Shown here piece after piece: positions 1-55,479 of a DNA stretch of 55,479 nucleotides. The DNA comes from Flavobacteriales bacterium (GTDB lineage Bacteria; Bacteroidota; Bacteroidia; NS11-12g; UBA955). The position numbers and the translations under genes were made by a program. Position 1 is the stretch's first letter; every line of letters begins with the position of its first letter. The notes under the pieces were generated by a model. That model searched no databases, had not been told where the DNA came from, and worked only from the letters and a program-made list of their open reading frames with translations. The stretch lies in NCBI GenBank assembly GCA_947447955.1, contig CANFLS010000017.1, positions 1 through 55,479 of the forward strand, given 5' to 3'.

Positions 1-673
1 CTTTTAAACTCTTGGTATTGAATTGTCTGTTTAGTTTTTCTTCGCAATAGTCGGCTTGGTAAACCCAATCTTCTAAAAACTGAAATGAACTTGGTTTTCC
101 GAAAGTATCAAAAGCATCTTGGCTAATTTTTTTAGGCAAAACCCATTCTGCCGGTCTAAAACCAGAAAGCATTTTTTGAATAAACATCGGATCTCCTTGG
201 GTGCATTGGAAATCACCGGTACTTATGTCTAATAACGACAATCCCCAAACATCATTTACCCTAGAAATAGAAGCCAAATAGTTGCTTTCTTTCGATTCAA
301 GCACTTTGTCGTTATAGCTCACTCCTGGGGTAACCAACTCGGTAACTCCGCGTTTTACGATGGTTTTAGTAGCTTTGGGATCTTCGAGTTGATCACAAAC
401 AGCAACCCTGTAACCTGCTTTTACCAATTTGGGCAAATAGGTATCCAAAGAGTGGTGCGGAAAACCAGCGAGCTCCATTTCTGAAGCCGAGCCGTTGCTT
501 CTTTTGGTAAGAATTATTCCCAAAACCTTACTTGCAATTTTTGCATCATCGCTAAAGGTTTCGTAAAAATCACCCACTCTAAACAACAAAATTGCACCCG
601 GATATTGGGCTTTAATTTGGTTGTATTGTTTCATCAACGGGGTTTCTTTATCAGAGGCAGATTTTCCAGACAT
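1..673 (-). CDS. mutS: DNA mismatch repair protein MutS, N-terminal part (runs off the left edge)
   Basis: The minus strand is open from ATG at 673 to the window edge, giving 224 codons. The product starts MSGKSASDKETPLMKQYNQI and carries the MutS domain I signature: the mismatch-reading Phe motif (FRVGDFYETF), then GIILTKR and the MAGFPHH-like stretch, here ELAGFPHHSLDTYL. Domain I (about residues 10-125) and the start of the connector domain are visible. The clamp, ATPase and C-terminal domains lie outside the window. MutS binds mismatches and small loops and recruits MutL. The gene is divergent from the SpoU methyltransferase at 764 with about 90 bp between the starts. I see no clean TAnnTTTG box on the minus strand there. 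Identification is firm; what cannot be judged is whether the gene is intact. Confidence 0.95.
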   Translation of the reverse strand, partial: MSGKSASDKETPLMKQYNQIKAQYPGAILLFRVGDFYETFSDDAKIASKVLGIILTKRSNGSASEMELAGFPHHSLDTYLPKLVKAGYRVAVCDQLEDPKATKTIVKRGVTELVTPGVSYNDKVLESKESNYLASISRVNDVWGLSLLDISTGDFQCTQGDPMFIQKMLSGFRPAEWVLPKKISQDAFDTFGKPSSFQFLEDWVYQADYCEEKLNRQFNTKSLK

Positions 674-750
674 ATAAAATACGAAAATAATACCGGAAGT
701 TAGATGAAAAACAATCAGTTTTCCCCCTTTATTCAACAAATTTCCATCCG

Positions 751-758
751 TATATTTG
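751..758 (+). promoter_or_regulatory. Bacteroidota -7 box (TATATTTG) for the SpoU methyltransferase
   Basis: TATATTTG fits the TAnnTTTG -7 consensus of Bacteroidota sigma factor promoters. It ends 5 nt before the ATG at 764, so transcription would begin at or next to the start codon. No clear TTG -33 element is visible, so this is a moderate call. Confidence 0.55.
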
Positions 759-763
759 CAATT

Positions 764-1291
764 ATGCGAAAATTAAAAACCACAGAACTTGGTAGAATGT
801 CGGTAACAGAGTTTAAATCTGCCGAAAAATGGCCTATCTGCTTGGTTTTGGACAATATACGCAGCATGAATAATGTTGGTTCTATGTTTCGCACTTCAGA
901 TGCATTTTTGGTAAAAACCATGTATTTGTGCGGAATAACCGCTTGTCCTCCGCACCGCGATATCACAAAAACTGCAATTGGCGCTGAAAATTCAGTTCAT
1001 TGGGAATACCATAAAAATACCATGGATGTTATTCAACAATTGAAAAACGAAGGATATTTTATTTATGCCATTGAACAGGCAATTGGTTCAGTTTCATTGA
1101 AAGACATTGAATATCCGAATCAACCAATTGCTTTTGTAATGGGAAATGAAATTGACGGGGTACAACAAGAAGTGATTGACAATTGCGATGCGTGCTTGGA
1201 AATACCTCAACTTGGAACCAAACATTCTTTCAATGTTGCCGTTACATGTGGAATGATTTTGTGGGATTATGCCAAAGCAAAACAATTGTAA
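764..1291 (+). CDS. SpoU/TrmH-family RNA 2'-O-methyltransferase
   Basis: The 175-aa product is a compact SPOUT methyltransferase without the extra N-terminal RNA-binding domain. The three family motifs are present: motif 1 DNIRSMNNVGSMFRTSDAF (residues about 27-45), motif 2 FVMGNEIDGV near 120, and motif 3 IPQLGTKHSFNVAVTCG near 145-160, which forms the knotted SAM site (family knowledge). It transfers a methyl group from SAM to a ribose 2'-OH in tRNA or rRNA; the target base cannot be read from sequence. An in-frame ATG at 704 would add 20 residues, but the TATATTTG box at 751 lies between the two, so I chose 764. The stop codon abuts the ATG of the redoxin gene, which suggests co-transcription. 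Confidence 0.88.
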   Translation: MRKLKTTELGRMSVTEFKSAEKWPICLVLDNIRSMNNVGSMFRTSDAFLVKTMYLCGITACPPHRDITKTAIGAENSVHWEYHKNTMDVIQQLKNEGYFIYAIEQAIGSVSLKDIEYPNQPIAFVMGNEIDGVQQEVIDNCDACLEIPQLGTKHSFNVAVTCGMILWDYAKAKQL

Positions 1292-1825
1292 ATGAGGATT
1301 TTCATTGCAATATTGGTTTTGGTTTTTGGGGGATGCAATGCCAACAAGAACAACCAATTTCCCTCAAAATTTAACCAGATTTTAGAGAAAAAACCATTTA
1401 CAGTGGTGGTAACATATTCTGTTGATTGTCCTGTTTCTCAATTATATACATCCGTTTTGAAGGATATATCAGCGTCTTTGCCCAAAGATAGCTTTCAATG
1501 TATTTTGTTAAAAGTCAATGCACAAGAAAACTGGGATATCGATATGCCTGGGTTTTTGGTGATAGATACTGGAGCATTGGATATTGCAAAAGGCATTGGA
1601 ATGGAAGTGTTTCCTGAAGTCGCAGTTTTAAATTCAACGGGAACTGTGCTTTACAAGGGTGCAATAGATGGGCGTGTAAAGGAAATTGGCAACACGCATT
1701 TCAAACCCTTGCCAAATGAAAAATATTTGAACAACGCGCTTACGCAAATTCGCAAAAAGCAGCAAATTAAAATGCCATCAACAATTTCAAAAGGCTGTTT
1801 TATTGAATACAATAAAAAACCTTAA
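1292..1825 (+). CDS. Redoxin-like lipoprotein (thioredoxin fold)
   Basis: 177 aa, starting on the base after the preceding stop. A short hydrophobic signal ends in a lipobox (VFGGC, Cys15), so the protein should be lipid-anchored in the envelope. The body looks like a thioredoxin/AhpC-TSA fold: a strand (FTVVVTYSVDCPVSQ) with Cys46 at the usual active-site position, but in a CPVS rather than CxxC context, then FPEVAVLNSTGTVLYKGAIDGR, the cis-Pro-type strand followed by the strand seen in redoxins. A second conserved-looking Cys169 lies near the C terminus (SKGCFIEY). The gene sits directly before the cytochrome c/copper monooxygenase fusion. I infer that it serves that enzyme by electron or thiol transfer or copper handling; the sequence does not prove this. 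Confidence 0.7.
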   Translation: MRIFIAILVLVFGGCNANKNNQFPSKFNQILEKKPFTVVVTYSVDCPVSQLYTSVLKDISASLPKDSFQCILLKVNAQENWDIDMPGFLVIDTGALDIAKGIGMEVFPEVAVLNSTGTVLYKGAIDGRVKEIGNTHFKPLPNEKYLNNALTQIRKKQQIKMPSTISKGCFIEYNKKP

Positions 1826-1830
1826 TTTTG
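1803..1830 (+). promoter_or_regulatory. Promoter of the cytochrome/monooxygenase gene (TTG-N17-TAATTTTG)
   Basis: TTG at 1803-1805 and TAATTTTG at 1823-1830 are 17 nt apart. The box ends 5 nt before the ATG at 1836. The promoter overlaps the last codons of the redoxin gene, so the monooxygenase may have its own, possibly leaderless, transcript besides read-through. Confidence 0.6.
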
Positions 1831-1835
1831 AGCAA

Positions 1836-3248
1836 ATGAAACGGGTATTTTTTGCACTCACACTTCTTGTTGGATTATTTGCTTGTTCGCAACATGTTGG
1901 TGGAAATGAACTTGATTCAGTTGAAGTGCCTAATTTTGCCCAACACATTGCGCCAATCATTGCAAACCATTGTGTGCGATGCCACAGAAATGGAGGTGGA
2001 GCCCCATTTGAATTGACATCTTATACCAAAGTTAAAGGCAAGGCAAAGACCATTGCGAAGGTTACATCCATGCGCATCATGCCACCGTGGCCCGCCGATC
2101 CAAACTTTTCACATTTTATTGACGAAAATATTTTATCTCAATCTCAAATTGATGCCATTTCTCGTTGGGTGAAAAATGATTGTCCTGAAGGTGGGTCTTC
2201 CGATAAATTATTTGCAAATATATCATCTGAAAAAAGCAATATAGGAAAACCAGATATGGTTTTATCGTTAGATACCGTTTTGTTAAGTGAGGGTGATGTT
2301 GATCGCTTTTTCTTTGCAAAAGTAAACTGCATAACACCCCATGGGAAATACATTCGTGCCATAGAATTTATTCCGGGTCAACCCAAACTTTTGCATCATT
2401 TCAACGGACATTTGATCAATTATTACGGAAATACAAAGCCCAACCTTGAATCTAGTCCCTCAAAAATAGAAATTTCACCCAAAGCCAATAACGCAAAAGA
2501 AAATCCCAGAGAAACACAGTTGGCAATGGCCTTTCAAAAAGGGTTATTGAATGATGACGGCAGTATTCCAGAAAGGATTCATTCGGTGGTGAACTATTTG
2601 CCGGGGGTGAAAGGAGTGATGTATCCCGATGGCATTGGAACCTACGCGGTTGCCGATAAGTTTAGCATCATTGGAAACGATGTGCATTATGGGCCGTCTC
2701 GTAAAACGTTGTTAGATAATAGCAAAATCAATATTTTCTTTACCAACATACCTCCCAAAAGAGGAACGGGAGAAATTATGTTGGGTACCAATGGTGTGAG
2801 TCCAATTGTGCCCCCATTGGTGATTCCAGCCAATCAAAAAACCAAACATGTTACTCAGTTTACTGTGCCTCAAGATATTTCGGTATTAACCATCAATCCG
2901 CATTTGCATTTGTTGGGGAAATCCTTTTTGGCCTATGCAATTAAGCCAAACGGAGACACAGTGAAATTGATTCATATTCCAAAATGGAATTTCCGTTGGC
3001 AGTATTTTTATACGTTTAAAAAGATGGTTCACATTCCGAGGGGAAGTACCATTTATGCGGTTGCCGAATTTGACAACACGGTAAACAATCCAAATAATCC
3101 GAACAATCCACCTAAGCAAGTAGCTGAGCGACTTGAATATGGAGGGTCGAGCATGCGTGCTACGGATGAAATGTTTCAATTTATTATCACTTACGTTGGG
3201 TATCAGCCTGGCGATGAAGAATTTTCTTTAGAACATGGAAATCGTTAA
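1836..3248 (+). CDS. Cytochrome c - copper type II (PHM-like) monooxygenase fusion lipoprotein
   Basis: 470 aa. Residues 1-17 are a lipoprotein signal (GLFAC, Cys17). Residues about 30-125 form a cytochrome c domain with one heme site CVRCH (46-50) and the RIMPPWP motif at 80-86 (His/Met region of this family). Residues about 155-460 match the two-domain fold of peptidylglycine alpha-hydroxylating monooxygenase. All copper ligands can be placed: HH at 187-188 and the His of VHYG at 284 for CuH, HLH at 356-358 and the Met of TDEM at 446 for CuM. The family hydroxylates an unactivated C-H bond with O2 and two electrons. Here the fused heme could supply electrons (inference). The substrate is unknown. 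An Asn-Pro repeat (NNPNNPNNPP) lies near residue 420. The ATG at 1836 follows a TAATTTTG box; a TTG at 1803 is less likely. The end overlaps the next gene by 14 bp. Confidence 0.85.
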   Translation: MKRVFFALTLLVGLFACSQHVGGNELDSVEVPNFAQHIAPIIANHCVRCHRNGGGAPFELTSYTKVKGKAKTIAKVTSMRIMPPWPADPNFSHFIDENILSQSQIDAISRWVKNDCPEGGSSDKLFANISSEKSNIGKPDMVLSLDTVLLSEGDVDRFFFAKVNCITPHGKYIRAIEFIPGQPKLLHHFNGHLINYYGNTKPNLESSPSKIEISPKANNAKENPRETQLAMAFQKGLLNDDGSIPERIHSVVNYLPGVKGVMYPDGIGTYAVADKFSIIGNDVHYGPSRKTLLDNSKINIFFTNIPPKRGTGEIMLGTNGVSPIVPPLVIPANQKTKHVTQFTVPQDISVLTINPHLHLLGKSFLAYAIKPNGDTVKLIHIPKWNFRWQYFYTFKKMVHIPRGSTIYAVAEFDNTVNNPNNPNNPPKQVAERLEYGGSSMRATDEMFQFIITYVGYQPGDEEFSLEHGNR

Positions 3249-4344
3249 AATTAGCAGCAATAATTTCAGTCAGGTTTCTCAATTCCATGAATTGGTAAAA
3301 AAAGTATATCAATTTGATACGCATTTTGTTTTGCCGATAGTTGAAGATGTGGAGGTAGTTTTTGATCCCTCAAAAAACAAAAGATTCGCCTATGGAAATG
3401 CGGAGCGCTGGTTATTGTTTGATAACAAAGAATGTGTGGGAAGAATTGCGGCTTTTTACGAAAATAAAAACGGAAAAATCACAGGGGCATGGGGATTTTT
3501 TGAAGTTTTGGAGCATATTGATTATCCCCAAATGCTAATCAAGACTGCCGAAGCGTGGTTGATTGAGCAGGGGTGTAAGAAAATTCAGGCACCGGTTAAC
3601 TTTGGAGATAGGGATAGTTTTTGGGGTTTGTTTGTAGATGGGGTAAAAAATCCGTCGTATTTAGAAAATTACAATCCTCCTTATTATCAGCAATTTATTG
3701 AGGGACAGGGGTATGAGAGGGAGATTGAGCAAACAACGTATGATATAACATTGGATGAATTTAATTACGAGCGATTTGGTGCGATTGCCAAAAGGGCGAT
3801 GGGAAATGCGGATTATCGATTTGAATTCATGGATTTTGGCAAATTAGAAAAATATGCTGCCGATTTTGTGGCTATTTACAATGAAGCTTGGGTCTTTCAT
3901 GAAGATTTTATTGCACTAAACACTGAAACGCTCTTGAAGCGCTTTAAATCGATGAAAATGGCCATGTATCCAGAGTTTGCTGTATTTGCTTATTGCAAAG
4001 ACCGTCCGATTGGTTTTTTTGTAAGCATTTTGGAATTGAATCAACTTTTCAAAGATTTCGGAGGGAAGTTAAATCTTTGGAACAAGATTCGTTTTTTGTT
4101 GGGCAGGGGAAAGATTGCAAAAGCGAAGGCAATTATCTTTGGGGTTGTGCCTGATTTCCAAAAAATGGGGATTGATACGGGGTTAATCATGAAATGTTAC
4201 GAGGGAATGCGAAAAACTAAAAAAATTGATTCAATGGAATTGGCATGGATTGGCGACTTTAATCCCAAGATGTTAAGTATGTTAAAGTCGATGGGTGCGC
4301 GTCACACCAAGACACATCACACATATTTCAAAAATTTATTTTAG
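3235..4344 (+). CDS. GNAT-like N-acetyltransferase family protein
   Basis: 369 aa, overlapping the monooxygenase gene by 14 bp (its ATG lies inside the preceding 3' end), so the two are probably translationally coupled. The sequence resembles the long two-GNAT-domain proteins common in Bacteroidota: an N-terminal part with NAERWLLFDNKECVGRIAAF (strands beta2-beta3), and a C-terminal part with AIIFGVVPDFQKMGIDTGLI, which fits the GNAT motif A loop (Q/RxxGxG/A) that binds the acetyl-CoA pyrophosphate. It has no signal peptide or membrane segment, so it is cytosolic. The substrate is not predictable. It is followed by the tRNA-Lys promoter with no obvious terminator between. Confidence 0.72.
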   Translation: MEIVKISSNNFSQVSQFHELVKKVYQFDTHFVLPIVEDVEVVFDPSKNKRFAYGNAERWLLFDNKECVGRIAAFYENKNGKITGAWGFFEVLEHIDYPQMLIKTAEAWLIEQGCKKIQAPVNFGDRDSFWGLFVDGVKNPSYLENYNPPYYQQFIEGQGYEREIEQTTYDITLDEFNYERFGAIAKRAMGNADYRFEFMDFGKLEKYAADFVAIYNEAWVFHEDFIALNTETLLKRFKSMKMAMYPEFAVFAYCKDRPIGFFVSILELNQLFKDFGGKLNLWNKIRFLLGRGKIAKAKAIIFGVVPDFQKMGIDTGLIMKCYEGMRKTKKIDSMELAWIGDFNPKMLSMLKSMGARHTKTHHTYFKNLF

Positions 4345-4351
4345 AAAGTAC

Positions 4352-4381
4352 TTGCAAAATTAAATAATATCCTTAATTTTG
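4352..4381 (+). promoter_or_regulatory. Promoter of tRNA-Lys (TTG-N19-TAATTTTG)
   Basis: TTG at 4352-4354 and TAATTTTG at 4374-4381 are spaced 19 nt apart, a textbook Bacteroidota promoter. It would give a 5' leader of about 40 nt before the mature tRNA. Confidence 0.75.
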
Positions 4382-4427
4382 CACCCACGTTTGAAACGAG
4401 GCACACGCTGAGAATTAAACAAAACAA

Positions 4428-4500
4428 GATTCCGTAGCTCAGTTGGTAGAGCAATACACTTTTAATGTATGGGTCCTGGGTTCGAGTCCCAGCGGGATCA
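4428..4500 (+). tRNA. tRNA-Lys (anticodon TTT)
   Basis: 73 nt fold into a complete cloverleaf. The acceptor arm GATTCCG pairs with CGGGATC, with discriminator A at 4500. The D arm is GCTC...GAGC, the anticodon stem ATACA/TGTAT holds loop CTTTTAA, and the T arm is CTGGG-TTCGAGT-CCCAG. CCA is not encoded (CAA follows). Confidence 0.97.
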
Positions 4501-4506
4501 CAAGAA

Positions 4507-4534
4507 AAGCCTCACAGAAATGTGAGGCTTTTTT
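4507..4534 (+). terminator. Rho-independent terminator of tRNA-Lys
   Basis: AAGCCTCACA, loop GAAA and TGTGAGGCTT form a perfect 10-bp stem (4507-4530), followed by a T run. It separates the tRNA from the toxin-antitoxin promoter. Confidence 0.93.
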
Positions 4535-4643
4535 GTTGTTGGTGATTTTTAATTATTGAAATTTAGAATATTCTATGAAATAATCATTAAGCACTTTTAA
4601 ATTGTATTAAGTGCATTTTTTATTCAAAAAATCAACTTTGTAG

Positions 4644-4674
4644 TTGTGTTATTTGTAAATTTGTTGTAAATTTG
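4644..4674 (+). promoter_or_regulatory. Tandem -7 boxes of the toxin-antitoxin operon
   Basis: An 11-nt unit, TTGTAAATTTG, occurs twice head to tail (4653-4663 and 4664-4674). Each copy contains a TAAATTTG box (4656-4663 and 4667-4674), one helical turn apart. A TTG at 4644-4646 lies 20 nt upstream of the second box. The second box ends 17 nt before the toxin ATG. The repeat may also be an operator for the antitoxin's HTH domain (inference). Confidence 0.6.
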
Positions 4675-4691
4675 TTTTGCCCAATAATTGT

Positions 4692-5039
4692 ATGAATACA
4701 GAAGCGGAAGTAGCATCCTTTTTAAAAGACTTTAAAGAGAAGATGAATATTTGGGATGTGCTTTTTCGTGACGACAGAGGGAAGAATGCGCAGGCGCTGG
4801 TGGATTTAGAACTTCGCCCCATAGATAGAAAAGCAATTCTTGAAGCTTTAGATATTAAAGATTACAGCGAAGGCCCTTTGGCTGAAAAACTTTACGGAGG
4901 TTCTGATATGTGGGTGTTTGGTAAGGCTATAAAGAAAAAGGAAGTGTATATTAAAATCACAATGGGATTAATTGGTAGCAATGTAATCTGTATTTCATTT
5001 CACTTAGCACAGCATAAAATGAACTATCCTTTAAAATAA
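4692..5039 (+). CDS. MqsR-like type II toxin
   Basis: About 115 aa from ATG 4692 (MNTEAEVASFLKDFKEK). A TTG at 4677 in frame lies right behind the promoter repeat and is less likely. The C-terminal half resembles the MqsR / RelE-like fold: a strand carrying VYIKITMG, a turn, then NVICISFHLAQHKMNYP, comparable to the VYLKIT...VLIVSF end of MqsR. MqsR-family toxins cleave mRNA in the absence of the antitoxin (family knowledge). Toxin-first order and a 6-bp gap to a zinc-ribbon-derived, HTH-containing antitoxin match mqsRA-type loci. N-terminal similarity is weak, so I call the family but not the cleavage specificity. Confidence 0.7.
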   Translation: MNTEAEVASFLKDFKEKMNIWDVLFRDDRGKNAQALVDLELRPIDRKAILEALDIKDYSEGPLAEKLYGGSDMWVFGKAIKKKEVYIKITMGLIGSNVICISFHLAQHKMNYPLK

Positions 5040-5045
5040 AACATT

Positions 5046-6050
5046 ATGAAAAGTCCAATTACAGGTAAAGAAATGAAATTGACCAAAGAACGGAGGTCGA
5101 TGGATTTTAGAAAGGAAACATTTGAAATTTTATTTCATTTTTACAAATGCGAGGATAGTGCGGAACAATTTACTACCACGACATTAGATGAAGTGAATAT
5201 GAATCAGGTGTATAACCAATACCGTGATAAATTCAATATTCCATTTCCAGACGAAATAATCAAAATTCGTGAAAAGTATAGTTTATCAGCCGCTAAGATG
5301 TCGGAAATTCTAGGTTTTGGTGTAAACAGTTATCGACAATATGAAGCAGGCGAGATGCCCAGTGTGGCAAATGCCAAATTAATTCAGATGGTGGACGAAC
5401 CAAAAAGATTTATTGAAATGTTGGAATTGTGCGGTACATTAGATGAAAAATCCAAAAACAAATTAATACAGAAAGCACAATTGCTGTTAGACGAAAAGAA
5501 CCGAAATATTTTCAATTTGAATTTCAAAGAATATTTATTGGGCAACCATTTGGCCGATATTTATTCGGGATACCGGAATCCTAATTTTGAGAAGTTTACA
5601 GAAATGGTGGTTTATTTTTCCGACAAACTATCGCCATTTAAAACGAAGATGAACAAGCTTTTGTTTTATGCCGATTTTTTAATGTTTAAACATAGTTGTT
5701 TTTCAATTAGTGGAATGCGTTATAAAGCCATTGAAATGGGCCCTGTTCCCAATAATTTTCAAAGTATTTTTGAGTATTTAGATAATATTGATGAAATCGA
5801 TATTTTAACTACGGAGTTTCCTAATGGATATTCAGGAGAGCAATTCAAAGCCAGAAAAGATCGTAATTTTAATGCGGGTTTGTTTTCAGAAAATGAATTG
5901 AAAACTTTAGAAAAAGTAGCAACCGTATTTAATGAAACCAGCACGAATGACATTATCAATTTAAGTCATTTAGAAGAAGCTTGGAAGAAAAATGAAAAAG
6001 AGAAAAAGGTAATTAGTTATGAATATGCTTTTGAATTAAATCTGATTTGA
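5046..6050 (+). CDS. MqsA-like HTH antitoxin with Panacea (DUF4065/SocA-like) domain
   Basis: 334 aa. Residues 1-60 correspond to the MqsA zinc-ribbon region, but the usual N-terminal CxxC is replaced by SPIT (residues 3-6) and only Cys35 remains, so zinc binding looks lost. Residues about 68-120 are an XRE-type HTH (IREKYSLSAAKMSEILGFG...RQYEAGEMPS), which fits autorepression at the repeat at 4653-4674. Residues about 185-300 are a Panacea domain, with the hallmark KMNKLLFYADF at 201-211 and the YKAIEMGPVP stretch at 226-235. Panacea domains are known as antitoxin modules that neutralise many unrelated toxins. The gene follows the toxin by 6 bp. Assignment as the antitoxin of this pair is strong by context and domains. 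Confidence 0.85.
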   Translation: MKSPITGKEMKLTKERRSMDFRKETFEILFHFYKCEDSAEQFTTTTLDEVNMNQVYNQYRDKFNIPFPDEIIKIREKYSLSAAKMSEILGFGVNSYRQYEAGEMPSVANAKLIQMVDEPKRFIEMLELCGTLDEKSKNKLIQKAQLLLDEKNRNIFNLNFKEYLLGNHLADIYSGYRNPNFEKFTEMVVYFSDKLSPFKTKMNKLLFYADFLMFKHSCFSISGMRYKAIEMGPVPNNFQSIFEYLDNIDEIDILTTEFPNGYSGEQFKARKDRNFNAGLFSENELKTLEKVATVFNETSTNDIINLSHLEEAWKKNEKEKKVISYEYAFELNLI

Positions 6051-6087
6051 ATTCGTATTAACACTTAAAACACTATCTAGAGTTACT

Positions 6088-6741
6088 ATGAAATCAGAAA
6101 ATTTAAATAAAGGTCAAAATGAGTTTGCTGATAAAGTCATGAAAGGCTTAGAAATCTCATTTCAAAAACTTCTTGAATTTAAGAAACAAAAGAATTCTCC
6201 TTTGGTTGTAGTGCGTAATGGCAAGATTGTTGAAGTTATGGCTGAAGATTTTTATAAGGATGCTGTAAAAAAAGACAATTTAACATACCTTAGTCATGAA
6301 GTTATGAACTTAAAAGAAATTCCATTCGCAAAATTACTTGCTGTTTCAGATAGTACTTCCGGGTTTTTATTTGAATTATCGGATGATGAAAAGTATACCA
6401 ACCATTTGGGAACGGTGGCTGCCGCTGCGCAATTTTCGTTGGCAGAATTCGCCTCGGGACAATGGCTGATTCATGCTTTTCCAGAGTACGCAACACAAGT
6501 GATTCCTGTTTTGCGCAAATCGGAAGTTAAATTCAGAAAACCAGCCATGGGTAGGGTTCGCGCTCGTGCCATCGTAAACGATGAATCCCGTCATCAATTT
6601 TTAACAGATCTTACCCATCGTAAACGTGCTTTGGTTACAATTCTCATTGAATTGGTGAATGATGATTTAGAAATTGTAATGAGCGGAACTTACGAATGGT
6701 TTATTCAGCTTCAAACTCCTAGAAATATTTCAAATTATTGA
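6088..6741 (+). CDS. Hotdog-fold (DUF4442-type) protein with an extra N-terminal segment
   Basis: 217 aa, starting 37 bp after the antitoxin. Residues about 95-210 resemble DUF4442/YiiD-C hotdog thioesterase-like proteins: HLGTVAAAAQFSLAEFASG as the central hot-dog helix, then strands VIPVLRKSEVKFRKPAMGRVRARA and LVTILIELVNDDLEIVMSG. Residues 1-80 are not part of that domain and contain PLVVVRNGKIVEV, which looks like a small beta-hairpin module. The protein has no signal peptide, so it is cytosolic. The hotdog fold suggests acyl-CoA or a related ligand, but no catalytic residue can be assigned. It may ride on the toxin-antitoxin transcript, as no terminator is visible between them. Confidence 0.6.
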   Translation: MKSENLNKGQNEFADKVMKGLEISFQKLLEFKKQKNSPLVVVRNGKIVEVMAEDFYKDAVKKDNLTYLSHEVMNLKEIPFAKLLAVSDSTSGFLFELSDDEKYTNHLGTVAAAAQFSLAEFASGQWLIHAFPEYATQVIPVLRKSEVKFRKPAMGRVRARAIVNDESRHQFLTDLTHRKRALVTILIELVNDDLEIVMSGTYEWFIQLQTPRNISNY

Positions 6742-6761
6742 TATATTTGTTTAAGCGTATT

Positions 6762-8048
6762 TTGAAAAAACTCATTTCCATATTCACTCTGTTGTTTTTA
6801 ATGACATCTAACGTCTTGAAGGCTCAAGATAGTTTGCAATGTGGATTTAACCGTGATTTTTTTAGTTCAAGTTACAGCGATTGGTATCAACAAACCGTTT
6901 CTGAATTAAGGAAACCTAAAGAGAATAAAAGATGGAAGGTTTCAAAGGATACCGAATTTATCATTCCTGTTGTTTTTCATTTGATTTATCCTTTTCGTGT
7001 TCCTTTGGATATTGCACAGATTCCTAAAATTATGAATGAAATCAATGCTGATTTTATGCGCTTGAATTCAGATTCTATAAAACTTAGGTCTAAATTTAAA
7101 AGTAGAGCAGGGAATGCTAGAATTCGATTTGTATTAGTTGAACAAGATGAAAAAGGACAGCCCAGCAAGGGTTATACAATTCGAAATAGTTTAAATTATT
7201 TTGGTATTGAACCGAATCAGCCATATAAAGACATGCATAGAATGAAGTTTAAGGCCTATGAAGGTACACCACCATGGAATACAAAGAAATATTTAAATAT
7301 TTGGGTTTGTAATTTAACATCTTTTGAAACTGGAAAAACTTATGTAAATGGTTTTGCAACACCACCCAAGAATGCTCCACATTGGTCGCCTATTTATTTT
7401 GCAGACAGTTTAATTGATGGTATTGTAATTGGAAAAAATGTTTATTCGAATTCAGCCCGTTCAAGTACATTAACTCATGAAATTGGTCATTATTTAGGTT
7501 TGCGACATGTTTCAGGAGATCCACCTGGATTCTTGGATAGCGCTTTAATGTGTACATACGATGATTCGATTTTTGATACTCCTAGAGTCTTACATCAGAA
7601 TTATTACTGTGATACTACCATAAATTCTTGCATTGAACCCGTTAATGATTTGCCTGATATGCTTGAAAATTTTATGGATTACACGGGCGACAATTGCAAA
7701 AATTCTTTTACCAAACAACAAGTTAGTTTAATGAGGTATTGTTTGAACACGTTGAGGCCTCAATTAGCGAATCTAGAAATCAAATCAATTGTGAAACCTG
7801 ATTTATTTTTGGTGGATGTTTATCCAAATCCCAATATAGGAAGCCTTCACATTGACTTTAAAGATTCGTTTTCTAATAATTATTCAGTTGTTATGTTCGA
7901 TTATTTAGGAAGAAAAGTATTGGAATCTCAAATTACTCAAGCCAAATCCATTATAAATCTTGAAAGCTTATCGAGTGGCTTGTATTCCATTGCAATAACC
8001 AATGACAAATCTGAAATTCTTTATCGAAAGTCAATTTTCAAAGATTGA
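6762..8048 (+). CDS. Secreted M43 (pappalysin-like) metalloprotease with T9SS sorting domain
   Basis: From TTG 6762 the product begins MKKLISIFTLLFLMTSNVLKAQ, a good signal peptide. A TTG at 6738 would overlap the previous stop and give a poorer one; the first ATG (6801) would destroy it. The zinc motif HEIGHYLGLRH sits at about 239-249 and the Met-turn (ENFMDY) at about 305, with Cys residues between them as in M43 metzincins. About 80 C-terminal residues form a type A sorting domain (VDVYPNPN...SGLYSIAI...SIFKD). The protein should be exported by Sec and then across the outer membrane by the T9SS, whose PorU/PorV genes are at 29301-34025. Substrates are unknown. A TATATTTG box at 6742-6749 lies just before the chosen start. 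Confidence 0.87.
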   Translation: MKKLISIFTLLFLMTSNVLKAQDSLQCGFNRDFFSSSYSDWYQQTVSELRKPKENKRWKVSKDTEFIIPVVFHLIYPFRVPLDIAQIPKIMNEINADFMRLNSDSIKLRSKFKSRAGNARIRFVLVEQDEKGQPSKGYTIRNSLNYFGIEPNQPYKDMHRMKFKAYEGTPPWNTKKYLNIWVCNLTSFETGKTYVNGFATPPKNAPHWSPIYFADSLIDGIVIGKNVYSNSARSSTLTHEIGHYLGLRHVSGDPPGFLDSALMCTYDDSIFDTPRVLHQNYYCDTTINSCIEPVNDLPDMLENFMDYTGDNCKNSFTKQQVSLMRYCLNTLRPQLANLEIKSIVKPDLFLVDVYPNPNIGSLHIDFKDSFSNNYSVVMFDYLGRKVLESQITQAKSIINLESLSSGLYSIAITNDKSEILYRKSIFKD

Positions 8049-8184
8049 GGCTTTTTTTACTCAATTCCGTAATCTATTGATTGTAAGTTTTTTGTCATGA
8101 ATATATCAATTTGTGTGACTTTTTGATTAAAATCCGTTTCTTGCAATCAGTTATTGGAAATCAATAATTTAAATTGAAAAAGTT

Positions 8185-9072
8185 ATGGAAAACAAATTCA
8201 CAAAAATCTTCTATGGTTTCTTTCTGGTTGCTGCATTTGTGGCATGTAAGCCGGAGGACAATATCAAAACACAAGTCCCTCAAAAAACGGATACTGTTCC
8301 AACAATTGACTGGATAACAATTCCATACGATACTTTTATGATGGGAAGTGATATGAATGAAAATGGTCATGAATATAATTACGAAGTACTACATTTTGTG
8401 GTTTTAGATTCTTTCAAATTAAGCAAGTATGAAGTTACCTTCGAACAGTACGATTACTATTGTGAAAAAACAGGTAAACAAAAACCAGATGATAACGGTT
8501 GGGGTAGAGGTAAGCGTCCTGTAATCAATGTGAGTTACTATGACGCACTTGAATATGCTAAATTCATGAATTGCCGATTGCCTACAGAGGCAGAATGGGA
8601 ATATGCATGTAGATGCAGGAAAAGCTATAAAAACAAATATGGGAAGGTGCAATTCAGTTTTGGCAGATATAAGCCATTCAATACTGGCGATACATTATTA
8701 TCAGATCAAGCCAATTACGATGGTACTCAACCATATTTAAAAAATCCAACAGGTGCATTTTTAAATAAAACCGCAGAAGTTGGTAGTTACAAACCCAATG
8801 CTTTGGGTTTGTATGACATGCATGGAAATGTGATGGAATGGTGTTTTGATTGGCATGATTATATACCAGGGTTCAGTGATTATGGGAATATTGGCGCTGA
8901 TGTGAATCGCTGTATCATTAATCCGAAAGGACCAACAACAGGTACTGAAAAAATTGTAAGAGGTGGCAGCTATATGACTCCTGCTTATCGGTGCCGCACG
9001 GCATTTAGAAATCGCGTTATTCCAACTTATTCAGGAAATATGGTAGGAATTCGATTGGTATCGGATATGTGA
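8185..9072 (+). CDS. FGE-sulfatase-fold lipoprotein (SUMF1-like, GldJ/GldK relative)
   Basis: 295 aa with a lipoprotein signal ending FVAC (Cys21). The rest is one formylglycine-generating-enzyme (SUMF1) domain: MMGSDMNE at the start, SKYEVTFEQYDYYC, RLPTEAEWEYACR, GLYDMHGNVMEWCFDW, and VRGGSYMTPAYRCR...GIRLV at the end. True FGEs carry two catalytic cysteines after the GGSYM segment. Here the first position is Thr, and the only Cys nearby is in AYRCR, so oxidase activity is doubtful. The same fold is used non-catalytically by GldJ and GldK, the latter part of the T9SS ring (family knowledge). A structural role in the envelope is possible. It stands alone between the protease and the ATPase gene. 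Confidence 0.78.
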   Translation: MENKFTKIFYGFFLVAAFVACKPEDNIKTQVPQKTDTVPTIDWITIPYDTFMMGSDMNENGHEYNYEVLHFVVLDSFKLSKYEVTFEQYDYYCEKTGKQKPDDNGWGRGKRPVINVSYYDALEYAKFMNCRLPTEAEWEYACRCRKSYKNKYGKVQFSFGRYKPFNTGDTLLSDQANYDGTQPYLKNPTGAFLNKTAEVGSYKPNALGLYDMHGNVMEWCFDWHDYIPGFSDYGNIGADVNRCIINPKGPTTGTEKIVRGGSYMTPAYRCRTAFRNRVIPTYSGNMVGIRLVSDM

Positions 9073-9117
9073 TTTTATTTATTGTATTAAGCAAAATTTA
9101 CGTATTTTGTTTGTTGT

Positions 9118-9147
9118 ACTAAACAAAATGCATTATTTTTGTTTAGT
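9118..9147 (+). promoter_or_regulatory. Perfect 11-bp inverted repeat overlapping the -7 box of the ATPase gene
   Basis: ACTAAACAAAA (9118-9128) and TTTTGTTTAGT (9137-9147) are perfect complements around an 8-nt spacer. The -7 box TATTTTTG (9134-9141) runs into the right arm. A looser copy (AAGCAAAAT...ATTTTGTTTG) lies at about 9089-9112. A repressor dimer bound here would block the promoter (inference). Confidence 0.6.
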
Positions 9148-9159
9148 TAATTAAGCATT

Positions 9160-10356
9160 ATGGTAGATTTATATAGTCGTTTTTTACGCAAATTATCAAA
9201 TGTGTCTTTAGATTTTACCCGTTCTGCCATGGATGAAATTCCTTGGAGGGCTCAATTGGTAGGCATTAAAGGCGCCAGAGGGGTAGGGAAAACAACTTTG
9301 TTGCTGCAATACATAAAATTGCATTTGTCTAATCAAATGGCACAAACGCTTTATGTAAGTTTGGATTCATTTTGGTTTTCCTCGCATTCGTTGTCTGAGT
9401 TAATTGAAGATTTTTATAAACAAGGAGGGAAGTTTTTATTTTTAGATGAAGTGCATAAATATCCCAATTGGGCACAAGAATTGAAAAATGCCTATGATGA
9501 TTATCCCGACTTAAAAGTTGTCTTTACGGGGTCTTCAGCTTTGGAAATATTAAATGCAAGGGCTGATTTAAGCAGGAGGGCTGTTGTTTATGAGATGCAG
9601 GGATTTTCATTTCGCGAATTCTTGGGCATAGAAACCAAAATTAACTTTTCTATTTTATCCCTCAATGAAATTCTGGAAAAACACGTTGAAATTACTCAAG
9701 AGATTGGTCAGAAAATAAAACCATTTCAGTATTTTTCGAAATATTTAGAATTTGGTTATTATCCTTTTTATAGAGAGGATAAAGAGTTGTATGAGATAAA
9801 GTTAACGGAAGTAGTGAATATGATTTTGGAAATAGAATTGCCATTGTTGAGGGGAATAGAGTCGGGATATGTATTTAAGCTGAAAGAGTTATTATCGGTG
9901 ATTTCGGCATCAGTACCGTTTACTCCAAACATTAGCAAATTGAGAGAGAAATTAACAATTAATAGATCAACAATTTTGTCGTATTTGCATTACTTTCAGG
10001 AAGTAAGATTAACCAATAATCTTTTTAAAGAGGCAAATGGGATCAGTAAATTACAAAAGCCACAAAAAATATACTTAGAAAACACCAACTTGATGCAAAT
10101 TTTATCGGCTAATAATGTAAATATTGGGAATGTGAGAGAGACATTTTTCGCGAATCAAGTGGGTTTTAGGCATAATTTATTGTATACCGAAAAGGGTGAT
10201 TTTTTGGTAGATGAAAAATACACATTTGAAATAGGAGGAAAAGGCAAAACCAAACACCAAATTGAAGGCATAGAAAATGCATTTATTGCTGCCGATGAAA
10301 TTGAGTTTGGATTCAATCAAAAAATTCCTCTTTGGTTATTTGGCTTCTTATATTGA
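9160..10356 (+). CDS. AAA-family ATPase with C-terminal DUF4143
   Basis: 398 aa. Walker A is at residues 38-46 (GARGVGKTT) and Walker B at 91-99 (KFLFLDEVH). FTGSSALEIL and the GFSFREFLGIE segment follow, all in the order typical of the AAA_14/DUF4143 family. The C-terminal third ends with VDEKYTFEIGGKGK, resembling the restriction-nuclease-like core of DUF4143. These proteins are widespread, often horizontally spread, and their role is not established. Expression is probably controlled through the inverted repeat at 9118-9147, which covers its promoter. The neighbours are unrelated accessory genes. Confidence 0.85.
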   Translation: MVDLYSRFLRKLSNVSLDFTRSAMDEIPWRAQLVGIKGARGVGKTTLLLQYIKLHLSNQMAQTLYVSLDSFWFSSHSLSELIEDFYKQGGKFLFLDEVHKYPNWAQELKNAYDDYPDLKVVFTGSSALEILNARADLSRRAVVYEMQGFSFREFLGIETKINFSILSLNEILEKHVEITQEIGQKIKPFQYFSKYLEFGYYPFYREDKELYEIKLTEVVNMILEIELPLLRGIESGYVFKLKELLSVISASVPFTPNISKLREKLTINRSTILSYLHYFQEVRLTNNLFKEANGISKLQKPQKIYLENTNLMQILSANNVNIGNVRETFFANQVGFRHNLLYTEKGDFLVDEKYTFEIGGKGKTKHQIEGIENAFIAADEIEFGFNQKIPLWLFGFLY

Positions 10357-10418
10357 TCTAATTTTATTTAGGAGGGACATTTGTTTGGCTTGGATTTGAA
10401 TAAAAGATTGTGGTTATT

Positions 10419-10939
10419 CAAATTAAACGATGTGCCATTAGAAAGTTTATTTCATAAATAAATAAAATTCAATAATTTTGACTAATAAATTTAATAGAAT
10501 TATGAAAAATAGATTGTTTATTTTGATGTTGTCTTTTGCTACAATTGCGTTAAATGCGCAAACTACCGAACATTTAAAATTCAAAGGCGTTCCTATTGAT
10601 GGTACCTTGGAAGCATACACTAAACAGATGAATTTAAATGGATTTACATTGACAAGTTCTCAAAATGGAACTGCATTGTTCATTGGTGATTTTGCAGGAT
10701 TCAAAGATTGTAAAGTCGGTGTTAATACTTTAAATCAAAAAAACTTAGTATATAAAATAGGTGTAAAATTCTTGGATAAATCAACTTGGGCTGGTCTTAA
10801 TGGGGATTACCAAAGCTTGAAATCAATGCTAACAGAGAAATATGGTAAACCCACTAAAGAACTGGCGAAATTTGAAACAAGTTATATACCGAATAACGAT
10901 AATGATCCATTTTATGTAACTCTACATGGAATAATTTAA
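10419..10939 (+). repeat. Tandem duplication, copy 1 (promoter region plus truncated gene)
   Basis: This stretch and 11615-12284 align from the upstream region (shared TTAGAAAGTTTATTTCATAA and TAATTTTG boxes at 10473-10480 and 11673-11680) into the coding part. Similarity stops where copy 1 ends early. The copies are separated by one lipoprotein gene. Confidence 0.8.
10502..10939 (+). CDS. Small secreted protein, truncated paralogue of the gene at 11703
   Basis: 145 aa from ATG 10502 (signal peptide MKNRLFILMLSFATIALNAQ, cleaved after AQ). The mature part has TEHLKFKGVPIDGTLEAY, FIGDFAGFKDC and YGKPTKE in common with the neighbour at 11703, but the product ends about 45 residues earlier. The reading frame leaves the homologous sequence after the Asn/Asp-rich NDNDPF segment and ends in LHGII, so the C-terminal part was lost by a frameshift or deletion. 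I do not recognise the family. It may be a degenerate duplicate; a TAATTTTG box at 10473-10480 suggests it is still transcribed. Confidence 0.65.
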   Translation: MKNRLFILMLSFATIALNAQTTEHLKFKGVPIDGTLEAYTKQMNLNGFTLTSSQNGTALFIGDFAGFKDCKVGVNTLNQKNLVYKIGVKFLDKSTWAGLNGDYQSLKSMLTEKYGKPTKELAKFETSYIPNNDNDPFYVTLHGII

Positions 10940-10962
10940 AGGATAATTTTAATTAAAAATTC

Positions 10963-11535
10963 ATGAAAAATGTATTTTATATCATTACAATAATTGTATT
11001 CGTTTTTACTTCATGCAAACAAACGAAGTATACGGAAGTTGGATTTGGCGGAAATGGGATTTACTCAGTTCAAAATGGATCTCAACATTTGATTAAACGT
11101 GAGATGTTGAAGCAATGCGGTGAAAAAGAATCTTTAGAATGTCAAAATCCAGAAACGCATTCTAATTCAATTGTTTACAAAGAATTGAAAATTGAAAATC
11201 CACATAAGAGAGAGAATAATAAACATTTAATTCCATTAATTAAGGAAAAGGTAGCGAAATTGAAAATTCCCAAATCTAAAGCAGAAGTCAAAAAAACAAC
11301 CCAGTCTAAAAAGAAAATGATTTTCGATTACATAGGCGAAAACAATGCAATGACATGGGGTTTTAATTTGATCATGTATTCATTGATTGGTTTTGTGATT
11401 TTTGGCTTATCGGCGGCTTTAACCTCAAATCATCCGGATATTGGAACTATAATGGGAATAGGTTTGTCAATATTGGGATTAATCGTAGGATCCGTGATGT
11501 ATTTCATTGGTTGGATAGTGAGTTTGAGTTATTAA
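10963..11535 (+). CDS. Lipoprotein with two C-terminal membrane segments, unknown function
   Basis: 190 aa. The signal ends in the lipobox TSC (Cys18). A charged middle part follows (many Lys/Glu, residues 75-125), then two hydrophobic segments at about 130-150 (MYSLIGFVIFGLSAAL) and 160-187 (MGIGLSILGLIVGSVMYFIG). A similar lipid anchor plus C-terminal double-TM layout occurs in many uncharacterised Bacteroidota envelope proteins. It starts 24 bp after the truncated paralogue and lies between the two duplicated copies, so it was either present before the duplication or carried with it. Function unknown. Confidence 0.6.
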   Translation: MKNVFYIITIIVFVFTSCKQTKYTEVGFGGNGIYSVQNGSQHLIKREMLKQCGEKESLECQNPETHSNSIVYKELKIENPHKRENNKHLIPLIKEKVAKLKIPKSKAEVKKTTQSKKKMIFDYIGENNAMTWGFNLIMYSLIGFVIFGLSAALTSNHPDIGTIMGIGLSILGLIVGSVMYFIGWIVSLSY

Positions 11536-11614
11536 TGAGTTGGCATTATTGACTAATTTTTTATTAGAATTCAATTGATAATTAGTAAGAGATATTGCAT
11601 TATTTAATGGCGTT

Positions 11615-12284
11615 AATTTAAATTAAAAGGTGCACCTTTAGAAAGTTTATTTCATAAATTAATAAAAATCAATAATTTTGAATCATTAAATTTAGTAGAA
11701 TCATGAAAATTAGATTGGTTATTTTGATGTTGTCGATTGGTACAATTACCTTGAAAGCGCAAACTGCCGAACATTTAAAATTCAAAGGCGTGCCTATTGA
11801 TGGTACATTGGAAATGTATGCCGAAAATATGAAATTAAATGGATTTAAATTGGAAAGTTCTCAAAATGGAACAGCTATATTCACAGGAGATTTTGCCGGT
11901 TTTAAGGATTGCAAATTGGGTGTGAGTACTTTAAATCAGAAAAACTTGGTTTACAAAATAGGTGTTTTATTTCCTAACAAACAAACTTGGTCTGGACTAT
12001 ATGGAGATTACAGAAACCTTAAAACCATGCTCACGGAAAAATATGGAAAACCCACTGAGGAACAGGAGAAATTTGATTCAGAATATGGACCAGATAACGA
12101 CAATGATCGATTTCATCAAGTTCAATTTGATAAATGTAAATATATTTCTATTTGGGAAACTACAAATGGCACGATTCAATTATATATTGACCATATAAGT
12201 GTTTCTTCATGCTTTGTGCAACTTGGGTATTTTGATAAAATAAATGGTGATATCATTAAAGCAAAAGCCATTGATGATTTGTAA
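11615..12284 (+). repeat. Tandem duplication, copy 2 (promoter region plus full-length gene)
   Basis: Counterpart of 10419-10939. The homologous part runs to about 12113, and the remaining coding sequence is unique to this copy. Confidence 0.8.
11703..12284 (+). CDS. Small secreted protein, full-length copy of the duplicated pair
   Basis: 193 aa with signal peptide MKIRLVILMLSIGTITLKAQ. The mature protein starts TAEHLKFKGVPIDGTLE and contains FTGDFAGFKDCKLGV, TMLTEKYGKPTEE, an acidic DNDND stretch and a C-terminal part with two Cys (FDKCKY, VSSCFV) that the truncated copy lacks. I recognise no catalytic motif. The architecture suggests a small periplasmic or surface beta-rich protein. A TAATTTTG box at 11673-11680 lies 22 nt before the ATG. 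Its last 11 bases overlap the start of the next gene. Confidence 0.7.
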   Translation: MKIRLVILMLSIGTITLKAQTAEHLKFKGVPIDGTLEMYAENMKLNGFKLESSQNGTAIFTGDFAGFKDCKLGVSTLNQKNLVYKIGVLFPNKQTWSGLYGDYRNLKTMLTEKYGKPTEEQEKFDSEYGPDNDNDRFHQVQFDKCKYISIWETTNGTIQLYIDHISVSSCFVQLGYFDKINGDIIKAKAIDDL

Positions 12285-12831
12285 TATAAAAGGTAGAATT
12301 TTAATCTTATTTTCAACAGGCTTCTTTACGCTATGCACATCACCAGTGCAAAAAACAACGAATCAACAAACGGATACTGTTTTAACGATTCAAAGAAATA
12401 ATTCGGAAGAAATATCTGAAACAAAAAACGAAGATTATGAAACTGCCTTTGTAATTGTGTTAGACACCTCTGAACAATTTTATAAAATGTATGATTTGGC
12501 CAAGGCCACTTCTGAGAAATTTCAACTTGAATTTGATACTATCGAAAGAACGTATTTTCCTGAAACCAACATCTGGGGTGTAAGCCAATCGTCTAGTGAT
12601 GAAATTTATAGGGGACAGTATTTCCCTCGGCGTAAAGGTGACGAAAAAGATAAATTGTCGTTAGAATACATGTATTGGTATGACAAAAAAAGCAATGACA
12701 AGAAACTCATGTTGGTGAGTAATATATTTTCATTTTCGATGGATGCCGAAAAAAGTATTGCCGCATGGCGAAAGAACTACCCTCAAGCATTTATTTTACA
12801 ATGCGAAATGTATTTGGGCTGTATGCATTGA
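12274..12831 (+). CDS. Hypothetical exported protein (possible lipoprotein)
   Basis: 185 aa from ATG 12274, overlapping the preceding stop by 11 bases, so probably translationally coupled to it. The start MICNIKGRILILFSTGFFTLC fits an export signal ending in a lipobox-like FTLC. The rest contains TAFVIVLDTSEQFYKMYDLAKATSEK, the YFPETNIWG segment, and a C-terminal Cys pair (LQCEMYLGCMH). No family recognised. The VVLDTS...A..AEKF pattern recalls SPOR-adjacent or peptidoglycan-associated hypothetical proteins, but I cannot support that. Confidence 0.6.
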   Translation: MICNIKGRILILFSTGFFTLCTSPVQKTTNQQTDTVLTIQRNNSEEISETKNEDYETAFVIVLDTSEQFYKMYDLAKATSEKFQLEFDTIERTYFPETNIWGVSQSSSDEIYRGQYFPRRKGDEKDKLSLEYMYWYDKKSNDKKLMLVSNIFSFSMDAEKSIAAWRKNYPQAFILQCEMYLGCMH

Positions 12832-12937
12832 GGATGAAAATAAGTTTTCCTATTTATTTTGCTTAGAATGATTGATTTTGCCAATAATATTTATGGTAAA
12901 ATCAATGTCAATTTTGAGGTTTTAGCTCTCTAAATTA

Positions 12938-12967
12938 TTGGAAATCTGTTGTTTATTTTTATTTTTG
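12938..12967 (+). promoter_or_regulatory. Promoter of the large T9SS beta-helix gene (TTG-N19-TATTTTTG)
   Basis: TTG at 12938-12940 and TATTTTTG at 12960-12967 have ideal 19-nt spacing. The leader to ATG 12988 is A-rich, which suits A-rich translation starts in this phylum. Confidence 0.72.
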
Positions 12968-12987
12968 AAAAAAAAAATAAAAATAAA

Positions 12988-15900
12988 ATGAGAAGTTTAA
13001 ATAAATTAACATTCATTATCATTATTTTGTTTTGTCATACTGTTCGTGCTCAAATGAGCGGTGTGTATACAATTGGCGGTTCAACGGGATCAACAAATTT
13101 TTCTTCTTGGTCAAATTTTGCAACCGCATTCAACAGTAATGGTGTAAGCGGTAAAACGGATGTTTATGTAATGAGCGATTTGTCTGAATCAAATGTTGTT
13201 ACATTAAATGTCCCAACTGCGAATCCCACAACTTCAACTAATACAATTACAATTCATGGAAATGGATATTCAATCATTGGAAATGGAACGACCAATTACT
13301 ATGAAATCATGACCTTAAATGGGGTTGATTGGCTAAATATTAAAGGCTTGAAATTTAAAAATACGAGGTCATTTAATTCTGGAATTTGTTTAAGAATTAC
13401 CAATGAGTCTACTGATTTAATCATAGATAGTTGTGTATTTGAATTTTCGGCTCTTACGAATTCACAATTGCCTACAGGCGCTTATATTGCGGCCACACCA
13501 ACAAATACAAGTTTAACAACGGTAAGTACTACCACTCCTTCGGCTTTGAGAATGACCATTAGAAATTGTCGTTTTCAAACCACTGGAACTGGAACGCCTG
13601 GTCCTAAATATGGAATTATTACCACTCAATTGGCTGGTAGTAATGCGAATGCTAAACCAACTGAAGTTTCTATTGTAAATAATATTTTCACCAATTTTTA
13701 TTCGCAAGCCATATATAGCTTGAATGCAATGGATGATAATTATTCGGGTAACAATATTTCAAGAAATGACGCAACATCTGCAACTATTTTAGATACAATG
13801 GTTTATGTAATTTCAGTGAATAGCAGTTACATTGGAAAAAAGCAATTTGAGATTAAAAATAATTACATACATGATTTGCCATATCCAGGGTATTCAACAG
13901 GTAGTTCAAATGTAACAAATACATTGTATGGCATTTATGTAAATGGGAGTAATGTATATGTTTCAGGAAAATCAACCGCATATCATCGATTTATTGTTTC
14001 CAACAATTTAATGCAACGATGCAATACAAAAAATTATTTTGCTGGAATTAATTTGCTATCTACTCCTTATACCCGCATCTTGAAAAATAAGTTATTTGAT
14101 AATTCGGTACAAAATGGAAATAAGTTAATTTATGTTACAGGGGCTGCCAATAGTTATGTAAATGAAAATGAGTTAAGGAGAAATACGCTAAGCACCAATA
14201 CTGCAGGCCATTGTGTTGGTATTTATGTTTTGAGTGTAACTGATACATTGATGGTGAATAAGAATATTATTGATTCTAATAATTCAGCTTGTAAAATACA
14301 TATGCTCAATGTAACATTATGTCCAAGGGTTTACATGTTCGGAAATATTGTTACTTCAAACTCAATGGTAAACAACGGGGCAGAATTTATTAGTATTATC
14401 AATTCTAGAATTAATTATATCAGGTTCTGTTCTAATATTGTTTCAAATAATCAAGGGGGAAACAATCATTTTTCATTGTACTTTTTAGACAATGTTGCCG
14501 GTACTTTTGATCATGTATACCAGCAAAATACAATTTTATATGCTGCCAAAAACAACGTTACAAAACATTGGAGTTGGTATTTAAACACCAACCATTCTGC
14601 AACTTTGAATGGAAATATTACCGTAAATACAGGGATTTCAACAAATTATTTGTTAGAAACTACAGCGGCAACTGCAAAAGTGGTCATGAATGGAAATCTT
14701 TATTATTCTACTTTAACTGGATACAGTTGGAAGTTGGTAGCCAACACGTATTCAACAATATCAACTTGGCAAACTGCAGTTTCTTCAATACGCGAGATTA
14801 CCGCTGATCCGCGTTTTTTTAGCCAGTTAAAAAATGAATATTACCCACAAATTGCTCAAGCTCAAAATTCAGTAGCTACGCTTTCTGATTTCCCTGAAGA
14901 TGCTTTCGGTAGAAAAAGAGCAAATCCAAATAGTGATTTTGGAGCATTGGAATCTAATTCTGATGTTCAATTGAAATCGGTTACATATAAATCACCTTAT
15001 TCAATTTGTTATAACACAAATTTGACTTTTACAGCTAAGGTAAAAAGTTTACATAGTGATACCATCAAAAATTTAAAAATTGCTTACTCTATAAATAATA
15101 AAAAGTACATTTCTGTAGACAAATCTTTTATCATTAATCCTTTAGATACTACATCCTGTGTTTTTGATACCAAAGGTATTACTTGGTACAACGGAAAAAA
15201 CAATCTAAAAATCTACATTCAAGTACCCAACGATAGTTTGTATAACGACACCATTTCGTTGTCCATTACTTGCAATAAGTCACCGGGAAGTATTTTAAAG
15301 AAACTTTCATCAAACCAATTAAATAGTCCATATTATTATTCAGTCAATATACCAGATGTTACAATTTTGAACTTGCCTTGGGGATTTTCAATTCCAGCCC
15401 CTTCAGGATATTATAATTCTGATTATGGAATAGCGGGAAAATGGATAGCCAGTGCAACAGCCAAAACCAAAGGAGGGAAAACAATTTCATTTGCTACTTT
15501 AACCGCTCCAAATGGATCTATAAACGCAGAATGGAAATTAAACGTTTCAGATACGTTGTATCAAGATTCAACGTTTATTCTTGATCTAGTAATTTCTGAT
15601 TTGGTAAATGGTTGTGATACTGCCTATCATAAGGAAGTTTATATTTGGCCTGTTCCCGTTCAAAAAGTTAACATTCCGCATGTGATTTGTCAACAAGACA
15701 TCGTTGTATTTAATCATGTAACTACCTCTAAATATGGACTAAATACATATAAATGGAGTTTTGGTACAGGACCGAGAGATACATCTATATTAAATATCCC
15801 TCAAAAAAGATACGATACATCAGGTATCATTGCAGTGAGTAGATTACTTACAAATGACAATTATAAATTTAAATTCATGTGGTACGACACCATTGTTGTC

Positions 15901-17454
15901 AATGCCAAACCACAAATCAATTTATCCAATACTCCAGCTTGCGAAGGAACTTCATTTTATGTAATCAACAAAACATTGCCTTCTAACTCTAAAATGGATT
16001 ACGATTTTGGATCGGGCATAGTGAATATTCAAGATTCGCAATTTTTATATATGTATCCTTCAGTTGGAGTTAAAACTTTTAAATTTTATGCAAATAATAA
16101 GGGATGTAAAAATGAAGTGACTCAAACGATAAATGTGAATTATATGCCAATTTCTAGTTTTGTTGTGGATGGTGATTTTTGTGAAGGAAATTTGTTGAAT
16201 TTTACAAATTACAGCAGCATTACAAATGCTACTACTTTGTTATATAATTGGAAATTAGATTCTTTGGTTGGTTCTATTGCAACAAATGCAACCTATAAAT
16301 ATCCAAAAAATGGAATAAAAACCGTTTCATTAATTGCAAAATCAACTACGGGTTGTGCAGATACTTCAGTACAAATAATTGAAGTTCTCTCCAATCCTGT
16401 TGCAAACTTCATGTATTCAGATTTGTGTAATTTATCAGAAACTAAATTTACATCAACTTCTTCAAAAATCTCTGGCACAGGGGAAGTTTACAATTGGAAT
16501 TTGGACAAGGGAGTAAAAGCAACTGGGAAGGATGTTAATTATACTTGGAGCCAAATAGGATATAGAACTATTTCCTTGAAAGTAACATTGGCCAATGGAT
16601 GCAGAGACAGTATTTCTAAATTAATTGAGGTATTGCCTTTGCCAATCCCTAAAATGAAGTTTAAAGACAGTTTGTGCGCAACAGATAGTGTCAGATTTAC
16701 AAACCTCTCAACCAATTCAGCAAACAATCCGATGACATATCAATGGGTATTTCAGAATGTTGATTCAACGAGTATTGCAAATCCAGCGTATCTCTTTAAA
16801 CAATATGGAAATACGGTTAATTCGTACAAAGTGAAACTTAAGGTTTCGGTATTGTATGGTTGTAAGAATGAAACGGAACAAACAATTACAATAAAGGGAG
16901 CTCCAAGTACGAGTGACTTTATTGCTAAGCCGGATTACTTTGCATATTACAGAGGAATAGCGCTTAATCCAATTGATTACAACGGTGTTGAAGGTGGTGT
17001 GAACGGAGTTAAATACAAATGGTTTTTACAAGGAAAGGATACACAAAATACTTCTGGAGTAAACGCCAAAATAATTTATCAAGTTCCAATTGATGCCTCA
17101 TATTGGGCACACATGTGGGCAACTCAAACCGGCACTGGTTGTGTTTCTTATACAGCTAAAATAGCAATCATTAATCGTGTGTCTGTAAATAATATTGACA
17201 ATGACCAGTTCAAAATATATCCGAATCCAGCCCAAAACAATTTAACTTTAAAATTGCCAAATTTCAAAAAGGGAAACATTCAGATTCATTTCGTGAATTC
17301 ACTGGGTCAGATTTTGATGAACAAAGAAGTTGCCATTCAAGATGGGACTAATTTAATTGACTTAAGTATTTTAGATATACCTAATGGTATTTACGATGTT
17401 CAAATTATGAATGCTGAAAATAGCGGTTCTAAGAAAATAATGATTTTAAAGTAA
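12988..17454 (+). CDS. Large secreted beta-helix/PKD protein with T9SS type A sorting domain
   Basis: 1488 aa from ATG 12988, with signal peptide MRSLNKLTFIIIILFCHTVRAQ. Residues about 25-660 show repeated IVNNIF, IRNCRF, NNYIHDL and LMVNKNII-type rungs, typical of a right-handed parallel beta-helix, ending in the DFGALE motif often seen at the end of Bacteroidota beta-helices. Residues about 670-1390 hold a string of Ig-like/PKD modules with YxWxF/L and T-x-S-L-K-V repeats (VYNWNLDKGV, YRTISLKVT). The last 85 residues are a sorting domain (FKIYPNPAQNNLTL...NGIYDVQI...KIMILK). The protein should be secreted and attached at the cell surface, perhaps as a polysaccharide-binding or adhesive protein. 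No catalytic site recognised. It has its own promoter at 12938-12967. Confidence 0.85.
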   Translation: MRSLNKLTFIIIILFCHTVRAQMSGVYTIGGSTGSTNFSSWSNFATAFNSNGVSGKTDVYVMSDLSESNVVTLNVPTANPTTSTNTITIHGNGYSIIGNGTTNYYEIMTLNGVDWLNIKGLKFKNTRSFNSGICLRITNESTDLIIDSCVFEFSALTNSQLPTGAYIAATPTNTSLTTVSTTTPSALRMTIRNCRFQTTGTGTPGPKYGIITTQLAGSNANAKPTEVSIVNNIFTNFYSQAIYSLNAMDDNYSGNNISRNDATSATILDTMVYVISVNSSYIGKKQFEIKNNYIHDLPYPGYSTGSSNVTNTLYGIYVNGSNVYVSGKSTAYHRFIVSNNLMQRCNTKNYFAGINLLSTPYTRILKNKLFDNSVQNGNKLIYVTGAANSYVNENELRRNTLSTNTAGHCVGIYVLSVTDTLMVNKNIIDSNNSACKIHMLNVTLCPRVYMFGNIVTSNSMVNNGAEFISIINSRINYIRFCSNIVSNNQGGNNHFSLYFLDNVAGTFDHVYQQNTILYAAKNNVTKHWSWYLNTNHSATLNGNITVNTGISTNYLLETTAATAKVVMNGNLYYSTLTGYSWKLVANTYSTISTWQTAVSSIREITADPRFFSQLKNEYYPQIAQAQNSVATLSDFPEDAFGRKRANPNSDFGALESNSDVQLKSVTYKSPYSICYNTNLTFTAKVKSLHSDTIKNLKIAYSINNKKYISVDKSFIINPLDTTSCVFDTKGITWYNGKNNLKIYIQVPNDSLYNDTISLSITCNKSPGSILKKLSSNQLNSPYYYSVNIPDVTILNLPWGFSIPAPSGYYNSDYGIAGKWIASATAKTKGGKTISFATLTAPNGSINAEWKLNVSDTLYQDSTFILDLVISDLVNGCDTAYHKEVYIWPVPVQKVNIPHVICQQDIVVFNHVTTSKYGLNTYKWSFGTGPRDTSILNIPQKRYDTSGIIAVSRLLTNDNYKFKFMWYDTIVVNAKPQINLSNTPACEGTSFYVINKTLPSNSKMDYDFGSGIVNIQDSQFLYMYPSVGVKTFKFYANNKGCKNEVTQTINVNYMPISSFVVDGDFCEGNLLNFTNYSSITNATTLLYNWKLDSLVGSIATNATYKYPKNGIKTVSLIAKSTTGCADTSVQIIEVLSNPVANFMYSDLCNLSETKFTSTSSKISGTGEVYNWNLDKGVKATGKDVNYTWSQIGYRTISLKVTLANGCRDSISKLIEVLPLPIPKMKFKDSLCATDSVRFTNLSTNSANNPMTYQWVFQNVDSTSIANPAYLFKQYGNTVNSYKVKLKVSVLYGCKNETEQTITIKGAPSTSDFIAKPDYFAYYRGIALNPIDYNGVEGGVNGVKYKWFLQGKDTQNTSGVNAKIIYQVPIDASYWAHMWATQTGTGCVSYTAKIAIINRVSVNNIDNDQFKIYPNPAQNNLTLKLPNFKKGNIQIHFVNSLGQILMNKEVAIQDGTNLIDLSILDIPNGIYDVQIMNAENSGSKKIMILK

Positions 17455-17472
17455 TCATTACAATATCCTATA

Positions 17473-17504
17473 ATCAATACCATTTGACTATGAATGGTAT
17501 TGAT
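17473..17504. terminator. Hairpin between convergent genes
   Basis: ATCAATACCATT and AATGGTATTGAT form a perfect 12-bp stem around an 8-nt loop. Flanking TTACAAT/ATTGTAA extends it past a bulge. It lies between the ends of the beta-helix gene and the MgtC gene. It is AT-rich and lacks a T run, so a termination or 3'-protection role is likely but not certain. Confidence 0.5.
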
Positions 17505-17524
17505 TGTAATAATTATTAAGGTTT

Positions 17525-17971
17525 TTACTCCTTCCGTTCTCTCGGCATTTTCATTTCTATTTTGCCTAAAATGATTGACAATGCCAATAATCCCAATGTT
17601 AATACAATTGGCAAAATAACCAGTCCCAATCCGCAGAGAATTCCTATTCCTGACACCACCCAAATAAAGGCTGCGGTTGTTACTCCCAATATTTTGTCGT
17701 TGTGCTGAATAATTACCCCGCCACCCAAAAAGCCTATGCCGGTTACGATGGTTGAAATAATGCGACTTGGATCTGATGGGGTACTACTTTCAATTAAAAA
17801 TGCTCCCAATGTAAAAATACAAGAACCCACTGTAATCAATACAATGGTTCTTAATCCTGCAACTTTGTTTTTCTTTTCTCTGTCCCAACCAATAATTGCC
17901 CCGCACAATGTAGCAGAAAGTATTTTAGGCAATACCGCATATAAAAGTTCAATTTCTTTGATGTATGTCAT
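17525..17971 (-). CDS. MgtC/SapB family membrane protein
   Basis: 148 aa with four to five hydrophobic segments. The family signatures are clear: LSATLCGAIIGWDREKKNKVAGLRT (about 17-41, the conserved GxDRE...GLRT), and STIVTGIGFLGGGVI (about 73-87), followed by TTAAFIWVVSGIGI. MgtC-type proteins are inner-membrane proteins tied to Mg2+ limitation and virulence in some bacteria and to ATP synthase or transporter regulation (family knowledge). The short C terminus lacks the ACT-like domain of long MgtC proteins. It is a single-gene unit, convergent with the beta-helix gene. Confidence 0.9.
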   Translation of the reverse strand: MTYIKEIELLYAVLPKILSATLCGAIIGWDREKKNKVAGLRTIVLITVGSCIFTLGAFLIESSTPSDPSRIISTIVTGIGFLGGGVIIQHNDKILGVTTAAFIWVVSGIGILCGLGLVILPIVLTLGLLALSIILGKIEMKMPRERKE

Positions 17972-18102
17972 TCCATTGGCAATTTAGTAAAAAAGCATCA
18001 GGTTCATTCAACGTAAATGGTTCAACCTTGAAAAGATGTTTGAAAGTTGTGTTTCTGTGAAATTGAAAAGTTGCATCTTGCATGTAATTTCACCAACGAA
18101 TC

Positions 18103-20601
18103 ATGAAAATTAAATTTCTATTGCTATTTTTTGGTATTTCACTTCAATTGAAAGCCCAAACCGATCGCTTTATCCCTTATAAAATAAAAAATGATGTTTG
18201 GATTTATGTGAAACCGGCATCATCTAAAGCAGTCATTTCTGAGGAATTTCAACAAGCAAAACCGTTTAATTATTTGGGACATGCCCAAGTAAAAATTGAC
18301 GACAAATGGCGGTGGATTGACACCATGGGTAAGTATGTTTTTGCTGAGTATGATTCAGTGGCTTATCTGCAAAATAAAGACCTTTATTTAGTAAAAAAGA
18401 AAGGGAAGTTTGGATTGGTTTCAGGTATATCAAAAGTTGAAATTGTTCCCATTCAATTTGAAAACATTGAGCTTATGAAATTTGGTGATGAGAAGTCTAA
18501 ACTTAAAATGTCAATGACATCATCGTTTGATCAAATTGACTTACTTGGTTATACCACGCCAAAAGGCAAGAAAAAAGTTCAACTCATTCAAATCTGGTTA
18601 AATCAAAATACAAAACCAAGGGTTGCTATATCCGTTGATTTTTTTGAAACAATTGGCTACCACGATTATGATTTGCAAAATTTCAATACTCGGTTGTTTT
18701 CGGTAACAACTGGAGAATCATTCGGCATTCTCAATACCCAAGGCAAAACCATTGTCCCTCCAAAATACACCCAAATTCAAGTTGTTGATGCATTAATTAA
18801 TGCGAATAGTAATAAAAAGTACTTCGTTGTTGATTTTGATCAAAAACAGGGTTTGTATAACAACGACGGTCAATTGGTGCTAAAACCAATTTATAATGCT
18901 GTATCAAAATTGGAAAACTGCAAACTACCCATATTTAGAATTCAAGGAAATTCTGATTTAATGGGTTTGTATTTTGGAAATTCAGCACAAATTGTTGAAC
19001 CCAAATATATAACCTTGAACTTTCTTGAGTCTACACAAGTTGTAACTTGTAGGGATAAAAAATGGATTGAAATGTATCAATCAAATGGGAATAGGTTGTT
19101 GTCGAATTTGGAAATCTCGGAATTGAAAGAATTGGCACCTGGCTTCTATACCTACATGTCTGTCAAGAATTTATACGGTTTAACCACCAATAAAGAAATG
19201 CTACTTACTGCCGATTTCGATGAAATTAAGCAAATTGGTTCGCCAAATGTGGTTGCCATTAGAAAGAAAAATAAATGGGCATTGTATTCAATTGAAAAAC
19301 ATCAATTGGGAGATTTTTTGTTTGCAGCAATGGGTAGTTATAGCAAAGTGGGATTAATTAATGTTGCGAATGATAAAAAACTATGGGGATTTGTGAATGA
19401 ATCTGGCACATTTATTATCCCTCCAAAATATGCTGCGGCTTTGAGTTTTAATCAAAATTTCCCTGTTATCAGCAATATTGTGGATGATATCAAGGTTGCT
19501 CCCGTTTCTATGAACGGCAAATATGGATTTATTGATGTTAAAGGAAACCCATTTACTCAATTCGAATTTGACAGTATGCAGGGTTTTTCTGGACTAATGG
19601 CTGCTGTAAAATCTAAAAATGGATGGCAAGTATTGGGGAAGGGCAAGAAGGTTATGACTCGTTTCTACCAGCGTGTGAGAATTATTTCTGGGGTTGCGTT
19701 GATTAACCACAAGGATTCTTCAGGGGTTCTTGATTTTGAGGGACGATGGATTTTCCCAATGACAAAAAAAGCAATTTACAATATCGTTGACCACAGTTCC
19801 GACAACTTTCCTTTTCAGCGTATTCAAGATGAATTGTCGTTTACCCAGGTTGTCGTGATTAATTCATTTGGATATTTAATTGCTAAAATTGAAGATTTTA
19901 CCATTGAAAAAATCGACAATTCCTCATGGTTGTTATTGGGTAAAAAACAAAATGCAATGATAAATTCAAATGGTGAAGTTATAGACTTAAAAGTATTTGG
20001 AGAATTTGAATGGTTGAACGACGCACATAAAATTGGTGTGTTTAAACAGAAAAATGCAAACATTATCAAAACATTTTATTTTTCAACTGCAACAAAAAAA
20101 ATACTCGCTGATTTAAATGACGTACTACTTGAATTTGATGAAGAAACGTCAAAGTATAAAGTTTCGAAAAATAATCAAATAGGATTTATAGATGAGTCAT
20201 TTAGGTTATTATTGGCACCCCAATACAAAAATATTGTTCCGGTAAAAAACGCAATGAATTATCAATTTATTGTTCAAAATTACAATGGTAATTATGCAAT
20301 CATGAACGACAAAAACGGGTTTGTAATACCATTTGAAAATCAATTTATTTACGATAAAAAATATTCCAATGAAACAAAATCTGGAGCCATTGAAAAAACG
20401 GTTTTTTGTGTTAAAAAGGCTATCATGAATCAGTATTATGCCGAAACGCAAAAAGGATTCAGTTTGATATTTAAGGAAACAGAAAACACGAATAATGCTT
20501 TGAATGTAATTTCAGATAACTTGTTTGAAATCGTAGATTCTGAAAATAACACTTTATTTTTTGTAGATGTAAAGGGATTTGTATATGCCAGAAACAAATA
20601 A
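18103..20601 (+). CDS. WG-repeat exported protein
   Basis: 832 aa with signal peptide MKIKFLLLFFGISLQLKAQ. The remainder is built of about 50-60-residue units of the WG-repeat type: a kWgfid or Y-G-L element followed by hydrophobic strands and a downstream I/L-x-P-x-Y/F (VKKKGKFGLVSG, FGILNTQGKTIVPPKYT, QGLYNNDGQLVLKPIYN, KLWGFVNESGTFIIPPKYA, KYGFIDVKGNPFTQFEF). WG-repeat proteins are often periplasmic or surface-exposed with unclear function. No C-terminal sorting domain is present, so it is probably periplasmic. It is followed after about 57 bp by the DUF218 gene on the same strand. Confidence 0.83.
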   Translation: MKIKFLLLFFGISLQLKAQTDRFIPYKIKNDVWIYVKPASSKAVISEEFQQAKPFNYLGHAQVKIDDKWRWIDTMGKYVFAEYDSVAYLQNKDLYLVKKKGKFGLVSGISKVEIVPIQFENIELMKFGDEKSKLKMSMTSSFDQIDLLGYTTPKGKKKVQLIQIWLNQNTKPRVAISVDFFETIGYHDYDLQNFNTRLFSVTTGESFGILNTQGKTIVPPKYTQIQVVDALINANSNKKYFVVDFDQKQGLYNNDGQLVLKPIYNAVSKLENCKLPIFRIQGNSDLMGLYFGNSAQIVEPKYITLNFLESTQVVTCRDKKWIEMYQSNGNRLLSNLEISELKELAPGFYTYMSVKNLYGLTTNKEMLLTADFDEIKQIGSPNVVAIRKKNKWALYSIEKHQLGDFLFAAMGSYSKVGLINVANDKKLWGFVNESGTFIIPPKYAAALSFNQNFPVISNIVDDIKVAPVSMNGKYGFIDVKGNPFTQFEFDSMQGFSGLMAAVKSKNGWQVLGKGKKVMTRFYQRVRIISGVALINHKDSSGVLDFEGRWIFPMTKKAIYNIVDHSSDNFPFQRIQDELSFTQVVVINSFGYLIAKIEDFTIEKIDNSSWLLLGKKQNAMINSNGEVIDLKVFGEFEWLNDAHKIGVFKQKNANIIKTFYFSTATKKILADLNDVLLEFDEETSKYKVSKNNQIGFIDESFRLLLAPQYKNIVPVKNAMNYQFIVQNYNGNYAIMNDKNGFVIPFENQFIYDKKYSNETKSGAIEKTVFCVKKAIMNQYYAETQKGFSLIFKETENTNNALNVISDNLFEIVDSENNTLFFVDVKGFVYARNK

Positions 20602-20647
20602 ACCGGGTTTAATTTCTTTCAATCCATGCATTTTTAAATCAATATAT

Positions 20648-20655
20648 TACATTTG
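20648..20655 (+). promoter_or_regulatory. -7 box (TACATTTG) at the start of the DUF218 gene
   Basis: TACATTTG ends 3 nt before ATG 20659, so a transcript from it would be leaderless or start just inside the gene. No TTG -33 element is visible. The box may be fortuitous. Confidence 0.35.
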
Positions 20656-20658
20656 AAT

Positions 20659-21507
20659 ATGTTTTTTGTATTAAGTAAATTATTGGCATTTTTATTCAAT
20701 CCAATGTTTTGGATTTTCTATTTATTATTGGCGGTAATTCTCAAATTTACCCTTTCATTTGATCGTGTTCAACAGCGAAAAGGATTCCGAAAATTTCTAT
20801 TAAAATATATTCAAAACATCAACGTAAAAAAATACTTGATTACAACATTTGTAATATTAATGGTTTGTGGCAATTCAGTACTAATGAACGAAATTAATGT
20901 GCTGTGGGAAGGAACAGATGCCAATAAATCAATATCAGACATCACACCAAAAGACAAGCCTTATCCACGAACAGCAATTGTATTGGGTGGTTATTTGGGC
21001 TATGATATGCCCAGACATAGATACCGGTTAATGTCGGCCGGCGACAGATTCATGGTTGGTTTCCAAGGAATTCAATTGGGTAAATTCGATAGGGTAATCT
21101 TAACTGGTGGCTCTTCGTCAATTATCAATCACGTTTATTACGAAGCCTTCGAAGCCCGCAAATACATGATTTCATTGGGTGTAGACTCAAATAAAATAAT
21201 TGTTGATGGAAAGTCTCGCAATACCTATGAAAATGCCATTATTACCAAGCATTTGTTAGATAGTTTGAACATTCATGAACCTGTTTGCTTAATTACAAGT
21301 GCCGGACATATGTATCGTTCTGCTGCTTGTTACAAGAAAGCTGGAGTGAATTTTGTGCCATACAAAGCACATTATACGTCGAGTATGCAACGGAATTATT
21401 CATTTTCTAACTTTTTCATTCCCTCAGCTGGTGCATTTGAAAAGTTAGATGACTTTATTCATGAATGGATAGGAATACTTTCCTATAAAATCACGGGTAA
21501 AATTTAG
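20659..21507 (+). CDS. DUF218 (YdcF/SanA/ElyC-like) membrane protein
   Basis: 282 aa from ATG 20659; a TTG at 20653 would add two residues. Two hydrophobic segments (about 10-30 and 55-70) precede a periplasm-facing DUF218 domain with its hallmark elements: TAIVLGGYLGYD, FDRVILTGGSS, VDGKSRNTYENA, and VCLITSAGHMYRSAACYKKAG, ending with HEWIGILSYKITGK. DUF218 proteins such as ElyC and SanA act in envelope integrity and lipid-carrier metabolism (family knowledge; biochemical activity unsettled). It meets the minus-strand LysM gene at its stop codon without a gap. Confidence 0.88.
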   Translation: MFFVLSKLLAFLFNPMFWIFYLLLAVILKFTLSFDRVQQRKGFRKFLLKYIQNINVKKYLITTFVILMVCGNSVLMNEINVLWEGTDANKSISDITPKDKPYPRTAIVLGGYLGYDMPRHRYRLMSAGDRFMVGFQGIQLGKFDRVILTGGSSSIINHVYYEAFEARKYMISLGVDSNKIIVDGKSRNTYENAIITKHLLDSLNIHEPVCLITSAGHMYRSAACYKKAGVNFVPYKAHYTSSMQRNYSFSNFFIPSAGAFEKLDDFIHEWIGILSYKITGKI

Positions 21508-23295
21508 TTATTTCACCAATAAGGTTTGACCAACTGCAATATTATTTCCCTTCATTTTATTGAGGGACTTTAAATCGTCAACGGTCATGTGATACTTTTT
21601 CGAAATGCTAAAGAGTGTTTCGCTGCGTTTCACTTTGTGTTTTTTTGTTGCAAAAGAAGGTTTCTCTTCCATCGCTTTTTTAGGAATTTCCTCGGTTATG
21701 GTTTCCTTTTTAGGGGGATCAATAATTACAACCTCGTCATCCTTCAAAATGGGATTGGGTTTAATTGTTTTTGTTGGTGTATTAATCTCAGTGCCTACTT
21801 TGGTGTAAATTTTGAGCTTCTGACCTTTTTTAACCGCGTATCTCTTTAGTTTGTTCCAATGCTTTATTTGGAGCGTAGAAACGCCGTATAGGCCCGCAAT
21901 TGAAGAAATGGTTTCCCCGCGATGAACTTTATGATATACCCAATCGTAAATTGGTACTTCTGTAACGGGAATTTGAATTTCATCTTTGTGGGTTGTATCA
22001 ATTCTATATAAATATCCACTGTCTTGAATTGGAATCCAAATGCTATTGTCTAAATCTGACTTTGAAAACAATCTATTCGACGTGTGTTTCAATGCCTGAA
22101 ACATAAGTGATCCTTTTAACTGATAACCTAACTCAGACAATTCTCTGCCATTGTTCAATGCCAAGCCGGTGTCTATCCAGTTTTTCATTGATTTGTTTCC
22201 TCCAGAAATCCGATACCAATCGTAAAAGCCTACTTTTTCTGTTTTGGCAATGTGGCTTAAAAGCAAGGAATATTGAGCCAAAATGTCCCAACTATACTTT
22301 CCTTTTAATTGATCTTGACAAGAAATTAAAATTATACCTGGTTTTGAGGCTGCAGATTTTAAAACAGTAATCAATGAAATGATATTTCTTTTGATATAAG
22401 CTTCGTCGTAATCGGTTGTGAAAAAATCATATGCACCCAAATCTAATAAAACCAAGTCTGGTTTATAGGTATTTAAATCATTTCTGAGCATTGATTCTCT
22501 CATTACATTCGAATATCCGGCGCCATTGTTGCCAATGGTATGCATTAAAATTCCTTTGTCTGTTTCGGTTTCTAAACTAAAACCATACAATTCAAAACTT
22601 ACTTGATTTGGCTCTCTTTTCTTGATTTCGAATAGGTAGGTAGACTCGCCTGATTTTAAATCAATTACAATTTCGTTGGTAAATGAATCCTTAGGAAAAG
22701 TATACACATCAATTTTTTGTGAATCGGATTTTGTAATTACTTTTAAGTCGAATGATTTGTGGGTTCTCTTACAATAAATGTGAAGTTTTTTATAATCAGA
22801 TCTGATGTTTTGCCTGTTTAAGATGATTTTGATTTGTGCATTTTCGTCAAAAGTTTTAGAAGTAACACCAGAAAGGCCTATGGGCAATTCAGGGAATTTT
22901 TCTGAGTTCTTGGCGTAAATCCATTTGCCATTGTGATAAGATTGGTAATTGTTTACTCCTGTAATTCTGGCTGTTGAATTGGCAAAGAAATACCCATATC
23001 CCCCATAACCAAAAGAGCTTTGCAAGAGTGATTTACATTTTGTTGAATAAGTACCTTGTTGAACTTGGTAATCACCCAAATGCAATATGGTGGCTTTTTT
23101 CTTACCTGAATTAATTAACTTACTAAAGGCAGGTTTTAATAAAACCTTATTGGGAACTTGAATAATGTTTGCTTGGGTATCAACAAATGGATACTGAGTT
23201 ACATTGATATGCGTCCAATTTTGGCCCAATAAGCTTCCACTAACGAAAAATAGCAATAATGCCATCATTCTGTTGTAAAATGGAAAATTCATCAT
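21508..23295 (-). CDS. LysM protein with degenerate SGNH/GDSL-like domain
   Basis: 595 aa with signal peptide ending LLGQ (about 25). Residues about 65-405 follow the SGNH-hydrolase layout of Bacteroidota envelope proteins, but the catalytic positions are altered. The GDSH motif reads GDYQ (74-77), so the Ser nucleophile is Tyr. The LGTND block reads LGAYD (286-290). The terminal DxxHLTxxGY block reads NNGRELSELGY (381-391), without His. Two LysM domains follow (about 455-497 and 552-595), separated by a Lys/Pro/Glu-rich linker. The protein probably binds peptidoglycan or glycan without ester hydrolysis. It lies 16 bp downstream of gatB and may be co-transcribed. Confidence 0.78.
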   Translation of the reverse strand: MMNFPFYNRMMALLLFFVSGSLLGQNWTHINVTQYPFVDTQANIIQVPNKVLLKPAFSKLINSGKKKATILHLGDYQVQQGTYSTKCKSLLQSSFGYGGYGYFFANSTARITGVNNYQSYHNGKWIYAKNSEKFPELPIGLSGVTSKTFDENAQIKIILNRQNIRSDYKKLHIYCKRTHKSFDLKVITKSDSQKIDVYTFPKDSFTNEIVIDLKSGESTYLFEIKKREPNQVSFELYGFSLETETDKGILMHTIGNNGAGYSNVMRESMLRNDLNTYKPDLVLLDLGAYDFFTTDYDEAYIKRNIISLITVLKSAASKPGIILISCQDQLKGKYSWDILAQYSLLLSHIAKTEKVGFYDWYRISGGNKSMKNWIDTGLALNNGRELSELGYQLKGSLMFQALKHTSNRLFSKSDLDNSIWIPIQDSGYLYRIDTTHKDEIQIPVTEVPIYDWVYHKVHRGETISSIAGLYGVSTLQIKHWNKLKRYAVKKGQKLKIYTKVGTEINTPTKTIKPNPILKDDEVVIIDPPKKETITEEIPKKAMEEKPSFATKKHKVKRSETLFSISKKYHMTVDDLKSLNKMKGNNIAVGQTLLVK

Positions 23296-23311
23296 GCCTC
23301 GGGTGTGAGAA

Positions 23312-24754
23312 TTAAGCGTCTAATTTCTCAGAAATAATTTGATTGGTAATTTTTGGATCAGCTTTTCCTTTTGATCTTTTCATTACTTCACCAACAAACA
23401 TCCCCAATAATCCTTTTTTGCCTGATTTATATTCTGCCACTTTTTCAGGAAACAAACCAAGCACTTCATCAATAATTCCTTCAATGAAAGAAGTATCAGA
23501 ATTTGTAGCCAAATTTAATTCTTCAACAATTTGTTTGGCAGTTTTTTCAGGAGATGCCAAAAGGGTAGGGAACAATTTCTGGCTGGCAATAGAGTGATTG
23601 ATAACACCAGAGTCGATCAATTGAATTACTTCGGCAATTTGATTCGGTTTAAGTTGAAAATCACTTAAATCCAAAGCATTTTCGTTTAAGTAACCTCTAA
23701 TTGCAACCGTGATCCAATTGCTTGCTGCTTTATAATTTGAAGTTTGTTTACATAAATCTTCAAAATAGAAAGCACTTAGTTTATCGTCAATCAATACAGC
23801 CGCATCATAATCTGACAAACCGTAATCGTTTGTAAATCTTTTAAATAAAGCCCTTGGTAATTCAGGCATTTCAGATTTAACTTTTGCAATATAATCCTCG
23901 GTAATGATTGTTGGCGGCAAATCTGGTTCTGGGAAATAACGATAGTCGTTTACCGCTTCTTTTTTACGCATTGAGAAGGTGGTACCAGCCAAACCATTGA
24001 AACCCCGGGTTTCGCCGTCAACTGTGCCTCCATTTTCAATTACTTCAATTTGACGTTGGATTTCAAAATCAATGGCACGTTTTACGTTCGAAATGGAGTT
24101 CATGTTTTTCACTTCCACTTTAGTTCCAAAAACAGTTGTACCTTTTGGCATAACAGAAATATTGGCGTCACAACGCAAACTACCTTCTTCCATGTTGCCA
24201 TCGCAAATTTCTAGGTAGCGCACCAATCGGCGAATTTCGGTAACGAAGGCATATGCTTCATCGCCAGTTTTGATATCTGGCTCTGTAACTACCTCAATTA
24301 GGGGAGTTCCAGCGCGGTTATAATCAACAAGCGTATCGTACATATCTTGGTCATGCATACTTTTCCCAGTATCTTCTTCCATGTGAATACGTGTTAATCT
24401 GATATTTTTTTCTATTCCGTCTTTTAGCTTAATGGTAACATATCCATTATTGCAAAGGGGAGTATCAAATTGGGTAATTTGGTAACCTTTTGGCAAATCG
24501 GCATAAAAATAATTCTTACGTGAATATTGATTCACCCTTCTTATATCACAATCTAATGCCAATCCCATTTTAATGGCCATTTCTACAGCAGATTGGTTAT
24601 GAACGGGCAAAGTACCGGGGTGACCTAAGCTAATTGGGCTTACCTGTGTATTTGGAAGTGCACCATACTCCGTGCTATCGCTTGAAAAAGCTTTGCTCTT
24701 TGTTTGTAATTGTATGTGGATTTCTAATCCTATAACCGCTTCAAATTCAGACAT
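23312..24754 (-). CDS. gatB: Asp-tRNA(Asn)/Glu-tRNA(Gln) amidotransferase subunit B
   Basis: 480 aa, the usual length for GatB. The start MSEFEAVIGLEIHIQL is the canonical N terminus. Further hallmarks are SPISLGHPGTLP, YFYADLPKGYQITQ, RIHMEEDTGKS, VDYNRAGTPLIEVVTEPD, LRCDANIS, DYRYFPEPDLPP and the C-terminal YqeY-like tail with GLLGMFVGEVMKRSKGKADP. GatB carries the kinase and tRNA-binding part of the GatCAB complex, which amidates misacylated Glu-tRNA(Gln) or Asp-tRNA(Asn). An upstream in-frame ATG (24841) would add a non-conserved 29 residues across the promoter, so I chose 24754. GatA and GatC are not in the window. Confidence 0.96.
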   Translation of the reverse strand: MSEFEAVIGLEIHIQLQTKSKAFSSDSTEYGALPNTQVSPISLGHPGTLPVHNQSAVEMAIKMGLALDCDIRRVNQYSRKNYFYADLPKGYQITQFDTPLCNNGYVTIKLKDGIEKNIRLTRIHMEEDTGKSMHDQDMYDTLVDYNRAGTPLIEVVTEPDIKTGDEAYAFVTEIRRLVRYLEICDGNMEEGSLRCDANISVMPKGTTVFGTKVEVKNMNSISNVKRAIDFEIQRQIEVIENGGTVDGETRGFNGLAGTTFSMRKKEAVNDYRYFPEPDLPPTIITEDYIAKVKSEMPELPRALFKRFTNDYGLSDYDAAVLIDDKLSAFYFEDLCKQTSNYKAASNWITVAIRGYLNENALDLSDFQLKPNQIAEVIQLIDSGVINHSIASQKLFPTLLASPEKTAKQIVEELNLATNSDTSFIEGIIDEVLGLFPEKVAEYKSGKKGLLGMFVGEVMKRSKGKADPKITNQIISEKLDA

Positions 24755-24797
24755 TTTATAATTTTTTAGGGATAAAAAATGGATTTTTTTACTTTCA

Positions 24798-24805
24798 CAA
24801 AGATA
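24798..24805 (-). promoter_or_regulatory. -7 box (TATCTTTG) of gatB
   Basis: On the minus strand TATCTTTG lies 43 nt upstream of the gatB ATG. It is the same box sequence as used by rnpB. Confidence 0.55.
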
Positions 24806-24934
24806 AGATAAAAGAATATGAAGATGTGAAAGTTTGCCCACAATGGATTAGAGATTTACACAATTGATAAATGGGTTTACTTTTTTTAACAGGGTTTCAA
24901 TTCAAATTTTTCATGTGGCATTTAAGTTTGTGCC

Positions 24935-24942
24935 TATCTTTG
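24935..24942 (+). promoter_or_regulatory. -7 box (TATCTTTG) of the RNase P RNA gene
   Basis: TATCTTTG ends 4 nt before the first base of helix P1 of rnpB, the expected distance to a transcription start. The -33 element is not obvious. Confidence 0.7.
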
Positions 24943-24946
24943 CGGT

Positions 24947-25320
24947 AAGGCAGTCTGATCTATCGACTCACGGAAGTGAGTAGGAAAGTCCGGGCAACAC
25001 AGGGCGTCGCACTTCCTAACTGGAAGGGATTTTGGGCAACCAAAGTTACAGAAAGTGTCACAGAAACTAAACCGCCTCTTCGGGGGTAAGGGTGAAAAAG
25101 TGGGGTAAGAGCCCACTCATTTTGATGTGAATCAAAATTGGGATAAACCTTGCGAGTTGAAAGACCAAATAAACCTGGATCAAAGGGCGGCTCGCCCAAT
25201 TATCTTCGGATAAGCCAGAAGGGTAGGTCGATTGAGGTATATTGCGAAATATATCCTAGATAAATGATAGATACCACGGCAAAAACTGTGGGCACAGAAC
25301 CCGGCTTATAGGGCTGCCTT
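24947..25320 (+). ncRNA. rnpB: RNase P RNA (type A-like)
   Basis: About 374 nt. The 5' end AAGGCAG pairs with CTGCCTT at the 3' end (helix P1). The universally conserved P4/CRI segment GGAAAGTCCGGGCAACACAGGG is at about 24990-25012 (quoted in part: GGAAAGTCCGGGC), and the distal partner ACAGAACCCGGCTTA is at about 25294-25308. Internal hairpins such as CCGCCTCTTCGGGGGTAAGG are present. With its protein it removes 5' leaders from pre-tRNAs. P1 followed by TTTT can itself act as terminator. Confidence 0.96.
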
Positions 25321-25453
25321 TTTTAATTTAAGTGATTCATTTTCATGAAATGAAGCATTGAGATTCACTAAGTTTATTACTTCAAAACCGGCTAAAAATC
25401 TCAGTCACTATTTATTAATTGTTAAAAAAACATAAAAAAATATCAGGTTTTAC

Positions 25454-25485
25454 TTGACAATGTGAATCCTTTTCACTTACCTTTG
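25454..25485 (+). promoter_or_regulatory. Promoter of tRNA-Gly (TTG-N21-TACCTTTG)
   Basis: TTG at 25454-25456 and TACCTTTG at 25478-25485. The leader before the tRNA is about 29 nt. Confidence 0.72.
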
Positions 25486-25518
25486 CACCACCAAAGAGGA
25501 AATAAATATCCTTTTCAT

Positions 25519-25591
25519 GCGAGAATAGCTCAGTTGGTAGAGCATCACCTTGCCAAGGTGAGGGTCGCGAGTTCGAGTCTCGTTTCTCGCT
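25519..25591 (+). tRNA. tRNA-Gly (anticodon GCC)
   Basis: 73 nt. Acceptor GCGAGAA pairs with TTCTCGC, discriminator T. The anticodon stem TCACC/GGTGA holds loop TTGCCAA, and the T arm is GCGAG-TTCGAGT-CTCGT. CCA is not encoded. Confidence 0.97.
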
Positions 25592-25598
25592 CAAACAC

Positions 25599-25627
25599 AA
25601 AAGCCCCGGAAACGGGGCTTTTCTTTT
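25599..25627 (+). terminator. Terminator of tRNA-Gly
   Basis: AAGCCCCG, loop GAAA and CGGGGCTT (25601-25620), followed by TTCTTTTTT. Its reverse complement recurs at 26284-26308 as the terminator of gldJ. Confidence 0.92.
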
Positions 25628-26280
25628 TTAAGGGCTTTTAAAGTACTTATACTATTTAAATCCACCAAATAGCTACAATTTCAATAGTGGTTTGACTAAT
25701 GAATATAATATTTCTTTTTTGACAGGAAGGAGTAGGCATAGCTTTTTAAATGAGTATATTGCTTGAAATAGGGTATTAAAACGAATAACAATAAAAAACA
25801 CCTGTTAAGTATTGTATGCAATGTAATTCGTTAATCTAAAGAAGTTCAAATTACGGGAAGCAGGACAAGCAATATCGTTAAATACTTTGTATTCTTTTAA
25901 CATCATCCAATAATCCTTATTAAACAGAGGAAGCTTAAAAATGAGCCAGGCATTAGTGGTTCTATTTTTAAAGAAGTTGTTATAGATTACAAACTGCCCT
26001 TAGTGCTTCCAATAGGTCAGAGAAAGGCTATACATTAAAACATACAGCTAAGGATGCTTCATTTGTGGTTTGCTAATCGAAACTCGTTTAAATGGGCTGC
26101 AAATCATTCTAGCTTATAAAACTCCTTTTTGCAAAAGTATTGGTTTGGGTTACTACAAAATATAATATTCTCAATCTTTAGATATGATTGCTGATTTTGT
26201 TAAGGAAATTAAGATGTCAATCTATGAGGTTTGATTATTGTTCGAGCAGAGCAGATGGATACAAAAGTTAATTGTAAAAA
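25628..26280. other. About 650 bp without an intact gene; decayed coding-like sequence
   Basis: The segment lies between two convergent terminators with identical stems. I find no complete gene. Short protein-like stretches occur in several frames but are broken by stops. The longest is 64 stop-free codons on the minus strand (25808-25999), containing NNFFKNRTTNAWLIFK and KDYWMMLKEYKVFNDI, ending at a TAA (25807-25805). Plus-strand bits such as LNGLQIILAYKTPF and MIADFVKEIKMSIYEV end in TGA at about 26235. This looks like the remains of a gene or insertion sequence worn by frameshifts. I cannot name the parent, and no terminal repeats of an IS are apparent besides the terminators. Confidence 0.45.
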
Positions 26281-26283
26281 AAG

Positions 26284-26308
26284 AAAGCCCCGTTTCCGGG
26301 GCTTTTTT
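26284..26308 (-). terminator. Terminator of gldJ
   Basis: Read on the minus strand: AAGCCCCG, loop GAAA, CGGGGCTT, then CTTTTTTT. It lies about 20 nt past the gldJ stop and has the same stem and loop as the tRNA-Gly terminator in opposite orientation. Confidence 0.88.
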
Positions 26309-26325
26309 AAATATGTTTGTTAGGA

Positions 26326-27981
26326 TTAGTATTGTCCTGATTTTCTTTTTGTTTTCTTATCAATACCGCTTGAAGGCAAGTTGTTGTATTTTTTAGAAGA
26401 ATTACCAACTGGTGAACCAATTCTAATCATTGCACAACGGAAACCTAGGGTAGAAGTTGCGAAGTCTTGATCTAAGAATCTTCTAGTACCTGGAGTAGCG
26501 TAGTAAACACGGTCATTCCAACTACCACCTTTAATTACACGGGCTTTATCGTCAACAAGGGTAGTAATACCATATTCGTATTTGAATTCTTCGTCTTTCA
26601 ATTTAGCATCGTTTTCTACGTCTCTGTAACCAATATTGTCGGCTTTAGAATAGTTTCTTCTTCCACCTTCTTTGATTTTGGTTTCAGTTACATCTTCATA
26701 TACCAAACGACCCAACTCATCTTTTTCAGATAAACCGTTAGGACCATTTTGATCTAACTTAGGATTTTCAAATTTGTTACCACGGAAAGGCATGAATCCA
26801 TCCATATCTTCCAAAGACAAAGGACGGAAAACATCCATTACCCACTCAGATACGTTACCATTCATGTTATACAAACCGTAAGAGTTTGGCCAATATGAAA
26901 ACACTGGAGTTGTAATCATACCCGCGTCATTCAAATCACCACCTGCTAAACCGGCATTGTCGCCTTTCGCACGCATTACGTTCATTCTAATTTTACCACG
27001 GTCTTTTTCATTACCATCTTTAATACGGATGGTATAGTCATTCCATGAGTAGATTTTTTTATCGTCAACGTTGCTGAATTGGGTGTTTCCAATGTTTGCT
27101 TGAGCCGCATATTCCCATTCAGCTTCAGTAGGAAGTCTGTATTCTGGTAAGAAAATACCATCTTCCATATTTACTTTGTAACGTTTTTGGTCTTTTTTCT
27201 TCGCCTTAGCAAAATTGGTTAAAGGTTTTTTACCTAACATATTTTGACCTTTGATTGGTTTAGCTACAGAACCATCTTCAGTAGTACCACTGAAAATACC
27301 TGCATCTTGTCCAGCTAAATAAGCTCTTGTATTGAATTGGTTATTTGGAGCTTCTTTTAATTGAGCATTTGAAACATCAAATTTTATAATTCCTTTTTTA
27401 TCAAGAATAGCTTCATTCACACGATCACTTCTCCATTTCGCAAATTCAGATGCTTTATGCCAGTTTACACCAACAACAGGATAATCTTTATAAGAAGGGT
27501 GGCGGAAGTAATATTCTACAAATGGTTCGTTGTAGGCCAATTTGCTTCTCCAGCAGTTGGTATCTGGTAACGCTTTTTCAAACAAACGTTCTTCTTCACC
27601 CACAGTTTGACCTGCAAATTTGATTTTGTTTTGACGTCCACCTGCTTCTGCGTTGTAAACACGCATCAACCAATAGGTGTATTCTCTGTACTGGAGATTA
27701 CTAACTTCAGTTTCGTCCATGTAGAATGAATTAACTGTAACAGATCTTTCAACATTGTTGTTGTCATATTGAAGATCAGTTTCAGTGTTACCCATGACAA
27801 AATTGCCACCTTCTACCAAAACCAAACCAGGACCAGTTTCTTGCCCTTTGTACTTAGGATTAGCAAAACCACCCCATTTCGCATCGTTATACGACTGGCC
27901 AGTAGTTTTACTTACGTTCTTAGGTCCACATGCTGTGAAGCCCATAGCAACAATAGTTGCCAATAACCAAGTGTTTTTCAT
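26326..27981 (-). CDS. gldJ: Gliding motility / T9SS lipoprotein GldJ
   Basis: 551 aa. From ATG 27981 the product starts MKNTWLLATIVAMGFTACG (lipobox Cys); an ATG 18 bp upstream is possible. The body is an FGE/SUMF1-type fold enlarged by insertions: GLVLVEGGNFVMGN, VNSFYMDETEVSNLQYREY, YPVVGVNWHKASEFAKWRSD, YRLPTEAEWEYAAQ, YGLYNMNGNVSEWVMDV, RVIKGGSWND and TLGFRC. Length, extra segments and position beside porU/porV identify GldJ rather than the shorter GldK. GldJ is an outer-membrane lipoprotein required in gliding bacteria for gliding and protein secretion and for stability of other Gld proteins (family knowledge). It is transcribed leftward from a TATGTTTG box at 28047-28040. Confidence 0.9.
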   Translation of the reverse strand: MKNTWLLATIVAMGFTACGPKNVSKTTGQSYNDAKWGGFANPKYKGQETGPGLVLVEGGNFVMGNTETDLQYDNNNVERSVTVNSFYMDETEVSNLQYREYTYWLMRVYNAEAGGRQNKIKFAGQTVGEEERLFEKALPDTNCWRSKLAYNEPFVEYYFRHPSYKDYPVVGVNWHKASEFAKWRSDRVNEAILDKKGIIKFDVSNAQLKEAPNNQFNTRAYLAGQDAGIFSGTTEDGSVAKPIKGQNMLGKKPLTNFAKAKKKDQKRYKVNMEDGIFLPEYRLPTEAEWEYAAQANIGNTQFSNVDDKKIYSWNDYTIRIKDGNEKDRGKIRMNVMRAKGDNAGLAGGDLNDAGMITTPVFSYWPNSYGLYNMNGNVSEWVMDVFRPLSLEDMDGFMPFRGNKFENPKLDQNGPNGLSEKDELGRLVYEDVTETKIKEGGRRNYSKADNIGYRDVENDAKLKDEEFKYEYGITTLVDDKARVIKGGSWNDRVYYATPGTRRFLDQDFATSTLGFRCAMIRIGSPVGNSSKKYNNLPSSGIDKKTKRKSGQY

Positions 27982-28039
27982 TTGTTTAACAGTTGTCATT
28001 GTTTGAATTATTATAACGACAGAAATACCGTATTATTTG

Positions 28040-28047
28040 CAAACATA
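28040..28047 (-). promoter_or_regulatory. -7 box (TATGTTTG) of gldJ
   Basis: TATGTTTG on the minus strand, about 58 nt upstream of the chosen ATG. It lies between the PorP terminator and gldJ, so gldJ has its own transcript. Confidence 0.55.
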
Positions 28048-28068
28048 GTGAAATTTTTATTTATTCCA

Positions 28069-28097
28069 AAAAAAAAGTCCGATTAATCGGACTTTTT
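28069..28097 (-). terminator. Terminator of the porP/sprF-like gene (palindromic)
   Basis: AAGTCCGATTAATCGGACTT (28075-28094) is a perfect palindrome between A and T runs. It lies 14 nt past the PorP stop on the minus strand and can act in both directions. Confidence 0.85.
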
Positions 28098-28107
28098 TGA
28101 ATTGTGT

Positions 28108-29115
28108 TTAGAACTCTGGACACTTCAAAGGTTTGAATGGCTTTCCTCCTGGAGGAACACACCAGTCAATAGTGGCACTTACTTCGTGACTTGAAGGGAT
28201 AGCACTTCTACCATCACTTACAGTAAAGTCGTAGCTATATCCAAATTTAAATCTGTCTTTTCTAAATCCAACCAACATAATTACGGCATCAGAATTCTTG
28301 TAGTTACCAAATGTTTGACGGAACCATAATCCTGTAACCAAAGGACCTTTATTTGCATAGAATCCTAAGTTAAGTTGAGTGAAATTTCTTTGCATCATAA
28401 ACAAAGCGTTAGGAGAGAATGTATTTTCTTCATAACGACTCTTAGATAGTTTAATTACACCACCTGCATGAACGGTATATCTTCTTGGAAGAATTTCATC
28501 TGGGTTGTTGTAAAAGCTCCAGTTAGGTTGGTTGATATTGTGAACAGCAATACCCATGTAGAATTTGCTGTTATACATAATCCAACCAGCGTTGAAATTA
28601 GGATAAGAAATACTTTGAGCAGGAACTTGTTCACCTGTTGGGTTTTTAAATCCTTGTGTAGGCAAAATTTGATCACCAAATTTCAAACGGTTAAAGTCGA
28701 TGCTTTTAAACGCCATTGATCCTTGCAAACCAAAACGCATGAAAACACGTCCACCGCCTCTACCAATAGGTAATAAATAACTATAAACACCAGAAATTGT
28801 TGTTGAAGTTAATAATCCAGAACCAGCGATATCGTGAAATACCATTGCTCCAAGTCCACCACCTACGGCAGGGATATGTTGATCCCATGAAGCGCAAAAT
28901 GAACGAAAAGTTCCAGGAAGATTTGGCCATTGGTTTCTGTAGTTTAATGCCAATCGACCGGCTGCGCCAGTTTGACAAACTGCAGAACCAGCCAATGCAG
29001 GATTTGTATAAACAGGAGCTGCATAAAACTGCGTCAATTCAGGATCTTGCCCGAATACAGTAACACTGCTGCTGAATAATAAACCAAATAAAATAGTGCG
29101 TAATGCTCTTTTCAT
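28108..29115 (-). CDS. PorP/SprF-family type IX secretion membrane protein
   Basis: 335 aa with signal peptide ending TVFGQ. The mature start DPELTQFYAAPVYTNPALAGS is the hallmark of the PorP/SprF family. LALNYRNQWPNLPG, AGWIMYNSKFYMGIAVHNINQPN, RRYTVHAGGVI and FKFGYSYDFTVSDGR are typical of its predicted 14-strand outer-membrane barrel. SprF-type members assist export of specific CTD-B cargo, and PorP itself is needed in the T9SS (family knowledge). Which role applies here is open. Promoter at 29160-29132, divergent from porU. Confidence 0.9.
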   Translation of the reverse strand: MKRALRTILFGLLFSSSVTVFGQDPELTQFYAAPVYTNPALAGSAVCQTGAAGRLALNYRNQWPNLPGTFRSFCASWDQHIPAVGGGLGAMVFHDIAGSGLLTSTTISGVYSYLLPIGRGGGRVFMRFGLQGSMAFKSIDFNRLKFGDQILPTQGFKNPTGEQVPAQSISYPNFNAGWIMYNSKFYMGIAVHNINQPNWSFYNNPDEILPRRYTVHAGGVIKLSKSRYEENTFSPNALFMMQRNFTQLNLGFYANKGPLVTGLWFRQTFGNYKNSDAVIMLVGFRKDRFKFGYSYDFTVSDGRSAIPSSHEVSATIDWCVPPGGKPFKPLKCPEF

Positions 29116-29131
29116 GTTTTATAGTTTGAAA

Positions 29132-29160
29132 CAAAAGTAAGTATAAAACGCAAAATTCAA
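29132..29160 (-). promoter_or_regulatory. Promoter of the porP/sprF-like gene (TTG-N18-TACTTTTG)
   Basis: On the minus strand TTG at 29160-29158 and TACTTTTG at 29139-29132, 16 nt before the ATG. Confidence 0.65.
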
Positions 29161-29279
29161 AAAAAAATTTCGTAAATATTCTTAATAATGCAAATTCAAG
29201 TTGTAATATTTTGTTTTTTTATTGATTTATAACCTTAAAAAAATGGTTTATGTGAAATTTATTTACGAAATTTACGTTT

Positions 29280-29287
29280 TATTTTTG
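29280..29287 (+). promoter_or_regulatory. -7 box (TATTTTTG) of porU
   Basis: TATTTTTG ends 13 nt before ATG 29301. The AT-rich divergent region 29116-29300 contains this and the opposing PorP promoter. No clear -33 TTG. Confidence 0.5.
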
Positions 29288-29300
29288 ATTCAAAGAATTC

Positions 29301-32300
29301 ATGCATAAAACATACTCCTTTTTAATGATGCAAATAAAGCGAACATTTGTTCTCTTGATCCTTTCGTTATTAATGCCTTTTTCATTATTTGCAGATGGGA
29401 TTTTATCTTCTGGGAAATGGGTGAAATTGGAATTCTCAAATACAGGGGTGTATAAAATTAATTATAATCAACTCGTACAGTTTGGAATAAATCCAACCAA
29501 CTTAAATCCCCAAAACATCCATTTTTATTCGATCCAAGGAAAAGAATTGTCTGAAACTAATGATAGTTTGAGTAATGGATTATTGGAGATACCCATTAAA
29601 GTCATCGGTGAGAATGATGGGGTTTTCGATCAAAATGATTATATATTAATCTATAAGCAATCAGTCCGAGACATCATTTTCAATGGGAAAAACTATGAGC
29701 ACTTTGTAAATTTTTATTCCAATCAAGCTTTTGGTATTTTGGGATATAACAATACCAAAGGAATACGCATTGAAATTGCCAATACTCCTGTAGAAAAAAA
29801 TCCTAAAGTTTTTAATTACAATGAATCGATGATTTTTCACGATACCGATCTCGTAAATCCAACCAATATGGGTAGATTTTGGGTAGGTGAAAAATTGGGT
29901 AATGAAACATTAGACCGAACTTTTATTGAGAAAATTCCGGCAGGAATTGATACGGTTAATATTAAAGTTTCAATTGGTGTTGGCATGAATAACGATACCG
30001 GAAGGGTAATTATAAAAGCGAATAATTTAGGTGCCGGTATTTCCTTGAGGCAAAACAGTGAATACGAAACATTATATCCCTCAATAAAAAAAATGTTGAA
30101 TGTTCCAGTTTTATCTGGAAATTTATCATTGAATTTGAAACTATTTAGAAGCAATAGTAAAGATGGTATCAATTTAGACTACTACGAAATCACGTATAAA
30201 GAACCATTGAGCTTTATTCAAAAACAATTTCCTATTCAAAATACAAGTGTTGCAATAGGCGGAGGACAATTTAAATACAAATTCAACGGTACTAACTCTA
30301 ATTATTTGTTTTTTAACGTTTCTAATCCCTCCAAAATTGTTCAATTACCTTATTCAAATAACAATGGCAACTTAGAATTTATTATCGATAGCAATCAAAA
30401 AGTTTCAAGAATTTGGGCATTCGATGATAATTTTTCGTTTACCCCAAAATTCATAGGTGAAATTAAAAACCAAGACATATTGAAAGGTGCTAATCTTGAT
30501 TTCCTTATTATTTCTCATCCTGATTTCATAACGGCCGCCAATGATTTGGCAAAATTCAGAACAGATTACGATCATTTCTCAACCAAGGTTGCCAATTTGT
30601 ATGAAATATATAATGAATATGGAGGGGGACAACATGACCTCGTTGCCATTAGAAATTATATCCGTTCAGAATATTTCAAATCTAACAAACAATTAAAATA
30701 TGTTTTGTTAATGGGAACTGCTTCTTACGATATGCAGGGTAGGGTTTCTCCCAATTCTAATTTCATTCCTATTTATCAGTCAACAAACGGAACAGATAAG
30801 CAATCCTTATTTTGTTTGGATGATTTTTTGGGATATTTACAAACCAATTCCGGTAATCCATTGATTCATAATGACACTTTGGATGTAGTAATAGGTCGCA
30901 TTCCCGCGAGAACATTGGCTGACGCACAAGGTGTTGTCAATAAATTAAAACGTTATTCCGACAAAAAGGCATTGGGTTCATGGCGAAACCGGTTAACATT
31001 TGTTTGTGACGATATGGACAAATCCTACGAAGCTGAATTTACCGAAGAGTCTGAACAATACGCCACATACATTGCCAAAAATTATCCGAACCTTCGATTA
31101 AATAAAGTTTATGCCGATGCTTTCAAGCAAGTTACAAACGGCAATAATGAAAAATACCCTGAGGTAAGTAGTGCAATTACAAGTGCACTAAATGACGGTA
31201 CTTTATTTATGAACTACCAAGGACATGGTGGAGAAAAGGGTTGGGCGCAAGAGGAAATATTGGATATTCCAATGATCAACTCATGGAGTAATAAATATAA
31301 AATGCCAGTTTTATTTACCGCAACTTGTGAATTTGCTAGGTATGACGATCCTAAATTTCAAAGTGGTGGAGAATTGGCGCTTTTGAATCCTAACGGTGGT
31401 GCTATAGGACTAATGACCACAACCAGATTGGTTTTCGTTTCTGGCAATACAATTATAAACGATGCGTTTTGGACAAAATACGGGTTCCCTAAACCCAATC
31501 AACCCATACCTACTTTGGGAGAAGTGTACAAGCGTTTAAAAAATAGACCAAGTCAAAGCTGGCAATTAACGGAAGATAACAAATTTGCTTTATTGGGTGA
31601 CCCATCAATGGAAATTGCATTCCCTAAGAATTTTGTTTCTGTTGATTCTATTAATGGTCAGTCAGTATCAGTTTTCGAGGATACGGTAAAAGCTTTCTCA
31701 GTTGTTAAACTGTCTGGTCATATTACTGAGCGCTTAAAAACCATCATGACCAATTTCAATGGTACATTGGATGTTGAGGTTTACGATAAGCCTACTCAAA
31801 AATACACATTAAACAATAATAAGGTATCTTATCAAATTCCATTCAAAAACGAAACCAGTATTCTTTATAAAGGGTCCGTTTCGGTTGTTGCGGGTAAATT
31901 CACCTTGGTTTTTAGTGTGCCTAAAGACATAGCCTACAATATTGGAAAAGGAAGGGCAGTGTTTTACGCTCAAAATGGTGAAACAGATGCAAGTGGTTCA
32001 TGGGTTTTTAATATTGGGGGAAGTGAGCAGATTACCGAAGTTGATACCGTTGGTCCACAAGTTCAATTATTTGTAAATGATTCAATGTTCATTAACAACA
32101 GTAAAGTTTCCTCAGAATCGAAAGCATTCGCTAGAATTTATGATAAAAGTGGAATCAATGCTACCGGTGCTGGTATTGGACGTGATTTGGAAATTATTTT
32201 GGATGAGGGTACCGAAAATGCAAAATCTTATGTTGTTAATAATTTCTTTACTTACGAAAATAATTCATATCAACTTGGATATATTGATTTTCCTTTACCA

Positions 32301-32714
32301 TTATTAACATCTGGCCAGCATACATTAAAATGCAGGGCTTGGGATGTTTATAATAATTCTGGTGAGAATAGTATCTCTTTTGAGGTAGTTCCGGGAAGAG
32401 ACTTAATTATTTCAGAACATGGAGCTATTCCTAATCCTTCATTGGGAGAGACAGTGAATATATGGGTATCACATAATTTGTCGGGTGAGGATTTAACTGT
32501 GAATTGGGAAATATATTCAACCGTGGGTTCGTTAATGGCAAAAGGAACAAAATTAGAATATGCTGCGTTGTCAAAATTTAATGCAATAAGTTGGGATGGA
32601 AGAGGGGATAATGGAATTGCGGCGAATGGCAATATGTTTTATTATAAAATCAATGTTAAAACATCCGATGGTTTGTCTAAATTCATTGGTGGGAAATTTA
32701 TAAAATTGCGATAA
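29301..32714 (+). CDS. porU: Type IX secretion system sortase PorU
   Basis: 1137 aa, matching the roughly 1150-aa PorU family. ATGs at 29301, 29325 and 29328 are possible; the last gives the tightest signal (MQIKRTFVLLILSLLMPFSLFA), the first best fits the -7 box. The N-terminal beta-rich region (WVKLEFSNTGVYKINYNQL) is typical. The gingipain-type (C25) core has its His in YQGHGGEKGW (His about 642) and Cys in FTATCEFARY (Cys about 676). The C-terminal domain (GAIPNPSLGE...WDGRGDNGIAANGNMFYYKI) is the CTD that PorU itself carries. PorU removes the CTD of T9SS cargo at the surface and attaches the cargo to an anionic lipopolysaccharide or releases it. It is followed 22 bp later by porV-upstream sequence. 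Confidence 0.95.
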   Translation: MHKTYSFLMMQIKRTFVLLILSLLMPFSLFADGILSSGKWVKLEFSNTGVYKINYNQLVQFGINPTNLNPQNIHFYSIQGKELSETNDSLSNGLLEIPIKVIGENDGVFDQNDYILIYKQSVRDIIFNGKNYEHFVNFYSNQAFGILGYNNTKGIRIEIANTPVEKNPKVFNYNESMIFHDTDLVNPTNMGRFWVGEKLGNETLDRTFIEKIPAGIDTVNIKVSIGVGMNNDTGRVIIKANNLGAGISLRQNSEYETLYPSIKKMLNVPVLSGNLSLNLKLFRSNSKDGINLDYYEITYKEPLSFIQKQFPIQNTSVAIGGGQFKYKFNGTNSNYLFFNVSNPSKIVQLPYSNNNGNLEFIIDSNQKVSRIWAFDDNFSFTPKFIGEIKNQDILKGANLDFLIISHPDFITAANDLAKFRTDYDHFSTKVANLYEIYNEYGGGQHDLVAIRNYIRSEYFKSNKQLKYVLLMGTASYDMQGRVSPNSNFIPIYQSTNGTDKQSLFCLDDFLGYLQTNSGNPLIHNDTLDVVIGRIPARTLADAQGVVNKLKRYSDKKALGSWRNRLTFVCDDMDKSYEAEFTEESEQYATYIAKNYPNLRLNKVYADAFKQVTNGNNEKYPEVSSAITSALNDGTLFMNYQGHGGEKGWAQEEILDIPMINSWSNKYKMPVLFTATCEFARYDDPKFQSGGELALLNPNGGAIGLMTTTRLVFVSGNTIINDAFWTKYGFPKPNQPIPTLGEVYKRLKNRPSQSWQLTEDNKFALLGDPSMEIAFPKNFVSVDSINGQSVSVFEDTVKAFSVVKLSGHITERLKTIMTNFNGTLDVEVYDKPTQKYTLNNNKVSYQIPFKNETSILYKGSVSVVAGKFTLVFSVPKDIAYNIGKGRAVFYAQNGETDASGSWVFNIGGSEQITEVDTVGPQVQLFVNDSMFINNSKVSSESKAFARIYDKSGINATGAGIGRDLEIILDEGTENAKSYVVNNFFTYENNSYQLGYIDFPLPLLTSGQHTLKCRAWDVYNNSGENSISFEVVPGRDLIISEHGAIPNPSLGETVNIWVSHNLSGEDLTVNWEIYSTVGSLMAKGTKLEYAALSKFNAISWDGRGDNGIAANGNMFYYKINVKTSDGLSKFIGGKFIKLR

Positions 32715-32782
32715 TTACAAAAAAAAATATAAAAAATGATTAACCTTTTGAAAAAAAATTACAAATCTCTCGATACAAATCC

Positions 32783-32790
32783 TATTTTTG
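32783..32790 (+). promoter_or_regulatory. -7 box (TATTTTTG) of porV
   Basis: TATTTTTG lies 11 nt before ATG 32802 and supports that start over the in-frame ATG at 32736. Confidence 0.5.
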
Positions 32791-32801
32791 CCCACAGAGA
32801 T

Positions 32802-34025
32802 ATGAGGAGAAAAATTTTATTTTCGATAATTGCTTCAGTAAGTTCATTAAGTATTTATGGACAAACCAACACCATTTCGTCTAAAGAATTAGCTGGGCAA
32901 TTGAATACTGTTACCACAATGGTACCATTTCTTACAATCACGCCTGATAGTCGTAGTGCTGGAATGGGAGATGTTGGAGTTGCATTGTTTTCTCCAGATG
33001 CAAATAGTGCAAGTTGGAACAATGCGAATTTGTTAAATGCTGAAAAATCATCAGGATTCGCAATTTCATATGCACCTTGGTTGCGTCAATTGGTGAATGA
33101 TGTAGGATTTTCTTATTTGTCTGGTTATGCCAAGGTTGGTAAAAAAGGCGTTCTAAGTGGATCTTTTAGATATTTCTCTTTGGGAAATATTCAATTTACC
33201 GATTACGACGGAAATCCTCAGGGTAGTTTTAATCCAAATGAAATGGCCATTGACGGTGGTTATGCATTGGCTTTCTCTAAGCAATTATCAATGGGCGTTA
33301 ATTTACGTTATATATATTCTAATATTGTTGGTAGTGGAATTAAAAATGGAATTGATTATAACGCGGGTACTTCAATTGCGGGTGATATTAATGTTTTGTA
33401 CAAAACAGATATCCGTATTGCTGGTAAAAAACGTATGTTTAATTTTGGATTGAATATTCAAAATATTGGTTCCAAAATGACATATTCTTCGAAAGAGAAA
33501 TTAGATTTCATTCCAACCAATTTAAAATTGGGTGTTGGTTACAGCACACAGATTGACAATTATAATAAATTAAATGTTTACTTAGATTTCAATAAGCTTT
33601 TGGTTCCTACCAGACCTTATTATCTTAGGAATTATGATGGTTCTAAGGACTCAGTTGATAGAAACAATATCCGTCAATACATTGGTCAAGATCCTAACGT
33701 AAGTCCAATTCAAGGAATGATACAGTCGTTCTATGATGCTCCAGGTGGATTTTCTGAAGAAATGAAAGAATGGATTACGAATGTTGGTTTAGAGTATATC
33801 TATGATAACGCATTTTTTGTGCGTACTGGGTTGTTTTACGAATCACAAACAAAAGGTGGTCGTCAATACATCACAACAGGTATTGGTTTGAAATTCCAAT
33901 CATTAAGTGTAGATGCGGCTTATTTAATTCCTTTGGCAAATCGCCATCCACTTCAAAATCAAATGCGCTTTACGTTGTTATTTGATTTGAATTCACTTCA
34001 GGATGCACCGCCAACTGATAAATAA
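32802..34025 (+). CDS. porV: Type IX secretion outer-membrane protein PorV (LptO)
   Basis: 407 aa from ATG 32802 (signal MRRKILFSIIASVSSLSIYGQ). An ATG at 32736 would add 22 residues without a signal-like start. Hallmarks include VPFLTITPDSRSAGMGDVGVA near the mature N terminus, NSASWNNANLL, SFNPNEMAIDGGYALAFS, and a C-terminal barrel strand ending QMRFTLLFDLNSL. PorV is a FadL-like 14-strand barrel that collects T9SS cargo from the SprA translocon and delivers it to PorU (family knowledge). It lies directly behind porU on the same strand and probably shares its mRNA in part; a strong terminator follows at 34041. Confidence 0.94.
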   Translation: MRRKILFSIIASVSSLSIYGQTNTISSKELAGQLNTVTTMVPFLTITPDSRSAGMGDVGVALFSPDANSASWNNANLLNAEKSSGFAISYAPWLRQLVNDVGFSYLSGYAKVGKKGVLSGSFRYFSLGNIQFTDYDGNPQGSFNPNEMAIDGGYALAFSKQLSMGVNLRYIYSNIVGSGIKNGIDYNAGTSIAGDINVLYKTDIRIAGKKRMFNFGLNIQNIGSKMTYSSKEKLDFIPTNLKLGVGYSTQIDNYNKLNVYLDFNKLLVPTRPYYLRNYDGSKDSVDRNNIRQYIGQDPNVSPIQGMIQSFYDAPGGFSEEMKEWITNVGLEYIYDNAFFVRTGLFYESQTKGGRQYITTGIGLKFQSLSVDAAYLIPLANRHPLQNQMRFTLLFDLNSLQDAPPTDK

Positions 34026-34040
34026 AATAAAAAATATTTG

Positions 34041-34070
34041 AAATAGCCCCTAAATGGGGCTATTTTTTTA
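34041..34070 (+). terminator. Terminator after porV
   Basis: AAATAGCCCC, loop TAAAT, GGGGCTATTT (34041-34065), then a T run. It closes the porU-porV unit. Confidence 0.93.
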
Positions 34071-34080
34071 ACTACTTTAT

Positions 34081-34088
34081 TAACTTTG
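34081..34088 (+). promoter_or_regulatory. -7 box (TAACTTTG) of the carboxyltransferase gene
   Basis: TAACTTTG ends 7 nt before ATG 34096. This would leave only a few leader bases. Confidence 0.55.
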
Positions 34089-34095
34089 CAATTAT

Positions 34096-35637
34096 ATGTC
34101 TGAATCTAGAGATCAATTAAATAACAAAAGAGCGGAATCACTATTGGGTGGTGGTCAAGCACGAATCGATTCACAACACAAAAAAGGAAAATTAACAGCA
34201 AGAGAAAGAATATCATTGTTGTTAGATGAAAATACATTTTGCGAAATTGGAGCTTTTGTTACACATAGAAGTTCTGATTTTGGAATGGACAAACAAAAAC
34301 TGCTTGGCGATGGTGTAGTTACCGGTTATGGAAAAGTCAACGGACGTTTGACCTATGTTTATAGCCAAGATTTTACTGTATTTGGTGGATCATTGTCAGA
34401 AACACATGCCGAGAAAATTTGCAAAATCATGGATATGGCACTCCAAAATGGAGCACCTATCATTGGGTTAAATGATTCTGGTGGTGCAAGAATTCAGGAA
34501 GGTGTTGTTTCATTGGGTGGATATGCCGATATTTTTTATAAAAATGTACGAAGTAGTGGTGTAATACCTCAAATTTCTGCAATTATGGGCCCTTGTGCCG
34601 GTGGAGCAGTTTATTCTCCAGCCTTAACTGATTTTATTTACATGGTAGAAAATACAAGCTATATGTTTGTTACAGGACCTAATGTAGTGAAAACAGTAAC
34701 CAATGAAGATGTAACCTCTGAACAATTGGGTGGTGCTTCAGTTCATGGAACAAAAAGTGGGGTAGCCCATTTTACCGTTCAAAATGAAATTCTTTGTCTA
34801 CAAGATTTACGTAAGCTGTTGAGTTATATCCCTCAAAATTGTGAAGATAAACCATCTAAGGTTGAATATCACATGGCGAATGAAATGCGTGATTCTTTGA
34901 AGGACATTATTCCTAGTAATCCAAATCAACCATACGACATTAAAGAAGTCATTGAACATATTGTTGATGATAGTTCATTTTACGAAGTACACAAAAATTA
35001 CGCAGAAAATATTGTTGTTGGTTTTGCTCGCTTGGCAGGAAGAAGTATCGGTATTGTTGCCAATCAACCAGCAAACTTGGCAGGGGTATTAGACGTTCAT
35101 AGCAGCCAAAAAGCAGCACGTTTTGTGCGTTTCTGCGATGCATTCAATATTCCATTGTTGGTACTTGAAGATGTACCTGGATTTTTGCCAGGAACTGACC
35201 AAGAGTGGAATGCAATTATTACCAACGGCGCTAAACTTTTATATGCGTTTAGTGAAGCTACAGTTCCAAGAATTACGGTAATTACAAGAAAAGCATATGG
35301 TGGCGCTTACGATGTTATGAATTCAAAGCATATTGGTGCAGATATGAATTTCGCTTGGCCAAGTGCAGAAATTGCCGTGATGGGTGCCAAAGGTGCCGCT
35401 GAAATTATTTTCAAAAAAGATATCGATTCTTCCGATGACAAACAAGCCGCATTGAAAGAAAAAGAAATGGAATATTCGAATCTTTTTGCCAATCCATACA
35501 GAGCAGCAGAAAGAGGTTTTGTTGATGAAGTTATTTTTCCAGAGGAAACCCGTCAACGATTAATTACCGCATTTGAAATGTTAGAAAACAAGGTGGTAAA
35601 TTTACCGCGCAAAAAACACGGAAATATTCCACTATAA
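34096..35637 (+). CDS. Acyl-CoA carboxylase carboxyltransferase subunit (PccB/MmdA type)
   Basis: 513 aa, the standard length of propionyl-CoA carboxylase beta / methylmalonyl-CoA decarboxylase alpha subunits. Clear blocks: [116 protein letters not shown] and [18 protein letters not shown]. It moves the carboxyl group between biotin and an acyl-CoA. With the biotin carrier and biotin carboxylase genes directly downstream, a propionyl- or acetyl-CoA carboxylase is likely. Sequence alone does not fix the acyl chain. A strong terminator separates it from the other two genes. Confidence 0.9.
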
Positions 35638-35654
35638 TTCTTTGAATTGTAACG

Positions 35655-35703
35655 AAAAAGGTGATTTTTTGCGATTTTTAGGCAAAAAATCACCTTTTTT
35701 TAT
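35655..35703 (+). terminator. Strong terminator between carboxyltransferase and accB
   Basis: AAAAAGGTGATTTTTTGC and GCAAAAAATCACCTTTTT (35655-35672 and 35682-35699) form an 18-bp stem with a 9-nt loop and T run. It makes accB-accC a separate unit. Confidence 0.92.
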
Positions 35704-35762
35704 GATTTTTTGGCCGTTTTTGCCATTTTTTCTTTTTCTTTGCCTACCCAATATAAATCTAT

Positions 35763-36236
35763 ATGGACTTAAGAGAGATTCAAGCATTAATAAAATTCGT
35801 TTCAACCAACGCGGTTGATGAAGTCGAAATTAGTCGTAAGGACTTTAAATTATTAATTCGTAAAAACCCAGCACAAGTGGTTACTGCTACTGTTGCAGCT
35901 CCAGTAGCTCAACAAGTAATTTCAGCGCCTGCGGTTTCTCCTGTTGCTTCAGCACCTGTTGCCTCTGCACCAGTTGCAGCTCCAGTTGCTGACAATTTAA
36001 TTACCATCAAATCTCCAATGGTTGGAACTTTCTATCGCTCTTCTAATCCTGAAACTCCTTCTTTCGTTAATGTAGGCGATGAAGTTAAATCTGGAAAAGT
36101 AGTTTGTATCATTGAAGCAATGAAACTTTTCAATGAAATTGAAAGCGAAATCAATGGCAAAATTGTAAAAGTATTGGTTGACAATGCTTCTCCAGTTGAA
36201 TATGACCAACCATTGTTTTTGGTTGAACCTGCATAA
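35763..36236 (+). CDS. accB: Biotin carboxyl carrier protein of acyl-CoA carboxylase
   Basis: 157 aa. The N-terminal helix-rich part ([13 protein letters not shown]...[14 protein letters not shown]) is typical of AccB. An Ala/Pro/Val linker (about 40-77, repeated VASAPVA and APVA units) joins it to the biotinyl domain (about 78-157). The biotin-accepting Lys121 lies in EAMKLFNEI, one residue off the usual EAMKMMN. The protein shuttles carboxybiotin between AccC and the carboxyltransferase. It starts 11 bp ahead of accC. Upstream, TTTCTTTG at about 35738 is a one-mismatch -7 box. Confidence 0.95.
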
Positions 36237-36247
36237 TCTGAAACGTT

Positions 36248-37585
36248 ATGTTTAAGAAAATTCTAATCGCGAATCGCGGTGAAATTGCTTTGCGAATTAT
36301 TCGTACTTGCAAAGAAATGGGCATTAAAACAGTTGCGGTTTATTCAACTGCCGACAAAGAAAGTTTACATGTTCGTTTTGCAGATGAAGCAGTTTGTATT
36401 GGTCCTCCACAAAGTAGAGATAGCTATTTAAATATTCCTAGAATATTAGCAGCTGCTGAAGTTACCAATGCCGATGCCATTCACCCTGGATATGGTTTCT
36501 TGTCTGAAAATAGTCGTTTTAGCGCCATTTGTCGCGACCATGGTATCAAATTTATTGGAGCTACTCCAGAACAAATTGACCAAATGGGCGACAAGAGTAA
36601 CGCAAAGGACACTATGAAAAAGGCAGGTGTTCCATGTATTCCTGGTTCTGAGGGACTATTAGAGAGCGTTGAACAAGCAATTTCAATAGCCAATGAAATT
36701 GGATATCCTGCTATTATGAAAGCTACGGCCGGTGGTGGTGGCAGGGGTATGCGAATTGTTTGGAATGACGAAGAAGTAGAACCAGCTTGGAATAGTGCGA
36801 AACAAGAAGCGGGTGCAGCCTTCGGAAACGATGGTTTGTACATGGAAAAATACATTGAAGACCCACGTCATATTGAAATCCAAATTGCTGGAGATCAATA
36901 TGGTAAAGTTTGCCATTTGTCTGAACGTGATTGTTCAATCCAACGCCGTCATCAAAAGTTGTTGGAAGAAACGCCATCGCCATTTATGACACCAGAATTA
37001 AGAGAGAAAATGGGTACCGCTGCAAAAGCTGCCGCTCAGATTATCAATTATGAAGGTGTAGGAACTGTTGAATTCTTAGTAGATAAACATAGAAATTTCT
37101 ATTTTATGGAAATGAATACACGTATTCAGGTTGAACATCCAGTAACCGAAGAAGTAATTAATTATGATCTCGTTAAAGAGCAGATTTTAATTGCAGCGGG
37201 TGTGCCAATCTCTGGTAAAGATTATATTCCTACCAAAGCGGCTATTGAATGTCGTATCAATGCTGAAGATATTCACAATAATTTCCGTCCTAGTCCAGGT
37301 AAAATATTGGTTTTACACAAACCGGGTGGACATGGAGTTAGGGTAGATTCTCATATTTATGCGGGATATACCATTCCTCCATATTACGATTCAATGATTG
37401 CTAAATTGATCGTTTCTGCTCAAACCAGAGAAGAAGCTATCGTTAAAATGGAACGCGCATTGAGTGAGTTTGTTATTGAAGGAATTCATACTACCATTCC
37501 ATTGCACCAACAATTGATGAAAAATGCTGACTTTCGTGCGGGTAACTTCACAACAGCATTCATGAATACTTTTGAAATTCAATAA
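36248..37585 (+). CDS. accC: Biotin carboxylase
   Basis: 445 aa, the standard length of AccC. Hallmarks: [58 protein letters not shown], the ATP-grasp glycine loop [62 protein letters not shown] and the closing ATP-grasp EMNTR segment. It carboxylates the biotin on AccB using ATP and bicarbonate. It forms a two-gene operon with accB, ended by a GC-rich terminator. Confidence 0.97.
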
Positions 37586-37609
37586 TTGTTACAATACAAT
37601 ATAAACAAA

Positions 37610-37636
37610 AAAGGCGCCAACGGCGCCTTTTTTTTG
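37610..37636 (+). terminator. Terminator of accB-accC
   Basis: AAAGGCGCC, loop AAC, GGCGCCTTT (37610-37630) followed by a T run. Confidence 0.93.
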
Positions 37637-37776
37637 TTATGTAATATTTTTGAGGATTAACTTTTTAACTACTAATCTGTTTTTGCAACGTTAAACATAG
37701 TTAGGTTGGTGTACAATAATAAAAGTCACAATAATCCTTTATAAACTTTTATAATCGCTCACAAACATTTATAAAC

Positions 37777-37794
37777 TCCCGAAAGCTTTCGGGA
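37777..37794. repeat. 18-bp perfect palindrome
   Basis: TCCCGAAAGCTTTCGGGA lies in the otherwise empty 170 bp between the accC terminator and the DUF4920 gene, 7 bp past that gene's stop on the minus strand. It has no T run on either side, so it is not a standard terminator. It could be a protein-binding site or a dispersed palindromic unit. Confidence 0.6.
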
Positions 37795-37801
37795 CAATTG
37801 C

Positions 37802-38215
37802 TTACTTAAACTTCACCCCGTGGGCTCTGAATTTTGTGGAAATTAACATTTTAGTTCCCAAACTGCTGTCTTTTGTTTCGCTAGTAGCTTTTGCAGTATC
37901 TCTGTAAAAATGTCCCACTGCATATAAATCTTTGTGATTGATGTTTTTAGGCACAGTAAACTCATCATTGAAATCAACAGTTAATGTTGAATCGCCAAGT
38001 TCATATGCAAACCAACAACCTTCTGATTGACATACATCAACCACCTTGCCATAAACTACTTGCTCGGTTGCTTTTCCGTCTTTGGTAAAGGTTGCAAGCG
38101 CATCTTTTACTGAAATAGCCGTTTGGGTTTCAACGGTTTTTCCAATATGATTTGATGTATCCGTACAGCTAAAAAGAAGCGTCGCCGCGGTTAAAGAGAG
38201 AATGATTTTATACAT
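37802..38215 (-). CDS. DUF4920 lipoprotein
   Basis: 137 aa. The signal ends in LLFSC (Cys17). The DUF4920 core is recognised by VYGKVVDVCQSEGCWFAYEL (two cysteines), TVDFNDEFTVPKNI and KDLYAVGHFYRDT. The function of the family is unknown; the CQxEGCW motif suggests metal or redox chemistry. It starts 15 bp after the stop of the NamZ-like gene, and a TAAATTTG box (38227-38220) lies only 4 nt before its ATG, so it may have its own leaderless transcript. Confidence 0.85.
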   Translation of the reverse strand: MYKIILSLTAATLLFSCTDTSNHIGKTVETQTAISVKDALATFTKDGKATEQVVYGKVVDVCQSEGCWFAYELGDSTLTVDFNDEFTVPKNINHKDLYAVGHFYRDTAKATSETKDSSLGTKMLISTKFRAHGVKFK

Positions 38216-38229
38216 AGTTCAAATTTAGT

Positions 38230-39480
38230 TTATTTTTTTTCTTTTTTGCCCATTAATCCCAAATCTTCATCGTAGGTATAAATCATATAGGGAGCTCTTT
38301 TTTCCAGAAATGTTTTCAAACCTGGTTCCCAAGTTTTTCTAATTTCAACGGCCGATTTTCCCTCAATAATTTGAGAGCGAACAGATTCCGTGCCTATCAA
38401 TTTGTCGAAAAACGAATTGAAAAACTTACTTTTATCTGGACAATCTTTATACAACAACACCAACCAATCGAGGTAAATATGCTTATAGGTAACGATATAG
38501 TCGTTGGCAAAGTCGGTTAGGAGAAAACCTCTGCATTTCTGATTGAGAAACGGAGGATTCACAGCTTTGCCTGGAATGTTAATCGGAGTAAATTGATAAT
38601 TGCCCGTTTTTAACCAAGGTGCACCAAAACACTCAAAGGGTTTTTCGGTACCTCTACCCATCGAAATTTGAGTTCCCTCAAACAAACCCAATGATGGATA
38701 TAATACGATAGATGTTGAGTTAGGTAAATTGGGAGAAGGAGCAACAGGCAAGGGGTAAAATAAATTATGGAAATAGTTTTGAACGGGAATTACTTCAAGC
38801 TTGCAGGTTAAGTTATTTGGCAACCAATGTTCACCGTTAATCATCTTAGCCAATTCACCCAACGTCATTCCATGAACCAAAGGTATGGGATGCATTCCCA
38901 CCATGCTTTTGAATTGTTCTTCTAAAATTGGGCCATCAACGTAATATCCATTTGGATTGGGGCGATCAAAAACAATCAGCTGTTTTTTGTTTTCTGCGCA
39001 GGCTTCCATTACATAATGCAATGTTGTTAAATAGGTGTAGAAACGAACTCCAACATCCTGAATATCAAATATAACAACATCAATATTTTTTAAATCTTGC
39101 TTGGAAGGTTTGATGTTTTTTCCGTAAAGTGAAACAATTGGAATATTTGTTTTAGGGTCTACCGAATTATCAATATGATCGCCATTGGCAGCTTCTCCAC
39201 GAAAACCATGTTCTGGAGCAAATATTTTTTTAATATTTATTTTGAGGGAAAATAAACTGTCTACCAAATGGGTGCGCCCAATCATAGACGTGGGGTTGGC
39301 AACAATGGCAACTTTTTTGCCTTTGAGTTTATTTACATATAAATAAGTTTGTTCTGCACCTGTAATTATTTCGCCATTAAGTGAATTGGAAATAAAAAGT
39401 ATAAAAATTGCAGAAATACATCGAAATCTACGCGTTTCCGACTTAATTTTGAACAGAATGTTTAATTGGCCTTTTTTCAT
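38230..39480 (-). CDS. DUF1343 / NamZ-type exo-beta-N-acetylmuramidase
   Basis: 416 aa from ATG 39480; ATGs at 39495 and 39516 are also possible. A basic N-region and hydrophobic stretch (CISAIFILFISNSLNG) form a signal. The DUF1343 domain is clear: KGKKVAIVANPTSMIGRTHLVD, KIFAPEHGFRGEAANGDH, VVIFDIQDVGVRFYTYLTTL, VFDRPNPNGYYVDGP, PLVHGMTLGELAKMI, PSPNLPN, LFEGTQISMGRGTEKPFE. Members release terminal MurNAc from peptidoglycan fragments (NamZ, family knowledge), so it probably acts in wall recycling in the periplasm. Its start region overlaps the divergent LolC/E-like gene by 23 bp. Confidence 0.88.
   Translation of the reverse strand: MKKGQLNILFKIKSETRRFRCISAIFILFISNSLNGEIITGAEQTYLYVNKLKGKKVAIVANPTSMIGRTHLVDSLFSLKINIKKIFAPEHGFRGEAANGDHIDNSVDPKTNIPIVSLYGKNIKPSKQDLKNIDVVIFDIQDVGVRFYTYLTTLHYVMEACAENKKQLIVFDRPNPNGYYVDGPILEEQFKSMVGMHPIPLVHGMTLGELAKMINGEHWLPNNLTCKLEVIPVQNYFHNLFYPLPVAPSPNLPNSTSIVLYPSLGLFEGTQISMGRGTEKPFECFGAPWLKTGNYQFTPINIPGKAVNPPFLNQKCRGFLLTDFANDYIVTYKHIYLDWLVLLYKDCPDKSKFFNSFFDKLIGTESVRSQIIEGKSAVEIRKTWEPGLKTFLEKRAPYMIYTYDEDLGLMGKKEKK
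39444..39451 (+). promoter_or_regulatory. -7 box (TAATTTTG) of the LolC/E-like gene
   Basis: TAATTTTG ends 6 nt before ATG 39458. It lies inside the 5' coding part of the oppositely oriented NamZ gene. Confidence 0.5.
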
Positions 39481-40684
39481 AGCAAAAAGATTCATTACAA
39501 AGGAACAACAAAGCAAGTCAAAAAGTGTCTTTTTTTTGGCAATTTTATCAGTTTCTTTGAGTGTTGCTGTAATTGTTATTGCATTTGCAACGGTGAGGGG
39601 CTTTAGAGATGAAATTAAACATAAAATTTCTATGGTTCATGGTGATCTGGTTGTTGATGCAGCAGTGAACGTTGAAAATAGTGAACCCATTCCTTTAAAC
39701 GATTCGTTAATTCCCAATTTGCAGCATATTCAAAAATTGCCCGGAGTAGATAGGGTATTGTTTTCATCGAGTAAAGCAAGTATTGTAAAATCAGATGAAG
39801 AAATAGAAGGAATTATTGCGAAGGGAATATCAAAGAACCAACTAAAAACATATTTGGGAGAATTTGCTATAAAAACGATAGTTCCAGAAGATGAACATTG
39901 GGTAGCCATTTCTAAAACGTTGGCAAAGCGATTGAATGTTGGATTGAACGATAATTTGAGATTGGTGTTTTTTGTTCAGGATTCAACGGGTAATACCAGA
40001 CCAAGAGCAAGGAAATTAACAATTACAACTTTGTTCGAAACAGGGGTTGACAAAGTTGATGCGAATATGGTGTTATTAGACGAGAGTATTGTGGCACGCA
40101 TGATGCCTGATAATTATTCTATAACGCAACTTGAAATTTGGGTTAAACCCGGTAAAAATGTCGCAGAAGTTAAAAGATCAATTCAAAAAATAATTGATAT
40201 AAAATCTGTTAGGGTGAATTCTGCGGAAGAATTCAACAGACAGATTTTTGATTGGCTTTCTATTTTAGATTTAAATGTAATTATTTTATTGTGTTTAATT
40301 ACCATTGTTGCAATTACAGCCACTTGTACAACTTTACTCATCTTAATGACAGAACGTACAGCATTCATTGGTTTGATGCAGTCTATGGGCGCTAGATATG
40401 CCGATATTCAGAAAATATTCATCTATCAAGCATCCATCATTGCCATTGCCGGAATATTAATTGGTAATTTTATTGCAATTGGAATTTGTATGTTACAAAA
40501 CCATTTCAAGTGGTTGACATTAAATCAAGAAGTATATTTCATTAAATATGTAGCCATGAAGATCAATCTACTTGAAGTATTGACGGTTGATGTATTTTCA
40601 ATAGGGTTGATCTATTTGTCGCTTTATATTCCGGCAAGATATATCAAGAAAATCCATCCAATTATTGCATTGAAATTCAAATAA
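39458..40684 (+). CDS. FtsX/LolC-LolE-type ABC transporter permease
   Basis: 408 aa from ATG 39458 (MFNWPFFIAKRFITKEQQSK), the usual N terminus of this family; an ORF start at 39386 would add residues without homology. One N-terminal membrane segment (FFLAILSVSLSVAVIVIAFATVRGF, about 28-52), a large periplasmic domain (about 55-270), and three C-terminal segments (about 275-300, 330-355, 375-395) give the FtsX topology. TLLILMTERTAFIGLMQSMGA is the typical coupling region. LolCE permeases extract lipoproteins from the inner membrane with the ATPase LolD, which is not encoded nearby. It converges on gyrB. Confidence 0.85.
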   Translation: MFNWPFFIAKRFITKEQQSKSKSVFFLAILSVSLSVAVIVIAFATVRGFRDEIKHKISMVHGDLVVDAAVNVENSEPIPLNDSLIPNLQHIQKLPGVDRVLFSSSKASIVKSDEEIEGIIAKGISKNQLKTYLGEFAIKTIVPEDEHWVAISKTLAKRLNVGLNDNLRLVFFVQDSTGNTRPRARKLTITTLFETGVDKVDANMVLLDESIVARMMPDNYSITQLEIWVKPGKNVAEVKRSIQKIIDIKSVRVNSAEEFNRQIFDWLSILDLNVIILLCLITIVAITATCTTLLILMTERTAFIGLMQSMGARYADIQKIFIYQASIIAIAGILIGNFIAIGICMLQNHFKWLTLNQEVYFIKYVAMKINLLEVLTVDVFSIGLIYLSLYIPARYIKKIHPIIALKFK

Positions 40685-40707
40685 CTTGAACTTTTAGATT
40701 TATTAAA

Positions 40708-40742
40708 CAACAAAAAAGCCTCCGCAAGGTGTCTTTTTTGTT
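40708..40742. terminator. Bidirectional terminator between the LolC/E-like gene and gyrB
   Basis: ACAAAAAAGCCTCC, loop, GGTGTCTTTTTTGT: an imperfect hairpin flanked by A and T runs in the convergent gap. Confidence 0.65.
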
Positions 40743-40760
40743 GTAATTATTGCAAATCAA

Positions 40761-42713
<1,953 letters not shown>

Positions 42714-42819
42714 CTACAGTTGTGTAAATTAATAATGTGGTAAATTTACTAATAAATCACAACCTTAAGAATAAACTTAAGGTGTAATTTTCCACATAAT
42801 AACAACGTTTTTTTAACGT

Positions 42820-44277
42820 TTAAGAAATTACAGATTGAATTGTACCCAATATCCGGAAATATTCAGTTAGCGAAATCATATATTTACCATATTGTTCAAT
42901 GGTTTTTAACTTGGCTTCAAGATATTTGGTTTCACGAGAATTCAACAGAAATATAGTGCCATCGCCACTTTCGAATTTTTTAATCTCCATTTGGTATAAT
43001 TGGTAATATCCTGTTTCTACATTTTTGAGCATATCCAAAATTTCTTTATATGCCAATGTCTGTTTTTTTAGGGCAAGTAATTTGGTTTCTATTTCTCTTT
43101 GCTTTAAAGTAGTTTCAAACTGATTTTCTAATAACTTTAATTTGGCTGTTTTCAATTCTCCCCTAGATGTCCTAAAATACAAGGGCGTAGAAAATGAAAC
43201 TCCAAATCGATGATTATCCAAAGCACTGCTTCCATAGATAGGCAAAATATCTTTGTTTAGGTATTGATATTTTAAATCTAACTTTGGAAGGACATAACTT
43301 TGTTTTAATTGGATATCGAGTTTGAGTGAATTGTTTTTTTGGAAATAGATCTGCAAATCGGGCTGATTAGAAATGAAACTGTCTGTATTTTCAAGTTGCG
43401 CCAAGAATTTGGTTTCTAATTGCTCGAAAAATTTATTTGAGGGAAGGATATTAGATTTTATTGAAATGGGTGTGAATTCAATTTCTTGATTGGTTTTTAC
43501 AGAATTCCATAGATGAGCAGTAAACAGTATTTTGGTTTTTTCTGAATAAATAGCAACTTCCTTTTGCTTGGTTACAAATTGGTTCAATTGCACAGAGGTT
43601 TCAAGAGTATCGAACCCGCTGCATCCTCCTGCCACAAACAATTTTCGAATGGCAATTTGTCTATCGTTTGATAGTGCAATAGAAGAACTTAAGATGTTTT
43701 TTTGTTCTTCAAAAACATACCATGAAATATATTGGTTCCAAATGTTTAAATGTAAATTTTGGATCATTTGCCTTTGAACAATTTCAGACTGAACTTGAAA
43801 TACTTTTGCTTGTTTTAATGCCGTTCTTCTTTGATCAGTAATTAGATTTTTCAATGCAGAAAATTCGAAACCCATATAAGATAATCCCGAATTCCCTGTT
43901 ATTGATTCTGGATTTATGTATGTTCCATTATTATTTTCATAACCAATAAGAGGAGTTATGGGCGATTTTGTATTAAAATCGACTTCAAAAAATTGATTCT
44001 GATAATATTTTTTATTGTCTAAGGTTTTTTGTTTAAAATCATATTGAATTACGGGATCAAAGTTACCTGAAGCTTTTTGTTGGTTGGCTATGGCATATTG
44101 CAATTGCAAAAACGATGAATAGGTTATAGGGTGATGTTTATTTATGTTTTCAAATACATCATGAATGGTTAAAAATTGAAAGGTGTCGGGTTTTTGAGCC
44201 GATAATGCAAGTATGAATAATTGAGACAATAAAATTCCTAAAAACTTTAAACGCATAGTTGAATTATTTTTTTTCAT
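42820..44277 (-). CDS. TolC-family outer-membrane efflux protein
   Basis: 485 aa from ATG 44277 (ATG 44256 gives the shorter signal MRLKFLGILLSQLFILALSAQ). The long amphipathic helices of the OEP fold are visible: LTIHDVFENINKHHPITYSSFLQLQYAIANQQKASGNFDP at the N-terminal helix start, FVAGGCSGFDTLETSVQLNQF in the middle, and LYFRTSRGELKTAKLKLLENQFE in the second repeat. The FxxGxxxxxDTLE stretch is typical. It forms a channel-tunnel in the outer membrane. Its start overlaps the HlyD gene by 14 bp, so it is the last gene of the exporter operon. Confidence 0.88.
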   Translation of the reverse strand: MKKNNSTMRLKFLGILLSQLFILALSAQKPDTFQFLTIHDVFENINKHHPITYSSFLQLQYAIANQQKASGNFDPVIQYDFKQKTLDNKKYYQNQFFEVDFNTKSPITPLIGYENNNGTYINPESITGNSGLSYMGFEFSALKNLITDQRRTALKQAKVFQVQSEIVQRQMIQNLHLNIWNQYISWYVFEEQKNILSSSIALSNDRQIAIRKLFVAGGCSGFDTLETSVQLNQFVTKQKEVAIYSEKTKILFTAHLWNSVKTNQEIEFTPISIKSNILPSNKFFEQLETKFLAQLENTDSFISNQPDLQIYFQKNNSLKLDIQLKQSYVLPKLDLKYQYLNKDILPIYGSSALDNHRFGVSFSTPLYFRTSRGELKTAKLKLLENQFETTLKQREIETKLLALKKQTLAYKEILDMLKNVETGYYQLYQMEIKKFESGDGTIFLLNSRETKYLEAKLKTIEQYGKYMISLTEYFRILGTIQSVIS

Positions 44278-45562
44278 TTTTGATTATTGGTTTGTAATAA
44301 TCTGGGGAAAATCCACACATAGTTCTCCATATTTCATACCAAATTGGAACTTTCTTTAGCAATAAGTATCCATTTGCACCAACCCCAATTCGAAGTTCAT
44401 TGGGCCAAGGTTTAATTTCACTTTTGGGCTTTACCAAAATTCTATATTTGCCATTTTCATTCGGTACAGAATTAATTGCATAAACTTCACCTGGAAAGGT
44501 TCCATAAGTTAATTTGGGCCATCCAGAAAACACCATTGTTGGCCAACCGTCAAAAATAAATTGCACATGATTTCCAACCGAAATTAATGGCATATCAACT
44601 GGGTCAATAAATAACTCAACAATGTGATTCATTGAATTAGGAATGATTTTGCAAATAGATTGACCTTCTTTAATAGTTTCACCAATTCCATTCAATTTGG
44701 TTTCAGTAATAAAACCAGATTGAGGGGCTGTAATGGTGTAGAAACCATTTCTAATGCTATAATTTGAATACGTATTTCTCAATTTGGAAACTTCACTTTC
44801 TGTTTCCATTTGTCCGGAAATGGCAGAATATCTTTCGCTTTCACTTTTCGATAATTTTTCACCGTATTCTGCACTCACATTTTGCAATTCGATTTTTATA
44901 TTTTCTATTGCTATTTTGGTTTGTCTAATTTTAGATTCTATACCAAGTAGTTTAGAAACAGATTCTTGCAATTTGTTTTTTCTGTTTTCAACATCAAATT
45001 GGCTTTTTATATGCTGTGTATACAAAATGCTATCTCGTTCATATTGCTGCTTAGAAATTTTTGCATTTGTTTTTGCTGATTCTAAATCTGCATAATCAGC
45101 CTGCAATTTAAATTGCTCTTGGTCGAGTTTATTCTTTATTTTATTGTAAGATAATTCTTTGCTAATTTCTAATTGTTTTATCTGGTTGTTTATGGCATCT
45201 ATTTTAGAACTATAAGAAAGAATTGATTTTTCTTTCGCTTTGAGTTGTATATCAGTTTGCTGTAGGAGATCAGGATTTAAATATTCACCTTTGATTTCAG
45301 TAATTACGGCAATAGTATCACCGGCTTGAACATAATCGCCTTCGTTTATGTACCACTTATTTAATTTTCCGGCAATTACAGATTGAATTTCTTGAGGCCT
45401 TTCATTAGTTCCAAATGCAGTGACCTTGCCTTTTGATTGAATACTCTGTGTCCAAGGTAAAAACAAAATCAAAATTACAATCAAGAAAATGATAAATATG
45501 AGTTTGCCAAACCTGTTATTTGTCCAGTTGCTATCTCTGGTAAGAAATTCTAATTTATTCAT
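44264..45562 (-). CDS. HlyD-family membrane fusion protein
   Basis: 432 aa. One membrane segment (GKLIFIIFLIVILILFLPWTQ, about 19-39), then a biotinyl-lipoyl-type half-motif (VIAGKLNKWYINEGDYVQAGDTIAVI, about 62-88), a long coiled coil (about 95-265, rich in K/Q/E/S), the second lipoyl half (GFYTITAPQSGFITETKLNGIGETIKEGQSICKI) and a beta-barrel domain (VELFIDPVDMPLISVGNHVQFIFDGWP). HlyD proteins bridge an inner-membrane pump and a TolC channel. ATG 45562 overlaps the upstream ABC gene's stop (ATGA type), so translation is coupled. Confidence 0.92.
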   Translation of the reverse strand: MNKLEFLTRDSNWTNNRFGKLIFIIFLIVILILFLPWTQSIQSKGKVTAFGTNERPQEIQSVIAGKLNKWYINEGDYVQAGDTIAVITEIKGEYLNPDLLQQTDIQLKAKEKSILSYSSKIDAINNQIKQLEISKELSYNKIKNKLDQEQFKLQADYADLESAKTNAKISKQQYERDSILYTQHIKSQFDVENRKNKLQESVSKLLGIESKIRQTKIAIENIKIELQNVSAEYGEKLSKSESERYSAISGQMETESEVSKLRNTYSNYSIRNGFYTITAPQSGFITETKLNGIGETIKEGQSICKIIPNSMNHIVELFIDPVDMPLISVGNHVQFIFDGWPTMVFSGWPKLTYGTFPGEVYAINSVPNENGKYRILVKPKSEIKPWPNELRIGVGANGYLLLKKVPIWYEIWRTMCGFSPDYYKPIIKNEKK

Positions 45563-46545
45563 GATAATTCGTTGATTTCGTTTAGTTTTTCGACTGAAAT
45601 ACCAGCGTCATACAAATATTCAACTGTTAAAATTAATTTTTCAATGGCCTCTATTAAAGTGAAAACCAATATCTCAGAGGCCAGGAATTGTCCCAAACTG
45701 ATACTTTGGTTCACAAGTAAATAACTTCCTATAATTAACATCGTTGCCGTTAATATTACTTTTATTCCAACACCAAGCCATGCTTGTTTTAATAATATTA
45801 AAAAATGGTTGTTTCTTGAAACTACATAGTCCTCCAATGATTGGTCAATTTTATTTGAATTGTCATCATTTTTTTCCTTTGCAAATTGTTGAATGCCCTC
45901 GGCTGTTTTGAATTTGAAATAACTTTCAGATCTGGCAGTATTAAACCCTCGGTACCATGTGAATTTTAATGAAAAATAAACAATAAATCCAACCAATATA
46001 CCAAAAATGATAAAAAATGGATGATAAAAGCAGAGTAAAATCAAACCACAAACAGCCTGTAACAACTTCCCTGTAAAATCCGTAATTAACTTAGAAAAAC
46101 TCTTTTGTAGGGTAATTATATCCAAAAACTTTGTAGATGCAGAAAAAACTGAAGGGTTATTATCTCCAGAATATTCAGTAATGGAATTTTTGAATTTTAT
46201 CGTATAACGAACAAATAACTTTCTTTGAAAACTATCAATAATACTCAGTTGCGCAATTCTAGATAAGCCTAGTAAAAATACTGCCCCAGTAATAATGGCA
46301 ACCAATATTACCCAACTACTCGACAACCGCCCAGCCAATACAAATCCTATAATTGTTTGAATTCCTAGAGGAATTGTTAAACTAATAATTCCGGCCAAAG
46401 CTGCGTAAATATACAAATACTTAACACTTTTCTTTTCAAACTTGATAATTTGAAATAGGGTTTGCAAAGCGAATTGTATTTTTTCTCTCGCTAACTTATT
46501 GTTTTCTGGAGTATGATGGGGATTTGAATTATATAAATTTGCCAT
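45559..46545 (-). CDS. ABC exporter transmembrane domain protein lacking an ATPase domain
   Basis: 328 aa. Residues about 45-320 look like a type I exporter TMD: six hydrophobic segments (KYLYIYAALAGIISLTIPLG, WVILVAIITGAVFLLGLS, LLQAVCGLILLCFYHPFFIIFGILVGFIVYFSL, VILTATMLIIGSYLLV and the last SEILVFTLIEAIEKLI). The protein ends at EKLNEINELS, where bacteriocin/toxin exporters would continue into the nucleotide-binding domain. No Walker A, LSGGQ or Walker B motif is present, and the HlyD ATG overlaps its stop, so nothing follows. No frameshift is visible at the end. It must use another ATPase or work without one. It is the first of the three exporter genes, 45 bp after the sugar transferase gene. 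Confidence 0.8.
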   Translation of the reverse strand: MANLYNSNPHHTPENNKLAREKIQFALQTLFQIIKFEKKSVKYLYIYAALAGIISLTIPLGIQTIIGFVLAGRLSSSWVILVAIITGAVFLLGLSRIAQLSIIDSFQRKLFVRYTIKFKNSITEYSGDNNPSVFSASTKFLDIITLQKSFSKLITDFTGKLLQAVCGLILLCFYHPFFIIFGILVGFIVYFSLKFTWYRGFNTARSESYFKFKTAEGIQQFAKEKNDDNSNKIDQSLEDYVVSRNNHFLILLKQAWLGVGIKVILTATMLIIGSYLLVNQSISLGQFLASEILVFTLIEAIEKLILTVEYLYDAGISVEKLNEINELS

Positions 46546-46590
46546 TACGTAGAACCTTTCTAAATAATAACAAATGTAATATCAAAAAGT

Positions 46591-48009
46591 TTATTTTCCT
46601 CGACCTTGAACCATAATTAATGCAGTATTAAACATGATTTTAATATCCAAGCCTAACGACATGTTTTCTAAATATAAAATATCGAATTTCATTCTGTCAA
46701 TCATTTCCGATACATCTTCTGCATATCCGTATTTAATTTGTCCCCAACTAGTAATGCCTGGTTTAACCCTGTGTAATCTTTTATAAATTGGTGCTTTGGC
46801 AACAATTTGATCAATAAAAAATTGTCGTTCAGGTCTAGGACCAACCAAACTCATTTGTCCCATTAGCACATTCATGAATTGTGGCAATTCATCTAGTCTG
46901 GTTTTCCTTAAGAAAATCCCAACTTTTGTTCTGCGATCATCATTATCGCTACTTAATTGAGGACCAGAGATCTCTGCATTTGCGCGCATGCTTCTAAATT
47001 TGATTATTTTAAAAGAATTTCCTCTAAAACCAATTCGATCTTGTAAAAAGAAAATGGGGCCTTTTGAATCCATTTTTACAAAAAATGCAATTAATAATAA
47101 AATAGGAGATAGGCAAACTAATGCAATAAATGAAATGAAAATATCCATGCCGCGTTTGATGAATTTTTGCCAATACGGCATAACTTCAAAATCAACCTCA
47201 GCAAGCATAGTCCCTAAAATATTGTTCATTTTTACCATACCCAAAACCAAATTATATTCATTGGGAAGCATTTTTAAATGAATGTTTTCATTTTGAATTA
47301 TGTCAATAATTTGAGGGACATATTCAGATTCTTCAGGCTCATTACAAAGAATGATATCTTCAATGTCGTAATTTTTAATAAGTTGTGGAAGGGAATTCCA
47401 ATTACCAATAACCGAAAGATTGGCATTTTTAATATCAACCAAAGGTTGTTCTGAAATTTGAACCATTCCGTTGATGTTAAATCCTTCCCAAACCTTAGCC
47501 GATTCAAGGTCAGAAATAAGTTGTATTGCTTTTGGCCCCGTTCCTATTAACAAGGTATTATAACCCCATTTTTTACTTCTAATTTTATGGATGGTATAGG
47601 TTGAATTAATCAACCTAAAAATCAAGGTTGTGAAAAAATGAAACCCAAACAAAACTCCTAATGAGCTATAATAATCATAATAGTTGGATACGCTATCGTC
47701 AAGAATTAAAGCGAAAAACAATATAATTACACCCAATACACTATTTCCGAAGGTGTTTTCAAGTTCTACCAGTCTCGATCTACGTAAAATATGTTGATAG
47801 TAGCCAGACATGGCATAGAGCATCACCCAAAATAATGGAATAATAACTAGCCCAGCATATAATTTTATATCTTGGTTGACAGGGATGGTATAGCCATGTT
47901 TTACCGCTTCTACGTAGTTTTTTCTGTATAAAAACAAAACCAACCAACTAAAAGAAGCCGCTAGCCAATCAAAAAACACATGCCAAAATATTCTGAATTT
48001 TTTACGCAT
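46591..48009 (-). CDS. Polyprenyl-phosphate sugar-1-phosphate transferase (WcaJ family)
   Basis: 472 aa. Four N-terminal membrane segments (about 10-30, 47-66, 88-105, 120-135), a Rossmann-like cytosolic middle part (YNTLLIGTGPKAIQLI, DIEDIILCNEP), and a C-terminal bacterial sugar transferase domain with KRGMDIFISFIALVCLSPIL, GPIFFLQDRIGFRG, FKIIKFRSMR, LRKTRLDELPQF, MSLVGPRPERQFF and KPGITSWGQI. The enzyme starts a polysaccharide on undecaprenyl phosphate, most likely with glucose-1-phosphate or galactose-1-phosphate. Its ATG directly follows the TAG stop of the lipoprotein gene, so the genes are coupled. Other glycosyltransferases are absent from the window. Confidence 0.92.
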   Translation of the reverse strand: MRKKFRIFWHVFFDWLAASFSWLVLFLYRKNYVEAVKHGYTIPVNQDIKLYAGLVIIPLFWVMLYAMSGYYQHILRRSRLVELENTFGNSVLGVIILFFALILDDSVSNYYDYYSSLGVLFGFHFFTTLIFRLINSTYTIHKIRSKKWGYNTLLIGTGPKAIQLISDLESAKVWEGFNINGMVQISEQPLVDIKNANLSVIGNWNSLPQLIKNYDIEDIILCNEPEESEYVPQIIDIIQNENIHLKMLPNEYNLVLGMVKMNNILGTMLAEVDFEVMPYWQKFIKRGMDIFISFIALVCLSPILLLIAFFVKMDSKGPIFFLQDRIGFRGNSFKIIKFRSMRANAEISGPQLSSDNDDRRTKVGIFLRKTRLDELPQFMNVLMGQMSLVGPRPERQFFIDQIVAKAPIYKRLHRVKPGITSWGQIKYGYAEDVSEMIDRMKFDILYLENMSLGLDIKIMFNTALIMVQGRGK

Positions 48010-48903
48010 CTAGTTCAAATGAGATAAACGGATATTATCAAATAATATTTCACGAGAGCCGGAAAATGATGCAGGTTTATCTATGCTGTACACAATCTGA
48101 AATGTTGTACCTGCTGCTTGACCTTGTATTTCATAGATTAAATCTACATAAAATCTTTTCCAAACATCTCCTGTAGGATTTATAAATAAATAAGGAACAT
48201 ATTCAGCGCCATTTGTTGGGCTATTTCTTTTAAGTGCCAATTGAACTGGTAAATCCGTTTTTATATCAAACTCTAAATTAATGCTGACTCCGTTAAGTGG
48301 TAAGTTTTTGAAAATATCAAAACAACCTAAATCCATCGATTTGAAGCTATCGTTATTTGCAAAAGTTGCAGCAAAGCACTTGGTAGTGCCGCCAAATCTC
48401 TTGTTTAATTCAAAAGGCCTACTTACAATTTGCGTTGTATCTCCTTTTGTAAGTGATATGGGAATGAGTGTTGAAGTACTATTTTGGAAATCTTCTTGCC
48501 ACAATATTTTAGCGTTATTTCGATAAACGAATTTGGGTGTAAAATTGGTGGTTTTATTTCTAGAAAGTGATATAAAAGTATCGAGCGGATTCAAAACCAT
48601 GTATGAAGCATAGGTTTGGCTATTCCCATTACGTTTTATATAGGGTGCAAAAATAAAGTTGTTTTTCCCTTCTGCATCAAGTGGTATTTGGGAAGGCACT
48701 GGATAGGTACCTAAAAATTGATTGTTTTGGTAAAGTTGAAAAGTAGTAATTTGGTGGATATTATTTCCGCCAATGCTACTTGCATCAACATTAAAACTGT
48801 CGATTTTCAAATAGGAAGGAATAAAATTTTTCTCAGTATGACATCCCCCAAAAGATAAAACAACTAATAAAGAGATGATTACGTTTTTTATATGCTTTCG
48901 CAT
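48010..48903 (-). CDS. Hypothetical lipoprotein
   Basis: 297 aa with lipobox SFGGC (Cys20). The rest is beta-rich (SYLKIDSFNVDASSIGGNNIHQITTFQLY, NFIFAPYIKRNG, EILFDNIRLSHLN), resembling the uncharacterised two-domain lipoproteins with a carbohydrate-binding-like C-terminal jelly roll. I recognise no catalytic motif. It has been kept next to the WcaJ gene with a 0-bp junction, so a role in surface polysaccharide or its export is plausible (inference). A TACTTTTG box on the minus strand (48916-48909) lies 5 nt before its ATG. Confidence 0.7.
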   Translation of the reverse strand: MRKHIKNVIISLLVVLSFGGCHTEKNFIPSYLKIDSFNVDASSIGGNNIHQITTFQLYQNNQFLGTYPVPSQIPLDAEGKNNFIFAPYIKRNGNSQTYASYMVLNPLDTFISLSRNKTTNFTPKFVYRNNAKILWQEDFQNSTSTLIPISLTKGDTTQIVSRPFELNKRFGGTTKCFAATFANNDSFKSMDLGCFDIFKNLPLNGVSINLEFDIKTDLPVQLALKRNSPTNGAEYVPYLFINPTGDVWKRFYVDLIYEIQGQAAGTTFQIVYSIDKPASFSGSREILFDNIRLSHLN

Positions 48904-48908
48904 AAATA

Positions 48909-48916
48909 CAAAAGTA
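48909..48916 (-). promoter_or_regulatory. -7 box (TACTTTTG) of the lipoprotein-wcaJ-exporter run
   Basis: TACTTTTG ends 5 nt before the ATG at 48903. No obvious -33 TTG. It could start transcription of the following five genes. Confidence 0.5.
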
Positions 48917-48964
48917 CATTTAAAATATTGTAAAAGGAATTTCTGACGAATAATTTACAATAAC

Positions 48965-49933
48965 CTAAACAGCTTGGTAGCGGCGTTTTACCTTTTCACA
49001 AATTGTTTCACAAATAATGGCAACCGTTTCTAAATGGTCTAATCCATTAAGTGGACTTAAGTTTTTATCGATATTCTCGAAAAAATTACGCAATTCCATA
49101 CGTTTAACGTCATACGGCATGATATTTCTATCGATTGATATGAATTGCTGTATATCAGAACTTTGATGTGGATTTAAGTCAATATTTAAAGACAATTGGT
49201 CAGTATTTGAAGCCAATCGAAATTCCATTAACTGATTTTCTTGAAAATCGATATGAAACAATTTCTCATGCTGAAATACTCTCAATTTATGGGTATTTTC
49301 CTCAATGGCCCTACCCAATGAAATATGGCAAATTGCGTCATTGTCGTATTCAATATGAATATTCAACAAATCGGTATGTTCACCAAATAAAAACATAGGT
49401 CGTGCAGAAATACTGCGAATATTGCTACCAATGATTCTATTGATGAGGTCTAATTCTTGAGCCAATTGATTGAAAATCCATTGGTTGAATTCGCCAGTTT
49501 TTGGTGCTTGACAATGTTTTTCAAGCTTAATAAAACGTGGTTTTTTAAGGTATTGGAGGGACGTTGTAAAAAGTGGTAAACTGTATAAAGTATTTCCAAA
49601 TTGAAAAATGGTTTCAGATTCCATTCTCAATTTTTGAAGTGTATCTAATTCGTGCGCTGACCAGTTTCTATAACCATCAATAAAAATGTTCTTACCAAAC
49701 TTCATCATCTGACAAATCACATCAAATGATACATTATTCACTTGGTTTCCAATAATGAAATTATCGCCGGTTTGGATGATTTCCAAAATTTTAATAAAAT
49801 CACCAAACATGTTATAATTTAATGAATCATCTGGATCAATATATCCAGTTAATTCAACATCCTTTGAATCTCTCAATAAAGCAGCATATTCGTCGACCGA
49901 TTTATTTGATCCAAGAATGATTGTTTTTTTCAT
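48965..49933 (-). CDS. Gfo/Idh/MocA-like Rossmann oxidoreductase, divergent
   Basis: 322 aa from ATG 49933 (MKKTIILGSNKSVDEYAALLRD); an upstream ATG at 49987 would overlap the pcm region. The N-terminal Rossmann strand keeps IILGSN but lacks GxGxxG (reads GSNKSV). Its Gfo-like features are VELTGYIDPD, MMKFGKNIFIDGYRNWSAHEL (the variant of EKP-x-a...A), and a C-terminal beta domain with HKLRVFQHEKLFHIDF. A member of the oxidoreductase-like group is likely, but the altered nucleotide loop leaves NAD(P) binding uncertain. It is upstream of the lipoprotein and sugar transferase genes by about 60 bp and divergent from pcm. Function unassigned. Confidence 0.6.
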   Translation of the reverse strand: MKKTIILGSNKSVDEYAALLRDSKDVELTGYIDPDDSLNYNMFGDFIKILEIIQTGDNFIIGNQVNNVSFDVICQMMKFGKNIFIDGYRNWSAHELDTLQKLRMESETIFQFGNTLYSLPLFTTSLQYLKKPRFIKLEKHCQAPKTGEFNQWIFNQLAQELDLINRIIGSNIRSISARPMFLFGEHTDLLNIHIEYDNDAICHISLGRAIEENTHKLRVFQHEKLFHIDFQENQLMEFRLASNTDQLSLNIDLNPHQSSDIQQFISIDRNIMPYDVKRMELRNFFENIDKNLSPLNGLDHLETVAIICETICEKVKRRYQAV

Positions 49934-49947
49934 TTGTGATATATGGT

Positions 49948-49955
49948 TAATTTTG
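49948..49955 (+). promoter_or_regulatory. -7 box (TAATTTTG) of pcm
   Basis: TAATTTTG in the divergent region between the Gfo-like gene and pcm, 58 nt before the pcm ATG. Confidence 0.5.
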
Positions 49956-50013
49956 CAGCGCCAACAAATTTTTGATTTTATTGTCATTAATAAAACAAGG
50001 CATTCTTAACACC

Positions 50014-50685
50014 ATGTTTACAAACCTAGATAGAACCGATACTTTAGTGCATCAAGGCAAACGAAAAAGACTCGTAGAAGAGCTTATCAAAAAAGGGATC
50101 AATAATCCGTTAGTCCTTGATTCTATTAGGGTTGTACCTCGTCATTGGTTTTTTCCGAAGGATTTTGAACAGTTTGCATATAGAGATGCTGCATTTCCTA
50201 TAGATCATGGACAAACCATTTCTCAACCGTATACGGTTGCATTTCAGTCTCAATTAATTGATATTAAACAAAATAGTAGAGTTTTGGAAATAGGAACGGG
50301 TAGTGGCTACCAAGCGGCAATCTTAGCAAAAATAGGGGTTGAATTGTATAGTATAGAATACATCAAGCCTTTACTCGAGCAAGCTGCATCAATTTTGACG
50401 GAAATAAATCCTCAAATCAAATTATTCCATGGAGATGGTAGTTTGGGGTTGCCCAAATATGCACCATTTGATGCAATTATAGTTACAGCTGGTGCACCAA
50501 TAGTTCCAGAAACTTTAAAATTGCAACTAAAAATAGGAGGTAGATTGGTTATTCCTGTTGGCAATGAAAAAGAAAATCAAGAAATGTTAAGAATTACGAG
50601 AATTTCAGAAACTCAATTTCAACAAGAGAACTTTGGCGATTTCAAATTTGTTCCTTTAAAAGGAAAACAAGGTTGGGAAATTTGA
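50014..50685 (+). CDS. pcm: Protein-L-isoaspartate O-methyltransferase
   Basis: 223 aa from ATG 50014 (MFTNLDRTDTLVHQGKRKRLVEEL). An earlier ATG at 49972 is unlikely because the -7 box is at 49948-49955 and the family starts at this point. Motifs: VVPRHWFFP, AYRDAAFPIDHGQTISQPYTVA (family block), SAM loop VLEIGTGSGYQAAILA, FDAIIVTAGAP, LKIGGRLVIPVG. It methylates isoaspartyl residues to start repair of damaged proteins. The stop codon abuts the convergent pepP stop with no gap. Confidence 0.95.
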   Translation: MFTNLDRTDTLVHQGKRKRLVEELIKKGINNPLVLDSIRVVPRHWFFPKDFEQFAYRDAAFPIDHGQTISQPYTVAFQSQLIDIKQNSRVLEIGTGSGYQAAILAKIGVELYSIEYIKPLLEQAASILTEINPQIKLFHGDGSLGLPKYAPFDAIIVTAGAPIVPETLKLQLKIGGRLVIPVGNEKENQEMLRITRISETQFQQENFGDFKFVPLKGKQGWEI

Positions 50686-51966
50686 TTACGAATTCATGAT
50701 GGATTCAATTTCATCAATTTCGGTAGGATATCCCTCCATCAAATCAATTACTCCATTTTCTGTAAGAATTACATCATTTTCAATTCGTATGCCTATACCT
50801 TCTTCTTGAATATAAATTCCAGGTTCAACAGTTAAAACACTACCCAATTGCATGGGTTCAAATCTGTGCATTACATCGTGAACATCAAGTCCTAAATGGT
50901 GACTTGTACCGTGCATGTAATATTTTAAAAACGCTTTAGGATTATCTTTTAATTCTTTGGTAGTTAGTAAATTAATCTCAACCAATTTTTCAGACATGAA
51001 CTCACAAACTTGCGCATGATAATCTGGTATAGACACACCAACTTTTAATAAAGTTTTTGCCTTTTTTTGAACGGATAAAACTGCATTATAAACCTCAGCT
51101 TGACGCTTTGAGAATTTGCCGTTTACTGGAATACAACGCGATAGATCTCCATTGTAATTTGCGTATTCTGCGCCGAAATCGAGCAATAACAAATCTCCGT
51201 CTTTGCATTGTTTATTGTTTTCTATATAATGCAGTACACATGCACTTTTGCCGCTTCCAATGATTGGATCAAATGCAAACCCACGACTTTTATTTCTAAT
51301 AAATTCATGAATCAGTTCGGCTTCAATTTCATATTCCCAAACACCAGGTTTTACAAATTTTAACAATCTTTCAAAGCCAAGTTTAGTAATTCGAATTGCT
51401 TCTTTTAAAAGTTCAATTTCTTCTGGTTCTTTTACCATTCTGATATTGGCCAAAATAGGAGCACTTCTTTTTATTGGATGTGCGGGATATTTTGCTATAA
51501 TTTCTTGAGCGAATCTCAAATTGGCATAAGAAACTTTATCGGTAAAACGATCATTTTCATTTAGGTTTACATAAATATTGTCTGCAAGCAAAAAAGCTGA
51601 GTGGATGGTTTTCCAAAATTCATGAAACCAAAAAACACTTGAAATTCCTGAAACAGCAAAAACGTCATTTGGCATCAATCTAGCACCATCCCAAATGGCA
51701 ATTTGCTCGGAAGTTTCTTTTACAAAAATCATTTCTTTAAACAATGGATTTGGAGAATCAGGGAATAAAACCAAGATTGTATCTTCTTGGTCAACACCGG
51801 TTAAATAAAACAAATCAGATTGTTGTTTGAATGTGAAATAGGCATCCCCGTTTCTTGGCATTTCGTCATTACTATGAAATACGGCAATAGAACCAGGTGC
51901 CATTTTATTGGCAAATTTTTTGCGGTTTTTTACAAATAAAGCGGAGTTAATTCTGTCGTATTTCAT
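50686..51966 (-). CDS. Xaa-Pro aminopeptidase (M24B, aminopeptidase P)
   Basis: 426 aa. The N-terminal creatinase-like domain has FKQQSDLFYLTGVDQEDTILVLFP. The pita-bread domain carries the five metal ligands: two Asp in LLLDFGAEYANYNGDLSR, His in YYMHGTSHHLGLDVHD, Glu in TVEPGIYIQ and Glu in GIRIENDVILTENG. It removes N-terminal residues ahead of proline and is probably cytosolic, since no signal is seen. The stop codon is directly next to that of pcm (0 bp), so each transcript probably runs into the other. A TATTTTTG box on the minus strand (51994-51987) lies 20 nt before the ATG. Confidence 0.93.
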   Translation of the reverse strand: MKYDRINSALFVKNRKKFANKMAPGSIAVFHSNDEMPRNGDAYFTFKQQSDLFYLTGVDQEDTILVLFPDSPNPLFKEMIFVKETSEQIAIWDGARLMPNDVFAVSGISSVFWFHEFWKTIHSAFLLADNIYVNLNENDRFTDKVSYANLRFAQEIIAKYPAHPIKRSAPILANIRMVKEPEEIELLKEAIRITKLGFERLLKFVKPGVWEYEIEAELIHEFIRNKSRGFAFDPIIGSGKSACVLHYIENNKQCKDGDLLLLDFGAEYANYNGDLSRCIPVNGKFSKRQAEVYNAVLSVQKKAKTLLKVGVSIPDYHAQVCEFMSEKLVEINLLTTKELKDNPKAFLKYYMHGTSHHLGLDVHDVMHRFEPMQLGSVLTVEPGIYIQEEGIGIRIENDVILTENGVIDLMEGYPTEIDEIESIMNS

Positions 51967-52218
51967 GGTTTTGTCAAAAAGTTTTACAAAAATAGTAAAC
52001 GCAAGCTGTAAATTTCATGGGTTAGATAATTATTTAAAATTCATTCTTGTTAATAATTGCTTTTAAACAATTGAATATAAATTAATTGTGCTTTAATTAT
52101 CTTGAATGATTTATTTTCAACAGAGAGGAAATCTTCAAAAAAAAAGTATTTTTTCTAAATGGTTCAATGTTAAATTTTCAATATTTCCTTTAAAAACAAG
52201 GGCGTTAATTATTTTTTT

Positions 52219-52249
52219 TTGGAATAAAGACACAAAACATTTATTTTTG
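52219..52249 (+). promoter_or_regulatory. Promoter of the large surface protein (TTG-N20-TATTTTTG)
   Basis: TTG at 52219-52221 and TATTTTTG at 52242-52249 with 20-nt spacing, giving a leader of about 58 nt to ATG 52312. The rest of 51967-52311 is AT-rich non-coding sequence in which I see nothing else. Confidence 0.7.
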
Positions 52250-52311
52250 AGGCAACACTTTCTTAAAGATAAGTGTCAATAAAACAAACAACACAAAAAA
52301 ACTGTCAAAAT

Positions 52312-55300
52312 ATGAAAAGACTTTTACAAATTTTTTTAATTATTGTAGCTACTTTAACGGTTAAAGACATCAAGGCATCTCACATGATGGGTGCAGACAT
52401 GTCTTACCAATGTCTGGGAAATGGCAAATACAAAATAACGGCCAAAGTTTACCGAGATTGTCGTGGTATTCCAATGGGAATTGTATCATTTTCAGCCTAT
52501 GCTGGTGTAAATGGTTCAAATGGTTGTGGTACTGTTTCTCCTGGTGGTTTAACAAGAACTGGAATACGAGATGTAACTACGCGCTGCTCATCTGCAAATA
52601 GCCCTTGTAATCCTAAAAATACAGGTGGAACAGGTAAAGGTGTCGAAGAACATACTTTCGAAGCAACAATAGATTTCTCGAAATCACCTTTGAGTGGTTT
52701 TGTAAATAAAAGTACTTGTTGTGAAGTTACTTTCTACGTAAATGAGTGTTGTAGAAATGGTAATATTACCACTGGACCTGCTGGTAATGATTTTTATAGC
52801 ACCTGTATGATTAACATTTGTAACTTAAAAAAATGTGTTAACAAATGTAACAGTTCCCCAACGCTAACCAATGATCCAGTTGGGTTTTTATGTTGTAATA
52901 TTCCTTGGTACTATAATAACGGAGCGTTAGATACTGTTGATTATGATTCAATTTCATATAGATTAGCCTATGGATTAAATGGTGTCCCTGCCTCAACGGT
53001 TTCATATTCTAGTCCTTTCACATACGTTTATCCAATGACACCTTTTTGTGTGCCACCAACAACCATTAAGTGTACAGCGAATCCAAGTACCAATCCACCG
53101 CGTGGATTTTATTTTGATACAGCGAATGGAGATATTATTGTAACACCTACAAAATGCGATGAGGTCCCCATTATAGTCATAGAACAAACAGAGTGGCGAG
53201 CCGATAGTGCGTCAGGTAAATACATAGTCGTCGGGCGAACGCGGCGTGATATGCAGATGTGGGTTCTGGATGACTGCGGATATAACAAGCCGCCAGTAAT
53301 TAATGGACCATTTAGTTGGATTATTTGTGAGGGTGATAAGATTTGTAAAAAAATCAAAATCACCGATGAAACGTTTACTCCTTATCAAACTGTTCCAGAT
53401 ACTGTTGTTGCTAAATGGAATGGTGGTATCCCCGGTGCAACATTTACAGTTGTAGATAAAACCAAACGAGAAAAAGAATACGAATTTTGTTGGCAAACAA
53501 AACGTGGTCAAGCAAGCGAAGTATCTTATTCGTTTACTGTAGCGGCTACTGATCAACATTGTACTCCTCCAGTTATTTCAATTCGTAGCTTCAAGGTAAA
53601 AGTTCAACCTAGAGCTGAAGACGAACGTATATATACAACAGTTGATAAAGGTGTATTATATGGATACAAAGGCGCCTCTTTGGCCAGTGGCAAATTAAAA
53701 TGTGGTAGATTTTCATTTGCAGCAAAACTAGCTGCAAACTTTAAAGGAAATGCAACTTACCAATGGAGTATTAGAGACTCTGTAGGTAAAAAAGAATTGT
53801 ATTTTAGTGCTAAGAAAACAGATACGATAACAATAACTAAAGGTGGTAAATATATTATTGTACATACAGTAAATAATACGTTTAACTGTCCTACCATTTT
53901 TAGAGATACTGTAATTTTACCAGAGCCACCAAAGGTAGTTCTTGCAACAAAAGATACTTTTGCTTGTATGAATACTACCATGAAAATTTTGCCTAAAGTT
54001 TCAAATGGTAAACCAAATTATAGTTATTATTGGACACGTATTACCGTAGATACTGCAAAGAAAATTTGGAAAAACGAATACCATATTTCTGGTGATACCC
54101 TTGATTACTTAATCATTCCTGGTATTAACAGAGATAGTACAATCAGAATTAAGGTAAAAGATGGCGACGGCTGTATATTTTATGATACCGCTACTATTTA
54201 TGTAAAACCTCTTCCAGTAATTGGATTGGGTCCAGATCAAAGAATTTGTACTTACGAAAAAGCAACATTTGATGCGCAAAATAATGATTCGGTAAAATAT
54301 CTTTGGAATTCCGGTGATACTACTCAAAAAATAACCAAACATGTAAAAGGTGATTACATTGTTAAGGTAACGGAGAAAAAATTCAAGTGTATCATGTACG
54401 ATACTGCTACATTATTTGTAAACGATACAGTGACAGCAATTGCTGGTCCTGATCTTACAATATGTAACTTGCAATCAATTTTAATTGCAGGGCAACATAG
54501 AAATGCAGCTTTAACAGGTGTGTATAGTTGGAAGGATGTTACAAAGAATACAGTATTAGGTTCCAATATGGGCTATACCGTTTCACCAAAGAATACCAAT
54601 AATCCAGGAGGATTGGCTCAATTCTTTACTTACAGTTTATACGTAACAGTGAAACAAGGCAATCATACTTGTGAAGATTATGACACCATGGTGTTAAAAG
54701 TGAATACACTTCCTTTTGTTAAGTGGGATCCAAAACCATTGAAAGCACAGTGTTTTGCTTACGGTGATATTGAAGTAAATAATTTCTTCAATAGAGGTAA
54801 AGTTTCGGGTGTTAGAATTTGGAGTGGTAAGCGTTTTGCAGCAGATATTTATATTGATAGTGTTAATGCAACGCGTCATATGTTTAAAACTACCAAATTA
54901 AATAACTCGCAGCTTCAAAACGGTAAGAACTACAATGCCAATATTTACGGTTGGTTTAAAGATACCAACGGTTGTGTGAATGTTGACTCAGTTACTCAGC
55001 GTATTAACGGTAACCCAATTCTTGAATTAACAAATAAAACATATTGCCAAGATAAAGGTGATGCATACATGGATAGTAGTGTAGTAAAGCCTAAAACTAA
55101 AGCAGGGGTTAATTTCCAATGGACTCCACAATTAATGCCAAGTGGTGTTGATTCAGCTAAGATTTTGGTAAATAACAATCCTTTAGGTACTCCTGATTAT
55201 CATTTCTTGTTTGGAAATCCAACAGAAGATTTTTACATGGGTAATTATAAATTCAAACTTTGTATTGAAGATATCTTAACTAAGTGTAAAAGTTGTGATA

Positions 55301-55479
55301 CCACGCTGATTAAAATTATTGGTGAACCAACCATTAAAATTATATCTCCAAATCCGTTATGTGTAAACTGGGATACCATTGATTTATATGATAATGTTTT
55401 GGTAAATAGCGTTAAAGGTAAAGATGGAGATGGCGGATCATTCAAAATTGTTGAATTTGATTATGCTAAAACTGGACCA
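52312..55479 (+). CDS. Very large cysteine-rich surface protein, 5' part (runs off the right edge)
   Basis: Open from ATG 52312 to the window end, 1056 codons. Signal MKRLLQIFLIIVATLTVKDIKA is followed by SHMMGADMSYQCLGNGKYK and TAKVYRDCRGIPM, the start block shared by giant Bacteroidota adhesin-like proteins. Residues about 30-260 hold an unusual number of cysteines, including CC pairs (STCCEV, NECCRN, FLCCNI) and CNLKKCVNKC. From about 280 on, PKD/SprB-like modules repeat: LPVIGLGPDQRICTYEKATFDA, DSVKYLWNSGDTTQKIT, GDYIVKVTEKKFKC, TAIAGPDLTICNLQSILIAG. Such proteins usually end in a type B or A sorting domain and are T9SS cargo; the C terminus is outside the window. The role is probably adhesion or gliding. 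Confidence 0.85.
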   Translation, partial: MKRLLQIFLIIVATLTVKDIKASHMMGADMSYQCLGNGKYKITAKVYRDCRGIPMGIVSFSAYAGVNGSNGCGTVSPGGLTRTGIRDVTTRCSSANSPCNPKNTGGTGKGVEEHTFEATIDFSKSPLSGFVNKSTCCEVTFYVNECCRNGNITTGPAGNDFYSTCMINICNLKKCVNKCNSSPTLTNDPVGFLCCNIPWYYNNGALDTVDYDSISYRLAYGLNGVPASTVSYSSPFTYVYPMTPFCVPPTTIKCTANPSTNPPRGFYFDTANGDIIVTPTKCDEVPIIVIEQTEWRADSASGKYIVVGRTRRDMQMWVLDDCGYNKPPVINGPFSWIICEGDKICKKIKITDETFTPYQTVPDTVVAKWNGGIPGATFTVVDKTKREKEYEFCWQTKRGQASEVSYSFTVAATDQHCTPPVISIRSFKVKVQPRAEDERIYTTVDKGVLYGYKGASLASGKLKCGRFSFAAKLAANFKGNATYQWSIRDSVGKKELYFSAKKTDTITITKGGKYIIVHTVNNTFNCPTIFRDTVILPEPPKVVLATKDTFACMNTTMKILPKVSNGKPNYSYYWTRITVDTAKKIWKNEYHISGDTLDYLIIPGINRDSTIRIKVKDGDGCIFYDTATIYVKPLPVIGLGPDQRICTYEKATFDAQNNDSVKYLWNSGDTTQKITKHVKGDYIVKVTEKKFKCIMYDTATLFVNDTVTAIAGPDLTICNLQSILIAGQHRNAALTGVYSWKDVTKNTVLGSNMGYTVSPKNTNNPGGLAQFFTYSLYVTVKQGNHTCEDYDTMVLKVNTLPFVKWDPKPLKAQCFAYGDIEVNNFFNRGKVSGVRIWSGKRFAADIYIDSVNATRHMFKTTKLNNSQLQNGKNYNANIYGWFKDTNGCVNVDSVTQRINGNPILELTNKTYCQDKGDAYMDSSVVKPKTKAGVNFQWTPQLMPSGVDSAKILVNNNPLGTPDYHFLFGNPTEDFYMGNYKFKLCIEDILTKCKSCDTTLIKIIGEPTIKIISPNPLCVNWDTIDLYDNVLVNSVKGKDGDGGSFKIVEFDYAKTGP

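Follow-up and report, generated by a model that had tools for sequence, protein, structure and literature searches.

The window (the whole analyzed stretch of 55,479 nucleotides of Flavobacteriales DNA) carries three consecutive genes for the membrane domain (TMD) of an ABC exporter, a HlyD-family adaptor, and a TolC-like channel protein (Table 1). The open reading frames given for them in a preliminary description were confirmed, including the overlapping junctions: the HlyD start lies inside the 3′ end of the TMD gene with an overlap of 4 bp, and HlyD and TolC overlap by 14 bp. Based on gene order and overlaps, HlyD, TolC, and the inner-membrane exporter are predicted to form one operon, as is characteristic of type I secretion. 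The HlyD protein additionally matched TIGR01843 (E value of 5.3e-27), below the curated cut-off of that model.

Table 1. Features of the exporter cassette, with positions in the window
Feature	Position	Strand	Basis
TMD-only ABC exporter protein, 328 aa, without nucleotide-binding domain (NBD)	45559..46545	(-)	ORF, profile scans, alignment, model
HlyD-family periplasmic adaptor, 432 aa	44264..45562	(-)	PF13437, E 8e-13, above Pfam cut-off
TolC-like outer-membrane channel protein, 485 aa	42820..44277	(-)	PF02321, E 6e-23, above Pfam cut-off
ICL1 tip, codons 125-140 of TMD gene (corresponding to coupling helix 1 of NBD-bearing relatives), decayed	46126..46173	(-)	
ICL2 tip, codons 216-236 of TMD gene (coupling helix 2), decayed	45838..45900	(-)	
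TM6 acidic stripe E291, E299, E302, E309, D313 (codons 291-315 of TMD gene)	45601..45675	(-)	

The TMD protein matched no Pfam family at an E value of 0.1, the SbmA/BacA family included. NCBIfam scans yielded weak matches to type I and bacteriocin exporters (best E value, 7.7e-6), far under the cut-offs of the models. The PF00664 cut-off was passed by three of five full-length relatives and by both scanned proteins of a second TMD-only clade (see below), but not by the window protein. Its structural model comprises one elbow-like N-terminal helix (residues 13–36) and six long helices, with no extra TM0 helix. A Foldseek search with this model returned 12 matches at E ≤0.001, with TM-scores by query of 0.42–0.55 and rmsd values of 11–12.5. 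The best was 8vpa (PCAT1, E value of 2.3e-4); PCAT1 and TM287/288 came first, and HlyB ranked 17th. Foldseek and the PF00664 matches of the relatives thus identify the fold of an inner-membrane ABC exporter TMD. An NBD with Walker A, signature, Walker B, and H-loop is absent from the window protein. In the alignment with full-length relatives, its C-terminus directly follows TM6 and precedes the NBD, in agreement with the preliminary description. Likewise, the claim that no lost domain is hidden in another frame held: in six-frame tblastn searches with five NBD queries (E 1e-3), no NBD remnant was detected in the window or the other 24 loci of its clade, and the HlyD gene begins within the TMD gene end. 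As a control, these searches recovered each of the six sister loci with a decayed NBD that the database contained, three of which had supplied queries.

The same TMD-only gene occurs together with HlyD in 25 genomes of four genera (g1, g4, g5, and g10), the window counted, and all 25 intact cassettes of these genera have the TMD-only end. The C-termini of close homologues coincide to within about 20 residues. HlyD accompanies the gene in 25/25 cases and TolC is in view in 24/25, the contig of L145 ending first. Thus, the condition that would have refuted a maintained form, an NBD in all close homologues, does not apply. In a HlyD tree, these TMD-only forms constitute one clade (SH-aLRT 99) nested in the decayed-NBD forms; both HlyD trees were quick trees with midpoint roots, the first without bootstrap. 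Omitted from the first tree as partial, broken, duplicate, or near-duplicate were L113, L124, L123, L157, L090, L093, L073, L074, L075, L077, L079, L091, and L092. The second further omitted L145, L146, L148, L152, L154, L155, L149, L150, L153, L072, L099, and L104 to shorten the run, as well as L189, in which no HlyD was seen. TMD dN/dS was 0.016–0.107 (TMD dS, 0.50–1.36) in eight of nine TMD-only pairs, dS being undefined in the ninth; four sequences are shared among five of the pairs. The spread over four genera, the single clade, and these ratios support the earlier proposal of a maintained form rather than a fresh truncation. At the sequence level, TMD, HlyD, and TolC are retained as a single cassette under purifying selection.

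The neighboring genes for a lipoprotein and the sugar transferase WcaJ had been taken as a hint at polysaccharide or surface-glycoconjugate export. The lipoprotein is present in 68/70 family genomes, compared with 53/70 for the exporter, and WcaJ directly adjoins GyrB without the cassette at six loci (L164, L165, L168, L169, L170, and L171). As both genes stay where the cassette is absent, we reject this link.

The relatives suggest how the NBD was lost. In the sister genera, the NBD is kept, with the Walker A lysine replaced by arginine in 10/10 rows; in more distant relatives this lysine is mostly retained. Among 48 scored NBD-bearing rows, which count two records twice (L157/L090 and L121/L093) and contain several Sediminibacterium rows that are near-identical, the signature was present in none, the H-loop histidine in one, the Walker B Asp-Glu in two, and the Walker A lysine in 36. 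The phylum-level relatives L189–L195 possess the Walker A lysine (7/7), Asp-Glu (7/7), and, in 5/7, the histidine. The aligned motifs thus form a series in which the catalytic motifs were lost, then the Walker A lysine, and then the whole NBD. Since NBD-bearing rows lack the signature and the sisters lack the Walker A lysine, erosion of the ATPase preceded its deletion. In the same class, a second TMD-only clade arose separately; one common origin for every TMD-only form was rejected by the AU test (p = 2.5e-48). Because at most five candidates were scored per genome, counts from the second-clade survey are lower bounds. Apparently, NBD loss was stepwise and happened more than once.

Conservation along the TMD changed with the loss. 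The relative conservation of the ICL1 and ICL2 tips was 0.37 and 0.32 in the window's clade, 1.00 and 0.90 in Walker A relatives, and 0.81 and 0.92 among the nine sisters with a decayed NBD. The scan omitted L114, L122, and L080, and its decayed-NBD group of ten comprised the nine sisters plus Maribacter L089, with which the tip values are 0.77 and 0.88. In a shift test, 4/311 were as low, a descriptive figure, as the tips were picked after the scan. Compared with most NBD-bearing relatives, the window protein has an ICL2 tip that is about eight residues shorter. Separate helices are modeled at 114–119 (ICL1) and 214–219 (ICL2) in relative L071; the window model has a coil at 125–130 with low confidence (pLDDT about 57) and a three-residue turn at 224–226 (pLDDT about 77). 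Judged from the alignment, the coupling-helix tips have decayed in the NBD-less clade of the window, but not in the decayed-NBD sisters. PrtD uses ATP. This solved type I exporter is described as being without coupling helix 1 (PMC8277102). Because PrtD shares this trait, ICL2 provides stronger evidence than ICL1. The window protein has lost both NBD and coupling helices, as have SLiPT proteins; the model agrees at ICL2 and is of low confidence at ICL1. Outside the tips, conservation exceeded that in Walker A relatives for TM5/TM6 (1.31 vs. 1.08) and for TM1 to TM2 including the periplasmic loop (1.16 vs. 1.02). The maximum lay in the cytoplasmic segment of TM3 (1.45); that of TM4 was also elevated (1.22).

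The charged positions of TM6 are invariant by column conservation. Phylum-level relatives with ATPase-like NBDs have E291 in 7/7 and an acid at positions 302 and 313 in 6/7; therefore, the acidic stripe predates NBD loss, which weakens the case for proton coupling from a gain of acids. Position 302 is glycine in 5/9 sisters. The only specific stripe acid is at position 299, occurring in 22/25 members of the window's clade and 9/9 sisters, compared with 0/30 Walker A relatives and 0/6 members of the second clade.

The ATPase is a defining part of ABC exporters. Like the type I exporters HlyB, PrtD, and PCAT, the window combines an inner-membrane exporter with HlyD and TolC in one operon, and Foldseek recovered PCAT1 and TM287/288; unlike them, its exporter has no NBD, and the coupling-helix tips are decayed in its clade. 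One paper reportedly treats HlyB–HlyD as a pump containing three ABC transporters. NBD-bearing Bacteroidota ABC–HlyD–TolC operons, for which we found no family name, belong to the same family, with homologous TMD, HlyD, and TolC. Their NBD is kept, though its motifs are degraded, and a TetR gene often accompanies them; the window's clade lacks both NBD and TetR. To our knowledge, SbmA has no HlyD–TolC partners. According to a report on SLiPT proteins, SbmA/BacA combine a TMD of the ABC-exporter type with membrane acids, lack the NBD and the coupling helices, and are proposed to descend from full-length ABC exporters, SbmA being an importer with an extra TM0 (PMC13316013). The window's clade shares the TMD type, both losses, and the membrane acids; it differs in lacking TM0 in the model and a Pfam family match, and in its operon with HlyD and TolC. 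SLiPT proteins are characterized by a glutamate ladder for proton-coupled transport. The window protein shows an acidic stripe, which is older than NBD loss. No ATPase-less HlyD–TolC exporter was among the literature matches listed, which came from narrow phrase searches covering few subscription journals.

With the ATPase lost, the cassette probably draws on a different energy source or acts as a channel platform. We consider it rather likely that it encodes a tripartite, type I secretion-like exporter that no longer depends on ATP. A TMD dimer would be placed in the inner membrane, dock the HlyD ring and TolC, and move or gate the substrate without ATP. By analogy with SbmA/BacA, the energy source thought most likely would be an ion gradient acting via the TM6 acidic stripe of the family. 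More tentatively, the cassette may thus be an ion-gradient-powered trans-envelope exporter, a conversion from ABC to secondary transporter separate from that of SbmA/BacA, inside a HlyD–TolC machine and with intermediates in sister genera.

It is rather doubtful that the TMD no longer pumps and serves as an inner-membrane anchor or stopper on which HlyD and TolC assemble as a conduit for substrates that have already reached the periplasm. Relaxation confined to the cytosolic tips, the increased conservation of TM5/TM6 and of TM1–TM2 with the periplasmic loop, and the presence of HlyD beside the TMD in 53/53 family genomes would fit such a role. A purely periplasmic anchor, however, would not need the conserved cytoplasmic parts of TM3 and TM4, and the invariant charged TM6 positions also speak against it.

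An NBD supplied in trans, whether from a stand-alone ATPase or through association with a complete exporter of the genome, is improbable. The window's genome offers five complete exporters and 11 NBDs in frames of 216–312 aa (RsgA-like L061 excluded). Of the latter, ten were scanned (L041 was read only): nine fell below the cut-offs, and none had a fused type I exporter model as its best. The best models were MacB, LptB, LolD, FtsE, DrrA, MetN, GldA, L-ocin_972-type, heme import, and gallidermin protection. The L-ocin_972-type model describes a putative bacteriocin exporter. A sister-NBD query (E 1e-6) found no stand-alone family NBD in 12 TMD-only genomes, where it matched only inside exporter-size frames (514–681 aa; best, 62.8 bits). 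In four sister controls, which included the query itself, scores were 188–490 bits; the score cannot single out a strongly diverged family NBD, the known one of G297 reaching only 47.4 bits. Because the docking tips are decayed, ICL2 being also shortened, the membrane part is conserved, and no stand-alone family NBD was found, the evidence goes against an NBD in trans for the window's clade. This argument does not reach the second clade, since the ICL1 docking sequence is kept there (relative conservation 1.05; ICL2 partly kept, 0.70). Hence, among the functions previously suggested, a shared separate ATPase is not supported, leaving a scaffold or an ion-driven pump.

A decaying remnant without function is very improbable. 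The cassette is broken in G008, of the same genus, and 17/70 family genomes gave no exporter match (TMD and HlyD occur in the same 53), so it is dispensable in some genomes; however, intact copies occur in 25 genomes from four genera, with strong column conservation and dN/dS not above 0.107 at a TMD dS of 0.50–1.36. An assembly or frameshift artefact has a negligible probability: although the source genome is a 70-contig draft, 25 assemblies share the form, one with 9 contigs and 99% completeness, the second clade has it in one- and two-contig genomes (G356 and G368), the HlyD gene starts within the TMD gene end, and the six-frame search detected no NBD remnant.

The cassette stands at the end of a graded set of relatives, from degraded motifs, via loss of the ATP-binding lysine, to full deletion, with the partner proteins retained, and a second lineage lost the NBD separately. 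Comparing sister genera thereby offers a direct test of how an ABC transporter turns into a secondary transporter or into a platform that does not pump.

The preliminary description had proposed an operon of an ABC-exporter transmembrane domain (TMD), a HlyD adaptor and a TolC channel with tight junctions, and this arrangement was confirmed, the successive minus-strand genes overlapping by 4 bp and then 14 bp. A Pfam search with the TMD returned no family at an E value of 0.1, and NCBIfam gave weak matches to type I and bacteriocin exporters. The AlphaFold2 model (mean pLDDT 78.8, pTM 0.73, 23 sequences) comprised six long helices preceded by a single N-terminal helix. In a Foldseek search with this model, PCAT1 and TM287/288 ranked first and HlyB ranked 17th, with rmsd values of 11-12.5 among the first twelve matches. 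TolC is the fastest-changing protein of the cassette; in TMD-only loci outside the nearest subclade, its identity to the window's copy was about 25-41%, and that of HlyD about 49-60%.

Coordinates of the cassette genes, of two TMD codons and of two neighbouring genes in the window
Feature	Position	Strand	Length	Database result
TMD	45559-46545	minus	328 aa	
TMD codon 96	46258-46260			
TMD codon 253	45787-45789			
HlyD	44264-45562	minus		Pfam family match
TolC	42820-44277	minus		Pfam family match
Lipoprotein-like protein	48010-48903			No Pfam or NCBIfam match
Conserved protein	48965-49987		340 aa	No significant Pfam or NCBIfam match

In the window's genus and related genera, the cassette is flanked by PepP, PCM, a 340-aa protein, the lipoprotein, WcaJ and GyrB. 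The lipoprotein adjoins WcaJ wherever both are in view, and across these genera the gene for the 340-aa protein keeps its place between those for the lipoprotein and PCM. Because the lipoprotein gene occurs in 68 of 70 family genomes and WcaJ directly adjoins GyrB in six cassette-free loci, we regard the neighbourhood as incidental, and the hint at polysaccharide export taken from it was not borne out. The remaining members bearing a nucleotide-binding domain (NBD) are located at other loci.

Separate searches detected the TMD and HlyD in the same 53 of the 70 genomes. Classified by frame length, with motifs read in the individually examined loci, 25 of the 53 are TMD-only (genera g1, g4, g5 and g10, window included), ten (sister genera g2, g7 and g8) have a longer frame, and 17 (g3, g11, g13 and g14) have a longer or split frame; one broken copy was found (genome G008). 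Thus, the possibility that all close homologues carry an NBD does not hold. A tree built from 64 HlyD rows placed all 25 TMD-only rows in a single clade (SH-aLRT 99), nested with the ten sister-genus rows in a set of 35 (support 100). TMD dN/dS was 0.016-0.107 in eight of nine TMD-only pairs, dS not being computable in the ninth or, for the TMD, in either decayed-NBD pair. We conclude that the NBD-less TMD with HlyD is a maintained form, as originally suggested, and not a fresh truncation. In G008, of the window's genus, WcaJ, TMD, HlyD and TolC are all broken (locus L123, about 5510-10887), and the flanking GyrB and lipoprotein genes appear intact. Locus L122 (G023, 8598-10338), with the TMD and an NBD-bearing part retaining Walker A in two successive frames, is possibly a split gene.

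The NBD-bearing rows (48 scored of 49 aligned) are widely degenerate in their motifs: none has the signature, one the H-loop histidine (L162) and two the Walker-B Asp-Glu pair (L080, L095). The Walker-A lysine is retained in 36; it is replaced by Arg in all ten sister-genus rows and is also absent from Maribacter L089 and the divergent L080. The five complete exporters of the window's genome all retain lysine, histidine and Walker-B Asp, with the signatures SGGQ (three), SGGE (one) and SQGQ (one) and with the catalytic Glu changed to Asp in one. The phylum-level relatives L189-L195 have lysine and Asp-Glu in 7/7, histidine in 5/7 and the canonical signature in 0/7 (LSTGQ or LSTGE in two), and six of them lie on the opposite side of the root in the midpoint-rooted tree. 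Judged from these motifs, the ATPase eroded before the NBD was lost, an order of loss that depends on midpoint rooting. A TetR gene precedes the exporter in five of ten sister genomes (L112, L113, L117, L144, L156), in many NBD-bearing loci and in one of six loci of a second TMD-only clade (L177); it was found in none of the window-clade TMD-only loci with an upstream gene in view.

SbmA/BacA proteins have neither NBD nor coupling helices and work with protons through a ladder of glutamates in the membrane (PMC13316013). The window TMD resembles them in lacking both elements and in carrying membrane acids, here as a stripe on TM6. E291, E302, E309 and D313 are invariant in all 25 TMD-only rows and, by arithmetic at 100 degrees a residue, share one helix face; position 299 is acidic in 22 of 25. 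Acids occur in none of the genome's five canonical exporters at 291, 302 and 309, and in one at 313. By this analogy, we favour an ion-coupled exporter. The stripe, however, predates NBD loss, and position 302 is Gly in five of nine sisters; a TMD serving as a passive HlyD-TolC platform is therefore a serious rival to ion coupling. Codons 96 and 253 encode Lys/Arg in 25/25 and 24/25 rows of the window's clade and in 1/30 and 2/30 relatives retaining the Walker-A lysine (Walker-A relatives); the window's clade gained these basic residues, perhaps as a lipid-interface change after NBD loss.

A separate, shared ATPase, the other suggestion, is unlikely in the window's clade, where a 12-genome search yielded no stand-alone NBD of the family and both coupling-helix tips (ICL1, ICL2) are decayed. 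With a sister NBD as query (E 1e-6), matches in these TMD-only genomes lay solely within frames of 514-681 aa; the best scored 62.8 bits, and known copies in four sister genomes scored 188-490. For the second clade this query is poor, the known NBD of G297 scoring only 47.4 bits. Across all TMD columns, conservation dropped most at residues 126-139 and 217-231. In the model of L071, an NBD-bearing relative, residues 114-119 and 214-219 form short separate helices, whose sequence lies in the same two loops and aligns with those of canonical exporters; the window model shows a 3-residue turn at ICL2 and a low-confidence coil at ICL1. The window's clade had relative conservation values of 0.37 and 0.32 at the tips, compared with 1.00 and 0.90 among the 30 Walker-A relatives and 0.81 and 0.92 among nine decayed-NBD sisters. 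With the two tips taken together, conservation differed from that of the Walker-A relatives by -0.601 in the window's clade, by -0.101 in the ten decayed-NBD rows and by -0.104 in the second clade. When the Walker-A rows were split at random 200 times, the mean difference was 0.006 and the lowest -0.084; comparing a 13-row subgroup with the remaining 17 gave +0.108. Tip decay is thus specific to the window's clade. In the second clade, the tips score 1.05 and 0.70 and may still bind something.

A phylum survey detected the TMD at E 1e-20 in 98 of 395 genomes, the window's included. Six genomes besides the window's (families f3, f11 and f12) had TMD frames of just 334-360 aa, adjoined by HlyD and TolC in every case. 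At one of these loci (L177), a distinct reading frame of 282 aa, lying downstream about 1.3 kb past TolC, contains 60 aa that weakly match an NBD (E 2.7e-7). The nearest full-length relative of the six in the tree, L183 (support 92), has an NBD with the lysine present and the Walker-B Asp-Glu, signature and histidine absent. L183, L187, L188, L190, L192 and L195 are full-length (about 724-832 aa) and carry about 155-250 additional residues at the N-terminus; in L183, L190 and L195 a scan of this region gave no above-threshold Pfam match, not even to C39 peptidase. The six short loci group in a clade of their own (support 96), and a tree constrained to unite them with the window's clade was rejected (p-AU 2.5e-48), its lnL being 229.5 lower. 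We therefore conclude that the NBD was lost twice.
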